Assembly: GCF_011617245.1 (NCBI RefSeq)
Contig: NZ_CP050152.1
Location: forward strand, 1,364,001 to 1,428,000
Origin: Brevibacterium atlanticum
GTDB lineage: Bacteria; Actinomycetota; Actinomycetes; Actinomycetales; Brevibacteriaceae
DNA length: 64,000 bases
Reading direction: 5' to 3'
Part shown: positions 1-64,000 of the stretch, piece by piece
Numbering within the stretch: the stretch's first letter is position 1
How the letters are laid out: each line of letters starts with the position of its first letter
Translations under genes and position numbers: made by a program
Notes under the pieces: generated by a model
The model's database searches: none
Seen by the model: only the letters and a program-made list of their open reading frames with translations
Told to the model about the DNA's origin: nothing

Positions 1-531
1 TCGGTGACCTTCGACCTCCAGCACAGCGACGAGTCGCTGCCGGTCCGCTACGCCCAGCTCGCGTCCACGCTCGACGTCGAGATCGGCACCCGCGTCCCGG
101 CAGCACTCGTGCGCGAGAACGTCATCGCGCTGCGCCGGTCCAAAGGGATGGTCATCGACCCTGCCGACCATGACTCGTGGTCGGCGGGATCCTTCTTCAC
201 CAACCCCATCGTCGATGACGCCGCCGCGCTGCCTGCCGAGGCTCCCCGGTACCCGGTGACCGATCCGCTCAGCGGGGCGAAGATCGAGGGGAAGACGAAG
301 ACCAGCGCGGCCTGGCTGATCGAACGCGCCGGTTTCTCCAAGGGCTTCAGCGTCGGGGAAGGGAACGCGGCCCTGTCGAGCAAGCACACCCTGGCGCTGA
401 CGAACCGGGGACACGCGAGGACGGTCGACGTGATCGAACTCGCCCGCACGATCGTCTCCGGCGTCGAGGACGCCTTCGGCATCACTCTCGAACCGGAACC
501 GACCTTCGTCGGCTGTTCCCTGCAGAGCTGA
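1..531 (+). CDS. murB: UDP-N-acetylenolpyruvoylglucosamine reductase (MurB), C-terminal part
   Basis: The reading frame is open at the left edge, so this is the last 176 residues of a longer protein. MurB is the cytoplasmic FAD/NADPH enzyme that reduces UDP-GlcNAc-enolpyruvate to UDP-MurNAc in peptidoglycan precursor synthesis. The fragment carries the family's C-terminal substrate-binding region: an SAGSFFTNPIV segment containing the proton-donor serine, a KTSAAWLIERAGFSKG segment, and a closing LEPEPTFVG with the conserved Glu near the end. The stop is followed after 21 bp by the next gene on the same strand, so co-transcription is possible. The N-terminal FAD-binding half lies outside the window. 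Confidence 0.93.
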   Translation, partial: SVTFDLQHSDESLPVRYAQLASTLDVEIGTRVPAALVRENVIALRRSKGMVIDPADHDSWSAGSFFTNPIVDDAAALPAEAPRYPVTDPLSGAKIEGKTKTSAAWLIERAGFSKGFSVGEGNAALSSKHTLALTNRGHARTVDVIELARTIVSGVEDAFGITLEPEPTFVGCSLQS

Positions 532-552
532 GCACTTCCTTAGACTGGGGGA

Positions 553-2283
553 GTGTCACCACGTCGCAGAACCACCGGCCTCCTCATCGCCCTCGCGGCG
601 ATCGCGGTCCTGACGCTGCCGTGGGCGGTGTTCACCTCCCGGGCCGATCTCACCTTCGGCCCGCATGAGGCGCAGTACCGGATCACCGCCGACTCCCGGC
701 TGACCGTCGACTTCGGTCCCTTGGGCACGCTCCTCGTGCCGGCCGAGGACTACATTACGCTGGGACTCGGGCTGCGCGTCGACATCGGCGAGATCCCGGT
801 GTCCGGAGAGGACCGGGACGACGACCGCCCGGCCGCGGATCCGGATCGGGCCGACGACGGTGGGAGCGGCGAGACCGGAGGGGGAGCCGTCGACGCCCTC
901 GGCGGCGACGTCGCCTCCTATGCGGCCCTGTTCTCGGCCCCGCAGGCGCAGGTCGATCAGGTCGTCGCCGGCCTCCTGCAGCAGGTCCTCATCCGTTGGT
1001 CGCTGGCTGTCTGCCTGCTCACCGGTGGGCTCGTCGGTCTTGCCGCCGTGCTCGGTCCGCAGCGCCTCGAGTCGGTCATGCGCGCCTTCGCGGGCAGGGA
1101 GCTCATCGGCATCGCCATGGTGGTCGCGATCGTCCTCGCCGGCCTCGGGACCGTCGTGGCGCAGAGACCGAAGCCGATCGCCCCGGACCCGGCCTTCGAC
1201 GGCACCCCGCTGGCAGGCTCCCAGGTCACCGGCCGCCTCGGCGGGATCATCGACACCGCGTTCGCCGCAGTGAAGGACTTCGCCGACGACAACGATGCCT
1301 TCTACGACCAGGTGCTGACCACGCTGAGGTCGCAGTGGAATCAGCGGCCGATCACGGGCAATTGGAGCGACCGCGGGATGGTCCCGCCTGCGGGGATCGG
1401 CGGCCAGGACGACGAGTCGAGCGACGACGCGGGCGGGGCGAATGAGGACGGCGATGCGAACGGCGGCGATACGACCGCCGGCGATGATTCCGGCGGCGCA
1501 TCCGACGAAGGAGTGTCGACGTTCGTCTACGGATCCGACATCCACTGCAACATCGGCATGGCCCGGGTCGTCGGGGCCGTAGCCGATATGAGCGGGGCCG
1601 ATGCCTATATCGACGGCGGCGACATCACCATGACAGGCACCTCGGCGGAGAACTACTGCCTCGACGTCCTCGACGACGAATTGCCGGAGAGGCTGCCGCG
1701 CATGATGGTCAAGGGCAACCACGACTCGAAGGAGACGACCGGACACGCGAAGACCCGCGGCTGGAAGGTGCTCGAGGATTCGAGCGCAGAGATGGCCGGA
1801 GTCACCTTCTTCGGTGCGCCGGACCCCAGGCGCACCGTCTTCGGCTCCGGGCCGCAGCTCGAGACCGATCTCACCGCCGACCAGTACGCGAAACGGCTGG
1901 CCGAGGAAGCCTGTGACACGGACTTCGACATCATGCTCATCCACGATGCCGCCGTCGGGGCGCCGTCCCTGCGCACCGGCTGCGTCGACTACGCGCTCAG
2001 CGGACACTGGCACCGCCGGGTCGGCCCCGAGACGTTCGGATCGGGAGTCCGCTACCTCAGCTCGACGACCGGCGGGGCGCTCGCGAACGCACTGACCCCG
2101 GGCCCGCTGAAGATGAACGCTGAGCTGAGCATCATCCGCGTCGACAACGCCACGAAGCGCCCGATCGACGTCCAGATCATCACGGTCACGCCCGACCAGA
2201 AGGTCATCATCGACCCATGGGTGCGTTTCCCCTCACCCCTGCCGACGGTGGCTCAGCCTCCGGAGGGTGAAGCGGGTGAATGA
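553..2283 (+). CDS. Membrane-anchored calcineurin-like metallophosphoesterase
   Basis: 576 residues from a GTG start preceded by a G-rich stretch. Hydrophobic segments lie at about residues 8-26, 150-170 and 182-203. They are followed by an acidic Gly/Asp/Asn-rich linker (about 275-320) and a C-terminal metallophosphoesterase domain. The metal-binding blocks are all present: D329-x-H331 in GSDIHCN, D357 in GGDIT, N389-H390 in GNHD, and H485-x-H487 in SGHWHR. Family members cleave phosphoesters with a two-metal centre. The substrate cannot be told from sequence. The membrane segments ahead of the domain suggest action at the membrane, but topology is uncertain because the number of helices could be two or three. 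It lies between murB and tRNA-Trp. Confidence 0.85.
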   Translation: MSPRRRTTGLLIALAAIAVLTLPWAVFTSRADLTFGPHEAQYRITADSRLTVDFGPLGTLLVPAEDYITLGLGLRVDIGEIPVSGEDRDDDRPAADPDRADDGGSGETGGGAVDALGGDVASYAALFSAPQAQVDQVVAGLLQQVLIRWSLAVCLLTGGLVGLAAVLGPQRLESVMRAFAGRELIGIAMVVAIVLAGLGTVVAQRPKPIAPDPAFDGTPLAGSQVTGRLGGIIDTAFAAVKDFADDNDAFYDQVLTTLRSQWNQRPITGNWSDRGMVPPAGIGGQDDESSDDAGGANEDGDANGGDTTAGDDSGGASDEGVSTFVYGSDIHCNIGMARVVGAVADMSGADAYIDGGDITMTGTSAENYCLDVLDDELPERLPRMMVKGNHDSKETTGHAKTRGWKVLEDSSAEMAGVTFFGAPDPRRTVFGSGPQLETDLTADQYAKRLAEEACDTDFDIMLIHDAAVGAPSLRTGCVDYALSGHWHRRVGPETFGSGVRYLSSTTGGALANALTPGPLKMNAELSIIRVDNATKRPIDVQIITVTPDQKVIIDPWVRFPSPLPTVAQPPEGEAGE

Positions 2284-2408
2284 GTGAGCGCCGACACACC
2301 GCCGGCCCCGGCCCGAGTCTCGGTTCGACGAACGGCGGTCGGGCACGGTATGCTCGTTTCTCGTGGTTGGACACCAACCGGATCGTCACGATTCGGTCGT
2401 CTGATCGA

Positions 2409-2481
2409 AGGGGTGTGGCGCAATTGGTAGCGCAACGGTCTCCAAAACCGTAGGTTGCAGGTTCGAGTCCTGTCACCCCTG
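2409..2481 (+). tRNA. tRNA-Trp (anticodon CCA)
   Basis: A complete 73-nt cloverleaf can be folded by eye. The acceptor stem is AGGGGTG/CACCCCT, the D stem GCGC/GCGC, and the anticodon stem ACGGT/ACCGT with loop CTCCAAA (anticodon CCA at 2442-2444). The T arm is GCAGG-TTCGAGT-CCTGT and the discriminator is G. The 3' CCA is not encoded. Its position directly upstream of secE-nusG is common in actinobacteria. Confidence 0.97.
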
Positions 2482-2578
2482 CGCAGTTGACTCTGCCGAA
2501 GTCTCATCGGCTAGGCGCCGTCCTCGACTGGCACGAACAATTGTGAAGCCCTGACTGAACCCGACCGAGTGAGGATGT

Positions 2579-2857
2579 GTGAGCGACACACCGGCAAAGA
2601 AGACTGGCAGCGCACCCAGCAGTGCCTCCGGTCCCAAGAAGCTCGGATTCTTCGGACGAATCCTGCAGTTCTTCCGCGAAGTTGTGGCGGAGCTCAAGAA
2701 GGTCGTCACCCCCACGCGGAAGCAGCTGGTCAACTACACCCTGGTGGTGCTGGGCTTCATCCTGTTCATGATGGCCCTCGTCACGGTCCTCGACCTGGTG
2801 TTCGGCAAGCTCGTCGGTTTCGTCTTCGGCGGAACTCCGCTCTGGCCCCTGTGGTGA
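2579..2857 (+). CDS. secE: Preprotein translocase subunit SecE
   Basis: 92 residues from a GTG start. SecE is the small essential membrane subunit that clamps SecY in the Sec translocon. The protein has a short variable polar N-terminus, the conserved amphipathic segment ILQFFREVVAELKKVVTPTR (about residues 28-47) with the typical K-V-x-x-P motif, and one transmembrane helix (about 51-77). This is the single-helix short form usual in Gram-positive bacteria. The partner gene secY is in this window at 50984. Followed by nusG after 82 bp, the standard order. Confidence 0.95.
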   Translation: MSDTPAKKTGSAPSSASGPKKLGFFGRILQFFREVVAELKKVVTPTRKQLVNYTLVVLGFILFMMALVTVLDLVFGKLVGFVFGGTPLWPLW

Positions 2858-2939
2858 CACGCTCTTCCCAGTGGCACACTTAAAGCTGAAACTTCACTCC
2901 CAAACGGGAATCACAACACGCGAAGCGAGGAATTGATCG

Positions 2940-3812
2940 GTGTCGGATACCAATTCACCTGAGCAGGAGACCCCTGAGACCCAGGACGTCACCCCCGAGG
3001 AGTCGGGTGCCGCTGTGGTGCCCGAAACCGAAACTCCGTCCGCCGACGCCGAGGCAGCTGTGCCCGATGACGCCGACGTCGAATCCGCCGCGGACTCCGC
3101 AGCGTCGACAGCCGAGGGTGACGCTGCCGAGGGTGACGCTGCCGAGGGTGACGATGCCGAGGGTGACGCCCCAGCAGACGCCGGTGACGAGACCGACCCA
3201 GCCGAGGAGTTCAAGTCCGAACTGCGCATGCAGGAGGGTGACTGGTACGTCATCCACTCCTACGCAGGGTATGAGAACCGGGTCAAGCAGAATCTCGAGA
3301 ACCGCACTGTGAGCCTCAACCTCGAAGAGTTCATCTTCGAGGCCCAGGTCCCGATGGAAGACGTCGTGGAGATCAAGAACGGCCAGCGCAAGCAGGTCCG
3401 TCGCGTCCGCATCCCCGGCTACGTGCTCGTCCGCATGGAACTGACGGATGAGTCGTGGGGCGCGGTCCGCCACACCCCGGGAGTCACCGGGTTCGTCGGC
3501 AATGCCTACGACCCGACCCCGCTGTCCATCGACGAGGTCTTCTCGATGCTCGCCCCGATCTTCGAAGAGCGTCAGGCCGAAGCCGCCGCTGCCGAAGGCC
3601 CGGCCGCCGAGGCGGCTGCGAAGCCGGCTCCGGTCACCGAGGTGGAGTTCGAGGTCGGCGAGTCCGTCCTCGTCAAGGAGGGCTCGTTCGAGGGTCACCC
3701 CGCCACCATCCAGGAGATCCGTCCGGAGTCGCAGAAGCTCACCGTTCTGCTCTCGATCTTCGAACGCGATGTTCCCGTCGAACTCGGCTTCGACCAGGTG
3801 TCGAAGCTGTGA
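2940..3812 (+). CDS. nusG: Transcription termination/antitermination factor NusG
   Basis: 290 residues from a GTG start. The core is standard: an NGN domain (about residues 98-205, beginning [19 protein letters not shown]), which binds the RNA polymerase clamp, and a KOW domain (about 232-290, with [15 protein letters not shown]), which contacts Rho or ribosomal protein S10. The first ~97 residues are a strongly acidic Ala/Glu/Asp extension encoded partly by a 15-bp tandem repeat at 3111-3170. An Ala/Glu-rich linker separates the two domains. N-terminal acidic extensions are known in actinobacterial NusG, so the extension alone does not argue for a wrong start. A terminator hairpin follows at 3855. 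Confidence 0.96.
3111..3170 (+). repeat. 15-bp tandem repeat, four units, inside nusG
   Basis: Four consecutive 15-bp units of form GCCGAGGGTGACGCT, the last two differing only near the unit end, encode A-E-G-D-A(or D) repeats in the acidic N-terminal extension of NusG. The period is a multiple of three, so copy number can change without a frameshift. Confidence 0.9.
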
Positions 3813-3854
3813 GAACCGCACTGATCAGCTGATCGCGCACGCGATCGCTCGCGG

Positions 3855-3880
3855 AGGGGCTCGGAGGAATCCGGGCCCCT
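3855..3880 (+). terminator. Hairpin terminator after nusG
   Basis: An 11-bp stem, AGGGGCTCGGA against TCCGGGCCCCT with one G-T pair, closes a GGAA tetraloop and is followed by TTGCTGTT. It lies 42 bp after the nusG stop. The U tract is weak, as often in high-GC actinobacteria. Confidence 0.65.
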
Positions 3881-4029
3881 TTGCTGTTGCCCGGGCAGCC
3901 GCCTCGGCGACGGTAGTCCGACGGCCTTCCCTCGTTCAAGGCTGAGTCCGGATATCGAAGTGTCCGCGGGCCGATATCGGGGCCTGCGCTTGAACGGGTG
4001 ATCGGCTCGGTGATCCGCCTCACGAGCAT

Positions 4030-4059
4030 TTGCTCCCGGGGTCGCGCGCATGGAATACT
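4030..4059 (+). promoter_or_regulatory. Candidate promoter of rplK-rplA
   Basis: TTGCTC (4030-4035) and AATACT (4054-4059) are separated by 18 bp, about 95 bp before rplK and downstream of the nusG terminator. The hexamers match the housekeeping sigma consensus only partly. Confidence 0.45.
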
Positions 4060-4153
4060 GGTGTGGTTTGATTGCGGCCTGCATCCGAGGCCGCTGTCGA
4101 ACGATGTGCCGTATCTGTCTGGCACATCGAAACTTCAAGATTAAGGACCGTAC

Positions 4154-4591
4154 ATGCCTCCCAAGAAAAAGGTAGCCGGCCTCGTCAAGCTCCAGATTCA
4201 GGCAGGTGCCGCTAACCCGGCTCCTCCGATCGGTCCGGCGCTTGCCCAGCACGGCGTCAACATCATGGAATTCTGCAAGGCCTACAACGCCGCCACAGAA
4301 TCCCAGCGCGGAAACATCGTCCCCGTCGAGATCACCGTGTACGAAGACCGTTCGTTCACCTTCGTTCTCAAGACCCCGCCGGCCGCGGAACTCATCAAGA
4401 AGGCCGCCGGAGTGAAGTCGGGTTCGGCTACTCCCCACACCGTCAAGGTCGCTCACCTGAGCGCCGACCAGGTGCGTGAGATCGCCACGACGAAGATGCC
4501 CGACCTGAACGCCAACACCCTGGATCAGGCCGACCGCATCGTTGCCGGAACCGCGCGTTCCATGGGCATCACCACCGACATCGAGGTCTGA
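4154..4591 (+). CDS. rplK: 50S ribosomal protein L11
   Basis: 145 residues, full length. L11 (uL11) forms the GTPase-associated centre on 23S rRNA and is needed for factor-dependent GTP hydrolysis and the stringent response. The N-terminal domain begins [20 protein letters not shown], followed by the proline-rich [22 protein letters not shown] segment involved in thiopeptide antibiotic binding. The C-terminal RNA-binding domain ends MGITTDIEV. It is followed by rplA after 64 bp, the usual pair. Confidence 0.98.
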
Positions 4592-4655
4592 GACCTCACC
4601 CCACACAGTGGCAGGGCCCACGCAGCCCACACCACGACTGCAAGGAGTAAAGCAG

Positions 4656-5351
4656 ATGGCAAAGCGTTCGAAGGCCTACCAGGCCGCGGCTGAGAAGATC
4701 GCCGCAGATGTGAACTACGAACCGGCTCAGGCGATCGCCCTGGCCAAGGAGACCACCGTGGCGAAGTACGACGCCACCGTCGAGGTCGCCCTCCGCCTCG
4801 GGGTCGATCCCCGCAAGGCGGACCAGATGGTGCGCGGCACCGTCAACCTTCCGCATGGTACCGGTAAGACCGCTCGGGTCCTGGTGTTCGCTGCCGGCGA
4901 CCGTGCAGAAGCTGCCCGTGAAGCAGGTGCTGACTATGTCGGCTCCGATGACCTGCTGGAGAAGGTGGCCGACGGGTTCACCGACTTCGATGCCGCCGTT
5001 GCGACCCCCGACATGATGGGCAAGGTCGGTCGACTCGGTAAGGTGCTCGGTCCCCGCGGACTGATGCCGAACCCGAAGACCGGAACCGTGACCATGGATG
5101 TCGCCAAGGCCGTCTCCGACATCAAGGGCGGAAAGATCGAATTCCGCGTCGACAAGCACTCGAACCTGCACTTCATCATCGGAAAGGTCTCCTTCGCCGA
5201 GAACGCTCTGCAGGAGAACTTCGACGCCGCGATCGAAGAGATCCTGCGTCTGAAGCCGGCTTCGTCGAAGGGCCGCTACATCAGCAAGGCCACCGTGACG
5301 ACCTCGAACGGCCCCGCCGTTCCGGTCGACGCCTCGGCGCTGCGCGTGTGA
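4656..5351 (+). CDS. rplA: 50S ribosomal protein L1
   Basis: 231 residues from the ATG at 4656, which follows AAGGAG at 4642-4647. The frame stays open upstream to 4542, but that extension overlaps rplK and has no family similarity. L1 (uL1) builds the L1 stalk and assists E-site tRNA release. Signature stretches include [12 protein letters not shown] and [17 protein letters not shown]. The gene ends at a strong terminator hairpin (5381-5424), so here rplKA is a closed two-gene unit, separated by 4.7 kb from rplJL. Confidence 0.98.
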
Positions 5352-5380
5352 TCGGCTGACACGCAGACAGGTTTCGCCTT

Positions 5381-5424
5381 AAGGGAAGGGCGGGGAGTGA
5401 GAGATCACTCCCCGCCCTTCCCTT
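5381..5424 (+). terminator. Strong hairpin terminator after rplA
   Basis: A perfect 20-bp stem (5381-5400 with 5405-5424) closes a GAGA tetraloop, 29 bp after the rplA stop. It directly abuts the 66-bp palindrome that starts at 5424. Confidence 0.85.
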
Positions 5425-5489
5425 ATTGCTACCTGACGGCGGCCCAGCAACCTCGCGCGAGGTTGCTGGGCCGCCGTCAGGTAGCAATA
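5424..5489. repeat. 66-bp perfect palindrome, copy 1 of an intergenic repeat family
   Basis: Every base from 5424 to 5456 pairs with 5457 to 5489 without a mismatch or loop. The centre is CTCGCGCGAG and the arm contains CTACCTGACGGCGGCC. The same core recurs at 8533-8591 (diverged) and 9702-9757 (perfect over 56 bp). No reading frame or transposase is attached, so it behaves like a REP/BIME-like or non-autonomous element. Confidence 0.92.
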
Positions 5490-5516
5490 GGGAGCGTCTT
5501 GGGGGTCAGACTGGTC

Positions 5517-5545
5517 TTGCTCGGGGGATGGTTCGCGGTTAGATT
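5517..5545 (+). promoter_or_regulatory. Candidate promoter of the GAF regulator gene
   Basis: TTGCTC (5517-5522) and TAGATT (5540-5545) stand 17 bp apart, 53 bp upstream of the ATG at 5599. Spacing and hexamers fit a housekeeping-sigma promoter well. Confidence 0.6.
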
Positions 5546-5598
5546 ATGAACAATCGAGGCTCTTTTCCGACACCGCCGATGGAGGTGGACCGTCAGCC

Positions 5599-6891
5599 AT
5601 GCATTCGACCCTGCTGCTTGAGGACGACTATCAGGCCACCGTGCGCCTGGCACACGACCGACTTCAACCGTCCTCGTCGCGCCCTGCCGTATCGGGGGAG
5701 GGCAGTGATTCGCGCCCCGGCGGAGTACGCACCTCGGTGCTGGAATCGTGGAATCGCTCGCTCGACCGCCTGCATGATCCCGCGGGAGCACGAGTGCGCG
5801 TGGCCTACGAAGCCGAGCAGCTCGCCGAGGTCAGGCGCCGGCACCCCTTCCACTCGATCATGCCTCTGCTGCGGTCGCACCTCATCGAACCCGCGAAAGA
5901 TGCCGGCCTGCTCGCCGCCCTCGGCGATGAACAGGGCCGCCTGCTGTGGGTCGAAGGGGAACGCGGTGTTCGTGATCGAGCCGAAGCCATGGGATTTCTC
6001 GCGGGGACGGACTGGTCGGAGGAGGTCATGGGCACCTCGGCGCCGGGCCTCGCCCTGCGATCGGGGTCGCCGGTGCAGATCAGCCAGGCCGAGCACTTCG
6101 CCCCGGACGTTCACTCCTGGAGCTGCAGCGCCGTGCCCGTGACTCATCCGCTGACCGGGCAGGTCATCGGGATCATCGACGTCACCGGGGGAGACGACGC
6201 GGTGTCCTCGATCGTCCTGCCGCTGCTGGCCTCAACCGCGAAGGCGGCCGGTGCCGAACTCTCCCAGCTGTATCGCCCGAAACACATGGATCGCTCCGGC
6301 GCCGAGGCTGTGCGCAGCGAGCTCAGTGTCTTCGGTTCGGTCCCCGCTCTGCAGGGCCCGGAGGGGGCGGCGGTCTCACTGACACGTCGCCACGCTGAGA
6401 TCCTGCTGCTTCTCCATCGTTGTCCCGACGGGATCAGTGGGTCGGGTCTCGTCGAACGTCTGTGGCCGGTCGGTGGCAGCGAAGTCACCGTCCGCGCCGA
6501 GATCACACGCCTGCGAAAGGCCATCGACGGCCTCGGCGGGCTGCGCATCGATGCGCGCCCCTACCGCCTGCTCGGCGACCTCGATTCCGACCTCGACCGC
6601 ACCTGTCAGGCCCTGGCTCGCGGGGACGTCGACACTGCTCTGGGACACTACGGCGGCCCCGTCCTGCCGGACTCCGACGCCCCGGGGGTGCGGGAGATCG
6701 GTGATGAGGTCGATGCGCTCATGCGCGAGACCCTGCTTCAGGACGGCACCTGGCAGCAGCTGTGGCGGTATGCGAATCTGCCTGACTTCCGCGATGACGC
6801 CGAGGTGCTCATGACCGTGCTCCGCCTGGCTCCGCCCGAGGCGGCGGAGCGCAACGCCGCCGTGGTGCGACTGGAGGCACTCGGCTGCTGA
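5599..6891 (+). CDS. GAF-domain transcriptional regulator, probably of the downstream dehydrogenases
   Basis: 430 residues from ATG 5599, with GGAGGT 12 nt upstream. The N-terminal part (about 75-215) resembles the GAF-type sensor of AcoR-like regulators, including ESWNRSLDR and a [19 protein letters not shown] segment. There is no AAA+ sigma-54 activation domain. The C-terminal part (about 255-330, [20 protein letters not shown] to [15 protein letters not shown]) looks like a winged helix-turn-helix. In actinobacteria such regulators commonly sit just upstream of acetaldehyde and alcohol dehydrogenase genes, as here, with a 113-bp gap before the dehydrogenase. The inferred role is sensing an alcohol, aldehyde or related metabolite; the ligand is unknown. 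The last 100 residues are Leu/Asp rich and unassigned. Confidence 0.82.
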
Positions 6892-6917
6892 AGCCCGTCC
6901 GGCCCTGCGACGGTGTG

Positions 6918-6940
6918 ATGCAACCCACATGCAACGTTGC
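6918..6940 (+). promoter_or_regulatory. Candidate operator upstream of aldehyde dehydrogenase
   Basis: A direct repeat ATGCAAC occurs at 6918-6924 and 6929-6935 (11-bp period, one helical turn). The second copy is part of the perfect 10-bp palindrome GCAACGTTGC at 6931-6940. It lies 65-87 bp before the dehydrogenase start, a typical activator site position. Binding by the adjacent GAF regulator is inference. Confidence 0.45.
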
Positions 6941-7004
6941 CCTCTGTAGCGTCGTGCTCACACGGAGATCATCCGGTGAAATCAGACGCATCAAAGGAGT
7001 TGCA

Positions 7005-8528
7005 ATGACTGTCTACGCACAGCCAGGTCAGGACGGATCGCTCGTCACCTTCAAGCCCCGCTACGAGAACTTCATCGGCGGTCAGTGGGTGCCCCCGGTC
7101 AATGGGAACTACTTCGAGAATCCCAGCCCGGTCACCGGTCAGGTGTTCACCGAAGTTCCGGCCAGCACTGCCGAGGACATCGAACTCGCCCTCGATGCGG
7201 CGCACAAAGCGGCTCCCGCCTGGGGGAAGACCTCGGTGGCCGAGCGCGCGAACATCCTCAACAAGATCGCCGATCGCATCGAGGAGAACCTCGAGATGAT
7301 CGCCGTCGCCGAGACCTGGGACAACGGGAAGGCGATCCGCGAGCCGCTCAATGCCGATCTGCCTCTGGCCGTCGATCACTTCCGCTACTTCGCCGGCGCC
7401 ATCCGTGCGCAGGAGGGCGGACTGTCACAGATCGACGAGGATACCGTGGCCTATCACTTCCACGAGCCCCTGGGTGTCGTCGGACAGATCATCCCGTGGA
7501 ACTTCCCGATCCTCATGGGCGTGTGGAAGATCGCCCCGGCGCTGGCTGCCGGCAATGCGATCGTCCTCAAACCTGCCGAGCAGACTCCGGCGTCGATCCT
7601 CGTCCTCGTCGAGCTCATCGCTGATCTGCTGCCCGAAGGCGTGCTCAACGTCGTCAACGGCTTCGGTCTCGAGGCCGGTAAGCCGCTGGCGTCGAACAAG
7701 CGGATCTCGAAGATCGCGTTCACGGGTGAGACGACCACGGGCCGTCTGATCATGCAGTACGCTTCCCAGAACATCATCCCGGTGACCCTCGAGCTGGGCG
7801 GCAAGTCCCCGAACATCTTCTTCGAGGACGTGCTCGATCAGGACGACGCATTCGCGGACAAGGCCCAGGAGGGCTTCACGATGTTCGCTCTCAACCAGGG
7901 AGAGGTCTGCACCTGCCCGTCCCGCGCACTCATCCAGGACTCGATCGCCGATCCCTTCCTTGAGAAGGTCGTGGCCAGGACGCAGAAGATCGTCCAGGGC
8001 AACCCGCTCGACACCGACACGATGATGGGAGCGCAGGCCTCGAACGACCAGTTCGAGAAGATCATGTCCTACCTCGACATCGGACGTCAGGAAGGCGCCG
8101 AGGTGCTCACCGGAGGTGCGAAGGCCGAACTCGACGGAGATCTGGCCGGGGGGTTCTACGTCCAGCCGACGATCTTCAAGGGCTCGAACACGATGCGCAT
8201 CTTCCAGGAGGAGATCTTCGGACCCGTGGTCTCGGTGGCGACATTCTCCGGCTACGACGATGCCCTGGCCACGGCCAATGACACGCTCTACGGCCTCGGT
8301 GCCGGTGTCTGGTCGCGCAACGGCAACACCGCGTACCGTGCCGGCCGGGACATCCAGGCGGGGCGTGTGTGGGTGAACAACTACCACGCCTACCCGGCCC
8401 ACGCGGCCTTCGGCGGATACAAAGCGTCGGGTATCGGACGTGAGAACCACCTGATGATGCTCGACCACTACCAGCAGACGAAGAACCTGCTCGTCAGCTA
8501 CTCCGACAACGCCCAGGGTTTCTTCTGA
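7005..8528 (+). CDS. NAD-dependent aldehyde dehydrogenase (acetaldehyde type)
   Basis: 507 residues from ATG 7005, chosen because AAAGGAG lies 7 nt upstream and [26 protein letters not shown] matches the family start; the frame extends upstream to 6915 without support. It oxidises an aldehyde to the acid with NAD. Conserved blocks: the nucleotide-binding and catalytic Asn region [20 protein letters not shown], the general-base Glu in LELGGKSPN, and the catalytic Cys302 in [11 protein letters not shown]. The double-cysteine CTCPSR form is typical of the ExaC/AldA acetaldehyde dehydrogenase group. Located between the GAF regulator and a zinc alcohol dehydrogenase, it likely completes ethanol-to-acetate oxidation. 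A palindrome copy follows 4 bp after the stop. Confidence 0.93.
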
Positions 8529-8532
8529 CCCA

Positions 8533-8591
8533 ATTGCTACCTGACGGCGGCCCAGCTACCTGGCGCCACGTTGCTGGGCCGCCGTCGGGTA
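8533..8591. repeat. Diverged copy 2 of the intergenic palindrome
   Basis: The outer arms TACCTGACGGCGGCCCAGC and GCTGGGCCGCCGTCGGGTA pair with one mismatch (a T-G wobble). The centre differs from copies 1 and 3: TGGCGCCA replaces CTCGCGCGAG, with further mismatches beside it. It sits between the aldehyde and alcohol dehydrogenase genes and could also act as a partial terminator. Confidence 0.82.
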
Positions 8592-8652
8592 TGTCGGCAA
8601 CATTCTCAAACCCCGACTGATCACGAAATCCACCATCGTCTCAAAGGAGCGA

Positions 8653-9675
8653 ATGATGTCAGGAATGAAAGCAGCAGTCGTCGAGGACTTCGGCAAGGAC
8701 CTCACCGTCGGAGACAACGCGATCCCGGAACCCGGTCCCGGTCAGGCCCTCGTCAAACTCATCGCCTCGGGAGTCTGTCACACCGATCTCCACGCCGCCC
8801 ACGGCGACTGGCCTGTCAAGCCGAAGATCCCACTCATCCCCGGACACGAAGGCGTCGGCACCGTAGAGAAAGTCGGTGAGGGCGTCACCGACGTCGAGGT
8901 CGGACAGCTCGTCGGGAATGCCTGGCTGTGGACGGCCTGCGGAACGTGCGAGCACTGCCGCCAGGGCTGGGAGACGCTGTGCGAACAGCAGGTCAACGGC
9001 GGCTATGGAGTCGACGGATCGTTCGGTGAGTACATGCTCGTCGATACGAAGTTCGCCGCCGTGATCCCCGAGGGTGCCGACCCCTACGAGATCGCCCCTG
9101 TGCTGTGTGCGGGAGTCACCGTGTACAAGGGACTCAAGCGCACCGAGGTCAAGCCCGGGCAGTGGGTCGTCATCTCCGGAATCGGCGGACTCGGCCATAT
9201 CGCGGTGCAGTACGCGGTGGCGATGGGTATGCGCGTTGTCGCGGTCGACGTCGCCGACGACAAGCTCGCCCTGGCGAAGAAGCACGGCGCGGAGATCACG
9301 GTCAACGCCTTCGCCGAGGACCCGGCCGAGATCATCCAGGAGAAGGTCGGCGGATCCCACGGCGTCCTCGTCACCGCTGTGCACCCGGCGGCGTTCGGGC
9401 AGGCGATCGGCATGACCCGCCGAGGCGGCACCATCGTCTTCAACGGACTGCCGCCCGGTGACTTCCCGGCTCCGATCTTCGACATCGTCCTCAAGGGACT
9501 GACGATTCGCGGCTCGATCGTCGGCACCCGCCAGGACATGGTCGAAGCGCTGGAGTTCTACGCCGCCGGCAAGATCCACCCGACGTTCTCGAAGCGTCCG
9601 CTAGAGGACATCAACGCGATCTTCGACGAGATGGAGCACGGTAAGATCGACGGCCGCGTCGTCATCGAATACTGA
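8653..9675 (+). CDS. adhP: Zinc-dependent alcohol dehydrogenase
   Basis: 340 residues. There are two in-frame ATGs at 8653 and 8656; AAAGGAG at 8643-8649 gives better spacing to the second, but the difference is one residue. A medium-chain dehydrogenase oxidising ethanol or other primary alcohols with NAD. The catalytic zinc ligands lie in GVCHTDLHAAHGDW and PGHEGVG, and the structural zinc Cys4 in CGTCEHCRQGWETLC. The Rossmann motif is GIGGLGHIAVQYA. Length and order match bacterial AdhP/AdhA. It lies 124 bp after the aldehyde dehydrogenase with its own ribosome-binding site, and palindrome copies lie on both sides. Confidence 0.94.
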   Translation: MMSGMKAAVVEDFGKDLTVGDNAIPEPGPGQALVKLIASGVCHTDLHAAHGDWPVKPKIPLIPGHEGVGTVEKVGEGVTDVEVGQLVGNAWLWTACGTCEHCRQGWETLCEQQVNGGYGVDGSFGEYMLVDTKFAAVIPEGADPYEIAPVLCAGVTVYKGLKRTEVKPGQWVVISGIGGLGHIAVQYAVAMGMRVVAVDVADDKLALAKKHGAEITVNAFAEDPAEIIQEKVGGSHGVLVTAVHPAAFGQAIGMTRRGGTIVFNGLPPGDFPAPIFDIVLKGLTIRGSIVGTRQDMVEALEFYAAGKIHPTFSKRPLEDINAIFDEMEHGKIDGRVVIEY

Positions 9676-9701
9676 CCGCAACCGACCACAGCCTCCCAGA
9701 A

Positions 9702-9757
9702 CTACCTGACGGCGGCCCAGCAACCTCGCGCGAGGTTGCTGGGCCGCCGTCAGGTAG
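9702..9757. repeat. 56-bp perfect palindrome, copy 3
   Basis: Positions 9702-9729 pair perfectly with 9730-9757. The sequence is identical to the inner 56 bp of copy 1 at 5424-5489. It lies 26 bp after the alcohol dehydrogenase stop and just before the rplJ leader, so copies 1 and 3 bracket the whole dehydrogenase cassette. Confidence 0.92.
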
Positions 9758-9770
9758 CAAATGGGGCGGA

Positions 9771-9801
9771 TTGGACTTGTTGAGGTCAGCTTCGTTAGAC
9801 T
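9771..9801 (+). promoter_or_regulatory. Candidate promoter of rplJ-rplL
   Basis: TTGGAC (9771-9776) and TAGACT (9796-9801) are 19 bp apart; an alternative -10, TTAGAC, gives 18 bp. This is the best-matching pair in the 260-bp region upstream of rplJ, implying a leader of about 210 nt. Confidence 0.4.
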
Positions 9802-9809
9802 TGAACCAC

Positions 9810-10020
9810 CCAAGACCGTCGGTCTCTGTGGATCCATCGGAATTCGCCATCGAATCTCGATGCCCGCAGACGAAGACTCCCAGTGAGTGACCCACGCAGG
9901 TGAGCTCGAGATTCTGCTCGATGAGTGCCATGTACTCTTCGTTCAAGCGTTTCACGCCTTCCTGCGTGGAGCGCTTTTTGCGTTGTCGGGGAAGACCGGA
10001 CGACTTATGAAAGGAACACC
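9810..10020 (+). promoter_or_regulatory. rplJ leader (L10 autoregulatory leader type) with attenuator hairpin
   Basis: The roughly 200-nt untranslated region before rplJ has no gene. It ends in a hairpin at 9945-9976: AAGCG pairs with CGCTT and CACGC with GCGTG around a 3x3 internal loop, followed by further T residues (9977-9979), 41 bp before the rplJ ATG. In many bacteria the rplJ leader binds the L10-(L7/L12) complex for feedback control. Assignment to that class is from position and hairpin layout, not from a covariance match. Confidence 0.55.
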
Positions 10021-10554
10021 ATGGCGAGGCCAGACAAGGCAGCCGCAGTCGAGGAGATCAAACAGCAGTTTGAGAACTCCGACGCTGTGTTGCTGACCGA
10101 GTACCGCGGTCTCACCGTCGCGCAGATGAAAGAACTGCGCGTTTCTCTCGGTGAGAACGTCAGCTACGCCGTGGTAAAGAACACGCTGACCAAGATTGCA
10201 GCCAAGGAAGCCGGGATCACCGGTCTCGATGAGCACCTCAACGGGCCCACCGCGATCGCGTTCGTCAACGGCGAACCCCCTGAGGCTGCCAAGGCTCTGC
10301 GTAACTTTGCCAAGGCGAACGACAAGCTCGTGGTGAAGGGCGGCTACTTCGATGGAGCCGCACTCAGCCCCGAGCAGGTCAACCAGCTCGCCGACCTCGA
10401 ATCCCGCGAAGTGCTGCTTGCAAAGGCAGCCGGTGCCATGAAGGCAAGCCTCCACCAGGCGGCTTACCTCTTCACCGCTCCGCTGGTCAAGGCCGCGCGC
10501 ACTGTCGATGCCCTCCGCGAGAAGCAGGACGACGCTCCTGCTTCCGACGCCTGA
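10021..10554 (+). CDS. rplJ: 50S ribosomal protein L10
   Basis: 177 residues from ATG 10021, with AAAGGA 7 nt upstream. The open frame continues upstream to 9925 inside the leader, but that stretch is not L10-like. L10 (uL10) is the base of the ribosomal stalk: the N-terminal domain ([34 protein letters not shown]) binds 23S rRNA beside L11, and the C-terminal helix carries L7/L12 dimers. It is followed by rplL after 60 bp. The pair is cut off from rplKA by the dehydrogenase cassette. Confidence 0.97.
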
Positions 10555-10614
10555 GCATCACCCCCAACCAAACCCGGTCACCTGAGGTGACCAAAACAGG
10601 AAGGACTAGCCACC

Positions 10615-11001
10615 ATGGCTAAGCTCACCACCGACGAGCTCATCGAAGCTTTCAAGGAGCTCACCCTCATCGAACTCTCCGAGTTCGTCAAGAAGTTCGA
10701 AGAGGAATTCGACGTTGAGGCTGCCGCTCCGGCCGCCGTTGCCGCCGCTCCTGCAGCCGGTGGCGGAGACGCCGCTCCCGCCGAAGAGCAGACCGAATTC
10801 GACGTCATCCTCGAATCGGCCGGCGAGAAGAAGGTTCCCGTCATCAAGGAAGTTCGTGGACTCACCTCCCTCGGACTCAAGGAAGCCAAGGACCTCGTCG
10901 ACGGAGCCCCCAAGCCCGTCCTCGAAGGCGCTTCGAAGGAAGACGCCGAGAAGGCCAAGGAAACCCTCGAGGCTGCCGGCGCCACCGTCACCCTCAAGTG
11001 A
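10615..11001 (+). CDS. rplL: 50S ribosomal protein L7/L12
   Basis: 128 residues, full length. The N-terminal dimerisation domain ([20 protein letters not shown]) is joined by an Ala/Pro/Gly hinge (about 38-55) to the C-terminal factor-binding domain. The latter holds the conserved [20 protein letters not shown] and [11 protein letters not shown] segments that contact elongation factors. Two hairpins follow directly (11008-11068), closing the operon. Confidence 0.98.
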
Positions 11002-11007
11002 TTCCGC

Positions 11008-11030
11008 AGGCAGCGGCCTGACCGCTGCCT
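11008..11030 (+). terminator. Short hairpin after rplL
   Basis: AGGCAGCGG (11008-11016) pairs with CCGCTGCCT (11022-11030) around a 5-nt loop, 6 bp after the rplL stop. It is followed 7 bp later by a second, stronger hairpin. Confidence 0.6.
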
Positions 11031-11037
11031 GAATCGA

Positions 11038-11068
11038 CGAACCCCGCAGCACAGTGCTGCGGGGTTCG
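11038..11068 (+). terminator. Strong hairpin terminator of the rplJL operon
   Basis: CGAACCCCGCAGCAC (11038-11052) is fully complementary to GTGCTGCGGGGTTCG (11054-11068); in the RNA the innermost pairs would open into a small loop. There is no long U tract. Confidence 0.8.
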
Positions 11069-11183
11069 TCGCATCTGATACGGAGGGCTCGACGCCGCCG
11101 CGTGCAGAGCCTCGGTGGGGATGTGGCAGGACGGCAACATGACCCGGTCCGCGCGTCGATCGGTCCTGCCCTATCCTTGAGGG

Positions 11184-12407
11184 GTGACTGAGACCACCGA
11201 GGCGGAGCTGCTGTCGACTCTGCGCGCGCGGATTCGAGATGCTTGGCAGGCCGATCCGGTATTCATCGACCCGATCATCGCTGCGGGACTGACCGACAAT
11301 CAGCGCACCGCGATCGAGAAGGCGTCGCAGACGACCGCGGAGACAGGTCTTTCGCACTTCGTGGCGATCGTTCCCGGCATCGCTCCCGCCGCCGAAGAGG
11401 ACTGGAGCCGTTTCACCTCGGATCTCGCCTATGCGATGCACAAGGACAGCGGGGAGGACCAGACCCTCGTCCTCATCAGCGAAGCCGAGAACGCCGCCCG
11501 CTCCTATGCGTACCTCGTCGGAGACAGCGGACCGGCGATGCCGAAGGCCGCCGACATGCTGGCCCGGTCAGGCAGCGACGACTTCCTGCCGGTCGAACTC
11601 GCCGTTCCGTATCAGCTCGGTGTCCTCGTCGCCGCCGCACGCTCGACGGATCCGCCCGCGCCGCCGGACTTCGACACCCGGGACGTCGGAGACCGCGACG
11701 AGGACTATATCGAAGCCACCGGGCTCGACAACGACAATCCTGACGGACTCGTGTTCGCAGCGACTGCCGCCGCGGCGCTGGGAGTCAGCGTCTGGCTGCT
11801 CCGACGCCGCACGAAGTACTCATGGCGGAAATCCCTGACGACGAGCCCGACCCTCGTCGGAGGCGGGTCGTTGGAGAGGAAGGCGCAGAAGGCGCTCGAA
11901 CCGCTGCCCGAACCCATCGATGACGAGTCCTGGGACGTCTACGACCGTGGTCGACGCGTCCAAGAAGCGCTGAGTACTCTGCTGACCGATCACCCCGATT
12001 GGGCTGAGGACCGGGACTTCTCCCATCGTCACGCCGTCAACGTCCTCGTCACCACCGCCCGCTGGGTGCGCGCACGACTGCACGGATCGGCCTCGGCAGA
12101 CCAGGAACCGCGCTTCTGCTTCCTCTTCCCGCACCACCGGACAGGCGTCGAGGAGTTCGTGCTGCGGCAACCGGGAACGACGCTGACCGTCGATCTCTGT
12201 GCGGACTGCCGGAACGAGATCGATGCCGGAGGCGAACCGGAACGGCTGATGGTGCCCAAGCGTCGCGGCTCGCGCAGACCTGTGCCGTACTTCCGGCGCT
12301 CCGACGCCTACGCTCAGTCCGGCTTCGGGAGCTTCCAACCTCTCGAGGACGCGCTGCTGGACAGCCGCACCAGCCCCGAGGCGACCTCCACGGGAGGTCG
12401 CCGATGA
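11184..12407 (+). CDS. Unknown membrane protein A of a three-gene paralogous operon (TPM-like N-terminal domain)
   Basis: 407 residues from GTG 11184. The N-terminal domain (about 1-165) carries ADPVFID (23-29) followed by a predicted alpha/beta stretch with FVAIVPG and TLVLISEAE. This arrangement resembles TPM-type domains and recurs in the next two genes. One transmembrane helix lies at about 189-207, followed by RRR, which suggests that the N-terminal domain is outside and the C-terminal part (about 210-407) inside. The C-terminal part has a putative metal site: Cys312 and His317/His318 in CFLFPHH, and Cys339-x2-Cys342 in LCADCR. The stop overlaps the next start by 4 bp (ATGA). Function unknown. 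Confidence 0.75.
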   Translation: MTETTEAELLSTLRARIRDAWQADPVFIDPIIAAGLTDNQRTAIEKASQTTAETGLSHFVAIVPGIAPAAEEDWSRFTSDLAYAMHKDSGEDQTLVLISEAENAARSYAYLVGDSGPAMPKAADMLARSGSDDFLPVELAVPYQLGVLVAAARSTDPPAPPDFDTRDVGDRDEDYIEATGLDNDNPDGLVFAATAAAALGVSVWLLRRRTKYSWRKSLTTSPTLVGGGSLERKAQKALEPLPEPIDDESWDVYDRGRRVQEALSTLLTDHPDWAEDRDFSHRHAVNVLVTTARWVRARLHGSASADQEPRFCFLFPHHRTGVEEFVLRQPGTTLTVDLCADCRNEIDAGGEPERLMVPKRRGSRRPVPYFRRSDAYAQSGFGSFQPLEDALLDSRTSPEATSTGGRR

Positions 12408-13201
12408 CTGCACAGGGACCCTCGAGGCTGAAGTGGATCGCGGCGATCATCATCGTCGGAGTGATGGCCGTGGGCGCGGCGCTGCTGAGTGCCAACCGGT
12501 TCGATGCCGCGAGAGCCGAACGGATTGCCGCCGAGGAGAGCGACGAGATCGTCGTCGACTCGATCTACTCTGACCGGATCGAGGGCCAGTACGATCCCGA
12601 CTACGACCGGACCCGCTACCAGGACATCGCCCGCTCCTTCGCCGATGATCCCATCCACATCGACGAGTACCGCGCCTTCGACGTCGACGACGCGAGTCTT
12701 GACGCGGTCCGCGAGACAGTGGACGACCTCGACGTGCCGATCTACGTGGCGATACTGTCGGACTCCGACCTCGACGACGCCGACGGAGAGACCGACCTGC
12801 TGGCGGCGAGGATCGCCAGAGAGCTGCCCGACGAGGCGGCCACCGTCCTCGTCGTCGGTGAGGTCTCCGAGGGCATCGGTGACCGTGGAGCGGTCCGCCG
12901 CCTCACCGACATGCCCGAAACCGACGCCGACGACGACGCATCCGAGACCGCGCTGCGTTATGCGCAGGCTCTCACCGCCGTCGACGTCGAGGATCCGGCG
13001 GAAAGCTATTCGCGCACGATCGACGACGATGGTCAGCCGGTCATCGTCAACGAGGACACCGCTCGGGATCCACGGGAGCTCGCCTACCCGATCGGCGGGG
13101 CCGTGACCGGAGCGATCTTCGGTGTCATCATCGGCGGCGGCCTCGGCGTCGGGGGAGTGCTCGTCATCAGACAGCTGCGGAAGAGGAACGGACACAGATG
13201 A
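12404..13201 (+). CDS. Unknown membrane protein B of the three-gene paralogous operon
   Basis: 265 residues, translationally coupled at both ends by ATGA overlaps. A transmembrane helix lies near the N-terminus (about 7-26) and a second, Gly-rich one near the C-terminus (about 228-255), followed by RQLRKRNGHR. The central domain is therefore probably extracytoplasmic. It is highly acidic and contains ADDPIHID (80-87) and a VPIYVAIL strand plus AATVLVVG, aligning with the N-terminal domains of the neighbouring proteins A and C. It lacks the Cys/His C-terminal module they have. The fold is inferred to be TPM-like; no catalytic residues can be named. It may be the membrane partner that pairs with A and C. 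Confidence 0.75.
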   Translation: MTAQGPSRLKWIAAIIIVGVMAVGAALLSANRFDAARAERIAAEESDEIVVDSIYSDRIEGQYDPDYDRTRYQDIARSFADDPIHIDEYRAFDVDDASLDAVRETVDDLDVPIYVAILSDSDLDDADGETDLLAARIARELPDEAATVLVVGEVSEGIGDRGAVRRLTDMPETDADDDASETALRYAQALTAVDVEDPAESYSRTIDDDGQPVIVNEDTARDPRELAYPIGGAVTGAIFGVIIGGGLGVGGVLVIRQLRKRNGHR

Positions 13202-14400
13202 GTGCAGATGCCCAGCAGATCGCCGAGGCGCTCGAGGACGATCCCTTCCACATCGATTCGTCTGTCGCCGGCTCCCTCAATGCCGAACTGCTCGATCAGG
13301 CCCGGCAGACAACTCAGGGGCTCGACTTCGAGGTCTTCGTCATCGCCGTCGACGAGGATTCCCTCGATGCGGATCTGCTCGAGCAGATCAAGGTCCTCCA
13401 CGGCGGAGACGGTGCGTTCATCATGATCAACGGCGATTCGGAGATCGCTGTGGATGTGCGCTTCGAATCCGATCATGATCAGTACGTGCAGGTGACGGAT
13501 CAGCTCTCGATCGCCCGCGAGTCGTGGAACGTCAGCACACCCTCGGTGACGAAGCTCAACACCCTCCTCGATCTCTATGCCCACCCGCAGGCCCGCACCG
13601 AGGCGGAGTCCTCGACCGGGCAGGAGGCGCCCGGCAGCGAGGTCGCGACCGTGGACGGATCGAACTCCTTCCCGACGCTCTTCCTCGGCGGCGCGATCCT
13701 CGTGCTCGCGCTCGTCATCGGTGCCGTGTGGCTGACGAGGAGTCGTCGGCAGCGCGCTGCGGCCCTGCGGACCAGGAGGCAGTTCGAACTCCCTGCTCGA
13801 CTGCTCGATCGGGTCGACACACTGCAGAGGACGTCCTTGCGCGAGTCGATCAGCTCCGAGACCACGGAGCTCGCCGCACGGATCGAGAGTCTGCAGACGC
13901 AGAACCTCGGGCCAGATGACGCGGGACGGGTCGAGCGCAGCCTCGACGCCTACGCGATCGCCCGTCGCATCGTCGACGACGAGGACTCCGAACGCATCGA
14001 CCTCGCCGGAGCGATGGTACTGCTGCGTGAGGCAGGACGTGAGATCGCCGAGGTGAGTCTGCACAGGCGCAGTCGGCGCGGAACCCGGGCGGCGGAGTCG
14101 TCCCGCTCCACCGGTGCCCTGCCGCAGAGCCTCTGCACGGTCAACCCGCTCCACGGCGAAGCGACCTCGCTGCAGCAGGTGATCACCTCGGCGGCGGAGA
14201 GCGGGAAACGGCGCAGCGTTCGTGTGCCCGTATGCGCGGACTGCCGAGACGATCTCGCCGACGGCCGCACGCTGCAATGGATCTACGACGGCGATCGCCC
14301 CTACGTCGACGTCGACAGCGTCTGGTCGCAGACCCTCTTCGGTGCGATCGGTCGAGATCTCGTCACCGCCCTGCACAAGAACGCCGACGATCCGAGCTGA
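13198..14400 (+). CDS. Unknown membrane protein C of the three-gene paralogous operon (TPM-like, Cys/His C-terminus)
   Basis: 400 residues, start overlapping the previous stop by 4 bp. The N-terminal domain has EDDPFHID (13-20) and the FEVFVIAV strand, homologous in layout to proteins A and B. One transmembrane helix lies at about 161-180 followed by RSRRQR. A long, charged, helix-rich region (about 190-300, possibly coiled coil) leads to a C-terminal module with Cys313 and His319 in LCTVNPLHGEA and Cys346-x2-Cys349 in VCADCRDDL. These four residues match the spacing in protein A and suggest a small zinc site. Domain order is the same as in A, so A and C are likely ancient duplicates. Function unknown. 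Confidence 0.75.
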   Translation: MSADAQQIAEALEDDPFHIDSSVAGSLNAELLDQARQTTQGLDFEVFVIAVDEDSLDADLLEQIKVLHGGDGAFIMINGDSEIAVDVRFESDHDQYVQVTDQLSIARESWNVSTPSVTKLNTLLDLYAHPQARTEAESSTGQEAPGSEVATVDGSNSFPTLFLGGAILVLALVIGAVWLTRSRRQRAAALRTRRQFELPARLLDRVDTLQRTSLRESISSETTELAARIESLQTQNLGPDDAGRVERSLDAYAIARRIVDDEDSERIDLAGAMVLLREAGREIAEVSLHRRSRRGTRAAESSRSTGALPQSLCTVNPLHGEATSLQQVITSAAESGKRRSVRVPVCADCRDDLADGRTLQWIYDGDRPYVDVDSVWSQTLFGAIGRDLVTALHKNADDPS

Positions 14401-14479
14401 GCGCGCGGATCAGGACACACTGATCAGGACATACGGCTGGGAACAGCCGGGTGACCACTAGCGACTGTGAACAGCCGGA

Positions 14480-15292
14480 TCAGAACAGCCGGACCTCGCG
14501 CGGGATGCTCCGATCAGGCGAACCCGGCACCGCACGCGTCGGCAGCGCGACGTCGCCCTCGTCCTGCCGCATACGGAGCCCATCGATGTCCTCGAGCTGG
14601 CGGCGGACGAACGCGCGGTCGACCGGAACTCCGTGCCCGGGTACGAAGACCTCCGCCTCGGTGAAGGACAGGAGTGTGCGGAGACTGTCGGCCCAATGGC
14701 TCAGTGCGGCGTCGGGCCCGGCCTGCGGAGGAGCGCCCTCTTCGATGAGGTCTCCGGCGAAGACGATGCCCGCCTCAGGGAGCCGAACGACGAGATCGGC
14801 CGTGGAGTGACCTCCGAGCACGTGGAACTCCACAGCACAGTCGCCGAGGTCGAGGCTGCCGACGTCTCCCGGTGTCTCGTCGACAGGGGAGACAGGGACG
14901 ACGAGGGCGCCCGGATCCTCGGGCAGCTGGGCGAGCCACCGGGCCGAGGCCCCATCGCCGAGGTCCTCACCGCTGCGCACCTCGTCGAGAGCGATCCATG
15001 CCGTCGCCTCCTGGTCGGCGGAGAAGGACGACGAGGCATGCACAGTCTCAACTCCGGCGGCGAGCAGGGCTGCGGCACCGAAGAAATGGTCCCAATGATC
15101 ATGGGTGAGAACCAGGTCGACGGGCGGCACGATTCCGTGCTCATGCTCGCTGAGTGCGGCGACTCGGTCGATGAGATGGCGGGCCGCGGCAGGCCCGGGG
15201 CCGGCGTCGACGATGAGGCAGCGCTCCTCGCCGATGACGAGCCCGCAGCTGACCCCGGCCGGATCGAGACTGATGACATGCACACTGACCAT
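14480..15292 (-). CDS. Metallo-beta-lactamase-fold hydrolase
   Basis: 270 residues from ATG at 15292. The metal-binding signature THDHWDH (H-x-H-x-D-H) occurs after the VDLVLTHD strand, with further conserved features LGGHSTADLVV, the bridging Asp in FAGDLIEEG and a late His in VPGHG. This is the glyoxalase-II/MBL superfamily, covering thioesterases, lactonases and phosphodiesterases; the substrate cannot be assigned. The N-terminus MVSVHVISLDPAGVSCGLV is a normal first strand with no signal peptide, so it is cytoplasmic. It is divergently transcribed from the GNAT gene with 73 bp between starts, and its 3' end converges on the paralogous membrane operon. Confidence 0.88.
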   Translation of the reverse strand: MVSVHVISLDPAGVSCGLVIGEERCLIVDAGPGPAAARHLIDRVAALSEHEHGIVPPVDLVLTHDHWDHFFGAAALLAAGVETVHASSSFSADQEATAWIALDEVRSGEDLGDGASARWLAQLPEDPGALVVPVSPVDETPGDVGSLDLGDCAVEFHVLGGHSTADLVVRLPEAGIVFAGDLIEEGAPPQAGPDAALSHWADSLRTLLSFTEAEVFVPGHGVPVDRAFVRRQLEDIDGLRMRQDEGDVALPTRAVPGSPDRSIPREVRLF

Positions 15293-15365
15293 GGTCGAAG
15301 TCTAGAATGGCGACAGGCGGCCAATCCACCGATGAGCCTGCCGACGGCGACGATGGAGTGCACAG

Positions 15366-16460
15366 ATGGACATCACGAGGATCCGACCCGGGGACCACGA
15401 CGGGGCTGCGATCGAGGCCGTCCTGCCCGAAATCCTCGCCTTCGACACACAGATCAATCATGCTTCGGGACTCGGGGAGGATTTCGATCCGCGGGAAGCC
15501 GAACTGCGCCGTGAGCTGAGTTCGTCGACCGCCTATGAGACTCACACGACGTGGATCGTCCGACTCGGTGGGTCCATAGTGGCCAAAGGCGTGGCATTTC
15601 TGCCTCTGTCCGACAACCGTGACACCGCAGAGCTGTGGTGCGCGGTCCACCCTGCCCACCGAGGTCAGGGGATCGGCGGGCGGCTGCTCACCGTCATGGA
15701 AGAGGAGATGCGGATCGACGGACGCACTCGCTTGACGAGCTATTGCGAGCTTCCGGCGACGGTGCGCGACGCCGCACCTGGACGGGCCCATCTGGCAGCC
15801 CAGATCGGGAAGGGATCCTTGCCGAGCGGACAGCCCGACGTCGCTTTCCTCCACCGGCACGGCTATTCGTTCATCCAACTCGAACGCTGCTCGGTCGCAG
15901 CTGCCGGGGGGGCGGAAGAGCTCAGCGGAGATCCGATCGGCGATGAGGCGGCCGACGGCTACGTCATCGAGACCTGGCAGGGTCCGACGCCCGAACATCG
16001 CCTCGACCAGGTCGCTCTGCTGCACCAGCGGATGTCGACGGATGTGCCGGGAGCCGCGGAGTTCGGCGACGAGGAGGTCTGGGACGCCGATCGGGTCAGA
16101 ACCCTGGACGCAGAACGGACGGCCAGCGCCGAGGTGCTCACCACGTCTCTGGCTCTGCTCGGGCAGACTGCGGCCGGATTCACCGAGGTCGCGCACTCGG
16201 CAGACCGACCGCAGGTCGGTTGGCAGGGGTCGACCATCGTCGCCCGCGAGCACCGAGGGCACCGCCTCGGCGCGCGATTGAAGTTCGCGACCCTCGTCGC
16301 GCTGGGTCGGGAGTCGTCGGTCGAGAGGATCTACACGTGGAATGCGGTCGAGAATTCGTGGATGCTCGCGATCAACGACGCTGTGGGGTTCGAGACCTGG
16401 GCGTGGGTAGGAGTGTGGAGGAAGGTGCTCGAGGCGCCGGGCACGGACGACGGGGCGTGA
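15366..16460 (+). CDS. Two-domain GNAT N-acetyltransferase
   Basis: 364 residues. Two acetyl-CoA-binding cores are visible. The N-terminal one (about 1-175) has AELWCAVHPAHRGQGIGGRL, a full R-G-Q-G-I-G pyrophosphate loop. The C-terminal one (about 190-360) has STIVAREHRGHRLGARLKF and ends in the N-x-x-M/L-x-x-x-N stretch WNAVENSWMLAINDAVGFE. Tandem GNAT proteins of this type acetylate small molecules or antibiotic-like amines, the mycothiol synthase fold being one relative. This gene lacks clear mycothiol synthase features, so the substrate is left open. It is divergent from the MBL hydrolase. The gap to rpoB is 254 bp and contains the rpoB promoter. Confidence 0.85.
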   Translation: MDITRIRPGDHDGAAIEAVLPEILAFDTQINHASGLGEDFDPREAELRRELSSSTAYETHTTWIVRLGGSIVAKGVAFLPLSDNRDTAELWCAVHPAHRGQGIGGRLLTVMEEEMRIDGRTRLTSYCELPATVRDAAPGRAHLAAQIGKGSLPSGQPDVAFLHRHGYSFIQLERCSVAAAGGAEELSGDPIGDEAADGYVIETWQGPTPEHRLDQVALLHQRMSTDVPGAAEFGDEEVWDADRVRTLDAERTASAEVLTTSLALLGQTAAGFTEVAHSADRPQVGWQGSTIVAREHRGHRLGARLKFATLVALGRESSVERIYTWNAVENSWMLAINDAVGFETWAWVGVWRKVLEAPGTDDGA

Positions 16461-16518
16461 CAGTGGCCGCTGGGCCGGAGGCTGCGGCGACCGGGAGACG
16501 AATGCAGGCTTGCAGGAC

Positions 16519-16547
16519 TTGACCCGATGCTATAAGCTTGATATTTG
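16519..16547 (+). promoter_or_regulatory. Candidate rpoBC promoter
   Basis: TTGACC (16519-16524) is a near-perfect -35. TATTTG (16542-16547) is the best -10 at 17-bp spacing. The leader to the rpoB start would be about 160 nt, with no gene in it. Confidence 0.5.
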
Positions 16548-16714
16548 CATCGTTCTGCCTGTGGTGTGCCTTCATATAGCGGGGGGCACGTCATTTCCAC
16601 TCAAGTGAACCACGTCGATGCCGGGAGTCGAAATCCGACACACCTTCGGCTCGGCGAAGCGAAGACGAGTGGGCAGACGACGTATCAGATGGTGAAGCAC
16701 TCGGAAGGAACCAA

Positions 16715-20194
<3,480 letters not shown>

Positions 20195-20262
20195 GGACTT
20201 CCACTTCAACCGACACAACTTTGCGATGAACGAGAAGTTCATCGCCAGGAAAGAGGATTTAC

Positions 20263-24135
<3,873 letters not shown>

Positions 24136-24162
24136 AGCTGAGCGGCTGAAGAGCTGAGACAG

Positions 24163-24200
24163 CAGAAGGGGCACCCACCATCCTGTGGGTGCCCCTTCTG
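24163..24200 (+). terminator. Hairpin terminator after rpoC
   Basis: A perfect 16-bp stem (24163-24178 with 24185-24200) with a 6-nt loop. The stem contains GGGGCACCCAC. It lies between convergent rpoC and pfkA. Confidence 0.85.
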
Positions 24201-24224
24201 TATGGTGACCAGGCTCCAGAGATG

Positions 24225-24294
24225 CCGAGACAACGGTGGAGCGCCGAGACCACTGTGTGTGCACAGGTGTCTCGGCGCTCCACCGTTGTCTCGG
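24225..24294. repeat. Long inverted repeat between convergent rpoC and pfkA
   Basis: Two perfectly complementary 26-bp arms (24225-24250 and 24269-24294) flank an 18-nt centre that can itself pair CTGTG with CACAG. Each arm contains CCGAGAC at both ends, so the heptamer occurs four times counting both strands. It ends 10 bp before the pfkA stop on the other strand and may terminate pfkA. The sequence is unrelated to the 5424/9702 palindromes. Confidence 0.88.
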
Positions 24295-24304
24295 TGGGGC
24301 TGTC

Positions 24305-25330
24305 CTAGCCGAAGAGGACCTGTGCTTCCTCCCAGCGGTGCAGCGGCACCGACTTGAGGCTGTCGACGGCCGATGACATCTCGACCGAGACGATGTCGGT
24401 GCCCTTGAGGCTGGCCATCTTGCCCCAATGGCCGTGCTGAGCGAGATCGGCGGCCGCCATCCCCAGCCGGGTCGACAGGACCCTGTCGTACGCGGTGGGG
24501 GAGCCGCCTCGTTGCAGGTGCCCGAGGATCGTCGCCCGGGATTCGATTCCGGTGATCTCCTCGATCTTCGGGGCCAGGTAGTTCGCAATCCCGCCGAGGC
24601 GGACCCGCCCTTTGTTGTCGACGCCTTGGTCGGCGACCTGTGAGTCCAGACCTTCGGGGATGAACCCTTCGGCGACGACGACGATGGGGGCCCGTCCGCG
24701 GTCCCGGGCCGAGCGGACCCACGCGGAGATCTGTTCGAAGGAGACAGGGAACTCCGGCATGAGGATCGCGTGGGCGCCGGCGGCCATTCCGGCGTGGAGG
24801 GCGATCCAGCCGACATTGCGACCCATGACCTCGATGACCATGCACCTGTGGTGGGATTCGGCCGTGGTGCGCAGTCGGTCGATGGCCTCGGTGGCGATGG
24901 ACTGGGCGGTGTCGAATCCGAAGGTGTAGTCGGTGTTGCCGAGGTCGTTGTCGATGGTCTTGGGCACTCCGACGACGTGGAGGCCCTCTTCGCGAACCAG
25001 TCGTGAGGCTCCGGCCAGGGTGCCTTCCCCGCCGATGGCGATGAGCGAGTCGATGCCGTGGGCGGCCATGACCTCGCGCATCCGCTCCGGGCCGCCGTCT
25101 TCGTAGGGGTGGGTGCGCGAGGTGCCGAGGATGGTTCCGCCGCGTCCGGACAGTCCCCGGACATCGAGCATCGTCATATCGAACATGTCGTCATCGAGCA
25201 GGCCGCGCCAACCGTCGCGGATGCCGACGAACTCGGCGTCGTAGGCGCGGATGCCCTTACGGACGATGCCGCGGATGACAGCGTTGAGGCCGGGGCAGTC
25301 CCCGCCCGAGGTGAGTACACCGATCTTCAT
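24305..25330 (-). CDS. pfkA: 6-phosphofructokinase
   Basis: 341 residues. It phosphorylates fructose 6-phosphate to fructose 1,6-bisphosphate, the committing step of glycolysis. The N-terminal GVLTSGGDCPGLNAVIRG, the phosphodonor-site GGEGT, the catalytic PKTIDNDL and the hexose-phosphate-binding VEVMGR-type (here IEVMGRNVGW) and LGHLQRGGSP motifs are all present. The glycine in GGEGT corresponds to the ATP-type residue (Gly104 in E. coli numbering), while the lysine of PKTIDND is the residue at 124 otherwise seen in pyrophosphate enzymes. This Gly/Lys combination is typical of actinobacterial group III ATP enzymes. The start overlaps the preceding gene's stop by 4 bp. Confidence 0.95.
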   Translation of the reverse strand: MKIGVLTSGGDCPGLNAVIRGIVRKGIRAYDAEFVGIRDGWRGLLDDDMFDMTMLDVRGLSGRGGTILGTSRTHPYEDGGPERMREVMAAHGIDSLIAIGGEGTLAGASRLVREEGLHVVGVPKTIDNDLGNTDYTFGFDTAQSIATEAIDRLRTTAESHHRCMVIEVMGRNVGWIALHAGMAAGAHAILMPEFPVSFEQISAWVRSARDRGRAPIVVVAEGFIPEGLDSQVADQGVDNKGRVRLGGIANYLAPKIEEITGIESRATILGHLQRGGSPTAYDRVLSTRLGMAAADLAQHGHWGKMASLKGTDIVSVEMSSAVDSLKSVPLHRWEEAQVLFG

Positions 25331-26016
25331 TCCAGCTGACCCTGATCCTTTGCTCGATAACCTTTGGCAAGCCGGACGTCGTGCCCGGCCATGAGTGAGA
25401 GGCCCTTGAGGATGACGGTCCCGTTCGAACCGTCGCCCTGGGCGGGACCGTGGATGTCATTGCCGCCCATGATGTTGATGGTCTCGTCGCGGATGCGCAC
25501 TCCCGGCGGCACGAAGACATCGTTGCCGGCCCACATCGCGTACGAATTCAGCTCGACCGTCACTCCCGGGCCCATCACATCGCACAGGTCGATGTCATCC
25601 CCGCCCATGAGTGCGTAGGTGGTGACTTCGGCGGTGCCGGGCGGGACGTCGAGGCGGCGCCCGGACATGATGGCCACGGAGTTCATCGGTGAGGCTGATC
25701 CCGGTTCCGCGGCGGGGGAGAGTTCGGCCGGTCCGCGTCGGGCCAGCTCCGATCCCGGCGCCGCAGGTCCGGGGGCCTGCCCGGTCTGGCGAGCGAGCCT
25801 GCGGTGGAGGCTGTCGCCTTCGGGCAGGTCGTCGATGAGCGGGAGGAGTTCGTCGAGGAACTTCGCACCGATGGCCTCATCCTGCCGCTCGGTCGTCTCC
25901 TCGGGATCGAGGCGACCGTTCGTCACGGCATCGGTGATCACGGAGAGGACATCATCGCGGTCCTGGTCGGAGGCGCGGATGCGCCGCTGAGGAGAAGGGG
26001 AGTCGTCGTCGGCCAT
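25327..26016 (-). CDS. DUF1707-type protein with LiaF-like C-terminal region
   Basis: 229 residues from the ATG at 26016, where MADDDSPSPQRRIRASDQDR is the typical beginning of DUF1707 proteins; the longer frame upstream is not supported. The N-terminal ~60 residues (RIRASDQDRDDVLSVITDAV, GRLDPEETTERQDEAI) are the DUF1707 module. A Pro/Ala/Gly linker follows, then a beta-rich repeat region (about 115-225) with recurring G-G-x-D and W-A-G-x-D turns (MGGDDID, WAGNDVF, MGGNDIH, MAGHDVR), as in LiaF-like cell-envelope stress proteins. There is no transmembrane helix. It is translationally coupled to pfkA by a 4-bp overlap; the reason for this pairing is unknown. Confidence 0.8.
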   Translation of the reverse strand: MADDDSPSPQRRIRASDQDRDDVLSVITDAVTNGRLDPEETTERQDEAIGAKFLDELLPLIDDLPEGDSLHRRLARQTGQAPGPAAPGSELARRGPAELSPAAEPGSASPMNSVAIMSGRRLDVPPGTAEVTTYALMGGDDIDLCDVMGPGVTVELNSYAMWAGNDVFVPPGVRIRDETINIMGGNDIHGPAQGDGSNGTVILKGLSLMAGHDVRLAKGYRAKDQGQLE

Positions 26017-26101
26017 GGTGCCCAGTGTAGCGGTCCTCACTCTGTGTCGTCGGACTGACTGACGTGGTGAGGACTCCACAGCAGGGCCACAGGTTGAACC
26101 A

Positions 26102-27415
26102 ATGCTGGGCCTAAACGGTCCCGCGAATGTGGAGGACATGAGAGATGAGAGCAGCGCCTGGCAGCAGACGCAGACAGCAGACACAGCCACCCGTCCGACC
26201 ACCACCGTCGACCTCGTCGTCCCGGTGTACAACGAGGAAGCCTCGTTGGCCGCTTCGATCGAGGTCCTCCTCGCCGTCGAGCCAGCCCGCGGCACCGAGG
26301 TCACGATCATCATCGCCGACAACGCGAGCACTGATGCGACTCCCGACATCGCCGCAACCCTGGCGGCGAGTCATCCTCAAGTCGAATACGTCCGCCTCGA
26401 GCAGAAGGGCCGCGGTCGTGCCCTGAGCCGCGTGTGGCAGGCGTCGACGGCTGACGTCGTGGCCTATACCGATGTGGACCTCGCCACGGACATCCGCGTC
26501 CTCGACCCGATGGTCGAGGTCATCCGGTCAGGCCTGGCCGATGTCGCCATCGCCTCCCGCCTGCAGCCGGGACTCGCGATCGAGCGAGGCATCAAGCGCG
26601 AGATCATCTCCCGCTGCTACAACCGGCTGCTCAAGGTCAGCCTCGGCGTCGGATTCAGCGACGCCCAGTGCGGTTTCAAAGCACTGTCGTCGCGGGCGGC
26701 GAAGGAACTGCTGCCTCAGGTCGAGGACACCGAATGGTTCTTCGATACGGAGCTGCTCGCCCGCGCCGAATGGGCGGGCTTCCGCATCCATGAATTCGGC
26801 ACCGATTGGACGGACGACCCGGATTCCTCAGTCGACGTGGTCAACACGGCGTGGAAGGACATCAAAGGCATCGTCCGGTTGCGCACGGGCGGGCGAACCC
26901 GGATCGGGCACGAGGTCCCCGCACCGAACACCGGTGCGCAGATCCTCCACTTCATCGACGTCGGGATCATCAGCACCGTGCTCTACGCCGTGCTCTTCCT
27001 CCTCGGCGTCCAGTTCGTCTCGGACTCCGCGGCGAACATCATCGCACTGCTCCTGTCGACGATCGCGAACACAGCGCTCAACCGCGCTCACACCTTCGGG
27101 GTGCGGTCCCCGCACCACCGACTGACCTCCCAGCTCAAAGGCTTGGCGGCCTTCGGGCTGTGCCTGGCCTTCACCTCTGCGGGGCTGGCAGTCGCAGCCG
27201 GGTTCACCGGGCCGTGGGCGAGCGTCGGCACGCTCGCGGTGCTCACGCTCGCGAACCTCGCCGCCACCGTGGTCCGCTTCGTGCTCATGCGCACCTGGGT
27301 CTTCGCTCGCGGCTCGCACAGCGGCGCCCGCGGCTCCCACAGTCACTCCCGCCCCGCCGCGGTGACCGCAGTCGATCAGGCGCACAACGACGCGAAGGAC
27401 ATCGACCATGTCTGA
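26102..27415 (+). CDS. GT2-family glycosyltransferase fused to a GtrA membrane domain
   Basis: 437 residues from ATG 26102; in-frame alternatives are GTG 26129 and ATG 26138, and no start has an ideal ribosome-binding site. The N-terminal domain (about 35-280) is a dolichol-phosphate-mannose-synthase-like GT2: VDLVVPVYNEEASL, the D-x-D-type AYTDVDLATD, and GFSDAQCGFKALS. It would load a sugar onto a polyprenyl phosphate at the inner membrane face. The C-terminal part (about 280-405) is a four-helix GtrA domain (ILHFIDVGIISTVLYAVLF to VVRFVLMRTWVFA), often implicated in flipping the lipid-linked sugar. It overlaps the next gene, a GT39-like transferase, by 8 bp, giving a donor-maker/acceptor-user pair as in ykcC-ykcB of Bacillus. 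Confidence 0.88.
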   Translation: MLGLNGPANVEDMRDESSAWQQTQTADTATRPTTTVDLVVPVYNEEASLAASIEVLLAVEPARGTEVTIIIADNASTDATPDIAATLAASHPQVEYVRLEQKGRGRALSRVWQASTADVVAYTDVDLATDIRVLDPMVEVIRSGLADVAIASRLQPGLAIERGIKREIISRCYNRLLKVSLGVGFSDAQCGFKALSSRAAKELLPQVEDTEWFFDTELLARAEWAGFRIHEFGTDWTDDPDSSVDVVNTAWKDIKGIVRLRTGGRTRIGHEVPAPNTGAQILHFIDVGIISTVLYAVLFLLGVQFVSDSAANIIALLLSTIANTALNRAHTFGVRSPHHRLTSQLKGLAAFGLCLAFTSAGLAVAAGFTGPWASVGTLAVLTLANLAATVVRFVLMRTWVFARGSHSGARGSHSHSRPAAVTAVDQAHNDAKDIDHV

Positions 27416-29561
27416 GACTCACACCACTCCGACGCGCACCCGCACCCGTGGCCTGCGACGGCACTGGTACCCGGCGGTGCTCACCGTGCTGACCCTCGGC
27501 ACGATCGCCGCCTTCCTCGCCAACCTCAGTGCCAACGGCTGGGCGAACTCCTTCTATGCGGCGGCCGTGCAAGCAGGCTCGGAGAACTGGGAGGCCTTCC
27601 TCTTCGGGTCCCTCGACTCGGCGAATGCGATCACCGTCGACAAACCCCCGGCCGCCCTGTGGCTGATGGCCCTGAGCGCCCGCGTCTTCGGGTTCTCGTC
27701 GTTCTCGATGCTTCTGCCCCAGGTCCTCCTGGCCGGAGTGAGCGTGCTGCTCATCGTCCATTCGGTGCGGCTGAGCCTGCGATCCCACGTCGGATCGGGC
27801 CTCGAGAAGGCTGCGGCGCTGGCGTCCGGCGGGATCTTCGCGGTGTCCCCGGTGGTGGCGTTGATGTTCCGGTTCAACAACCCGGATGCCCTGCTCGTGA
27901 CCCTGATGATCGGCGCGGTCGTTGCGACGCAGCATGCACTGCGCGTCCTCACCGAACCCCGGACGCGCCGCTGCGCACGCCGCATCGCCGGCTGGCTCGG
28001 CCTCGCCGGAATCTGCCTCGGCCTCGGGTTCCTGACCAAGCAGTTCCAGGTCCTGCTCATCGTGCCCGGCCTCGCCCTGGCATGGGTGTTCTTCGCCCGC
28101 ACCTCCTGGCCGCGCCGCCTGCTGTGGCTGCTCGTCCCGCTCGGATCGATGATCGTCAGCGCCGGCTGGTGGATCGCCCTCGTCGAACTCACTCCCGCCG
28201 ACTCGAGGCCCTACGTCGGCGGCTCCCAGTCGAACTCGTTCCTCGAACTCACCTTCGGCTACAACGGGTTCGGACGCCTCACCGGCAACGAGACGGGTTC
28301 CGTCGGAGGCAGAGGAGGCGGCCAAGGCGGCGGATGGGGCGAAACGGGCATCACCCGACTGTTCAGCGGCAGCTTCGGCCAACAGGTGTCGTGGTTCCTG
28401 CCCACAGCCCTGTTCCTCCTCGTCGTCACGATCGTTCTTCTCATCCTCGCCGAGGTGGCCCGCCGTCGCCGTGTCCCCACCGCCACGGCCGGTGACCGTG
28501 CGGTGCCCGCATCCGGAGCCTCAGGTAGGGTCGGCTCCTCTGGTACGGGCAGCCTCGGCGCGGGACTGCTCATGTGGGGTGCCTGGCTCGTCATCACCTG
28601 GCTCGTGCTGTCGAACATGAACGGAATCGTCCACGAGTACTACACGGTCGCGCTCATTCCCGCGATCGCCGTCGTCATCGGCCTCGGCCTCGCCGTGCTG
28701 CTCGAGCGGTCCGGATCCCTCCCGCGCCTGCTGCTGGCGGTCGCGTGGGCCCTGACCGGGGCATGGCAGTTCATCCTCAGCTCCGATATGACCGGCATTC
28801 CCGGCATCCTGCGCTGGGCCGTGCTCATCGTCTCGATCCTCGGGGCACTGGTCCTCATCGTCACCGCTCACCGCAGGTTCGGTGCGGCGCTCGCCTCGGT
28901 GCTCGTCGCCCTCGCAATCCTCGGCAGCGCCGCGATTCCGGCTCAGCTGGCCGTGCGCACGATCGCCGGTACGACGCAGGGATCGATCGTGACGATCGCC
29001 GGCACGAGCTCGGGAATGGGCGGCGGACCCGGCGGTGGAGGAATGCCAGGCGGGGGAGGAGCCCGCGGCGGCGGACCCGGCGGCGGAGCCCCCACAGGAG
29101 GCACAGGCGGCGGCGCCACCGGAACGACCGACGGGGCAGGCAACTCGGAGACCGGCACCGGCGGACCCGGCGGGGGAGGAGGCGGAATGGGCGGTCTGCT
29201 CAACGGCTCGGAACCCTCCGACGAACTCACTGAGCTGCTCGAACAGGACGCCTCGGACTACACATGGGCGGCTGCGGCGACCGGGGCGAACCAAGCCGCC
29301 GGATACCAGCTGGCGCTCGACGAGCCCGTCATGGCGATCGGCGGGTTCAACGGCACCGATCCCTCGCCCAGCCTCGCAGAGTTCAAACAGCTCGTGGCCG
29401 AGGGCAGGATCCACTACTACATCGGATCGGGCTCCAGCGGCCAAGGTCCAGGCGGCGGGGACTCGGACTCGTCGTCGTCGCAGATCGCGGCCTGGGTCGA
29501 GGCGAACTACGAGGCGACCACCGTCGACTCCGTTTCGCTCTACGATCTCAGCGCCGGATGA
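27408..29561 (+). CDS. GT39/ArnT-like membrane glycosyltransferase with Gly-rich extracytoplasmic tail
   Basis: 717 residues. The N-terminal membrane domain has about a dozen hydrophobic helices. The first loop holds ENWEAFLFGSLDSANAITVDKPPAALW, the GT39/PMT-type acidic catalytic loop with the D-K-P-P motif. It would transfer a sugar from a polyprenyl phosphate to an extracytoplasmic acceptor. After the last helix (about residue 515) comes a long Gly/Pro/Met-rich low-complexity stretch (about 535-605) and a soluble C-terminal domain (about 610-717) with ELLEQDASDYTWAAAATGAN, characteristic of YkcB-like proteins. It overlaps the GT2-GtrA gene and lies 15 bp before the response regulator gene. 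The acceptor is unknown; cell-wall polymer or protein are both possible. Confidence 0.87.
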   Translation: MSETHTTPTRTRTRGLRRHWYPAVLTVLTLGTIAAFLANLSANGWANSFYAAAVQAGSENWEAFLFGSLDSANAITVDKPPAALWLMALSARVFGFSSFSMLLPQVLLAGVSVLLIVHSVRLSLRSHVGSGLEKAAALASGGIFAVSPVVALMFRFNNPDALLVTLMIGAVVATQHALRVLTEPRTRRCARRIAGWLGLAGICLGLGFLTKQFQVLLIVPGLALAWVFFARTSWPRRLLWLLVPLGSMIVSAGWWIALVELTPADSRPYVGGSQSNSFLELTFGYNGFGRLTGNETGSVGGRGGGQGGGWGETGITRLFSGSFGQQVSWFLPTALFLLVVTIVLLILAEVARRRRVPTATAGDRAVPASGASGRVGSSGTGSLGAGLLMWGAWLVITWLVLSNMNGIVHEYYTVALIPAIAVVIGLGLAVLLERSGSLPRLLLAVAWALTGAWQFILSSDMTGIPGILRWAVLIVSILGALVLIVTAHRRFGAALASVLVALAILGSAAIPAQLAVRTIAGTTQGSIVTIAGTSSGMGGGPGGGGMPGGGGARGGGPGGGAPTGGTGGGATGTTDGAGNSETGTGGPGGGGGGMGGLLNGSEPSDELTELLEQDASDYTWAAAATGANQAAGYQLALDEPVMAIGGFNGTDPSPSLAEFKQLVAEGRIHYYIGSGSSGQGPGGGDSDSSSSQIAAWVEANYEATTVDSVSLYDLSAG

Positions 29562-29576
29562 GGGGATAATCGAGCT

Positions 29577-30293
29577 ATGAACCCGACAGCGAATCCGCCG
29601 GCGCGCATCCTCATCGTCGACGACGAAGCGAACCTCTCCGAACTCCTCGTCATGGCCTGCCACGTCAGGGGCTGGGAAGCCGAAGGGGTCGGCACCGGCC
29701 GTGAGGCCGTGACGCTGGCCAGGAGCGAACACTTCGACGCCATCGTCCTCGACGTCATGCTGCCCGACCTCGACGGGTTCGCCGTGATCGAGAAGATCCG
29801 CGGTGAGGGAATCGACACTCCTGTCGTCTTCCTCTCCGCCCGCGACGAGGTCGACGATCGGCTGACGGGCCTGCGGCTGGGCGGGGACGACTATGTGACG
29901 AAGCCGTTCAACCTCGATGAGGTCATCGCCCGCATCGAGGTGCGTCTGCGCCGTGGAGCCTCGGCCGCTCCGGTCGACGAGGACGACGTCCTGCGCGTGG
30001 GTGACCTCGAACTCGACGAGCGCTCCCACGAGGTCACCCGCGCCGGTCAGCCGATCGAACTCACCGCCCGCGAATACGAGGTGCTGCTGCTGTTCATGCG
30101 CAATCCGCGGGTGGTGCTCTCAAAGGCCCAGATCCTCGACCGGGTGTGGGACTACGACTTCGGGGGCAACGGCAACATCGTCGAACTCTACGTCTCCTAC
30201 CTGCGCAAGAAGATCGACACTCCGTTCCCGGAGCTGCCGAGCCTCTTCCACACCAAGCGCGGAGCCGGATACATCCTGCGGGCGGAGCAGTGA
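29577..30293 (+). CDS. OmpR-family response regulator
   Basis: 238 residues. Receiver domain (about 10-125): acidic pocket IVDDE, phospho-acceptor Asp59 in IVLDVMLPD, the switch Ser in FLSARDE, and Lys in VTKPF. DNA-binding winged helix (about 140-235): ELTAREYEVLLLFMRNPRVVLSK with the FGGNGNIVELYVSYLRKKID recognition region and the wing RGAGYIL. Its stop overlaps the kinase start (GTGA), so the two are a coupled two-component pair. Sitting directly after the GT2/GT39 genes, it may control them, but no binding site was identified. Confidence 0.95.
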   Translation: MNPTANPPARILIVDDEANLSELLVMACHVRGWEAEGVGTGREAVTLARSEHFDAIVLDVMLPDLDGFAVIEKIRGEGIDTPVVFLSARDEVDDRLTGLRLGGDDYVTKPFNLDEVIARIEVRLRRGASAAPVDEDDVLRVGDLELDERSHEVTRAGQPIELTAREYEVLLLFMRNPRVVLSKAQILDRVWDYDFGGNGNIVELYVSYLRKKIDTPFPELPSLFHTKRGAGYILRAEQ

Positions 30294-31900
30294 CCCTGCG
30301 TCGGTGGCGACTGCAGACGAGGCTCATCGTCCTCGCCGGCCTCGTCCTCCTCCTCGTCGGGGCCGGGATCGGCACCGCCTCTTGGCTGAGCGTGCGCGGC
30401 TCGCTCATGTCCGACCTCGATGCACAGCTGACGTCGATGACCTCGCATGCGCGTTCGGGCGACGGGCCCGGCGCGGGCCCCGGGGCGACCGGGAATCCGG
30501 GAACCTCGGATGGGGGTGACGAATCGTCGGCGGCTGTCGATTCGGCTCTGCGCTATCTCTTCCAACCGGGTGTCGGCGATGGTGCTCTCGTCGTCGTCGA
30601 CTCCGGCGACGGGGGAGAGGGGCTCATCGCCGAGGCGGGGCTGAGCCGACCGCGGGCCCTGTCCGCGGCGGCCATCGACGCCCTGCTCGACGTCGAAACC
30701 GGCGGTGGCGTGTCCGACGGCAGTGCCTCCGGAAGCAGTGCGTCCGACGGCGGCGCGTCCGGAGACAGTGATCACGGCGGAAGTGCGTCCGCCCACGAGT
30801 CCGTGCGGGTGCCCGGATTCGGCTCCTACCGGGTCGTGGCCTTCGACGACGGAGGAACCACCACCGTGTACGGGGTCCCCCAGGGCAATGTCGACGGTGC
30901 TCTTGAGCGCACCGCGTGGACGACCGCGTTCGTCGTCCTCATCGGCGTCCTCGCCACGGCCGCGCTCATGGCCGTGATCATCCACCGGCAGCTGCGCGAC
31001 CTAAGGGAGGTCGCCCGCACCGCGCGGGAGGTCACCGACCTCGAGCTCAGTGCCGGCGAACCCGAGCTCGCGCTCAGGGTCCCCTCCGAACTCGCGGTTC
31101 CGGGCACGGAGGTCGGCGACGTGGGCGCCTCGGTCAACCGGATGCTCGACCATGTCGGGTCCGCCCTCGAGGAGCGCTATCGGGGCACGGAGCAGATGCG
31201 ACGCTTCGTCGCCGACGCCTCTCATGAGCTGCGCACTCCGATCGCGACGATCCGCGGCTGGGCCGATCTCACCCGCCCGTACCGCAACGATCTGCCCGCC
31301 GAGGTGGCCACCTCCTTGGGCAAGATCGATTCCGGAGCGATGCGGATGTCCTCCTTGGTCGACGACCTTCTGCTCCTCGCACGACTCGAAGCCGGCCGTC
31401 AGCCGACGAGTGAGGACACCGTCGATGTCTCCTCCCTGCTCATCGAGCTCGTCGAGGACGCCCATGTGGTCAACCCCGACCATTCGATCTCACTCGACGT
31501 CCCGCCGGAGGCTCTCGAGGTGCGCGGCGAGGTCGGCCAGGTGCGCCGGGTCGTGTCGATCGTCCTCACGAACGCCTGTGTGCACACGCCTCCGGGCACC
31601 AGGGTGCACATCGAGGCGCAGGCGACGCACAAGCCGGTCTCGGGGCAGCTGCCCAGCGATGTCGTGGCGATCCGCATCAGCGACGATGGGCCGGGCATTC
31701 CGCCTGATATCCGCGACAGGGTCTTCGACCGCTTCGTCCGGGGGGATCCCTCGCGGGCACGGCAGGACGGCGCCAAGGGCGGATCCTCTGGGCTGGGGCT
31801 CGCGATCGCAGCCGGCCTCGTCGACCTCATGCACGGCAGCATCGCGATGTCGAGCACGGACTCGGGAACGACCTTCGAACTGCGACTGCCCGTCGCCTGA
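30290..31900 (+). CDS. Sensor histidine kinase
   Basis: 536 residues from GTG 30290, which overlaps the regulator stop by 4 bp; the frame is open further upstream but runs through the regulator. Order: transmembrane helix 1 (about 10-33), an extracytoplasmic sensor region (about 34-205) with a Ser/Gly/Ala/Asp-rich insertion near 143-167, helix 2 (about 208-230), a HAMP linker, dimerisation/phospho-acceptor His312 in ASHELRTPIATIRG, and an ATPase domain with N box LTNACVHTPPG, G1 box DDGPGIP and G2 box GSSGLGLAI. It is an ordinary OmpR-partner (EnvZ/YkoH-like) kinase; the ligand is unknown. Confidence 0.94.
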   Translation: MTLRRWRLQTRLIVLAGLVLLLVGAGIGTASWLSVRGSLMSDLDAQLTSMTSHARSGDGPGAGPGATGNPGTSDGGDESSAAVDSALRYLFQPGVGDGALVVVDSGDGGEGLIAEAGLSRPRALSAAAIDALLDVETGGGVSDGSASGSSASDGGASGDSDHGGSASAHESVRVPGFGSYRVVAFDDGGTTTVYGVPQGNVDGALERTAWTTAFVVLIGVLATAALMAVIIHRQLRDLREVARTAREVTDLELSAGEPELALRVPSELAVPGTEVGDVGASVNRMLDHVGSALEERYRGTEQMRRFVADASHELRTPIATIRGWADLTRPYRNDLPAEVATSLGKIDSGAMRMSSLVDDLLLLARLEAGRQPTSEDTVDVSSLLIELVEDAHVVNPDHSISLDVPPEALEVRGEVGQVRRVVSIVLTNACVHTPPGTRVHIEAQATHKPVSGQLPSDVVAIRISDDGPGIPPDIRDRVFDRFVRGDPSRARQDGAKGGSSGLGLAIAAGLVDLMHGSIAMSSTDSGTTFELRLPVA

Positions 31901-31991
31901 GCCGAATCGCACAGGCTGACCACAGGTACGACTGGGAAGGGCTACAGCACGGGGTCCGACAGTGGAATCACCGATCACCAGAGGAGATTTC

Positions 31992-32783
31992 ATGACCGAG
32001 AACCAGAACCCCAATCAGAACGAGAACCCCAATCAGAATCAGCACGCTGGCCAGAACTCCGGCCAGGTCCCCGGCGAGAACCCCAGCCAGAACCCCGGCG
32101 AGAGCGGCACCCAGACTTCCGACCATGCCTCCCGGTCGGTGCCCGACCCACGCTCCGAGGGCTCTGCAGGGTCGCGGCCCTGGGCGAACCCCTACGGTGC
32201 GCCCGCACAGACCGCACAGTTCGGAACCACAGCGGGTCCGCGGAAGCAGAAGCGCCGTGTCCCACTGGTCCCCGCGGTGCTGGCCGGTTCGGCACTGTTC
32301 GTCGTCGGCGGACTCGCCGGAGGAGCGATCGGCGCCTCGGCGGCCATCGCGTCGAACGATTCGGGGACGAGTCAGGGTCCCGGGGGCCAGAACGGACCTG
32401 GTGGCATGGGCGGACAGCAGGGCGGAGGCACTCAGAACGGCGGCCAACAGGGCGGCGGAGGCATGCCGGGCGGACAGTCGGACGGGGGCGGCATGCCCGG
32501 TGGTCAATCCAACGGCATGCCGGGTGATCAGAACGGCTCCGGCTCGAACGGAAGCTCGTCGGACGGAACGAATTCGAGTGGGAGCGGAACCGACGGCACC
32601 GCACAAGACGGCACCGATTCGGACTCCGGCACTGACGCGGACTCCGGTGGGGACTCCGACGGGTCGGATTCGACCGTGGACACCACCTCGGCGCGCAGCG
32701 GCGATGCGACGGTCGACAACTCCGCTGTCACCCACTTCGAGCAGATCTTCACCGGCTTCGCCGTCCTCAATCGGGACGAGTGA
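31992..32783 (+). CDS. Single-pass membrane protein with Asn/Gln-rich N-terminus and Gly-rich outer segment
   Basis: 263 residues from ATG 31992, preceded by GAGGAG at 31981-31986. The first ~45 residues are a low-complexity Asn/Gln/Pro/Glu repeat (ENQNPNQNENPNQNQ). A basic RKQKRR stop sequence precedes one transmembrane helix (about 92-114). Outside follow Gly/Gln/Met/Pro-rich repeats with three M-P-G-G/D units and then a Ser/Asp/Thr-rich stretch ending in ATVDNSAVTHFEQIFTGFAV. It lies 91 bp after the kinase stop on the same strand. The M-P-G-G-rich composition resembles the tail of the GT39-like protein upstream, which suggests a shared role in the envelope. No enzymatic domain is visible. 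Confidence 0.72.
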   Translation: MTENQNPNQNENPNQNQHAGQNSGQVPGENPSQNPGESGTQTSDHASRSVPDPRSEGSAGSRPWANPYGAPAQTAQFGTTAGPRKQKRRVPLVPAVLAGSALFVVGGLAGGAIGASAAIASNDSGTSQGPGGQNGPGGMGGQQGGGTQNGGQQGGGGMPGGQSDGGGMPGGQSNGMPGDQNGSGSNGSSSDGTNSSGSGTDGTAQDGTDSDSGTDADSGGDSDGSDSTVDTTSARSGDATVDNSAVTHFEQIFTGFAVLNRDE

Positions 32784-32798
32784 ACCCAGTCCCCAACA

Positions 32799-32846
32799 GG
32801 ACTGGTTCCCCGCCGGACTGGTTCCCAGCCGGGCCGGTTCCCAGCC
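32799..32846. repeat. Three 16-bp tandem repeats
   Basis: Units 32799-32814, 32815-32830 and 32831-32846 share the pattern GGACTGGTTCCCAGCC with one to three changes each; a degenerate fourth copy may follow at 32847. It is intergenic, between the convergent Gly-rich protein gene and katG. Confidence 0.75.
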
Positions 32847-32876
32847 GGCCTGGCTGCCACGGTTCACCCGGATACG

Positions 32877-32910
32877 ACGATGCCCCCACCGCAATCGGTG
32901 GGGGCATCGT
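32877..32910. terminator. Bidirectional hairpin terminator between the Gly-rich protein gene and katG
   Basis: A 15-bp stem (ACGATGCCCCCACCG with CGGTGGGGGCATCGT) with loop CAAT. It lies between two convergent genes and can serve both strands. Confidence 0.8.
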
Positions 32911-32956
32911 GCTGTGAATCCGAGGACCTCTCAGTTCTCAGAGATCATCATGCGGT

Positions 32957-35164
32957 TCAGCGGTGGAGATCGAAGCGATCGGCCTCGACGACCTTGCTCC
33001 AGGCCTTGACGAAGTCGGCGACGAACTTCTCGCCGGCATCATCGGAGCCGTAGACCTCGGCGATGGCCCGCAGTTCGGAGTTCGCACCGAAGAGCAGGTC
33101 GACGCGGCTGCCGGACCACAGCTTCTCGCCCTCGGGGGAGAAGCACTCGTAGACGTTTGCCGTCTCCGAGTCGCCGATCGGCTTCCAGACGTTGCCGAGC
33201 TCGAGGAGGTTGACGAAGAAGTCGTTCGTCAGTTCACCCGGACGGTTGGTGAACACGCCGAGGTCGGAGTCCTCGAAGTTCGCACCGAGCACGCGCAGAC
33301 CGCCGATGAGGACGGTCAGCTCCGGAGGAGTGAGACCGAGCAGGCTGGCCTTGTCGAGAAGCAGGTACTCGGCCTTGAGCGGCAGATCCTCGGTGAGGTA
33401 GTTGCGGAATCCGTCGTGTGTCGGCTCCAGGTAGTTGAATGACTCGACGTCGGTCTGCTCCTGGGTGGCGTCGCCGCGACCCGTGGACACGGGCACGGTG
33501 ATCGCGTGACCGGCGGCAGCCGCAGCGGTTTCGATGCCGACGGCACCGGCGATGGCGACGACATCGGCGAAGGAAGCACCGGTCGACTCGGCGATGCCCT
33601 CGAGCACCGGGAGCACCTCGGCGAGCTTGGCCGGCTCATTGGCCTCCCAGCTGCGCTGCGGCTCGAGGCGCAGGCGACCGCCGTTGACGCCGCCGCGCAT
33701 GTCGGAGACGCGATGCGAGGACGCAGCTGCCCAGGTGGTCGAGACCAGCTGGGAGACGGTGAGACCGGAATCCCGGACCGCGGCCTTCACAGCGGCGAGC
33801 TGTGCCTCGTCGAGCTGGGTGCCGGCCGGGACCGGATCCTGCCAGATGAGCTCCTCGTTCGGAACCTCGGGGCCGAGGTAGCGGGTGGACGGTCCCATGT
33901 CACGGTGGGTGAGTTTGAACCAGGCACGGGCGAAGGCGTCTTCGAAGGCCTTCTGATCGTCCTTGAACTTCCGGGAGATCTCTCCGTAGATCGGGTCGAA
34001 GCGCAGGGACAGGTCGGTGGTGAGCATGCGCGGCTCGCGGCGTTCGTCGCCCTGGGCCATCGGCACCATGTCGTCTCCGCCGCCGTCCTTCGGACGCCAC
34101 TGCAGGTGTCCGCCTTCGTTCTCGAAGACTTCCCACTCATAGGCGAAGAGGATGTGGAAGAACTCGTTGTCCCACCGGGTCGGGTGGTAGGTCCAGGTGA
34201 CCTCGATGCCCGAACCGATCGAGTCATTGCCCTGTCCGGTGCCGAAGTCGGACTTCCAGCCGAGTCCCTGCTCCTCAAGCGGTGCGGCCTCGGGATCGGC
34301 GCCCTTGTGCGATTCGGGTCCGGCTCCGTGGGTCTTGCCGAAGGTGTGTCCGCCGGCGATGAGGGCGACGGTCTCCTCGTCGTTCATCGCCATCCGGCCG
34401 AAGGTCTCGCGGATGTCGATCGCGGCCTTGAGCGGATCCGGCTCGCCCTCGGGACCCTCGGGGTTGACGTAGATGAGGCCCATGGTCGTTGCGGCCAGCG
34501 GCTTCTGCAGTTCGCGGTTGCCGACGTAGCGCTTGTCGGTGCCGAGCCATTCGGTCTCCGAGCCCCAGTACACGTCGTTGTCGGGCTCCCAGACGTCCTT
34601 GCGTCCGCCGGCGAAGCCGAAGGTCTTGAAGCCCATCGACTCGAGGGCGACGTTTCCGGCGAGGATGAAGAGGTCGGCCCAGGAGATCTTCTTGCCGTAC
34701 TTCTTCTTCACCGGCCACAGCAGACGGCGGGCCTTGTCGAGCGAGACGTTGTCCGGCCAGGAGTTCAGCGGAGCGAAGCGCTGCTGTCCTTCACCGCCGC
34801 CGCCGCGGCCGTCCTGCACGCGGTACGTGCCGGCCGAGTGCCAGGCCATGCGGATCATGAAGGGGCCGTAGTGCCCGAAATCCGCCGACCACCAGTCGGA
34901 GTTGGTCTTCTGCAGCTCTTCGATGTCGGCCTTGAGCTGGTAGTAGTCGAGGCTGTTGAATTCGGCGTCGTAGTCGAAGTCGGGATCCATGGGATCGCGC
35001 GCCGGCTGACCCTTCGCGAGGATCTTGAGGTTGAGACGGTTGGGCCACCACTGGGCGTTGGAATCGCCCTGGGTGGGGTTGACCAGGTTGTCCGAGTCCG
35101 AAGCCTGTGTCGGCTCCGAACTCGTGTGGACGACTGGGCAGCCGCCGGTGGTCGTGTCGGTCAT
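32957..35164 (-). CDS. katG: Catalase-peroxidase KatG
   Basis: 735 residues, full length. This bifunctional haem enzyme removes hydrogen peroxide and organic peroxides. The distal haem pocket is in [14 protein letters not shown] (Arg105, Trp108, His109). The Tyr of [13 protein letters not shown] and the Met of [12 protein letters not shown] would complete the Met-Tyr-Trp adduct, and the proximal His lies in [12 protein letters not shown]. The second, non-catalytic peroxidase domain fills the C-terminal half, with its usual [11 protein letters not shown] and [12 protein letters not shown] segments. The fur-family gene lies 120 bp upstream on the same strand, the furA-katG arrangement of actinobacteria, so regulation by that repressor is expected. 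Confidence 0.98.
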
Positions 35165-35284
35165 CGTGTTCCTTTCACAGTCGGGTCGGCTTCAGCGACC
35201 CGTTTGACGACGAAGGCTGACCTCGCAGAGAGGACACAGGTGTCTCCCCGCGAGGAGAGGGATGGCATGAACGAAGCACTGGTC

Positions 35285-35761
35285 TCACACAGCCGAGGCA
35301 TGGCTGTCGGTGTCCGCTGCGGAACCGGAGTCCGCGCAGTCGGGGCACAGGCCCCAGAAGGTCACCTCGGCCGCCTCGACGCGGAAGCCGGCATCATGAG
35401 AGGGAACCAGACACGGTGCGTGTCCGACCGTGCAGTCGACATCGACGATGAGACCGCAGGACCGACACACGAGGTGGTGATGGTTGTCCCCGATTCGCCG
35501 CTCATATCGAGCCACCGAACCCGACGGCTGGATGCAGCGCAGCAGCCCGACCTCCGTGAGAGTGTGGAGCGAGTCGTAGACGGCCTGATGAGAGACCGTC
35601 GGCAGCGACACGCGGACGGAGCGGATGACGGACTCGGTGTCCGCGTGAGGATGATCCCGCACGGCCTCGAGCACGGCGACCCGCTGTTTCGTCACACGCA
35701 GAGAGGTCTGCCGCAGGGCTGCGGCAGGCTCCTCGACATGTCCATGATTCGTCCCGTTCAC
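35285..35761 (-). CDS. furA: Fur-family redox/metal-responsive repressor (FurA)
   Basis: 158 residues. The N-terminal winged helix (TSLRVTKQRVAVLEAVRDHP, then VSHQAVYDSLHTLTEVGLL) binds DNA. The C-terminal half has the Fur metal-binding features GDNHHHLVCRSCG and, near the end, a second Cys pair in WGLCPDC. In mycobacteria and streptomycetes the equivalent FurA represses its own promoter and katG and is relieved by peroxide. Gene order here (furA then katG) fits. A candidate operator dyad lies just upstream at 35784-35796. Confidence 0.94.
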   Translation of the reverse strand: MNGTNHGHVEEPAAALRQTSLRVTKQRVAVLEAVRDHPHADTESVIRSVRVSLPTVSHQAVYDSLHTLTEVGLLRCIQPSGSVARYERRIGDNHHHLVCRSCGLIVDVDCTVGHAPCLVPSHDAGFRVEAAEVTFWGLCPDCADSGSAADTDSHASAV

Positions 35762-35783
35762 ACCATAAGGATGCCTGCTTCTT

Positions 35784-35796
35784 TTGAATCAGTCAA
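35784..35796 (-). promoter_or_regulatory. Candidate FurA operator/promoter
   Basis: TTGACTGATTCAA on the minus strand is a TTGA-N5-TCAA dyad in an AT-rich island, 23-35 bp upstream of the furA start. It also provides a TTGACT -35-like hexamer. Location and AT content fit the autoregulatory site of furA-katG operons; binding is inferred. Confidence 0.45.
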
Positions 35797-35956
35797 GGAA
35801 AGCGTGATGACGTCCGCTGAGGTGGCCCCGGGTGTGAGAATGTCCGCCGAGGTGATCGCCGAGGCGAAGACCTTCACGACCCGGGAGTGTGGACGTGCGA
35901 TCGGTTGTGCGCGTGGGGGAGCGCGGTCGATGGGGTAGGGTGGTTCGTCGACGATT

Positions 35957-35986
35957 TTGACCAGACGCGCGGAAGAGAGATATTCT
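35957..35986 (+). promoter_or_regulatory. Promoter of the rpsL-rpsG-fusA-tuf operon
   Basis: TTGACC (35957-35962) and TATTCT (35981-35986) with 18-bp spacing give the cleanest housekeeping-type promoter in the window. Transcription from it would give an rpsL leader of nearly 290 nt. The rest of the 518-bp gap between furA and rpsL holds no supportable gene. Confidence 0.65.
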
Positions 35987-36279
35987 GTTAAGCGACTGAT
36001 TGTGTTATCTGCGTCGTCGGATGATCCTGCCGAGCGATCTGTGAGGCTCGGGCCCCTTGTGAGAATTCGATGATGCAGGCCGCCGGGAAATCGACTCTGT
36101 CGGGACGTGTCTGCGCGACACACCCGAGCGCAGGGTACGAATGACCGCGTGGTTACTGGCATCGGGAGCCGAGCTTCACCTGATGTTCAGTCGGATATGT
36201 CCCACGGTTCACAGACATGACTGCGGTCGTGGCCGGAATTGGGAATTAGGTCTATCGAGAAGCAAATGGAGAACGCTTA

Positions 36280-36654
36280 GTGCCGACAATCCAGCAGCTC
36301 GTCCGCAAGGGACGGCATGTGAAATCAGCAGGATCCGACGCTCCTGCCCTCAAGGGCAGCCCGCAGCGTCGGGGAGTGTGCACCCGTGTGTACACCACTA
36401 CCCCCAAGAAGCCGAACTCGGCTCTTCGCAAGGTCGCTCGTGTCAAGCTTTCGAGCCAGATCGAGGTGACCGCCTACATCCCGGGCGAGGGACACAACCT
36501 GCAGGAGCACTCGATCGTGCTCGTGCGCGGTGGCCGCGTCAAGGATCTGCCCGGTGTTCGCTACCGGATCGTTCGCGGTTCGCTCGACACCCAGGGTGTC
36601 AAGGGCCGTCAGCAGGCCCGCAGCAAGTACGGTGCGAAGAGGGAGAAGAAGTAA
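36280..36654 (+). CDS. rpsL: 30S ribosomal protein S12
   Basis: 124 residues from GTG 36280. S12 (uS12) sits at the decoding centre and controls accuracy. The streptomycin-related segments [12 protein letters not shown] and [15 protein letters not shown] are wild type, including both lysines of the first motif's KKP. The C-terminal KYGAKREKK is usual. The stop overlaps the rpsG start by one base (TAATG), so translation is coupled. Confidence 0.98.
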
Positions 36655-37124
36655 TGCCACGCAAAGGTCCTGCACCCAAGCGACCGATCGTCGTTGACCC
36701 GGTCTTCAGCTCACCGCTCGTCACGCAGCTGATCAACAAGATCCTGCTCGACGGCAAGCGCTCGACCGCAGAGCGGATCGTCTACGGTGCCCTCGAAGGC
36801 ACCCGCGAGAAGAACGGCAACGACCCCGTTGTCAACCTGAAGAAGGCTCTCGACAACATCCGTCCGTCCCTCGAGGTCCGCTCCCGCCGCGTCGGCGGAG
36901 CGACCTACCAGGTGCCGGTGGATGTTCGCCCGACTCGTTCGACCACCCTGGCCCTCCGCTGGCTGGTGGGCTACGCCCGTCAGCGTCGCGAGAAGACCAT
37001 GACCGAACGACTCATGAATGAGATCCTCGATGCCGGCAACGGCCTCGGCGCCGCAGTCAAGCGCCGCGAGGACACTCACAAGATGGCCGAGTCCAACAAG
37101 GCCTTCGCCCACTACCGCTGGTAA
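36654..37124 (+). CDS. rpsG: 30S ribosomal protein S7
   Basis: 156 residues from ATG 36654. S7 (uS7) nucleates assembly of the 30S head. It begins [19 protein letters not shown] and contains the [19 protein letters not shown] helix, [20 protein letters not shown] beta hairpin and the C-terminal NKAFAHYRW. It is followed by fusA after 99 bp. Confidence 0.98.
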
Positions 37125-37223
37125 TCGCCTTCCCTGCTGTTCGGCCGGCGGACATCCTCCGCGGCATCTGCCGGCCGATAAGCTCGGGGGAGTCGAGCAA
37201 ATCATCGAAGAGAGAGAGACACC

Positions 37224-39329
37224 GTGGCACTTGACGTGCTCACCGACCTGAACAAGGTCCGCAACATCGGCATCATGGCCCACATCGATGCCGGTAAGAC
37301 CACTACGACCGAACGCATCCTCTTCTACACAGGTGTGAACTACAAGATGGGCGAGACCCACGACGGCGCCGGCACGATGGACTGGATGGATCAGGAGAAG
37401 GAACGCGGCATCACGATCACGTCGGCCGCGACGACCTGCTACTGGCACGACAACCAGATCAACATCATCGACACCCCCGGCCACGTCGACTTCACCGTCG
37501 AGGTCGAGCGCTCGCTGCGCGTCCTCGACGGCGCCGTCGCAGTGTTCGACGGCAAGGAGGGCGTGGAGCCGCAGTCGGAGACGGTCTGGCGTCAGGCCGA
37601 CAAGTACGACGTCCCGCGCGTGTGCTTCGTCAACAAGATGGACAAGCTCGGTGCTGACTTCTACTTCACCGTGCAGACCATCAAGGACCGCCTCGGTGCC
37701 AAGCCGCTGGTCATCCAGCTGCCGATCGGCGCCGAGAGCGAATTCGCCGGTGTCGTCGACCTGCTGAAGATGAAGGCCTACACCTGGCCCGACGAGTCGA
37801 AGATGGGTCAGGACATGACCGAGGTCGAGATCCCCGCGGATCTGCAGGCCAAGGCCGAAGAGTACCGTGCGCAGCTCGTCGAAGACGTCGCCGAGAGCAC
37901 GGAAGCGCTCATGGAGAAGTACCTCGACGGCGAAGAGCTCACGGTGGACGAGATCAAGGCGGGCATCCGCGAACTCGTCATCAACTCCGAGGCCTTCCCG
38001 GTCATGTGCGGTTCCGCATACAAGAACAAGGGCGTCCAGCCCATGCTCGACGCGGTCATCGACTACCTGCCCTCGCCGCTCGACGTTCCCCCGATGATCG
38101 GGCACAACCCGAGCAACGAGGAAGAGGAGCTCACCCGCAAGCCTGCGAAGGACGAGCCGTTCTCGGCTCTCGCGTTCAAGGTCGCATCGCACCCGTTCTT
38201 CGGTGCGCTCACCTACGTGCGCGTCTACTCCGGCCAGGTCAAGTCCGGTGAGCAGGTGCTCAACACCACCTCGGGCAAGAAGGAACGCGTCGGCAAGCTC
38301 TTCCAGATGCACTCCAACAAGGAGAACCCTGTGGAAGAGGCCTTCGCCGGCCACATCTACGCCTTCATCGGTCTCAAGGACACCACCACCGGTGACACCC
38401 TCTGCGATCCTGCGAACCCGATCGCCCTCGAGTCGATGACCTTCCCGGAGCCTGTCATCTCCGTGGCCATCGAGCCGAAGACGAAGAGCGACCAGGAGAA
38501 GCTGTCCTCGGCCATCCAGAAGTTCGTCAAGGAAGACCCGACCTACCAGGTCGAGCTCGACGCGGAGACCGGCCAGACCGTCATCCGCGGCATGGGCGAA
38601 CTCCACCTCGACATCCTCGTCGACCGCATGCGTCGCGAGTTCAAGGTCGAGGCCAACGTGGGCAAGCCGCAGGTCGCCTACCGCGAGACCATTCGCCGCA
38701 CTGTCGAGAAGTACGACTACACCCACAAGAAGCAGACGGGTGGATCGGGACAGTTCGCGAAGGTCCAGGTCACCTTCGAACCGCTCGAGGTCGAAGGCGA
38801 TACGATTTATGAGTTCGAGAATGCCATCACCGGCGGACGCGTTCCGCGCGAGTACATTCCGAGCGTCGATGACGGCATCCAGGACGCCATGCAGCTCGGT
38901 GTCCTCGCCGGTTACCCGCTGGTCGGCATCAAGGCCACACTGGTCGACGGTGCCTACCACGATGTCGACTCTTCGGAGATGGCATTCAAGATCGCCGGAT
39001 CGATGGTCCTCAAGGAGGCCGTCAGGAAGGCGAACCCGGTTCTTCTCGAACCGGTCATGGACGTCGAGGTGCGCACCCCTGAGGAATACATGGGTGACGT
39101 CATCGGCGACCTGAATTCCCGGCGTGGCCAGATTCAGTCGATGGACGATGCTTCCGGTGTGAAGGTCGTCAAGGCTGTGGTCCCGCTGTCGGAGATGTTC
39201 GGTTACATCGGTGATCTGCGGTCGAAGACCCAGGGCCGTGCGGTGTACTCGATGACTTTCTCCAGCTATGCGGAGGTCCCGAAGGCTGTTGCCGAGGAGA
39301 TCATCCAGAAGGTGCGCGGCGGAGAGTAA
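37224..39329 (+). CDS. fusA: Elongation factor G
   Basis: 701 residues from GTG 37224 preceded by AGAGAGAG. This is the translocase GTPase. The GTPase motifs are G1 [12 protein letters not shown], the switch [10 protein letters not shown]3 DTPGHVDF and G4 NKMDKLG. Domains II to V follow in order, with [19 protein letters not shown] in domain III, and [16 protein letters not shown] and [11 protein letters not shown] in domain IV. Single EF-G of usual length. It lies 116 bp before tuf. Confidence 0.98.
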
Positions 39330-39445
39330 TCTCCGGAATCCGGTCGCCCCGGTGATCAAGAACATGTTCACCGGAATGAAAGATAACCAACAGAAGGTCT
39401 AAGATATGTACCGCATATCTTTTGACAACCACGAGGAGGAACCCA

Positions 39446-40639
<1,194 letters not shown>

Positions 40640-40660
40640 TCTGACTCACTGAGTACCAGA

Positions 40661-40700
40661 GCCGAGGGCCGCAATCCTTTCGAGGGTTGCGGCCCTCGGT
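40661..40700 (+). terminator. Hairpin terminator after tuf
   Basis: CCGAGGGCCGCAATCC (40662-40677) pairs with GGGTTGCGGCCCTCGG (40684-40699), one G-T pair, loop TTTCGA, followed by TCTGTTTGG. It closes the str operon. Confidence 0.85.
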
Positions 40701-41218
40701 CTGTTTGGAAGCATTGCGCAGGCTGTACTTGCGCCCTCCGGCAGCAGATGCGCGCTACTGCATGTCGGAAGTGCACGCGTGGCAGCACGCGGGCCTTTCC
40801 AATAGACGGTGACATTCGAAGCAGTGGAAGGGCGCTGCGCGATGACCGGGGGAGTGACGCCTGTGCGTTGCCCTGAGAGATCGCTCACAAGCCTGCACCC
40901 CGGAATTGCGCGGGTGAAGTGCTATGTGACAAGATAGTGAGGTTGCGTTTTGGGCGTTGACCCCTGCACTGCGGTAGCGATACCGCGAACAGCCCGGAAC
41001 ACTATCGGATCGATGAATCTGCATCAAGCGGGTTCGGACCGAGCAGCCAATGAGTAGAAGCGCCGTCGGCGTTCAGGCGAGAAGTGAGAATTTCTCCGCC
41101 AGGATCAGTCGACACGCCCGACCTCGGGGGTCGGTCATGGTCAGCCGGCACAGACCGCAGACATCCCAGATGCTCTGCAGGTTGATGGCCGGAAGTTACT
41201 GAAGAAAGAGACGACGCC
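40701..41218 (+). other. Gene-free region upstream of the S10 operon
   Basis: No supportable gene is present in these ~520 bp. It must hold the S10-operon promoter. A weak candidate is TTGCGC at about 40906 with AT-richer sequence GACAAGATAGTG some 19 bp later, giving a leader near 280 nt, but this is not convincing. Confidence 0.4.
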
Positions 41219-41527
41219 ATGGCGGGACAGAAGATCCGCATCCGGCTCAAGTCGTACGACCACGCTGTGATCGACAGTGCCGCACGCAAGATCGTGGACA
41301 CCGTCACTCGCGCAGGTGCGACTGTTGTGGGCCCCGTGCCGTTGCCGACGGAGAAGAACGTGTACTGCGTCATCCGTTCGCCGCACAAGTACAAGGACAG
41401 CCGTGAGCATTTCGAAATGCGCACGCACAAGCGTCTGATCGACATCGTCGATCCGACGCCGAAGGCCGTCGATTCGCTCATGCGTCTCGACCTCGCTGAC
41501 GACGTCAACATCGAGATCAAGCTCTAA
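41219..41527 (+). CDS. rpsJ: 30S ribosomal protein S10
   Basis: 102 residues. S10 (uS10, NusE) has a double role in the 30S head and in transcription antitermination with NusB and NusG. It begins [20 protein letters not shown] and contains [20 protein letters not shown] and [16 protein letters not shown]. It is the first gene of the S10 cluster; rplC follows after 11 bp. Confidence 0.98.
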
Positions 41528-41538
41528 GGGAGGCAGCA

Positions 41539-42213
41539 ATGGCGAACACTCGTTCATCCGCTCTCCCGACCACCCGCAAGGTCAAGGGCCTTCTGGGAAC
41601 CAAGCTGGGCATGACCCAGGTCTGGGATGAGCAGAACAACCTCGTGCCGGTGACCGTTGTGGCCACCGGAAACAACGTCGTCACGCAGATCCGCAACGAG
41701 GAAACCGATGGTTACCCCGCTGTGCAGATCGCGTTCGGCGAGATCGATCCGCGTAAGGTCAACAAGCCGACCGCAGGCCACTTCGAGAAGGCCGGCGTGA
41801 CCCCGCGTCGCCACCTCGTCGAGCTGCGCACTGCAGACGCTGCTGACTACGCGCTCGGCCAGGAACTCGGAGTCGACACGTTCGACGCCGGAATCAAGGT
41901 CGATGTGACCGCGAAGACCAAGGGCAAGGGAACCGCCGGTGTCATGAAGCGTCACGGCTTCTCCGGTGTCGGTGCCTCCCACGGTCAGCACCGCAATCAC
42001 CGCAAGCCAGGGTCGATCGGCGGAGCCGCGACCCCGGGCCGCGTGTTCAAGGGTATGCGCATGGCGGGCCGTATGGGCGCTGTCAAGCACACGACCCAGA
42101 ACCTCACGATCCACGCCGTGGACAGCGAGAACAACTTCCTGCTCATCAAGGGCGCCGTTCCCGGCCCCAAGGGTGGAGTCGTCCTCGTTCGCTCGGCCGT
42201 GAAGGAGGCCTGA
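41539..42213 (+). CDS. rplC: 50S ribosomal protein L3
   Basis: 224 residues with GGGAGG upstream. L3 (uL3) is an early-assembly protein reaching the peptidyl transferase centre. It has a slightly longer N-terminus (about 10 residues) than the minimal family form, then [20 protein letters not shown], the central loop [20 protein letters not shown], and [16 protein letters not shown]. rplD begins 5 bp after the stop. Confidence 0.98.
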
Positions 42214-42218
42214 ACGAA

Positions 42219-42872
42219 ATGACTGATGTCAAGACAGTCGACGTCATCGACGCCGCCGGTGCCAAGGCCGGATCCGTTGACCTGCCCGCCGAGATCTTCG
42301 GCGTGCCAGCCAACGTGCCGCTGATCCACCAGGTCGTCGTTGCGCAGCTGGCTGCGGCCCGTCAGGGTACGCACAAGACGAAGACCCGCTCCGAGGTTCG
42401 CGGCGGCGGTCGCAAGCCCTACCGCCAGAAGGGAACCGGCAACGCCCGTCAGGGTTCGATCCGCGCTCCCCAGTACAACGGCGGCGGAATCGTGCACGGA
42501 CCGGTCCCGCGCGACTACTCGCAGCGGACCCCCAAGAAGATGAAGGCCGCTGCTCTGCGCGGTGCTCTGTCTGATCGTGCACGCCTGGATCAGGTCTTCG
42601 TGATGAAGAACCTGGTCACCGGCGATACGCCGTCGACCAAGCAGGCGAAGGCCGCACTGGCCGGCCTGTCCGACCGCAAGAACACCCTCGTGGTGCTCGA
42701 CCGTGACGACGAGCTCACCTACCTGAGCGTGCGCAACCTGCCCCACGTCCACGTGCTCACCTCCGATCAGCTCAACACCTACGATGTGCTGCTCGCCGAT
42801 GACATCGTGTTCACCGAGGCAGCTCTGCAGTCGTTCCTGAGCGGCAACCGCAAATCGGAGGACGCATCATGA
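42219..42872 (+). CDS. rplD: 50S ribosomal protein L4
   Basis: 217 residues. L4 (uL4) lines the exit tunnel with its extended loop, here the basic [20 protein letters not shown] and [19 protein letters not shown] segment, where macrolide-resistance changes occur in other species. In E. coli L4 also represses the S10 operon; whether that holds here is unknown. It overlaps rplW by 4 bp (ATGA). Confidence 0.98.
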
Positions 42873-43168
42873 GTCTGAACTTCAAGGACCCGCGCGACAT
42901 CATCGTCGCTCCGGTCGTCTCGGAGAAGACCTACAGCCTGATGGACGAGGGCAAGTACACCTTCATCGTCGATCAGAACTCGAACAAAACCGAGATCAAG
43001 CACGCCATTGAATCGATCTTCGATGTGCAGGTCGCCAAGGTCAACACCCTGAACCGTCAGGGCAAGCGCCGCCGCACCCGCACCGGTTGGGGAAAGCGCA
43101 AGGACACCAAGCGTGCCATTGTCGCCCTCAAGGACGGATCGATCGACATCTTCGGTGGATCGCTCTAA
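42869..43168 (+). CDS. rplW: 50S ribosomal protein L23
   Basis: 99 residues. L23 (uL23) borders the tunnel exit and docks trigger factor and SRP. It contains [39 protein letters not shown] and the [20 protein letters not shown] loop. Coupled to rplD; rplB follows after 30 bp. Confidence 0.97.
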
Positions 43169-43198
43169 GCGATCCTTCGTCAAAGAAGGAAAAGACTC

Positions 43199-44035
43199 AT
43201 GGGAATCCGTAAGCACAAGCCGACGACTCCGGGCCGCCGTGGCTCGTCGGTCGCCGACTTCGTCGAAGTGACCCGGTCTACACCGGAGAAGTCGCTTCTG
43301 CGTCCGCTGCCCAAGCGCGGCGGCCGCAACAGTCAGGGACGCGTGACCACTCGCCACCAGGGCGGCGGTCATAAGCGTCAGTACCGTGTCATCGACTTCC
43401 GCCGCCATGACAAGGATGGCGTTCCGGCGAAGGTCGCACACATCGAATACGACCCGAACCGTACGGCTCGCATCGCTCTGCTGCACTACGCAGACGGAGA
43501 GAAGCGCTACATCATCGCCCCGCACAACCTCAAGCAGGGTGCGCAGGTCGAGGCCGGCCCGGGTGCAGACATCAAGCCGGGCAACAACCTTGCCCTGCGC
43601 AACATCCCAGTCGGTACCGTTGTGCACGCTGTCGAGATGCGTCCCGGCGGCGGTGCCAAGATCGCGCGCTCCGCCGGTTCCTCCGTGCAGCTGGTGGCCA
43701 AGTACGGTCGGTTCGCGCAGCTGCGGATGCCTTCGGGCGAAATCCGCAACGTCGACGCGCGCTGCCGTGCGACCGTCGGTGAGGTCGGCAATGCCGAGCA
43801 GTCGAACATCAGCTGGGGCAAGGCAGGCCGTATGCGTTGGAAGGGCAAGCGCCCGACCGTCCGCGGTGTCGTGATGAACCCGATCGACCACCCGCACGGC
43901 GGTGGCGAGGGCCGTACTTCGGGTGGTCGTCACCCGGTCAGCCCGTGGGGTCAGCCAGAGGGCCGCACACGCCGGCCGAACAAAGAGAGCGACAAGTACA
44001 TCGTGCGCCGTCGCCGGACCGGCAAGAAGCGCTGA
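43199..44035 (+). CDS. rplB: 50S ribosomal protein L2
   Basis: 278 residues with AAGGAAAAG upstream. L2 (uL2) is required for subunit association and supports the peptidyl transferase centre. It includes [19 protein letters not shown], the two SH3-like cores, and the C-terminal [20 protein letters not shown] with the conserved histidine of the HPHGGG motif. rpsS follows after 15 bp. Confidence 0.98.
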
Positions 44036-44050
44036 TTGGAGTACTGACTT

Positions 44051-44332
44051 ATGCCTCGTAGCCTCAAAAAGGGTCCTTTCGTCGACGAACACCTCTACCA
44101 GAAGGTGGCTCGTCAGAACGAGAAGAACACCAAAAATGTCATCAAAACCTGGTCTCGTCGCTCGATGATCATCCCGGACTTCCTGGGACACACCATCGCA
44201 GTACATGACGGACGCAAGCATGTCCCCGTCTTCATCACTGAGTCGATGGTCGGACACAAGCTCGGCGAGTTCGCACCGACACGGACGTTCCGTGGCCACG
44301 AAAAGGACGATCGCAAGGGTCGCCGCCGCTGA
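44051..44332 (+). CDS. rpsS: 30S ribosomal protein S19
   Basis: 93 residues. S19 (uS19) in the 30S head contacts S13 and A-site tRNA. It begins [18 protein letters not shown] and contains [20 protein letters not shown] and [18 protein letters not shown]. Followed by rplV after 42 bp. Confidence 0.98.
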
Positions 44333-44374
44333 GGCGGGGCACTCTTTCGATCCTAGATAAGAGAGAAGGAAGCG

Positions 44375-44761
44375 ATGGAAGCCAAGGCTAAGGCGCGTTA
44401 CCTGCGCGTTACGCCTCGCAAGGCTCGGCGCGTCGTCGACCTCATTCGTGGTCAGCAGGCGACCGAAGCACTTGCAGTGTTGAAGTTTGCAGAACAGTCG
44501 GCATCAGATCCGATTTACAAGCTCGTGGCCTCCGGCATCGCCAATGCGCGTGTCCGGGCCGACGAGGAAGGCGTTGCGTTCGACGAGAACGAACTGGTCA
44601 TCTCCGAAGCCTTCGTGGATGAGGGGCCGACCATGAAGCGGTTCCGTCCGCGTGCCCAGGGTCGTGCGTTTCGCATTGAGAAGCGCACCAGCCACGTGAC
44701 CGTGGTCCTGGCCAGCGGTGACGACCTGCCTCAGCGTAAGAGCCGGAAGGGGAACCGCTAA
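44375..44761 (+). CDS. rplV: 50S ribosomal protein L22
   Basis: 128 residues. L22 (uL22) contributes the second tunnel-constriction loop, here [20 protein letters not shown]. The N-terminus [20 protein letters not shown] is typical. The stop shares one base with the rpsC start (TAATG). Confidence 0.97.
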
Positions 44762-45576
44762 TGGGCCAGAAGATCAATCCGAACGGATTCCGACTCGGAA
44801 TCACCACGGATCACAAGTCGAAGTGGTTCGCTGACTCGACCAAGCCGGGGCAGCGCTACAAGGACTACGTGCTCGAAGATGTCAAGATCCGCCAGATGAT
44901 GAACACCGGCCTCGAGCGGGCCGGCATCTCGAAGGTCAACATCGAGCGCACGCGTGACCGTGTCCGCGTCGACATCCACACCGCACGTCCGGGCATCGTC
45001 ATCGGACGTCGCGGAGCCGAAGCCGATCGCATCCGCGGTCAGCTCGAGAAGCTCACCGGCAAGCAGATTCAGCTCAACATCCTTGAGGTGAAGAACCCTG
45101 AGGTCGACGCACAGCTCGTCGCGCAGGGTGTTGCCGAGCAGCTCGCCAGCCGCGTGGCCTTCCGCCGCGCGATGCGCAAGGCGATCCAGAGCGCTCAGCG
45201 TGCAGGTGCCAAGGGCATCCGCGTGCAGTGCTCGGGCCGCCTCGGCGGTGCTGAGATGAGCCGTTCCGAGTTCTATCGCGAAGGACGTGTGCCCCTGCAC
45301 ACCCTGCGTGCGAACATCGATTTCGGTTTCCACGAAGCCCACACCACCTTCGGACGCATCGGCGTCAAGGTGTGGATCTACAAGGGCGACCTGACCGACA
45401 AGGAGCTTGCCGCCGAGCAGGCCAAGGCTCCTGCTGCTCGTGGCCCTCGTGGCCGTGGGCGCGGTCGTGGCGGCCGCGGACGTGGTCAGGAAGGCGCTCC
45501 GCGCCGCGGCGACCAGGCCCGTACCACAGAGAACAACGCCGAAGCCCCCGCGGCTGAGGCCGGATCGGAGGGCTGA
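44761..45576 (+). CDS. rpsC: 30S ribosomal protein S3 with Arg-Gly-rich C-terminal tail
   Basis: 271 residues. S3 (uS3) forms the mRNA entry site with S4 and S5 and takes part in mRNA unwinding. The KH domain (about 40-110, with [15 protein letters not shown]) and C-terminal domain ([28 protein letters not shown]) are complete by about residue 215. The remaining ~50 residues are an extra tail that starts with Arg-Gly repeats ([16 protein letters not shown]) and ends in an acidic Ala/Glu stretch. Similar but variable tails occur on actinobacterial S3; S5 in this window has an Arg-Gly-rich N-terminus as well. Confidence 0.98.
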
Positions 45577-45579
45577 GAC

Positions 45580-45996
45580 ATGTTGATCCCTCGTCGAGTG
45601 AAATTCCGCAAGCAGCACCACCCCCGTCGGGGCGGCGCCGCCAAGGGAGGCACGACGGTGTCCTTCGGTGACTACGGCATCCAGGCTCTCGAGCCCGCCT
45701 ACGTCACCAACCGGCAGATCGAGGCCGCACGTATTGCCATGACCCGCTACATCAAGCGCGGCGGCAAGGTGTGGATCAACATCTACCCCGACAACCCCCT
45801 GACGAAGAAGCCTGCCGAGACCCGCATGGGTTCCGGTAAGGGTTCGCCCGAGTGGTGGGTTGCCAATGTCAAGCCGGGTCGGGTTATGTTCGAACTCGCC
45901 GGTGTGTCCGAGGAAGTTGCTCGTGAGGCCCTGCGCCTGGCGATCCACAAGCTTCCGCTGAAGGCCCGCATCGTGGCCCGCGAAGGTGGTGAGTGA
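45580..45996 (+). CDS. rplP: 50S ribosomal protein L16
   Basis: 138 residues. L16 (uL16) positions tRNA near the A site and is a late-assembly protein. It begins [20 protein letters not shown] and contains [20 protein letters not shown] and the [22 protein letters not shown] block. It lies 3 bp after rpsC and touches rpmC. Confidence 0.98.
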
Positions 45997-45998
45997 GA

Positions 45999-46250
45999 AT
46001 GGCAATCGGTTCGAAGAACCTTTCCATCGACGCACTGGACGGTTTCGACAACGAGCGTCTGCTCGAAGAGCTCAAGAAGGCCAAGGCCGAGCTGTTCAAC
46101 CTGCGTTTCCAGTCGGCCACCGGCCAGCTGGAGAGCCACGGTCGCCTCAAGGCCGTGCGTCGCGACATCGCTCGTATCTACACCGTGCTCAACGAGCGGG
46201 AGCTGGACATCCGTCCGAACCCCGCTGATGCTAAGGAAGAGGGCAAGTGA
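45999..46250 (+). CDS. rpmC: 50S ribosomal protein L29
   Basis: 83 residues from ATG 45999, favoured because AAGGTGG lies 9 nt upstream; a GTG at 45993 overlapping the rplP stop would add two residues. L29 (uL29) sits beside L23 at the tunnel exit. It is two helices with [20 protein letters not shown] and [15 protein letters not shown]. It shares one base with rpsQ. Confidence 0.95.
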
Positions 46251-46537
46251 TGGCGGAGACCACGAACACTGAGGCCAATGCTGCGGAGCGCAACACCCGC
46301 AAGACCGCACGTGGCTACGTTGTATCCGACAAGATGGACAAGACCATCGTCGTCGAGGTCGAGGAGCGCATGAAGCACCGCCTCTACGGCAAGGTCATGC
46401 GCAAGTCGGTCAAGTACAAGGTCCACGATGAGGAGAACACCGCCGGAATCGGCGATTTCGTCCTCGTGGCCGAGACGCGGCCTCTTTCGGCCGCGAAGCG
46501 TTGGCGGCTCGCCGAGATCATCGAGCGCGCCAAGTAG
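46250..46537 (+). CDS. rpsQ: 30S ribosomal protein S17
   Basis: 95 residues from ATG 46250 (one-base overlap with rpmC; GTG 46247 is an alternative). S17 (uS17) is a primary 16S rRNA binder. The OB fold includes [40 protein letters not shown] and the C-terminal [21 protein letters not shown] 144-bp gap to rplN follows, the largest inside this cluster. Confidence 0.96.
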
Positions 46538-46681
46538 CCAACGCCGCCCCTCCCACCCGGTCCCGCCCGTCGCCTGCATCAGGCTGCGGGCGGCTACCGG
46601 GAACGGGGTGAAATGTCAATGAATCCGTTCCGCAAGGCTCATGCGTGCGTGTGAGAACCGGCGCGACGACAGGAGAAAATA

Positions 46682-47050
46682 GTGATTCAGCAAGAGTCGC
46701 GACTCAAAGTCGCCGACAACACTGGCGCCAAGCAGATCCTGGCCATCAGGATCCTGGGTGGCTCCGGTCGGCGCTACGCCTCGATCGGTGACACCATCGT
46801 GGCAACCGTCAAGGACGCAATCCCCGGCGGAAACGTGAAGAAGGGCGACGTGGTCAAGGCCGTCATCGTTCGCACCGCCAAGGAACGCCGTCGTCCCGAC
46901 GGCTCCTACATCAAGTTCGACGAGAATGCAGCTGTCATCCTCAAGAACGAAGGGGAGCCGCGCGGAACCCGTATCTTCGGGCCCGTGGGACGCGAACTCC
47001 GCGACAAGAAGTTCATGAAGATCGTCTCCCTGGCACCGGAGGTGTTGTGA
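46682..47050 (+). CDS. rplN: 50S ribosomal protein L14
   Basis: 122 residues from GTG 46682 with AGGAG 5-10 nt upstream. L14 (uL14) lies at the subunit interface and binds the silencing factor RsfS. It begins [20 protein letters not shown] and ends [20 protein letters not shown]. First gene of the spc cluster. Confidence 0.98.
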
Positions 47051-47052
47051 GC

Positions 47053-47421
47053 ATGGCGAACAAGCTCAAGATCAAGAAGGGCGACCTCGTCCAGGTGATC
47101 GCAGGCGCTCGCGCCTCACGCGGCGGCGATCGCGGTAAGCAGGGCAAGGTCCTTGCCGTCTACCCCGAACGCAACCGCGTCCTCGTTGAGGGCGTCAACC
47201 GCGTGATCAAGCACAAGAAGGCTACGCAGACTCAGGCCGGCGGCACCGCTGGTGGCCGTGAGACTCACGAAGCCCCCATCCACGTGTCCAACGTGGCGCT
47301 CGTTGACCCCAAGGACAACAAGCCCACCCGCGTCGGATACCGCGAGGAGAGCGTCGAGCGTGACGGTCGCACCAAGACCGTTCGGGTTCGCTACTCGCGT
47401 CGCACCGGGGAGGAGATCTGA
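47053..47421 (+). CDS. rplX: 50S ribosomal protein L24
   Basis: 122 residues from ATG 47053, supported by GGAGGT 9 nt upstream; GTG 47047 overlapping rplN is possible but too close to that site. L24 (uL24) initiates 50S assembly. The KOW motif is [20 protein letters not shown] with [20 protein letters not shown], and the tail is basic. It shares one base with rplE (TGATG). Confidence 0.96.
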
Positions 47422-47990
47422 TGACGGAAACAACCACCAGCCGTCCCGCACCGCGTCTCAAGCAGGTTTACCGCGAAGAGATCGTTGCGAAGCTGCAGGA
47501 TGAATTCGGCTACGCCAACCCCATGCAGGTTCCCGGACTGACCAAGGTCGTCGTGAACATGGGTGTGGGTGACGCCGCGCGCGATTCCAAGCTCATCGAA
47601 GGCGCCATCAACGACCTCACTCTGATCACCGGTCAGAAGCCGGTCGTGACCCGGGCTCGCAAGTCCATCGCTCAGTTCAAGCTGCGCGAGGGCCAGCCCA
47701 TCGGCGCCCACGTGACCATGCGCGGAGCCCGGATGTGGGAGTTCATCGATCGCGTCATCACCCTGGCTCTGCCGCGTATCCGCGACTTCCGCGGACTCTC
47801 GGACCGCCAGTTCGACGGAAACGGCAACTACACCTTCGGTCTCACCGAGCAGTCGATGTTCCACGAGATCGATCAGGACAAGATCGACCGCGTCCGCGGC
47901 ATGGACATCACCGTGGTCACCACGGCGACGACCGACGATGAGGGACGTGCCCTGCTGCGTCACCTCGGGTTCCCGTTCAAGACAAAATAA
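47421..47990 (+). CDS. rplE: 50S ribosomal protein L5
   Basis: 189 residues. L5 (uL5) binds 5S rRNA and contacts P-site tRNA and S13. It contains [40 protein letters not shown] and [18 protein letters not shown] (here [15 protein letters not shown]) segments. The gap to rpsH is only 68 bp: rpsN, which usually lies here, is missing. Confidence 0.98.
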
Positions 47991-48058
47991 TCTCTACGTT
48001 GCAGGTCCAAGCACGCACATGTGGGCGGAAACCGTAACGAGGAAGGGCAAGTGCCCAA

Positions 48059-48457
48059 ATGACAATGACTGATCCAGTCGCAGACATGCTTACGCGTCTG
48101 CGCAACGCCAACTCGGCTTACCACGAGGACGTCAGCATGCCGTTCTCGAAGCTCAAGTCGAACATCGCCGAGATCCTGAAGGCTGAGGGCTACATCACCG
48201 ACTGGAGCGTCGAAGACGCCGAGGTCGGAAAGACCCTCCTGCTGGACCTCAAGTTCGGACCGAACCGGGAACGTTCCATCGCCGGTCTGCGCCGTGTGTC
48301 GAAGCCGGGACTGCGCGTCTACGCGAAGTCCACAAACCTGCCCAAGGTTCTCGGTGGCCTCGGCATCGCCATTCTGTCGACGTCGTCAGGTCTCCTGACT
48401 GACCGTCAGGCCGCCAAGAAGGGTGTGGGTGGGGAAGTCCTCGCCTACGTCTGGTAA
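48059..48457 (+). CDS. rpsH: 30S ribosomal protein S8
   Basis: 132 residues from ATG 48059 (ATG 48065 would shorten it by two). S8 (uS8) binds helix 21 of 16S rRNA and in E. coli represses the spc operon. It begins [20 protein letters not shown] and ends with the signature [22 protein letters not shown]. Confidence 0.98.
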
Positions 48458-48473
48458 GGAAGGAGAGAAGAAG

Positions 48474-49010
48474 ATGTCACGTATTGGCAAGAACCCGATC
48501 TCCGTTCCCAGCGGCGTCGAGGTCAACGTCGACGGCCAGAACGTCGCCGTCAAGGGACCGAAGGGCGAGCTGTCCGTCACCATCGCCGAACCGATCACCG
48601 TATCGCTCGACGACGGTGTCATCACCGTGGCCCGTCCGGACGAAGAGCGCGAATCGCGTTCGCTGCACGGACTGTCCCGCACGCTCATCAACAACATGAT
48701 CGTCGGTGTGACCGAAGGCTACTCGAAGGCCCTCGAGATCGTCGGAACCGGTTACCGTGTCCTGGCCAAGGGATCGAACCTCGAGTTCGCCCTCGGCTAC
48801 AGCCACCCCATCGTCGTCGAACCGCCGGAGGGAATCTCCTTCAGCGTCGACGGTCAGACGAAGGTCGCTGTCCACGGAATCGACAAGCAGCTCGTCGGCG
48901 AGACCGCTGCCAACATCCGGAAGCTGCGCAAACCTGAACCCTACAAGGGCAAGGGTGTGCGCTACGCCGGCGAAAACGTCCGTCGCAAGGTCGGAAAGGC
49001 TGGTAAGTAA
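48474..49010 (+). CDS. rplF: 50S ribosomal protein L6
   Basis: 178 residues from ATG 48474, with AAGGAAGGAGAG upstream; the longer frame runs back into rpsH. L6 (uL6) lies near the sarcin-ricin loop. It begins [20 protein letters not shown], and the second repeat has [19 protein letters not shown] and the C-terminal signature [19 protein letters not shown]. Confidence 0.98.
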
Positions 49011-49012
49011 AG

Positions 49013-49393
49013 ATGGCCTTTGGCAAGAAGGAAAGCTACGGCAAGGGCAGGGCTGCTGCTCGCAAGCGTCGTCACGTTCGTCTGCGCAAGCACGTGAGCG
49101 GAACGGCCGAGCGCCCTCGCCTCTCAGTGACTCGTTCCACGCGCCACGTCTTCGTCCAGGTCATCGACGACACCGTCGGCAAGACCCTGGTCTCGGCCTC
49201 CACCATGGAAGCCGACCTGCGGACATTCGAAGGCGACAAGACCGGCAAGGCCCGCAAGGTGGGCGAGCTGGTGGCCCAGCGCGCCAAGGACGCCGGAATC
49301 GAAGCCGTCGTCTTCGACCGTGGAGGCAACGCCTACCACGGCCGTGTGCAGGCAATCGCCGAAGGTGCCCGTGAAGGAGGATTGGCCCTATGA
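49013..49393 (+). CDS. rplR: 50S ribosomal protein L18
   Basis: 126 residues, 2 bp after rplF. L18 (uL18) binds 5S rRNA together with L5. The basic N-terminus ([20 protein letters not shown]) is followed by [20 protein letters not shown] and [20 protein letters not shown]. It overlaps rpsE by 4 bp. Confidence 0.98.
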
Positions 49394-50064
49394 GCACTGA
49401 AGAGAACAAGGATCAGCAGGCGACTGCTGAGACCAGCAATGACAACAGCGGTGACCGTTCCTCCCGCGGCCGCGGACAGGGCGGCCAGGGTCGTGGACGC
49501 GGTGAAGGCCGTGGACGCGGCGGTCGCAACGACCGTGACGACAAGAACCAGTTCATCGAACATGTCGTGACGATCAACCGCGTGTCCAAGGTCGTCAAGG
49601 GCGGACGTCGTTTCTCGTTCACGGCTCTCGTCGTGGTCGGAGACGGCGACGGCATGGTCGGCATGGGATACGGCAAGGCGAAGGAAGTTCCTGCCGCCAT
49701 CGCCAAGGGTGTCGAGGAGGCGAAGAAGAACTTCTTCCGCGTCCCGCGCATCCAGAAGACCATCCCGCACCCGGTCCAGGGCGAGGAAGCCGCAGGCGTC
49801 GTCCTGCTGCGTCCGGCCGCTCCCGGTACCGGTGTCATCGCCGGCGGACCCGTCCGTGCGGTCCTCGACGCTGCGGGTGTCCAGGACATCCTGTCGAAGT
49901 CGCTGGGTTCGTCGAACGCAATCAACATCGTGCACGCCGCGATCACTGCGCTGAAGAACCTCGAACGTCCTGAGGAAGTCGCGGCTCGCCGCGGCCTCCC
50001 CGTCGACGAGGTCGCTCCGCATGCATTGCTGCGCGCAGCTGCTGAAAGTGGGGCGAAGTCCTGA
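49390..50064 (+). CDS. rpsE: 30S ribosomal protein S5 with Arg-Gly-rich N-terminal tail
   Basis: 224 residues. S5 (uS5) lines the mRNA entry site with S3 and S4 and affects accuracy and unwinding. The conserved double-stranded-RNA-binding-like domain begins near residue 55 ([20 protein letters not shown]) and includes the spectinomycin loop region, followed by [20 protein letters not shown] and [13 protein letters not shown]. Ahead of it lies an extra ~50 residues, acidic first and then a run of Arg-Gly-Gly type repeats (about 24-48, e.g. [12 protein letters not shown]). The start overlaps rplR. Confidence 0.98.
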
Positions 50065-50246
50065 TGGCAAAGCTCAAGGTTACTCAGCGCAAGTCCGCCA
50101 TCGGTGGCCGTCAGAACCAGCGTGACACGCTGCGTTCGCTCGGTCTCAAGCGGATCAACGACGTCGTGGTGCAGGAAGATCGCCCCGAGATCCGGGGAAT
50201 GATCAATACCGTGCGTCACCTCGTGACTGTGGAAGAGGTCGATTGA
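50064..50246 (+). CDS. rpmD: 50S ribosomal protein L30
   Basis: 60 residues, a one-base overlap with rpsE. L30 (uL30) begins [20 protein letters not shown] and contains [20 protein letters not shown] and [15 protein letters not shown]. rplO starts 1 bp after the stop. Confidence 0.97.
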
Positions 50247-50247
50247 T

Positions 50248-50700
50248 ATGTCGAACAACGACTCGCTGAAGCTGCACGATCTCCGTCCGGCCCCCGGAGC
50301 CAAGACCGCGAAGACCCGCGTGGGTCGCGGTGAGGCTTCGAAGGGCAAGACCGCCGGTCGCGGAACCAAGGGCACGAAGGCCCGCTACCAGGTTCCTGCC
50401 GGCTTCGAGGGCGGCCAGACTCCGATGCACATGCGTCTGCCGAAGCTGCGTGGGTTCAAGAACCCCGCCAAGGTGACGTTCCAGGTTGTCAATCTCGACA
50501 AGCTGTCGGCACTGTTCCCCGAGGGCGGAGACGTCACCGTCGCCGACCTCGTGGCCAAGGGTGCTGTGCGTCCGAAGCAGCCCGTCAAGGTCCTCGGCAC
50601 CGGTGAGATCACCGTGGCCCTGAACATCACTGCAGACAAGTTCTCCGGCTCCGCAGCCGAGAAGATCACTGCTGCAGGCGGAAGCACCACCGTAGCCTGA
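50248..50700 (+). CDS. rplO: 50S ribosomal protein L15
   Basis: 150 residues. L15 (uL15) helps late 50S assembly. The Gly-rich N-terminal extension [20 protein letters not shown] is standard, followed by [19 protein letters not shown] and a C-terminal globular domain. It is followed by a clear terminator, so secY probably has its own promoter here rather than being read only from the spc operon. Confidence 0.98.
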
Positions 50701-50737
50701 TCGGTTCCCGCTGCGCGGGTCCCAGGCTCCGGGTTGA

Positions 50738-50767
50738 GGGGGCGGTCACCGAGAGGTGACCGCCCCC
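50738..50767 (+). terminator. Hairpin terminator after rplO
   Basis: A perfect 13-bp stem GGGGGCGGTCACC/GGTGACCGCCCCC closes a GAGA tetraloop, followed by TTCTGC. Confidence 0.85.
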
Positions 50768-50878
50768 TTCTGCATACCTGCCTGCGCATCGGCACCGAGG
50801 CGGGGCGCAGGCATCGTCGCAGGCGTCTCACATGCTCACACACAGCGTCTGCGCACCCTTCGTCCAGCCTTCGTCGGT

Positions 50879-50908
50879 TTCGGCCTGAGGCTCATATCCT
50901 GGTAGTCT
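50879..50908 (+). promoter_or_regulatory. Candidate secY promoter
   Basis: TTCGGC (50879-50884) and TAGTCT (50903-50908), 18 bp apart, lie in the 216-bp gap between the rplO terminator and secY. Only the -10 is a good match. Confidence 0.4.
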
Positions 50909-50983
50909 TTTGCAGGTATTTGTTCCCATTCGCCAGGTCGCGACCACGACTCTGACTTTTCCATCCCCCAACGAGGAGGACGC

Positions 50984-52285
50984 TTGATCGGCGCAATCCG
51001 GAGGGCTTTCAGAACGCCCGACTTGAGGAAGAAGCTCCTCTTCACCCTGGGCATTCTTGTCATCTTCCGACTCGGCTCGTTCATTCCTTCCCCGGGCATC
51101 GACTACACGCAGGTCCAGCAGTGCGTGGCTTCGCCTCAGCTCAATGAGGGCGGATTCGCGATGATCAACCTCTTCAGCGGCGGCGCTCTGCTGCAGCTGT
51201 CGATCTTCGCCCTCGGCATCATGCCCTACATCACCGCGAGCATCATCGTGCAGCTGCTGCGCGTGGTCATCCCGCGTTTCGAGTCTCTGCACAAGGAAGG
51301 CGCCTCCGGTCAGGCGAAGCTCACCCAGTACACGCGCTACCTCACGATCGGTCTCGCGATCCTCAATGCGACGACGCTCGTGGCCACCGTCCGCTCCGGC
51401 GCGCTCTTCGGACAGGTCGAAGGCTGCCAGGACCTCATCGCCAATGACACCTGGTGGGGGATCGCGGTCCTCGTGGTCACGCTCACCGCAGGCACCGGCC
51501 TGATCATGTGGCTGGGCGAGCAGATCACCGAGCACGGTGTCGGCAACGGCATGTCGCTGCTCATCTTCACCTCGGTCGCCGCAGCCTTCCCGTCCTCGCT
51601 CGGTGCGATCTTCCGCGAGCAGGGCGTCGACATCTTCCTCATCGTCCTCGCCGTCGGCCTCGTCCTCGTCGCCCTCGTCGTCTTCGTCGAACAGTCGCAG
51701 CGTCGAGTCCCGGTGCAGTACGCCAAGCGCATGGTGGGCCGTCGCATGTTCGGCGGCACGTCGACCTACATCCCGATCAAGGTGAACATGGCCGGCGTCA
51801 TCCCCGTCATCTTCGCCTCCTCGGTCCTCTACCTGCCGAGCCTGATCGTGCAGTTCTTCGACCCGGAGTCGAAGGGCGCCGAGTGGATCAACACGTATCT
51901 CACCCGCGGTGACCATCCTCTCTACATCACCGTCTACGCGCTGCTGACGATCTTCTTCGCCTACTTCTATGTCGCGATCACCTTCAACCCCGAAGAGGTC
52001 GCGGACAACATGAAGAAGTACGGCGGCTTCATCCCGGGCATCCGCGCGGGACGACCGACCGCCGACTACCTGAGCTACGTGCTCAGCCGCATCAACTTCC
52101 CCGGCTCGCTCTACCTGGCCTTCGTCGCTCTGATCCCGCTCATCGCTTTGGTGCTCATCAACGCCAACCAGAACTTCCCGTTCGGCGGCACCTCGCTGCT
52201 CATCGTCGTGGGTGTCGGCCTCGAGACCGTCAAGCAGATCGACGCGCAGATGCAGCAGCGCCACTACGAGGGTCTGCTGCGCTGA
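50984..52285 (+). CDS. secY: Preprotein translocase subunit SecY
   Basis: 433 residues from TTG 50984, supported by GAGGAGGA 3 nt upstream and by the family-like beginning IGAIRRAFRTPDLRKKLLFT. SecY is the channel of the Sec translocon. Ten hydrophobic helices are visible. The pore-lining and plug region has FSGGALLQLSIFALGIMPYI, the lateral gate GASGQAKLTQYTRYLTI, and the cytoplasmic loop YGGFIPGIRAGRPTADYLS, which binds SecA or ribosomes. The partner secE is at 2579. Followed by adk after 49 bp. Confidence 0.98.
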   Translation: MIGAIRRAFRTPDLRKKLLFTLGILVIFRLGSFIPSPGIDYTQVQQCVASPQLNEGGFAMINLFSGGALLQLSIFALGIMPYITASIIVQLLRVVIPRFESLHKEGASGQAKLTQYTRYLTIGLAILNATTLVATVRSGALFGQVEGCQDLIANDTWWGIAVLVVTLTAGTGLIMWLGEQITEHGVGNGMSLLIFTSVAAAFPSSLGAIFREQGVDIFLIVLAVGLVLVALVVFVEQSQRRVPVQYAKRMVGRRMFGGTSTYIPIKVNMAGVIPVIFASSVLYLPSLIVQFFDPESKGAEWINTYLTRGDHPLYITVYALLTIFFAYFYVAITFNPEEVADNMKKYGGFIPGIRAGRPTADYLSYVLSRINFPGSLYLAFVALIPLIALVLINANQNFPFGGTSLLIVVGVGLETVKQIDAQMQQRHYEGLLR

Positions 52286-52334
52286 TCACGACCGGACGCT
52301 GACGTTCAGCGGACAACCATTGGAAGGACACCTT

Positions 52335-52901
52335 ATGAGTTCACGCATCATTCTGATCGGCCCTCCCGGCGCCGGCAAGGGAACACAGGCCGCACGCCTG
52401 TCCGAGGCACTCGGCGTTCCCGCCATCTCGACCGGAGACATCTTCCGCGCGAACGTCAAGGGTGAGACGGAACTCGGCAAGCTTGCCAAGCGCTATATGG
52501 ACGCCGGCGAATACGTGCCCGACGAAGTCACGAACTCGATGGTCGCCGATCGTCTGTCCCAGGCCGACGCAGCCGAGGGCTTCCTCCTCGACGGATACCC
52601 GCGCACCAGCGCCCAGGTCGACGAACTCGACCGGATCCTCGCTGCCGAGGACAAGGCGATCGAACACGTCGTGGAACTCACCGCCGACACCGACGAGGTC
52701 GTCGCCCGTCTGCTCGCCCGTGCCCAGACCGAAGGCCGCAGCGACGACAGCGAGGACGTCATCCGTCACCGTCTCGACGTCTATGCGGAGCAGACACAGC
52801 CGCTGACCGATATCTACCGGGACCGCGGACTGCTGCGCCAGGTCGATGGCCTCGGCGAGGTCGATGCCATCACCGAGCGCATCCTCTCCGCCATTCGATG
52901 A
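52335..52901 (+). CDS. adk: Adenylate kinase
   Basis: 188 residues from ATG 52335 with GGAAGGACA upstream. It interconverts ATP + AMP and 2 ADP. The P loop is IGPPGAGKGTQAARLS, the AMP-binding residues lie in ISTGDIFRANV and LDGYPRTSAQVDEL, and the arginines in RLLARAQTEGRSDDSEDVIRHRL close the site. The lid is the short form (no zinc-finger insertion), as in other actinobacteria. It overlaps map by 4 bp. Confidence 0.97.
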   Translation: MSSRIILIGPPGAGKGTQAARLSEALGVPAISTGDIFRANVKGETELGKLAKRYMDAGEYVPDEVTNSMVADRLSQADAAEGFLLDGYPRTSAQVDELDRILAAEDKAIEHVVELTADTDEVVARLLARAQTEGRSDDSEDVIRHRLDVYAEQTQPLTDIYRDRGLLRQVDGLGEVDAITERILSAIR

Positions 52902-53734
52902 TCTTCGGACCACGGATCGAGCTGAAGTCTCCTGCGGAGCTCCAACGCATGCATCGGGCCGGGCAGCTGACACGCGAAGTGCTGTCAGCGGCCCGGTCCG
53001 CGGCCGTTCCCGGTGCCACCACCGCCGAGGTGGACGCCGCTGCCGAGGCCGTCATCGACGCGGCCGGGGCACGGTCGAATTTCAAGGGCTACCAGGGATT
53101 CCCCGCCGTCGTGTGCATCTCCGTGAACGAGGAGATCGTCCACGGCATCCCCGGTTCGAAGGTGCTGCAGTCAGGTGACCTCGTCTCCATCGACGGCGGC
53201 GCGATCGTCGAGGGCTTCCACGGGGACTCCGCGCTCACGATGATCGTCGGCGGCGATGAGGCGGGTACAACCGCCGATCGTGACCTGTCTGCCGCCACCG
53301 AGGCGGCCATGTGGGCAGGAATCGCCGCCTTCGCCACCGGAACGAAGATCAGCGACATCGGCGACGCCATCGACGACTACGTCACCGAGGCGCACCCGCA
53401 GCTCGGGCTCGTCGAAGAGTTCACCGGACACGGCATCGGCACCGCCATGCATATGGCTCCCGATGTGCTCAACTACCGTGCCAGGTCGAACGGGCCGAAG
53501 ATCCGGCCGGGGATGTGCCTGGCGATCGAACCGATGCTCACTAACGGCAGCTCCGAGACCGTGACCTTGTCCGACGACTGGACGGTCGTGACCGCCGACG
53601 GCTCACGCGCGAGCCATTGGGAGCACAGCGTAGCTCGCCACGACGGGGGAGTGTGGGTGCTCACCGCCGAGGATGGGGGAGCATCCGGGCTGGCGCCCTA
53701 CGGAGTCACGCCCGTGCCTCCCTCGGCCGCCTGA
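52898..53734 (+). CDS. map: Methionine aminopeptidase, type I
   Basis: 278 residues, start overlapping the adk stop (ATGA). It removes the initiator methionine. The five metal ligands are present: two Asp in SIDGGAIVEGFHGDSALTM, His in GHGIGTAMH, and Glu in CLAIEPML and near SHWEHSVA. The conserved VNEEIVHGIPGSKVLQSGDL block marks the substrate pocket. In actinobacteria secY-adk-map is normally followed by infA; here 4.9 kb intervenes. Confidence 0.96.
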   Translation: MIFGPRIELKSPAELQRMHRAGQLTREVLSAARSAAVPGATTAEVDAAAEAVIDAAGARSNFKGYQGFPAVVCISVNEEIVHGIPGSKVLQSGDLVSIDGGAIVEGFHGDSALTMIVGGDEAGTTADRDLSAATEAAMWAGIAAFATGTKISDIGDAIDDYVTEAHPQLGLVEEFTGHGIGTAMHMAPDVLNYRARSNGPKIRPGMCLAIEPMLTNGSSETVTLSDDWTVVTADGSRASHWEHSVARHDGGVWVLTAEDGGASGLAPYGVTPVPPSAA

Positions 53735-53803
53735 GGGGAACTGGCGGTCGGCGCAACGTGCCGAGCCGACCGGCAGACAGCCGCCTGAGGTCAGCCGCGC
53801 AGG

Positions 53804-54955
53804 TCAGAGGTTCCGGGCGATCCTCTCGATCGCCTCGGTGAGCAGAGGGCGGGGGAGTGCGAAGTTGACACGGATATGACCGACTCCGACCTCGCCGCAC
53901 AGGCGCCCCTCGGTCACAGCCACCTCGGCGCGGGATTCGATGTGCTTGGCCAGATCCGTCTGAAGACCGTATCCGCGCAGATCCAGCCACGCCAGATAGG
54001 TTCCCTCGGGCTGGATATACGCGGCATTCGGCAGCAGCGTGGCGACGAGATCCGTGAGCAGGTCACGGTTGCCCTTGAGGTAGCCGTTGATCTCGGCCAA
54101 CCAGTCCCGTGAATGCCTGTAGGCAGCGGTGGTCGCCAGGATCCCGGGATTCGATGCGGCCTCGGAGACGAACATGCCCCTCTGGGCCCACCGCTGCCGA
54201 TCCTCAGGCGAAGTGAGGATGAGCTGGGCGCACTTGAGACCGGGGATGTTGAAGGCCTTCGACGCCGCAGTCGCCGTGGTGGTGTGGGCGGCGGTCGCGT
54301 CGGTGAGAGTCGCGTACGGAATGTGTCTGGCGGGGTCGTAGACGACGGGGGCGTGGATCTCGTCGGAGAAGACTCGGGCTCCGGCGGACTCGACCACCTC
54401 GGCGAGGGCGAGGAGCTCGGCTTCTGTGTAGACCTTGCCGATCGGGTTGTGCGGATTGCACAGCAGGAGGGTGGCACCCGGGGTGAGTGCGGCGGCGATC
54501 GCGTCGAGATCCATCGCCCAGCCGGTCTCCGAACGCAGCATCGGCACCTCGATGAGCTCGCGGTCGGTGGCGCGCGCAACATTGAAGAACGGCATATAGG
54601 CGGGCGTCGGCAGGACGATCGGGGTGCCGGCGGGGGTGAGATGAGTGAGGACGCCGATGAAAGCGGCGACGACGTCACTGGCCGGCGCGATGTGTTCGGT
54701 GGGGACCTGCCAACCGTAACGGTCTGAGCAGAACTCGGAGGTTGCGGACTTGAGATCCGCGTTGATGTCGTACGGCGGATACCCGTAGAGGTCGCGCTCG
54801 TCGATTTCGCGCAGTGCCTGCCGGACGGCGGGAGCGACACCGAAGTCCATCTCGGCGATGAAGGCACCGATCGACCCTGGGAAGGTCGACCACTTGCGGC
54901 CTCCCTTGGCGACGAGGGACTCCTGGGTGATGGCGTCGAGATCCAGCACGCTCAT
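53804..54955 (-). CDS. PLP-dependent aminotransferase/C-S lyase, MalY-PatB type
   Basis: 383 residues from the ATG at 54955 (GTG six bases inside gives better spacing to the AAAGGAG site; the frame also extends upstream to 55081 without support). Fold-type I PLP enzyme: KWSTFPGSIGAFIAEMDFGV at the N-terminus, the cofactor-binding NPHNPIGKVY motif, VFSDEIHAPVVYD with the pyridine-binding Asp, and the Schiff-base Lys in ATAASKAFNIPGLKCAQL. This layout marks MalY/PatB cystathionine-beta-lyase-type enzymes, which release thiols from cysteine conjugates. In cheese- and skin-associated brevibacteria such activity produces volatile sulfur compounds, but the substrate here is not shown. Convergent with map. 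Confidence 0.88.
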   Translation of the reverse strand: MSVLDLDAITQESLVAKGGRKWSTFPGSIGAFIAEMDFGVAPAVRQALREIDERDLYGYPPYDINADLKSATSEFCSDRYGWQVPTEHIAPASDVVAAFIGVLTHLTPAGTPIVLPTPAYMPFFNVARATDRELIEVPMLRSETGWAMDLDAIAAALTPGATLLLCNPHNPIGKVYTEAELLALAEVVESAGARVFSDEIHAPVVYDPARHIPYATLTDATAAHTTTATAASKAFNIPGLKCAQLILTSPEDRQRWAQRGMFVSEAASNPGILATTAAYRHSRDWLAEINGYLKGNRDLLTDLVATLLPNAAYIQPEGTYLAWLDLRGYGLQTDLAKHIESRAEVAVTEGRLCGEVGVGHIRVNFALPRPLLTEAIERIARNL

Positions 54956-55124
54956 TCTCCTTTGATGGTCACGATCATATGACCGTCGGTCACGGTTCGA
55001 CTGCGCAGGATTCCCCGGCGCAGTGCCCACGGTAGCAGTCGATATCCGTTCGCCGAGGTGGCCTCTGACTTGTGCTGTCATGGACGATGATCTGGTGCCG
55101 GTCCCGGATGAGTCGTCGTCTCAA

Positions 55125-55192
55125 ATAACGAAACGATAACAAAGAGTATGAAAAGTCTCTGAACGTTATCTGTACGTTACTGTAGCCGTTAT
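55125..55192 (+). promoter_or_regulatory. AT-rich promoter region with repeated CGTTAT elements
   Basis: Upstream of the secreted peptidase, ATAACG (55125) and CGATAAC (55134) face ACGTTAT (55163), ACGTTAC (55174) and CCGTTAT (55186). The last three have an 11-bp period, the last running into the ATG. Inverted and helical-period repeats of this kind suggest an operator; the regulator is unknown. Confidence 0.5.
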
Positions 55193-58100
55193 GACCCGAA
55201 TCACATTCAAGGGGTCTTCGCGTGTTCTGGGAGCGTCGATCATCGGCGCTTCCCTGCTGCTGGCCGGGGGCACATCCGCCTTCGCCGCACCCACTCCGGA
55301 GTCCGCCGCATCCCAGACGTCCACCACCGAGTCTTCCCCTCAGCCCACTGATAGCGACAAGCAGAAATTCGAAATCACGCTCGGCATCGACGAAGAGGTC
55401 GAGGCCTCGCCTGGACTCGTCGTTCCCGTGACGCTGAGCGCGAAGGCCGGAACCGGCCTGAAGATCGTGCACGCCTCGAACAACGAGACCGTCAAGGGCA
55501 CGGAGACGGAACTGGCCACCGGAGGCGACGCTCTCGACGCGGAACTCGACGGGTCCGCGCTGGAACCCGGTACCTACATCGTCAAGACCGACGACAACCT
55601 CAAGAGCAGCGACGACTTCACGGTCAGCGACCCGGACGAGACGGATGCGAAAGATTCCGACCCGACGCCCGAGCCCACCGACTCCACTGCTGCCGATGAT
55701 GGGGAAGAGGATGAGTCCGAGACTCCTGCTGAGAAGTCGCCTTCCGAAGACGAAGAGGACGCGGCCGATGCCGACCTCGACGAGTTCTATCCGGAGCTGG
55801 CCAAGGAACTGTTCGGTCAGGACGACGGCACGTACACGATCTCCGATCCCAAGGGCGGCGGCACAGGCGCCGGAAACATTCCGTCGGGGCTGCAGAAGTA
55901 CTATAACCAGAGCGTCGATCTCAGCGGTGAGAACTGCCAGAAACTCGGGTACCCCGACTACACCTCGCGGATCGGACGCACACCTGAATGCGGCTACGTC
56001 ATCGCGCCTATCGATGCGAAGAACCCGAAGGCCGGCAACGTCGCCATCGCCATGATGAAGGTGCCTTCCGGCAAGGTCGTCGACGGCAAGTTCGAGAAGA
56101 CGAAGTCTCAGGGAACCGTGGCCTGGAATCCCGGCGGACCCGGCGGTTCCGGCATGACAATGGGTGTGGCTGGAGCCATCAGCGAACCCGACCTCGCCGC
56201 GAACTTCGACCTCGTGGGCTTCGACCCTCGAGGCACCGGCGGCTCGATGCCGTTCTCGCAGTGCTCGACGGATGAGCAGCTCGACGCCGACCGTGCCGAA
56301 GACGCCTGGGCCGGTGACCGTGACGAGGCAGAAGACCTGCTGAACGAGCAGTACGAACGCTATGCCGACGACTGCATCGAGAACACCGGCAAACTGTTCG
56401 ACCTCGGCGAGGATGGCCAGGAGAACCTGATGAAGCACCTCGGCACCTGGGATGCCGTGGGCGACCTCGACCTCATCCGGTCCACCAGCCAGGACGAGAA
56501 ACTCGACTACATCGGCTTCTCGTATGGCACACGGCTCGGCTACGTCTACGCTCAGAAGTTCCCGCAGAACGTCGGGAGGCTCGTCCTTGACGGGGCCGTG
56601 GACCCGGGCAATGTCGAAGCCTATAAGGCACTGAAGGACATCAACAAGGACCCGCAGACCTACCTCGACGCCAGCGGAAAGGTCGTCAAGGCCCAAGACG
56701 CCGACGAGGGCGAAGACGACTCGGTCAAGCAGATCGCCGGCTTCCAGGGCACCTTCGAGCAATTCGCCCTCGACTGCTCGGCCAAGGGCGCCGAAGGCAG
56801 GACCTGGGCCGAAACCTATGAGGGAATCGAGTTCCCCAAGCACCTGGAGAGCTTGGCTGACGAGACCTTCACTTGCGCACTTGGTGACGGCATCGACGAT
56901 CGAGACGCTCTGACGAAGGCGAACCAGAAGATCCTCCGAGCTCTGGAAGGCAACCCGGTGCCGACCGGCGTCGACGGCGATGACCGCGACGTCACATTCG
57001 GTGACGCGCGCACCGGTGTCATCCAGGCGCTGTACTCCGAATCCCTGTGGCCAGATCTGGCACTGGGGCTGGCTGAGCTGAAAACGGGAGACTCCGCGGG
57101 AGTGCTCATGCAGCTGGCCGACAGCTACAACGAACGCGACGCAGAGGGCCACTACGACCCGATGCTGCAGGCCTTCACCAATATCCGCTGCACCGATGAG
57201 AACAGCTTCGGCAAGAAGCCGGACATCAAGGAGCTGCGCGACCTCGCCAAGCGCTACGACGAGGCAGGTCCGTTCCAATCGGCATCGGTGTCTCCCGGAG
57301 TCTACGACTACTGCGACTTCTGGAAGTTCAAGGGCACACTGCCCAAGCCGAAGCATCTGACAGCCGTGCCGAACGTCCTTGTAGTGTCTACCTCGCACGA
57401 CTCCGCGACACCGTATGCCGCGGGAGTGAAGCTGGCCCGCACGATCGACGGCAGCCTGCTCTCGGTCTCGGGGGCCTCGCACACTTCGTATATGTCCGGG
57501 GATGAGAACAAGGCGTGCACGGACGTGACCGTCAACGGGTTCCTGACGAAGGGCACCCTGCCCAAGCTCGGTGACTTCGGGCCGAAGCTGCCCAAGCCCG
57601 ACACCGCTGTCGACGACAGGGACGAGACCATCACTCTGCCCAACCGGTGCAAGATGGATACCTTCCGCGCCGACGAATTCACTCTCTCGAAGGACACTGT
57701 CCACGCTGGTGACAACGTGCGGGCCACGGTCAAGCATCTCGGATCCGAGCAGGCCTACACCGTGGAGTTCGAGACCGGAGGCACATTCGGCAAGCTGAGC
57801 ACCGACAACGGCGGAAATGCCACCGCCGAGGTGGCCGTGCCCAAGGCTGCCGAGCCCGGGGCCTACGTCGTCCAGGTCCTTGACGCCGACGGCAAGACCG
57901 CCGCGAACACTACGTTGACGGTTGTGGGCGAAGACGACGGGAAGAGCGATGACGGAAGCAAGGACGGAAAGGACGATGACGACCCGAAGGGCGGCGGATC
58001 CGATGACGGAGGTTCGGACGGAGCGACTGCCGGGTCGAACGGGGGTTCGTCTGATGGGTCTGCGGACGGTCAGGACAACAACGGCAGCGGCGGCGGAGGC

Positions 58101-58217
58101 GGGCACCTTCCTCGGACCGGCGCCGAATTCCTGCCGCTGATCGCCGCCGCACTCGCCCTGCTCGCAGCCGGCGGGCTCGTCTATCGCGCCTCGAGGCGAA
58201 AGACCGCTGCGCACTGA
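55191..58217 (+). CDS. Secreted, sortase-anchored alpha/beta-hydrolase peptidase (tripeptidyl aminopeptidase type, S33)
   Basis: 1008 residues. A signal peptide covers about 1-33 (LLLAGGTSAFAAP). An Ig-like, very acidic N-terminal region follows (about 55-210), then an S33-type catalytic domain (about 220-800). The oxyanion/prolyl-peptidase motif is AWNPGGPGGSGM, the nucleophile Ser444 lies in GFSYG, the acid is Asp737 in STSHDSATP, and the base His764 in SGASHTSYM. A second Ig-like segment (about 830-910), a disordered Asp/Gly/Ser wall-spanning stretch, and a C-terminal sorting signal LPRTG plus hydrophobic helix plus RASRRK complete the protein. It probably degrades peptides outside the cell while linked to peptidoglycan. 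Much longer than the usual ~500-residue family form because of the added domains. Confidence 0.92.
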   Translation: MTRITFKGSSRVLGASIIGASLLLAGGTSAFAAPTPESAASQTSTTESSPQPTDSDKQKFEITLGIDEEVEASPGLVVPVTLSAKAGTGLKIVHASNNETVKGTETELATGGDALDAELDGSALEPGTYIVKTDDNLKSSDDFTVSDPDETDAKDSDPTPEPTDSTAADDGEEDESETPAEKSPSEDEEDAADADLDEFYPELAKELFGQDDGTYTISDPKGGGTGAGNIPSGLQKYYNQSVDLSGENCQKLGYPDYTSRIGRTPECGYVIAPIDAKNPKAGNVAIAMMKVPSGKVVDGKFEKTKSQGTVAWNPGGPGGSGMTMGVAGAISEPDLAANFDLVGFDPRGTGGSMPFSQCSTDEQLDADRAEDAWAGDRDEAEDLLNEQYERYADDCIENTGKLFDLGEDGQENLMKHLGTWDAVGDLDLIRSTSQDEKLDYIGFSYGTRLGYVYAQKFPQNVGRLVLDGAVDPGNVEAYKALKDINKDPQTYLDASGKVVKAQDADEGEDDSVKQIAGFQGTFEQFALDCSAKGAEGRTWAETYEGIEFPKHLESLADETFTCALGDGIDDRDALTKANQKILRALEGNPVPTGVDGDDRDVTFGDARTGVIQALYSESLWPDLALGLAELKTGDSAGVLMQLADSYNERDAEGHYDPMLQAFTNIRCTDENSFGKKPDIKELRDLAKRYDEAGPFQSASVSPGVYDYCDFWKFKGTLPKPKHLTAVPNVLVVSTSHDSATPYAAGVKLARTIDGSLLSVSGASHTSYMSGDENKACTDVTVNGFLTKGTLPKLGDFGPKLPKPDTAVDDRDETITLPNRCKMDTFRADEFTLSKDTVHAGDNVRATVKHLGSEQAYTVEFETGGTFGKLSTDNGGNATAEVAVPKAAEPGAYVVQVLDADGKTAANTTLTVVGEDDGKSDDGSKDGKDDDDPKGGGSDDGGSDGATAGSNGGSSDGSADGQDNNGSGGGGGHLPRTGAEFLPLIAAALALLAAGGLVYRASRRKTAAH

Positions 58218-58277
58218 CGAATGATCCGCAATGCGACCTCCGCCTCGAAAGGAAGCAGCGGATGAGTGAGCAGTGAG

Positions 58278-58312
58278 CGAGCCGGGAACGGAACCTATCC
58301 GTTCCCGGCTCG
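58278..58312 (+). terminator. Hairpin terminator after the peptidase gene
   Basis: A perfect 15-bp stem (58278-58292 with 58298-58312) with 5-nt loop ACCTA, 60 bp after the stop. Confidence 0.8.
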
Positions 58313-58670
58313 CCTGCGGTCGGGCCCGATGGTCGGGCCCGATGCGGCTGCGGCGGGGGAGGGGACTGCGGCGGTCGCTGAACCGTCACGGACCGGCCGA
58401 GGGCAGGGCCGCCTCGGCGAAGGAGAGATTGTAAGTGACTTCACGCTGTGAAGCGAGCACCGTGTGGAAGATTCATCGCCCGTAGTGTAAGGTTGATGAT
58501 TGGTCTGTTCTCACTCAACTCACCCTTTTTCGGATGTGGGCGGCTTCTGCCATCCACTCCTTTTCATGTGGTGACGAGGACTGCAGTCCAAGGGGTCGCC
58601 GACGTGAGTCGGTGATACACGATTACGTCGAACGCGAGGGTATCGCGGGAATACGAGGTTAGCGAACGAT
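58313..58670 (+). other. Gene-free region upstream of infA
   Basis: No supportable gene. It contains a 13-bp direct tandem repeat GTCGGGCCCGATG (58319-58331 and 58332-58344) and must hold the infA promoter. TAAGGT near 58488 is a possible -10 but lacks a convincing -35. Confidence 0.45.
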
Positions 58671-58892
58671 ATGGCCAAAAAAGAAGGGGTCATTGAGATC
58701 GAAGGGACCGTTGTCGAGGCTCTGCCGAACGCATCGTTTCGGGTTGAGCTGAGCAACGGGCACAAGGTGTTGGCGCACATCTCCGGAAAGATGCGTCAGC
58801 ATTACATCCGCATCCTTCCCGAGGACCGGGTCATCGTGGAGCTGTCTCCCTATGACCTCTCGCGCGGACGAATCGTTTACCGGTACAAGTAA
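58671..58892 (+). CDS. infA: Translation initiation factor IF-1
   Basis: 73 residues, exact family length. IF-1 is an OB-fold protein that occupies the A site during initiation. It begins [20 protein letters not shown] and contains [20 protein letters not shown] and ends [12 protein letters not shown]. It heads the infA-rpmJ-rpsM-rpsK-rpoA-rplQ cluster. Confidence 0.98.
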
Positions 58893-58953
58893 GGATCTTC
58901 GATCATTCGCGTCTTGCTCCCGTCGGGAACAAGGACCGAAAGAAGGAAAAACG

Positions 58954-59067
58954 ATGAAGGTTAAGCCCAGCGTCAAGAAGATCTGCGAAAACTGCCAGAT
59001 TACCCGCCGTCACGGCCGGGTCATCGTCATCTGCTCCAACCCGCGCCACAAGCAGCGTCAGGGCTGA
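58954..59067 (+). CDS. rpmJ: 50S ribosomal protein L36
   Basis: 37 residues from ATG 58954, after AAGAAGGAAAAACG. L36 (bL36) is the smallest ribosomal protein. It is the zinc-binding form: the ligand set is C-E-N-C in [14 protein letters not shown] plus Cys and His in [13 protein letters not shown]. Confidence 0.97.
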
Positions 59068-59279
59068 GCAGCTCTTTCAGCAGATCGAGGCTCCTCCGGG
59101 AGTCTCAAGCAGCACCACACCCGCGCAAACCTCGCCATCTGCGCATGAGCGGTTCGGAAGTGTTCACCTCCGGGCCGTGAATCGCAGGACGACACCTCCG
59201 GTCGGGGGCCGGAGACCTTGGGAGACCAGGGACAGGTTTGCATCAGCACCTCCGAAACAACAACAGGAGATACGTACCT

Positions 59280-59648
59280 ATGGCACGACTTGCCGGAGTC
59301 GACATCCCGCGTGAAAAGCGCGTGGAGGTCGCCTTGACATACATCTATGGTGTGGGCCGCACCCGTGCGCGCCAGACCCTGACCGAAACGGGAATCAGCC
59401 CTGATACCCGTGTGAAGGACTTGAGCGACGCAGAGCTCGTCCAGCTGCGTGACTACATCGAGGGCACATTCCAGGTTGAGGGTGACCTCCGTCGTGAGGT
59501 GGCCGCCGATATTCGCCGCAAGGTCGAAATCGGAAGCTATGAAGGCCTGCGTCACCGCCGCGGTCTCCCGGTTCGCGGACAGCGGACCAAGACGAATGCG
59601 CGTACCCGCAAGGGACCCAAGCGCACCGTGGCCGGTAAGAAGAAGTAA
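59280..59648 (+). CDS. rpsM: 30S ribosomal protein S13
   Basis: 122 residues from ATG 59280 after ACAGGAGATACG; the frame runs upstream to 59238 without similarity. S13 (uS13) bridges to the 50S subunit and contacts P-site tRNA. It begins [20 protein letters not shown] and ends with the basic [20 protein letters not shown] tail. A 212-bp gap separates it from rpmJ. Confidence 0.98.
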
Positions 59649-59700
59649 CTCGCTCACCCGGTTGGCTAGGACCAACCACCTCGATCAGGAGTAAGGACAT

Positions 59701-60105
59701 ATGCCTCCCAAGTCACGCGCCGCAACAGCGCGCAAGCCTCGCCGCAAGCTGAAGAAGAATATCGTCGCCGGCCAGGCCCACATCAAATCAACCTTCAACA
59801 ACACCATCGTGTCGATCACCGACCCGTCCGGTGCTGTCATCTCCTGGGCCTCCTCAGGTGAGGTCGGCTTCAAGGGTTCGCGCAAGTCGACCCCGTACGC
59901 CGCTCAGATGGCTGCCGAATCGGCCGCTCGTCGGGCGCAGGAACACGGCCTGAAGAAGGTCGACGTGTTCGTCAAGGGCCCGGGCTCGGGCCGCGAGACC
60001 GCGATCCGTTCGCTGCAGGCCGCCGGTCTGGAACTGGGTACCATCCAGGATGTCACCCCGGTTCCGTTCAACGGCTGCCGTCCCCCCAAGCGCCGCCGCG
60101 GCTGA
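59701..60105 (+). CDS. rpsK: 30S ribosomal protein S11
   Basis: 134 residues. S11 (uS11) is a platform protein near the E site. The basic N-terminus [20 protein letters not shown] is followed by [20 protein letters not shown] and the C-terminal signature [18 protein letters not shown]. The next gene is rpoA after 146 bp; rpsD, often found between them, is absent. Confidence 0.98.
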
Positions 60106-60251
60106 TCCTGAAACTGCAACGGATGTCGGATCACGGTCCGACATCGGTCGCAGAACGGATTCCCAGATAACCCGAACCGTTCTTCATGGCCTGATGCCAT
60201 GACGTGCAGTGCGAACGTCATATAGCGGATGTTCGCTGAAAGGAAGCCCAC

Positions 60252-61250
60252 GTGCTCATTGCACAGCGCCCAACGCTCACGGAAGAAATCGTCTCCGATA
60301 ACCGCTCACGGTTCGCCATCGAACCGCTCGAACCCGGATTCGGCTACACCCTCGGCAACTCGCTTCGTCGGACCCTGCTGTCCTCGATTCCTGGTGCCGC
60401 CGTCACATCCATCCGGATCGACGGAGTCCTCCACGAGTTCAGCACCGTTCCGGGAGTGAAGGAGGATGTCACCGAATTCATCCTCAACCTGAAGTCCCTG
60501 GTCGTGTCGTCCGAATTCGACGAACCGGTCGTCGCCTATCTGCGCAAGCAGGGTCCCGGCACTGTGACCGCTGCCGACGTCTCTGCTCCCGCTGGGGTCG
60601 AGATCCACAATCCGGACCTGCACATCGCCACGCTGAATGGTGAAGGTCGTCTGGATATGGAACTGACCATCGAACGCGGACGCGGATATGTGTCGAGCGC
60701 GCAGAACAAGAACGCGGATGCAGAGATCGGCCGGATCCCGGTCGATTCGATCTACTCCCCGGTTCTCAAGGTCACCTACAAGGTCGAAGCCACGCGTGTC
60801 GAACAGCGCACTGACTTCGATCGCCTCGTCCTCGACGTCGAGACCAAGCCCTCGATGACCCCGCGTGATGCCATCGCATCGGCGGGCAAGACCCTGGTCG
60901 AGCTCTTCGGCCTGGCTCGAGAGCTCAACGTCGAAGCCGAAGGCATCGAGATCGGACCCTCGCCTGTGGACGCGGCCCTGGCCGCCGACCTGGCGCTGGC
61001 CATCGAAGATCTCGACCTGACCGTGCGCTCCTACAACTGCCTCAAGCGTGAGGGCATCCACACCGTCGGTGAGCTCGTTGCTCGCAGCGAAGCCGACCTG
61101 ATGGATATCCGCAACTTTGGTTCGAAGTCGATCGACGAGGTCAAGGCGAAGCTCAACGAGCTCGGCCTCAGCCTCAAGGACAGTCCTGCCGGATTCGAAT
61201 CCGGTCTCGTTGATGAGGACCAGTCCTACGTCGAAGACGAACAGTACTGA
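60252..61250 (+). CDS. rpoA: DNA-directed RNA polymerase subunit alpha
   Basis: 332 residues from GTG 60252 with GAAAGGAAG upstream. The N-terminal domain (about 1-230) dimerises and scaffolds RpoB/Rpo[27 protein letters not shown], with a [20 protein letters not shown] loop. After a flexible linker, the C-terminal domain (about 250-315) binds UP elements and activators: [20 protein letters not shown], with [19 protein letters not shown]. An acidic tail ends the protein. Confidence 0.98.
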
Positions 61251-61273
61251 TTTAGACCTAGGAGTAACTCACA

Positions 61274-61837
61274 ATGCCAACCCCCACCAAGGGCCCCCGC
61301 CTCGGCGGATCGCCCACACACGAGCGCCTGATGCTCAACAACATGGCAGCTCAGCTGTTCGAGCACAAGCAGATCACCACGACCGTGACCAAGGCCAAGC
61401 GCCTGCGCCCGGTCGCCGAGCGGATGATCACGAACGCCAAGAAGGGTGACCTGGCAGCACGTCGTCGCGTGCTCGGTCAGATCACCGACAAGTCGATCGT
61501 GCACGAGCTCTTCACCTCGATCGCCGAGACCATGGCCGAGCGTCCCGGTGGCTACACCCGGATCACCAAGATCGGTCCGCGCCCCGGCGACAACGCGCCG
61601 ATGGCCGTCATCGAACTGGTCCTCGAGCCCTACTCGCCGAAGCAGGCCACCGTGAAGGAAGCCGAGCAGGCCACCGCCGCTGCCGCTCCCGCCGCGGACG
61701 AGGCTCCGGCAGAAGCCGAAGAGGCACCGGCTGAGGCCGAGGTCGTCGAGGCTGATGCTGAGGTCGTCGACGAGGCTCCGGTCGAGGCCGACGCCGAGAC
61801 CGCCGAAGAGTCCACCGAGGCTGCTGAGGAGAAGTAA
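61274..61837 (+). CDS. rplQ: 50S ribosomal protein L17 with acidic C-terminal tail
   Basis: 187 residues. The family core (bL17) is the first ~120: [40 protein letters not shown] and [20 protein letters not shown]. The last ~65 residues are a low-complexity tail of Ala/Glu/Val with Asp (repeats of the E-A-P-A-E-A type). Long acidic L17 tails are known in actinobacteria. Last gene of the ribosomal superoperon; a terminator follows. Confidence 0.97.
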
Positions 61838-61885
61838 CATCCTCTGGGCGGTCTGCTCCGTGTGACGGAGCCGCCGCCGAACACA

Positions 61886-61918
61886 TCGGGCGGGCATCCA
61901 CATCGGATGCCCGCCCGA
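61886..61918 (+). terminator. Hairpin terminator after rplQ
   Basis: A perfect 14-bp stem TCGGGCGGGCATCC/GGATGCCCGCCCGA with loop ACATC, 48 bp after the rplQ stop. Confidence 0.82.
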
Positions 61919-62042
61919 CGTGTATTCACCGCTGGCGCCTGCTGGGCTGTGCTCGTGTGCAGTCCTGCGAGCGTGCGAGTGTTCGTGCGCAGGCTTGACC
62001 CGCAGAGCGCAACGTCAACGTCGACTCAGCGCGTTGGTGCCT

Positions 62043-62111
62043 GCGCATACACTTCGCGGCACCGCGCACCGCAGGAACGGTGCGAGGTGCCGCGAACTGT
62101 AGGTTATGCGC
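62043..62111. repeat. Long imperfect palindrome between rplQ and putP
   Basis: An inner stem of 19 bp (62053-62071 with 62078-62096) has a single mismatch and a 6-nt loop. Beyond an asymmetric internal loop, GCGCATA (62043-62049) pairs with TATGCGC (62105-62111). It lies 25 bp after the putP stop on the other strand and may terminate it. The sequence differs from the other long hairpins in the window. Confidence 0.8.
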
Positions 62112-62135
62112 GCGGCAGTGCGCTGCCTCGGAGGC

Positions 62136-63677
62136 TCAGCGTCCTGCCACAGGCTGCCTCTTCACCCGAGAGAGGGCCACGGACTCGTCGAACTCCCTGT
62201 CGGATTCCGCATCGTGCTTGTATGTGAACAGGCTGACGACGATCGCTACGACGAGGTTGACGATGAAGCCGGGGATGATCTCGTAGATGTCGTCGGTGAG
62301 CGGAGTGCTCACCTGGCCCCATACGAACGCGACGACGGCTCCGGAGAGCAGACCGAACAGGGCGCCCCAATTGCTCAGACGCTTCCAGAACAGGGTGAGC
62401 AGCACGATCGGTCCGAACGAGGCTCCGAAGCCCGCCCAGGCGAATGCCACCAGGTCGAGGATGCTGTTCGACGGAGAGATCGCCAGGACCACGGCGATGA
62501 TGGCGACGACGAGGACGCCGAGGCGGCCGAGCAGCACATACGTCTTGTCCTGCAGCGTACGTGTCGACCCGGCGCGCAGAGCGACGATCTTGAATAGGTC
62601 CTCGATGAGCGCCGAGGAGGTGACGACGAGCTGCGAGGAGACCGTCGACATGATCGCGGCCAGTACCGCGGCGAGCACCAGCCCGGCGATGAAGGGATGG
62701 AAGAGGATCTGCGCGAGATCGAGGAACACGGTCTCCGCGTCGGACGGCTCCATATCGGCGTGCTGGGAGAAGTACGAGATCCCGACGATGGCCGTGGCCA
62801 CGGCACCGAGGGCGGAGATACCCATCCAGCTGACGCCGATGCGTCGGGCGACCGCAGCATCGACCGGAGAGCGCAGGGCCATGAAGCGCACGATGATGTG
62901 CGGCTGGCCGAAGTATCCGAGCCCCCAGGCCAAGGATGAGATCACGGCGAGGTAGGCGCCGCTGGCCCAGAACGGTTCGCTGCCGAGGAGGCTGAGGAGT
63001 CCGGGGTCGATGTCCCTGACATTGTTGATGACGGTGGCCGGTCCGCCGGCATTGATCACGGCGACGATGGGTACGGCGACGAGGGCCGCGAACATGAGCA
63101 GGCCCTGCGCCACATCGGTCAGCGTCGCCCCGAGGAACCCGCCGAAGAGCGTGTAGATCATGGTGACAGCCGCGACGAGGAGCATTCCGCCGAGATAGTT
63201 GAGGCCGAAGCTCGATTCGAAGAATTTGCCCGCGGCCACCATTCCGGACGAGACATAGAAGGTGAAGAACACGAGGATGATGACGCCGCAGACGATCCGC
63301 AGCAGTCGGGTCCGGTCCGTCAGCCGCTGTTCGAAGAAGCTGGGGATCGTGATCGAGTCACCCGCGTTCTCGGTGAAGGCGCGCAGGCGCGGAGCCACGA
63401 GCTTCCAGTTGACCCAGGCACCGGCTGTCAGGCCGATGGCAATCCAGGCTTCGATGAGCCCGGAGACATAGATCGCACCCGGCAGGCCCATGAGCAGCCA
63501 GCCGGACATGTCGGAGGCGCCGGCGCTGAGCGCCGCCACGGATGGGCGCAGCCCGCGCCCGGCGAGCATATAGTCGTCGAGGTTGTTCTTCGTCTTCCGA
63601 TAGGCGAACCAGCCGATGGCCAGCATGGCGGCGAAGTAGAGGACGATCGCTATCGTCCGGAAGGTCGTCTCTGTCAC
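62136..63677 (-). CDS. putP: Sodium/proline symporter PutP
   Basis: 513 residues, about 13 hydrophobic helices, SSS family. It imports proline with sodium, as nutrient or osmoprotectant. Typical segments: WFAYRKTKNNLDDYMLAGRG in the first loop, LSAGASDMSGWLLMGLPGA containing the substrate/sodium-site Ser and Asp of helix 2, GGFLGATLTDVAQGLLMF, and the helix 9 region AAIMSTVSSQLVVTSSALIEDL with the paired Ser/Thr. The C-terminal tail is short and charged. It lies downstream of the purU fragment on the same strand with a 186-bp gap, so probably has its own promoter. Confidence 0.94.
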   Translation of the reverse strand: MTETTFRTIAIVLYFAAMLAIGWFAYRKTKNNLDDYMLAGRGLRPSVAALSAGASDMSGWLLMGLPGAIYVSGLIEAWIAIGLTAGAWVNWKLVAPRLRAFTENAGDSITIPSFFEQRLTDRTRLLRIVCGVIILVFFTFYVSSGMVAAGKFFESSFGLNYLGGMLLVAAVTMIYTLFGGFLGATLTDVAQGLLMFAALVAVPIVAVINAGGPATVINNVRDIDPGLLSLLGSEPFWASGAYLAVISSLAWGLGYFGQPHIIVRFMALRSPVDAAVARRIGVSWMGISALGAVATAIVGISYFSQHADMEPSDAETVFLDLAQILFHPFIAGLVLAAVLAAIMSTVSSQLVVTSSALIEDLFKIVALRAGSTRTLQDKTYVLLGRLGVLVVAIIAVVLAISPSNSILDLVAFAWAGFGASFGPIVLLTLFWKRLSNWGALFGLLSGAVVAFVWGQVSTPLTDDIYEIIPGFIVNLVVAIVVSLFTYKHDAESDREFDESVALSRVKRQPVAGR

Positions 63678-63863
63678 GAGAGGTCAGCTCCTTAGGTAGG
63701 CCGACGCGACCCTACAGGAGAAGTGCCCGGACGTGTGAATTGCCTTGGCAGAAGCTGGGCGCCGACAGTGCGCACCGGCGCTCGGAGGGCGGACGCCGGT
63801 TCGACGGAGGCACCCCGCCGAGGTGGGGCTCGGCTGAGTACGATACTCAGTCGAGCACGAGCC

Positions 63864-64000
63864 TCAGTTGAAGACGACGGTGCGGTGGCCGTCCATGAGC
63901 ACCCGGCCCTGCGCATGCCAGGCGACGGCCCGTGCGAGCACGGCCGCCTCGACGTCCTGACCGCGCTGGACGAAGTCGGCGATCGCTCGATTGTGATCGA
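63864..64000 (-). CDS. purU: Formyltetrahydrofolate deformylase (PurU), C-terminal fragment
   Basis: An open frame entering from the right edge and ending with TGA at 63864-63866 encodes the last ~44 residues of a larger protein. They contain DHNRAIADFVQRGQDVEAAV and LARAVAWHAQGRVLMDGHRT followed by VVFN. This matches the conserved C-terminus of PurU, which hydrolyses 10-formyltetrahydrofolate to formate and tetrahydrofolate. The N-terminal ACT domain and the active-site region lie beyond the window. A competing frame here gives a 74-residue product without similarity and is rejected. Confidence 0.85.
   Translation of the reverse strand, partial: DHNRAIADFVQRGQDVEAAVLARAVAWHAQGRVLMDGHRTVVFN

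Follow-up and report, generated by a model that had tools for sequence, protein, structure and literature searches.

On sequence evidence, three overlapping membrane-protein genes of Brevibacterium atlanticum, here called A, B and C, each encode a diverged version of a single module. The explanation that we favour, tentatively and with a little less than even confidence, is that their products form one hetero-oligomeric membrane complex, with a chaperone-like assembly or repair function on the outside and paired, probably zinc-binding domains on the inside, which have a paralogue encoded in the phage-shock (PSP) locus.

Results

The window, i.e. the whole stretch of DNA that was analysed, is 64,000 nucleotides long, and the coordinates given here refer to its plus strand. 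Gene A (11184..12407; 407 aa, with a GTG start), gene B (12404..13201; 265 aa) and gene C (13198..14400; 400 aa) follow each other with ATGA overlaps at 12404-12407 (A/B) and 13198-13201 (B/C), as given by the open reading frames of the window, and the gene limits and overlaps of the original prediction were exact in the sequence. That prediction had placed the trio between rplL and rpoB, where it does lie, but C is not adjacent to rpoB; the interval also contains a GNAT gene and, on the minus strand, a metallo-beta-lactamase-fold gene. The fixed ratio of A, B and C that the prediction states, like their joining in a membrane complex, is an inference. Searches gave 41 matches to A, 36 to B and 80 to C, each number including the query itself, and those of C reach as far as Kribbella. 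By sequence, no relative was found in the PDB, where low-scoring rows for dynein light chain, CD4 and amyloid precursor were taken as chance or transmembrane composition, and plasmids searched with C contained no match. Weak rows in Pfam and NCBIfam (Orthopox_A43R, PEX-1N, MurT_C and sortase domains) were far under the cut-offs and were rejected. A literature search returned nothing on Kribbella TPM domain-containing proteins or on a Brevibacterium rplL/rpoB membrane protein.

The gap between rplL and A holds a 15-base inverted repeat, read by eye (11038..11068), which resembles a terminator hairpin without a T run; the segment 11020-11085 has a folding energy of -39.5 kcal/mol, where shuffled versions average -19.2 (z -7.1), and a terminator scan that requires a T run listed none at this hairpin. 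A -10-like hexamer, TATCCT (11172..11177), precedes the GTG start codon of A by 6 nt. Among 24 Brevibacterium sequences, some of them near-identical, TANNNT occurs at a distance of 6 nt in 20 and of 7 nt in three, and at every other spacing from 0 to 59 in fewer than four, while an SD-like motif 5-16 nt upstream of A was found in none (0/24). The consensus promoter scan gave no plus-strand site at the hexamer. We predict from these patterns that the trio has a leaderless promoter of its own.

The shared module covers 11196..11666 in A (residues 5-161), 12581..12883 in B (residues 60-160) and 13198..13596 in C (residues 1-133). It had been described by a signature followed by a V/F-x-V-A-I strand. 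The signature is present in all three, as ADPVFID in A (residues 23-29), DDPIHID in B (81-87) and DDPFHID in C (14-20), and the strand in A (HFVAIV) and B (IYVAIL), but C reads VIAV (in VFVIAV). Few residues beyond the DPxxID turn are common to the three modules. Aligned as profiles with hhalign, the modules score 86.6 (C-A), 97.1 (C-B) and 73.2 (A-B), above all of the 60 column-shuffled controls made for each pair, whose maxima were 23.8, 22.3 and 19.8, which bears out the claim of one common module; for B the alignments span 87 columns to C (E 6e-17) and 82 columns to A (E 1e-12). The architectures are as proposed, with module, helix and inner part in A and C, and with the module between two helices in B. 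The paralogy of A and C extends over the entire protein (profile E 5e-31), whereas B is similar in the module only. The inner halves of A and C score 113.8, and 59 of 60 shuffled controls 18.6 or less; the remaining control (one of 240 shuffles overall) reached 129.0 through a match of seven columns at the end of the profile, and was treated as a program artefact, not as real signal. Five membrane-protein neighbours of the trios in genomes G014 and G005, considered as further copies of the module, gave a best domain E of 0.024.

The AlphaFold models of A and C place the module among TPM folds (TLP18.3, Psb32, cg2496), and TPM structures were the top rows for both modules in a second look at the models with VIA-align. 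The TPM reading rests on VIA-align and not on Foldseek alone, which for these models gave E values of 0.14 or worse, with no TPM structure below 0.1; among the best 50 rows listed for C, 6adq chain J was the only TPM structure. Against a profile of canonical actinobacterial TPM proteins (29 of 30 sequences, one wrong-frame sequence being left out), C scored 28.3 and A 30.7, compared with maxima of 15.8 and 18.0 in 60 shuffles, and the hhalign probabilities were 40% and 54%. B was weak on the same test (18.9 against a shuffle maximum of 23.9, with one of 60 controls higher; probability 3%), so that the idea of a divergent TPM module is supported for A and C, and B is counted as TPM-like through its clear similarity to C. 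The modules of A and C match the same TPM structures, in line with the expectation that the modules superpose. The TPM family PF04536 gave no match at its curated cut-off in A, B or C, was absent from the families listed for 13 members of the C family, and was matched neither by 38 members of the A family (E <=0.01), nor in the genome of the window, nor in any of the 25 Brevibacterium genomes (0/25). For the module of A and C, a TPM fold is a prediction from the structural models.

One transmembrane helix is predicted in A (11745..11801; residues 188-206) from hydropathy and charges, with acidic residues before it and RRRTK after it, and one in C (13669..13737; residues 158-180; hydropathy 2.66). 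B has a predicted N-terminal helix (12437..12493; residues 12-30; hydropathy 2.59) and a predicted C-terminal one (13088..13165) with a glycine zipper, G236-x3-G240-x3-G244, of which G240 and G244 are invariant in 34 sequences and G236 is kept in at least 90% of them. A strong N-terminal hydrophobic, signal-peptide-like segment is present in all 15 aligned Kribbella-type A proteins and in 22 of 24 C proteins from outside Brevibacterium; the two C proteins that lack it, P0069 and P0073, appear to have a short or late start. No such segment was found in the aligned Brevibacterium sequences (A 0/23, C 0/22), and since these A and C sequences have no signal peptide, the export of an N-terminal tail of 155-187 residues has to be assumed. 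The N-terminal hydrophobic segments and the bias of charges on either side of the helix both point to a module on the outside, and the predicted topology has the modules outside and the inner domains of A and C in the cytoplasm.

The inner helical bundle of C (13795..14079; residues 200-294) is modelled as helices 200-231, 239-260 and 266-294. In both A and C the inner helical domain ends in C-x5-H...C-x2-C, i.e. four Cys/His residues in two pairs: C312, H318, C339 and C342 in A (12117..12209), each conserved in 38/38 aligned sequences, and C313, H319, C346 and C349 in C (14134..14244), each in 46/46. The motif, with its two ligand pairs like those of a zinc-ribbon-like domain, is probably a zinc-binding site. 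The CxxC pair is missing from the fused A proteins of genomes G003, G002 and G005, and A could thus do without zinc. The inner domain has no Pfam or NCBIfam match, and structural matches of the inner helices to DnaK, a uranyl-binding protein and SCIN were taken as common helical arrangements. The original prediction mentions neither the paralogy of the A and C inner halves, nor the putative zinc domain, nor the free copy of the domain in the psp locus.

The inner domain of A and C has a paralogue in a protein of the psp locus. A free gene for this domain lies within 2 kb of the gene for PspAB, the partner of PspA, in 25/25 Brevibacterium genomes, as judged from compared coordinates; in the Kribbella genome that was checked (G134), pspA does not have the free genes for this domain as neighbours. 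The trio itself is far from pspA in the genome of the window (pspA at G000:C1:3389382), and no PSP partner adjoins it there. A Toastrack-like gene, checked with Pfam in one locus (L053) and by similarity in the others, adjoins C in all 20 Kribbella-type loci, in 18 of them on the same strand.

The order A-B-C is the same in 24/24 named Brevibacterium loci and in 20/20 Kribbella-type loci, the neighbourhoods of which differ from those of Brevibacterium. Overlaps of 4 nt are found in Brevibacterium between A and B in 23 and between B and C in 20 of 24 loci, and in the Kribbella-type loci in 15 and 16 of 20, respectively. Four divergent Brevibacterium genomes (G016, G014, G003 and G005) have A and B fused in one open reading frame, followed by C; in the fusion, the inner domain of A is followed by the module of B. 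Homologues had been expected as a trio and not only singly, and the trio does recur in Kribbella, but there is also a single-gene relative in Nocardiopsis (L070). C was not found in 6 of 25 Brevibacterium genomes, which makes the trio dispensable and not essential, and in one sample of other families of the same order, 0 of 14 genomes had a match. The trio has been kept in two genera of different orders, Brevibacterium and Kribbella.

Discussion

We take A, B and C to be likely parts of one complex, which their conserved order, their overlaps and the A-B fusions support indirectly. A and C would flank B, the glycine-zipper helix of which may pack in the membrane; the outer modules would serve a chaperone-like assembly or repair of membrane proteins under stress, and the paired inner domains of A and C, putatively zinc-binding, would act on the cytoplasmic side. 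TPM domains have been proposed for the chaperone-like assembly of membrane complexes in passages of two papers (PMC11237479, PMC12419801).

Three paralogues that share an operon and work independently, with no common complex, would fit the single-gene relative in Nocardiopsis L070, but they agree poorly with the retention of order and overlaps in two genera of different orders, with the A-B fusions and with architectures that differ and are not interchangeable, and we think this improbable. We give just as little credit to the idea that the trio assists, or helps to assemble, a single respiratory complex, in the way of Psb32/TLP18.3 for photosystem II or of the TPM-like chain (the factor PRSAF1) in the bcc-aa3 supercomplex of mycobacteria. 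The corresponding structure rows ranked lower than the majority of canonical TPM structures and close to what common arrangements reach. Beside the trio in the window, no gene for a respiratory complex could be recognised (the Kribbella neighbours are only partly annotated), and some related genomes, although expected to respire alike, are without the trio. PRSAF, LpqE and TPM are not mentioned in PMC8361435.

The TPM fold predicted for A and C would also allow the modules to be secreted acid phosphatases, an activity that has been reported for TLP18.3 (as cited in a passage of PMC13089150). The activity of TLP18.3 is however disputed in a passage of PMC12419801, PF04536 is unmatched in A, B and C, and the residues common to the three modules are few beyond the DPxxID turn, which leaves phosphatases very improbable. 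A transmembrane envelope-stress sensor, in which the outer modules would sense a ligand or damage and the zinc domains inside would pass the signal on to the PSP machinery or a regulator without any chaperoning, accords better with what was found: A and C have a module outside, a single helix and a domain inside, a protein of the psp locus is a paralogue of the inner domain, and the neighbour in Kribbella resembles Toastrack, which a passage of PMC11237479 proposes as a signalling platform. No kinase, sigma-factor or DNA-binding family was however found in A, B, C or the four flanking window genes that were scanned, and we regard a sensor as possible but rather unlikely.

The preferred reading, a complex for assembly or repair, can be taken further. 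The trio might be a previously undescribed hetero-trimeric transmembrane chaperone of the actinobacterial envelope, in which three TPM modules form an outer platform for membrane proteins that are damaged or still nascent, while on the inside the zinc domains of A and C dock on the partner that is also used by the free inner-domain protein from the locus of pspA and pspAB; Brevibacterium, which is without a canonical TPM protein, would then run membrane repair through the trio. This extended form is a doubtful, if attractive, suggestion. TPM proteins occur widely, and whether they work as phosphatases or as assembly chaperones is disputed. Three non-interchangeable TPM-like subunits, with A-B fusions and losses within one genus, make the assembly-factor view testable by genetics and pull-downs, and the inner-domain family beside pspAB would be an extra candidate component of the actinobacterial envelope-stress network.

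Compared with known systems, the trio is predicted to share its outer-module fold with the canonical actinobacterial TPM proteins (PF04536: signal peptide, TPM, helix and a long coiled coil), which in most of the loci read have an external module, one helix and a helical inner part, like A and C. The trio differs in having modules that PF04536 does not see and in its three co-encoded copies. As far as they are readable, 18 canonical TPM loci show no inner C-x5-H/C-x2-C site like that of A and C; many of them end at the locus edge, and one (L080) is apparently in a wrong frame. The sole match to this pattern in a canonical locus (L081) is positioned before the module. TLP18.3 and Psb32, repair and assembly factors of photosystem II, are single proteins of photosynthetic membranes with 8-15% identity, and an inner zinc domain is not known in them. 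In the CIII2CIV2 supercomplex of mycobacteria, the TPM-like chain (6adq_J, 8hcr_J, 6hwh_O, 8ovc_a) has been solved as a subunit of a respiratory complex, whereas no link to respiration was found for the trio. The ydjFGHL system of Bacillus subtilis, with PspA, the zinc-ribbon protein YdjG and the TPM protein YdjH, as described in a passage of PMC11237479, combines TPM with zinc-ribbon-like domains, as the trio may do, in a membrane system linked to PspA; the trio, in contrast, carries the module and the putative zinc domain in one chain, consists of paralogues, and lies away from pspA.

Three related genes after rplL

Downstream of rplL, which ends at 11001, three genes on the forward strand overlap one another: A (11184-12407, with a GTG start), B (12404-13201) and C (13198-14400). 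The coordinates bear out the original prediction that an ATGA joins B to each of its neighbours. On the 3' side of C follow a metallo-beta-lactamase-fold gene (MBL) on the opposite strand, a GNAT gene and then rpoB. In L143, which lacks the trio, the MBL and GNAT genes (14480-16460 in the window) still keep this position ahead of rpoB and behind rplL, and the aldehyde and alcohol dehydrogenase genes 5' of rplJ (6915-9675) are each found in 21 of the 24 Brevibacterium loci with at least 85% identity, some contigs being cut.

None of the three proteins has a Pfam or NCBIfam match worth keeping, and PF04536, which defines the canonical TPM proteins, has no match in the genome of the window. BLAST among the window proteins pairs B with C (E 3e-8), and the A-C and A-B matches are weak. 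Profiles of the families match over whole A and whole C with E 5e-31 and 375 columns, while C-B reaches 6e-17 and A-B 1e-12. That one module, predicted to be TPM-like, recurs in all three proteins holds up, as had been proposed: for each pair the module score lies above all 60 column-shuffled controls, and each module model, when searched in the window, detects both of the others at a domain E of 2e-3 or lower. On this evidence A and C are paralogues over their full length, a point that the original prediction had overlooked.

B has only the module, held between two helices, the second of which bears a G-x3-G-x3-G zipper. The helical inner domain of A and C ends with C-x5-H ... C-x2-C, invariant in 46 of 46 aligned C and 38 of 38 aligned A sequences, from which we infer a zinc site. 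The CxxC pair is missing from the fused A (see the fusions below) of three divergent genomes (G003, G002 and G005); C of G003 retains all four ligand positions.

Conservation, fusion and loss

A single scan of genome contigs found 45 loci, of which 24 are from Brevibacterium and 20 are Kribbella-type (among them a locus under the name Streptomyces sp. SID13031); the last, L070, is a lone gene of the A/C type in Nocardiopsis. A neighbourhood survey, suggested earlier as a check, finds the trio conserved: the order rplL-A-B-C-MBL is kept in 24/24 Brevibacterium loci, with rpoB next in 23 (one contig ends), and A, B and C have the same order in 20/20 Kribbella-type loci. When the start codon giving a 4-nt overlap is preferred where present, such overlaps occur in Brevibacterium at A/B in 23/24 and at B/C in 20/24; in the Kribbella type, with starts as we chose them, the counts are 15/20 and 16/20. 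The A frame is broken in L030, as are those of A and C in L038, and A of L059 shows a frame problem. L038 is Brevibacterium iodinum ATCC 49514, where the broken frames are pseudogenes or assembly errors. An acyl-CoA dehydrogenase gene precedes the Kribbella trio and a Toastrack-like gene comes after it in 20/20 (18 on the same strand), the latter call being checked with Pfam DUF4097 in L053.

In four divergent Brevibacterium genomes (G016, G014, G003 and G005) the A inner domain is followed by the B module in one ORF, both domains scoring E <1e-3 when seven sequences were searched. An ORF of 774 residues in G002 has further helices after the A part, with no B module detected behind them; a second copy in that genome (L074 16017-17822, 601 aa), upstream of rplJ, likewise has A, then two helices and no detectable B module. 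All seven ORFs examined end with ATGA or GTGA; by coordinates, the start codon within it matches the reading frame of C in six of them, and C of G003 begins 7 nt past the stop. Gene fusion is classical, if indirect, evidence, and these A-B fusions suggest that A and B sit together. P0151, a 328-aa protein of the B family, opens with an apparent in-frame end of A, and the two may be fused in its contig too.

The C profile finds C in 19 of 25 Brevibacterium genomes and none in G004, G007, G009, G017, G018 and G022; the match in G018 is the free inner-domain gene described below, and G017 is 86% complete. G007 has a broken piece of A between rplL and MBL (L142 7373-7918, A residues 2-185, with a stop), a footprint of deletion of the trio, and in G022 rplL, MBL, GNAT and rpoB are in place with the trio absent. 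Judged from these losses, the trio is dispensable. Canonical TPM proteins (PF04536) have no match in any of the 25 Brevibacterium genomes nor in the Nocardiopsis genome, and are matched in 4/4 Kribbella genomes tested and 60/98 genomes of the class.

A related protein at the psp locus

In 25/25 Brevibacterium genomes the A profile picks up, in addition, a distinct protein, about 280 residues long, that has the inner domain and lacks the module. In the window genome its gene lies on the minus strand (C1:3392540-3393373; L141 6541-7374) and encodes a helix, a helical part, C-x5-H...C-x2-D, with Asp at the last ligand position, and a Gly-rich tail. The order there is pspA, an M48 peptidase gene, PspAB (assigned by PF22742, E 4e-64) and then, on the other strand, the free inner-domain gene; comparison of coordinates places it <2 kb from PspAB, on the opposite strand, in 25/25 genomes. 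A Pfam/NCBIfam scan of the G022 orthologue, the only one scanned, gave nothing above the cut-off.

Predicted topology and promoter

In A and C the side before the helix is acidic and the side after it basic. Strong hydrophobic N-terminal segments are found in 15/15 aligned Kribbella-type A and 22/24 non-Brevibacterium C, and are absent from aligned Brevibacterium A (0/23) and C (0/22), although some divergent Brevibacterium copies, such as C of G003, do start with one. The charge bias, with which the Kribbella N-termini agree, predicts for A and C an outward-facing module and an inner domain within the cell. Putative export of the Brevibacterium modules would then proceed without a signal peptide.

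The gap between rplL and A contains a strong hairpin (z -7.1), and TATCCT sits 6 bases 5' of the GTG of A. We compared 24 Brevibacterium sequences, some of them nearly identical: the window itself plus 23 from the 24 named loci, with L030 excluded for its broken A frame. TANNNT stands 6 nt from the start of A in 20/24 and 7 nt in 3/24, the exception being L046; elsewhere in the range of 0-59 nt each spacing occurs in <4/24. In these sequences the stretch 5-16 nt before A showed no SD-like motif, and a consensus promoter scan gave nothing on the + strand at the start of A. The spacing and the absence of an SD-like motif predict a leaderless transcript that starts with A itself and is not just read-through from rplL.

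Discussion

The trio is real and conserved, goes unrecognised in the libraries searched, and is a new form of TPM-like system. Since overlaps and gene order are conserved and fusions occur, A, B and C likely form one complex. What such a complex would do is less firm. The main rival is that the trio is a pure sensor; with moderate confidence we favour a chaperone-like factor in envelope stress, given the published view of TPM assembly, the Toastrack-like neighbour and the paralogue at the psp locus. The PspA, metallopeptidase and PspAB system has been described (PMC11237479), and the portion of that account available to us makes no mention of the free inner-domain protein. TPM domains have been put forward as aids in the assembly of membrane-linked complexes and not as phosphatases (PMC11237479, PMC12419801), and TLP18.3 has a role in photosystem II repair (PMC13089150).
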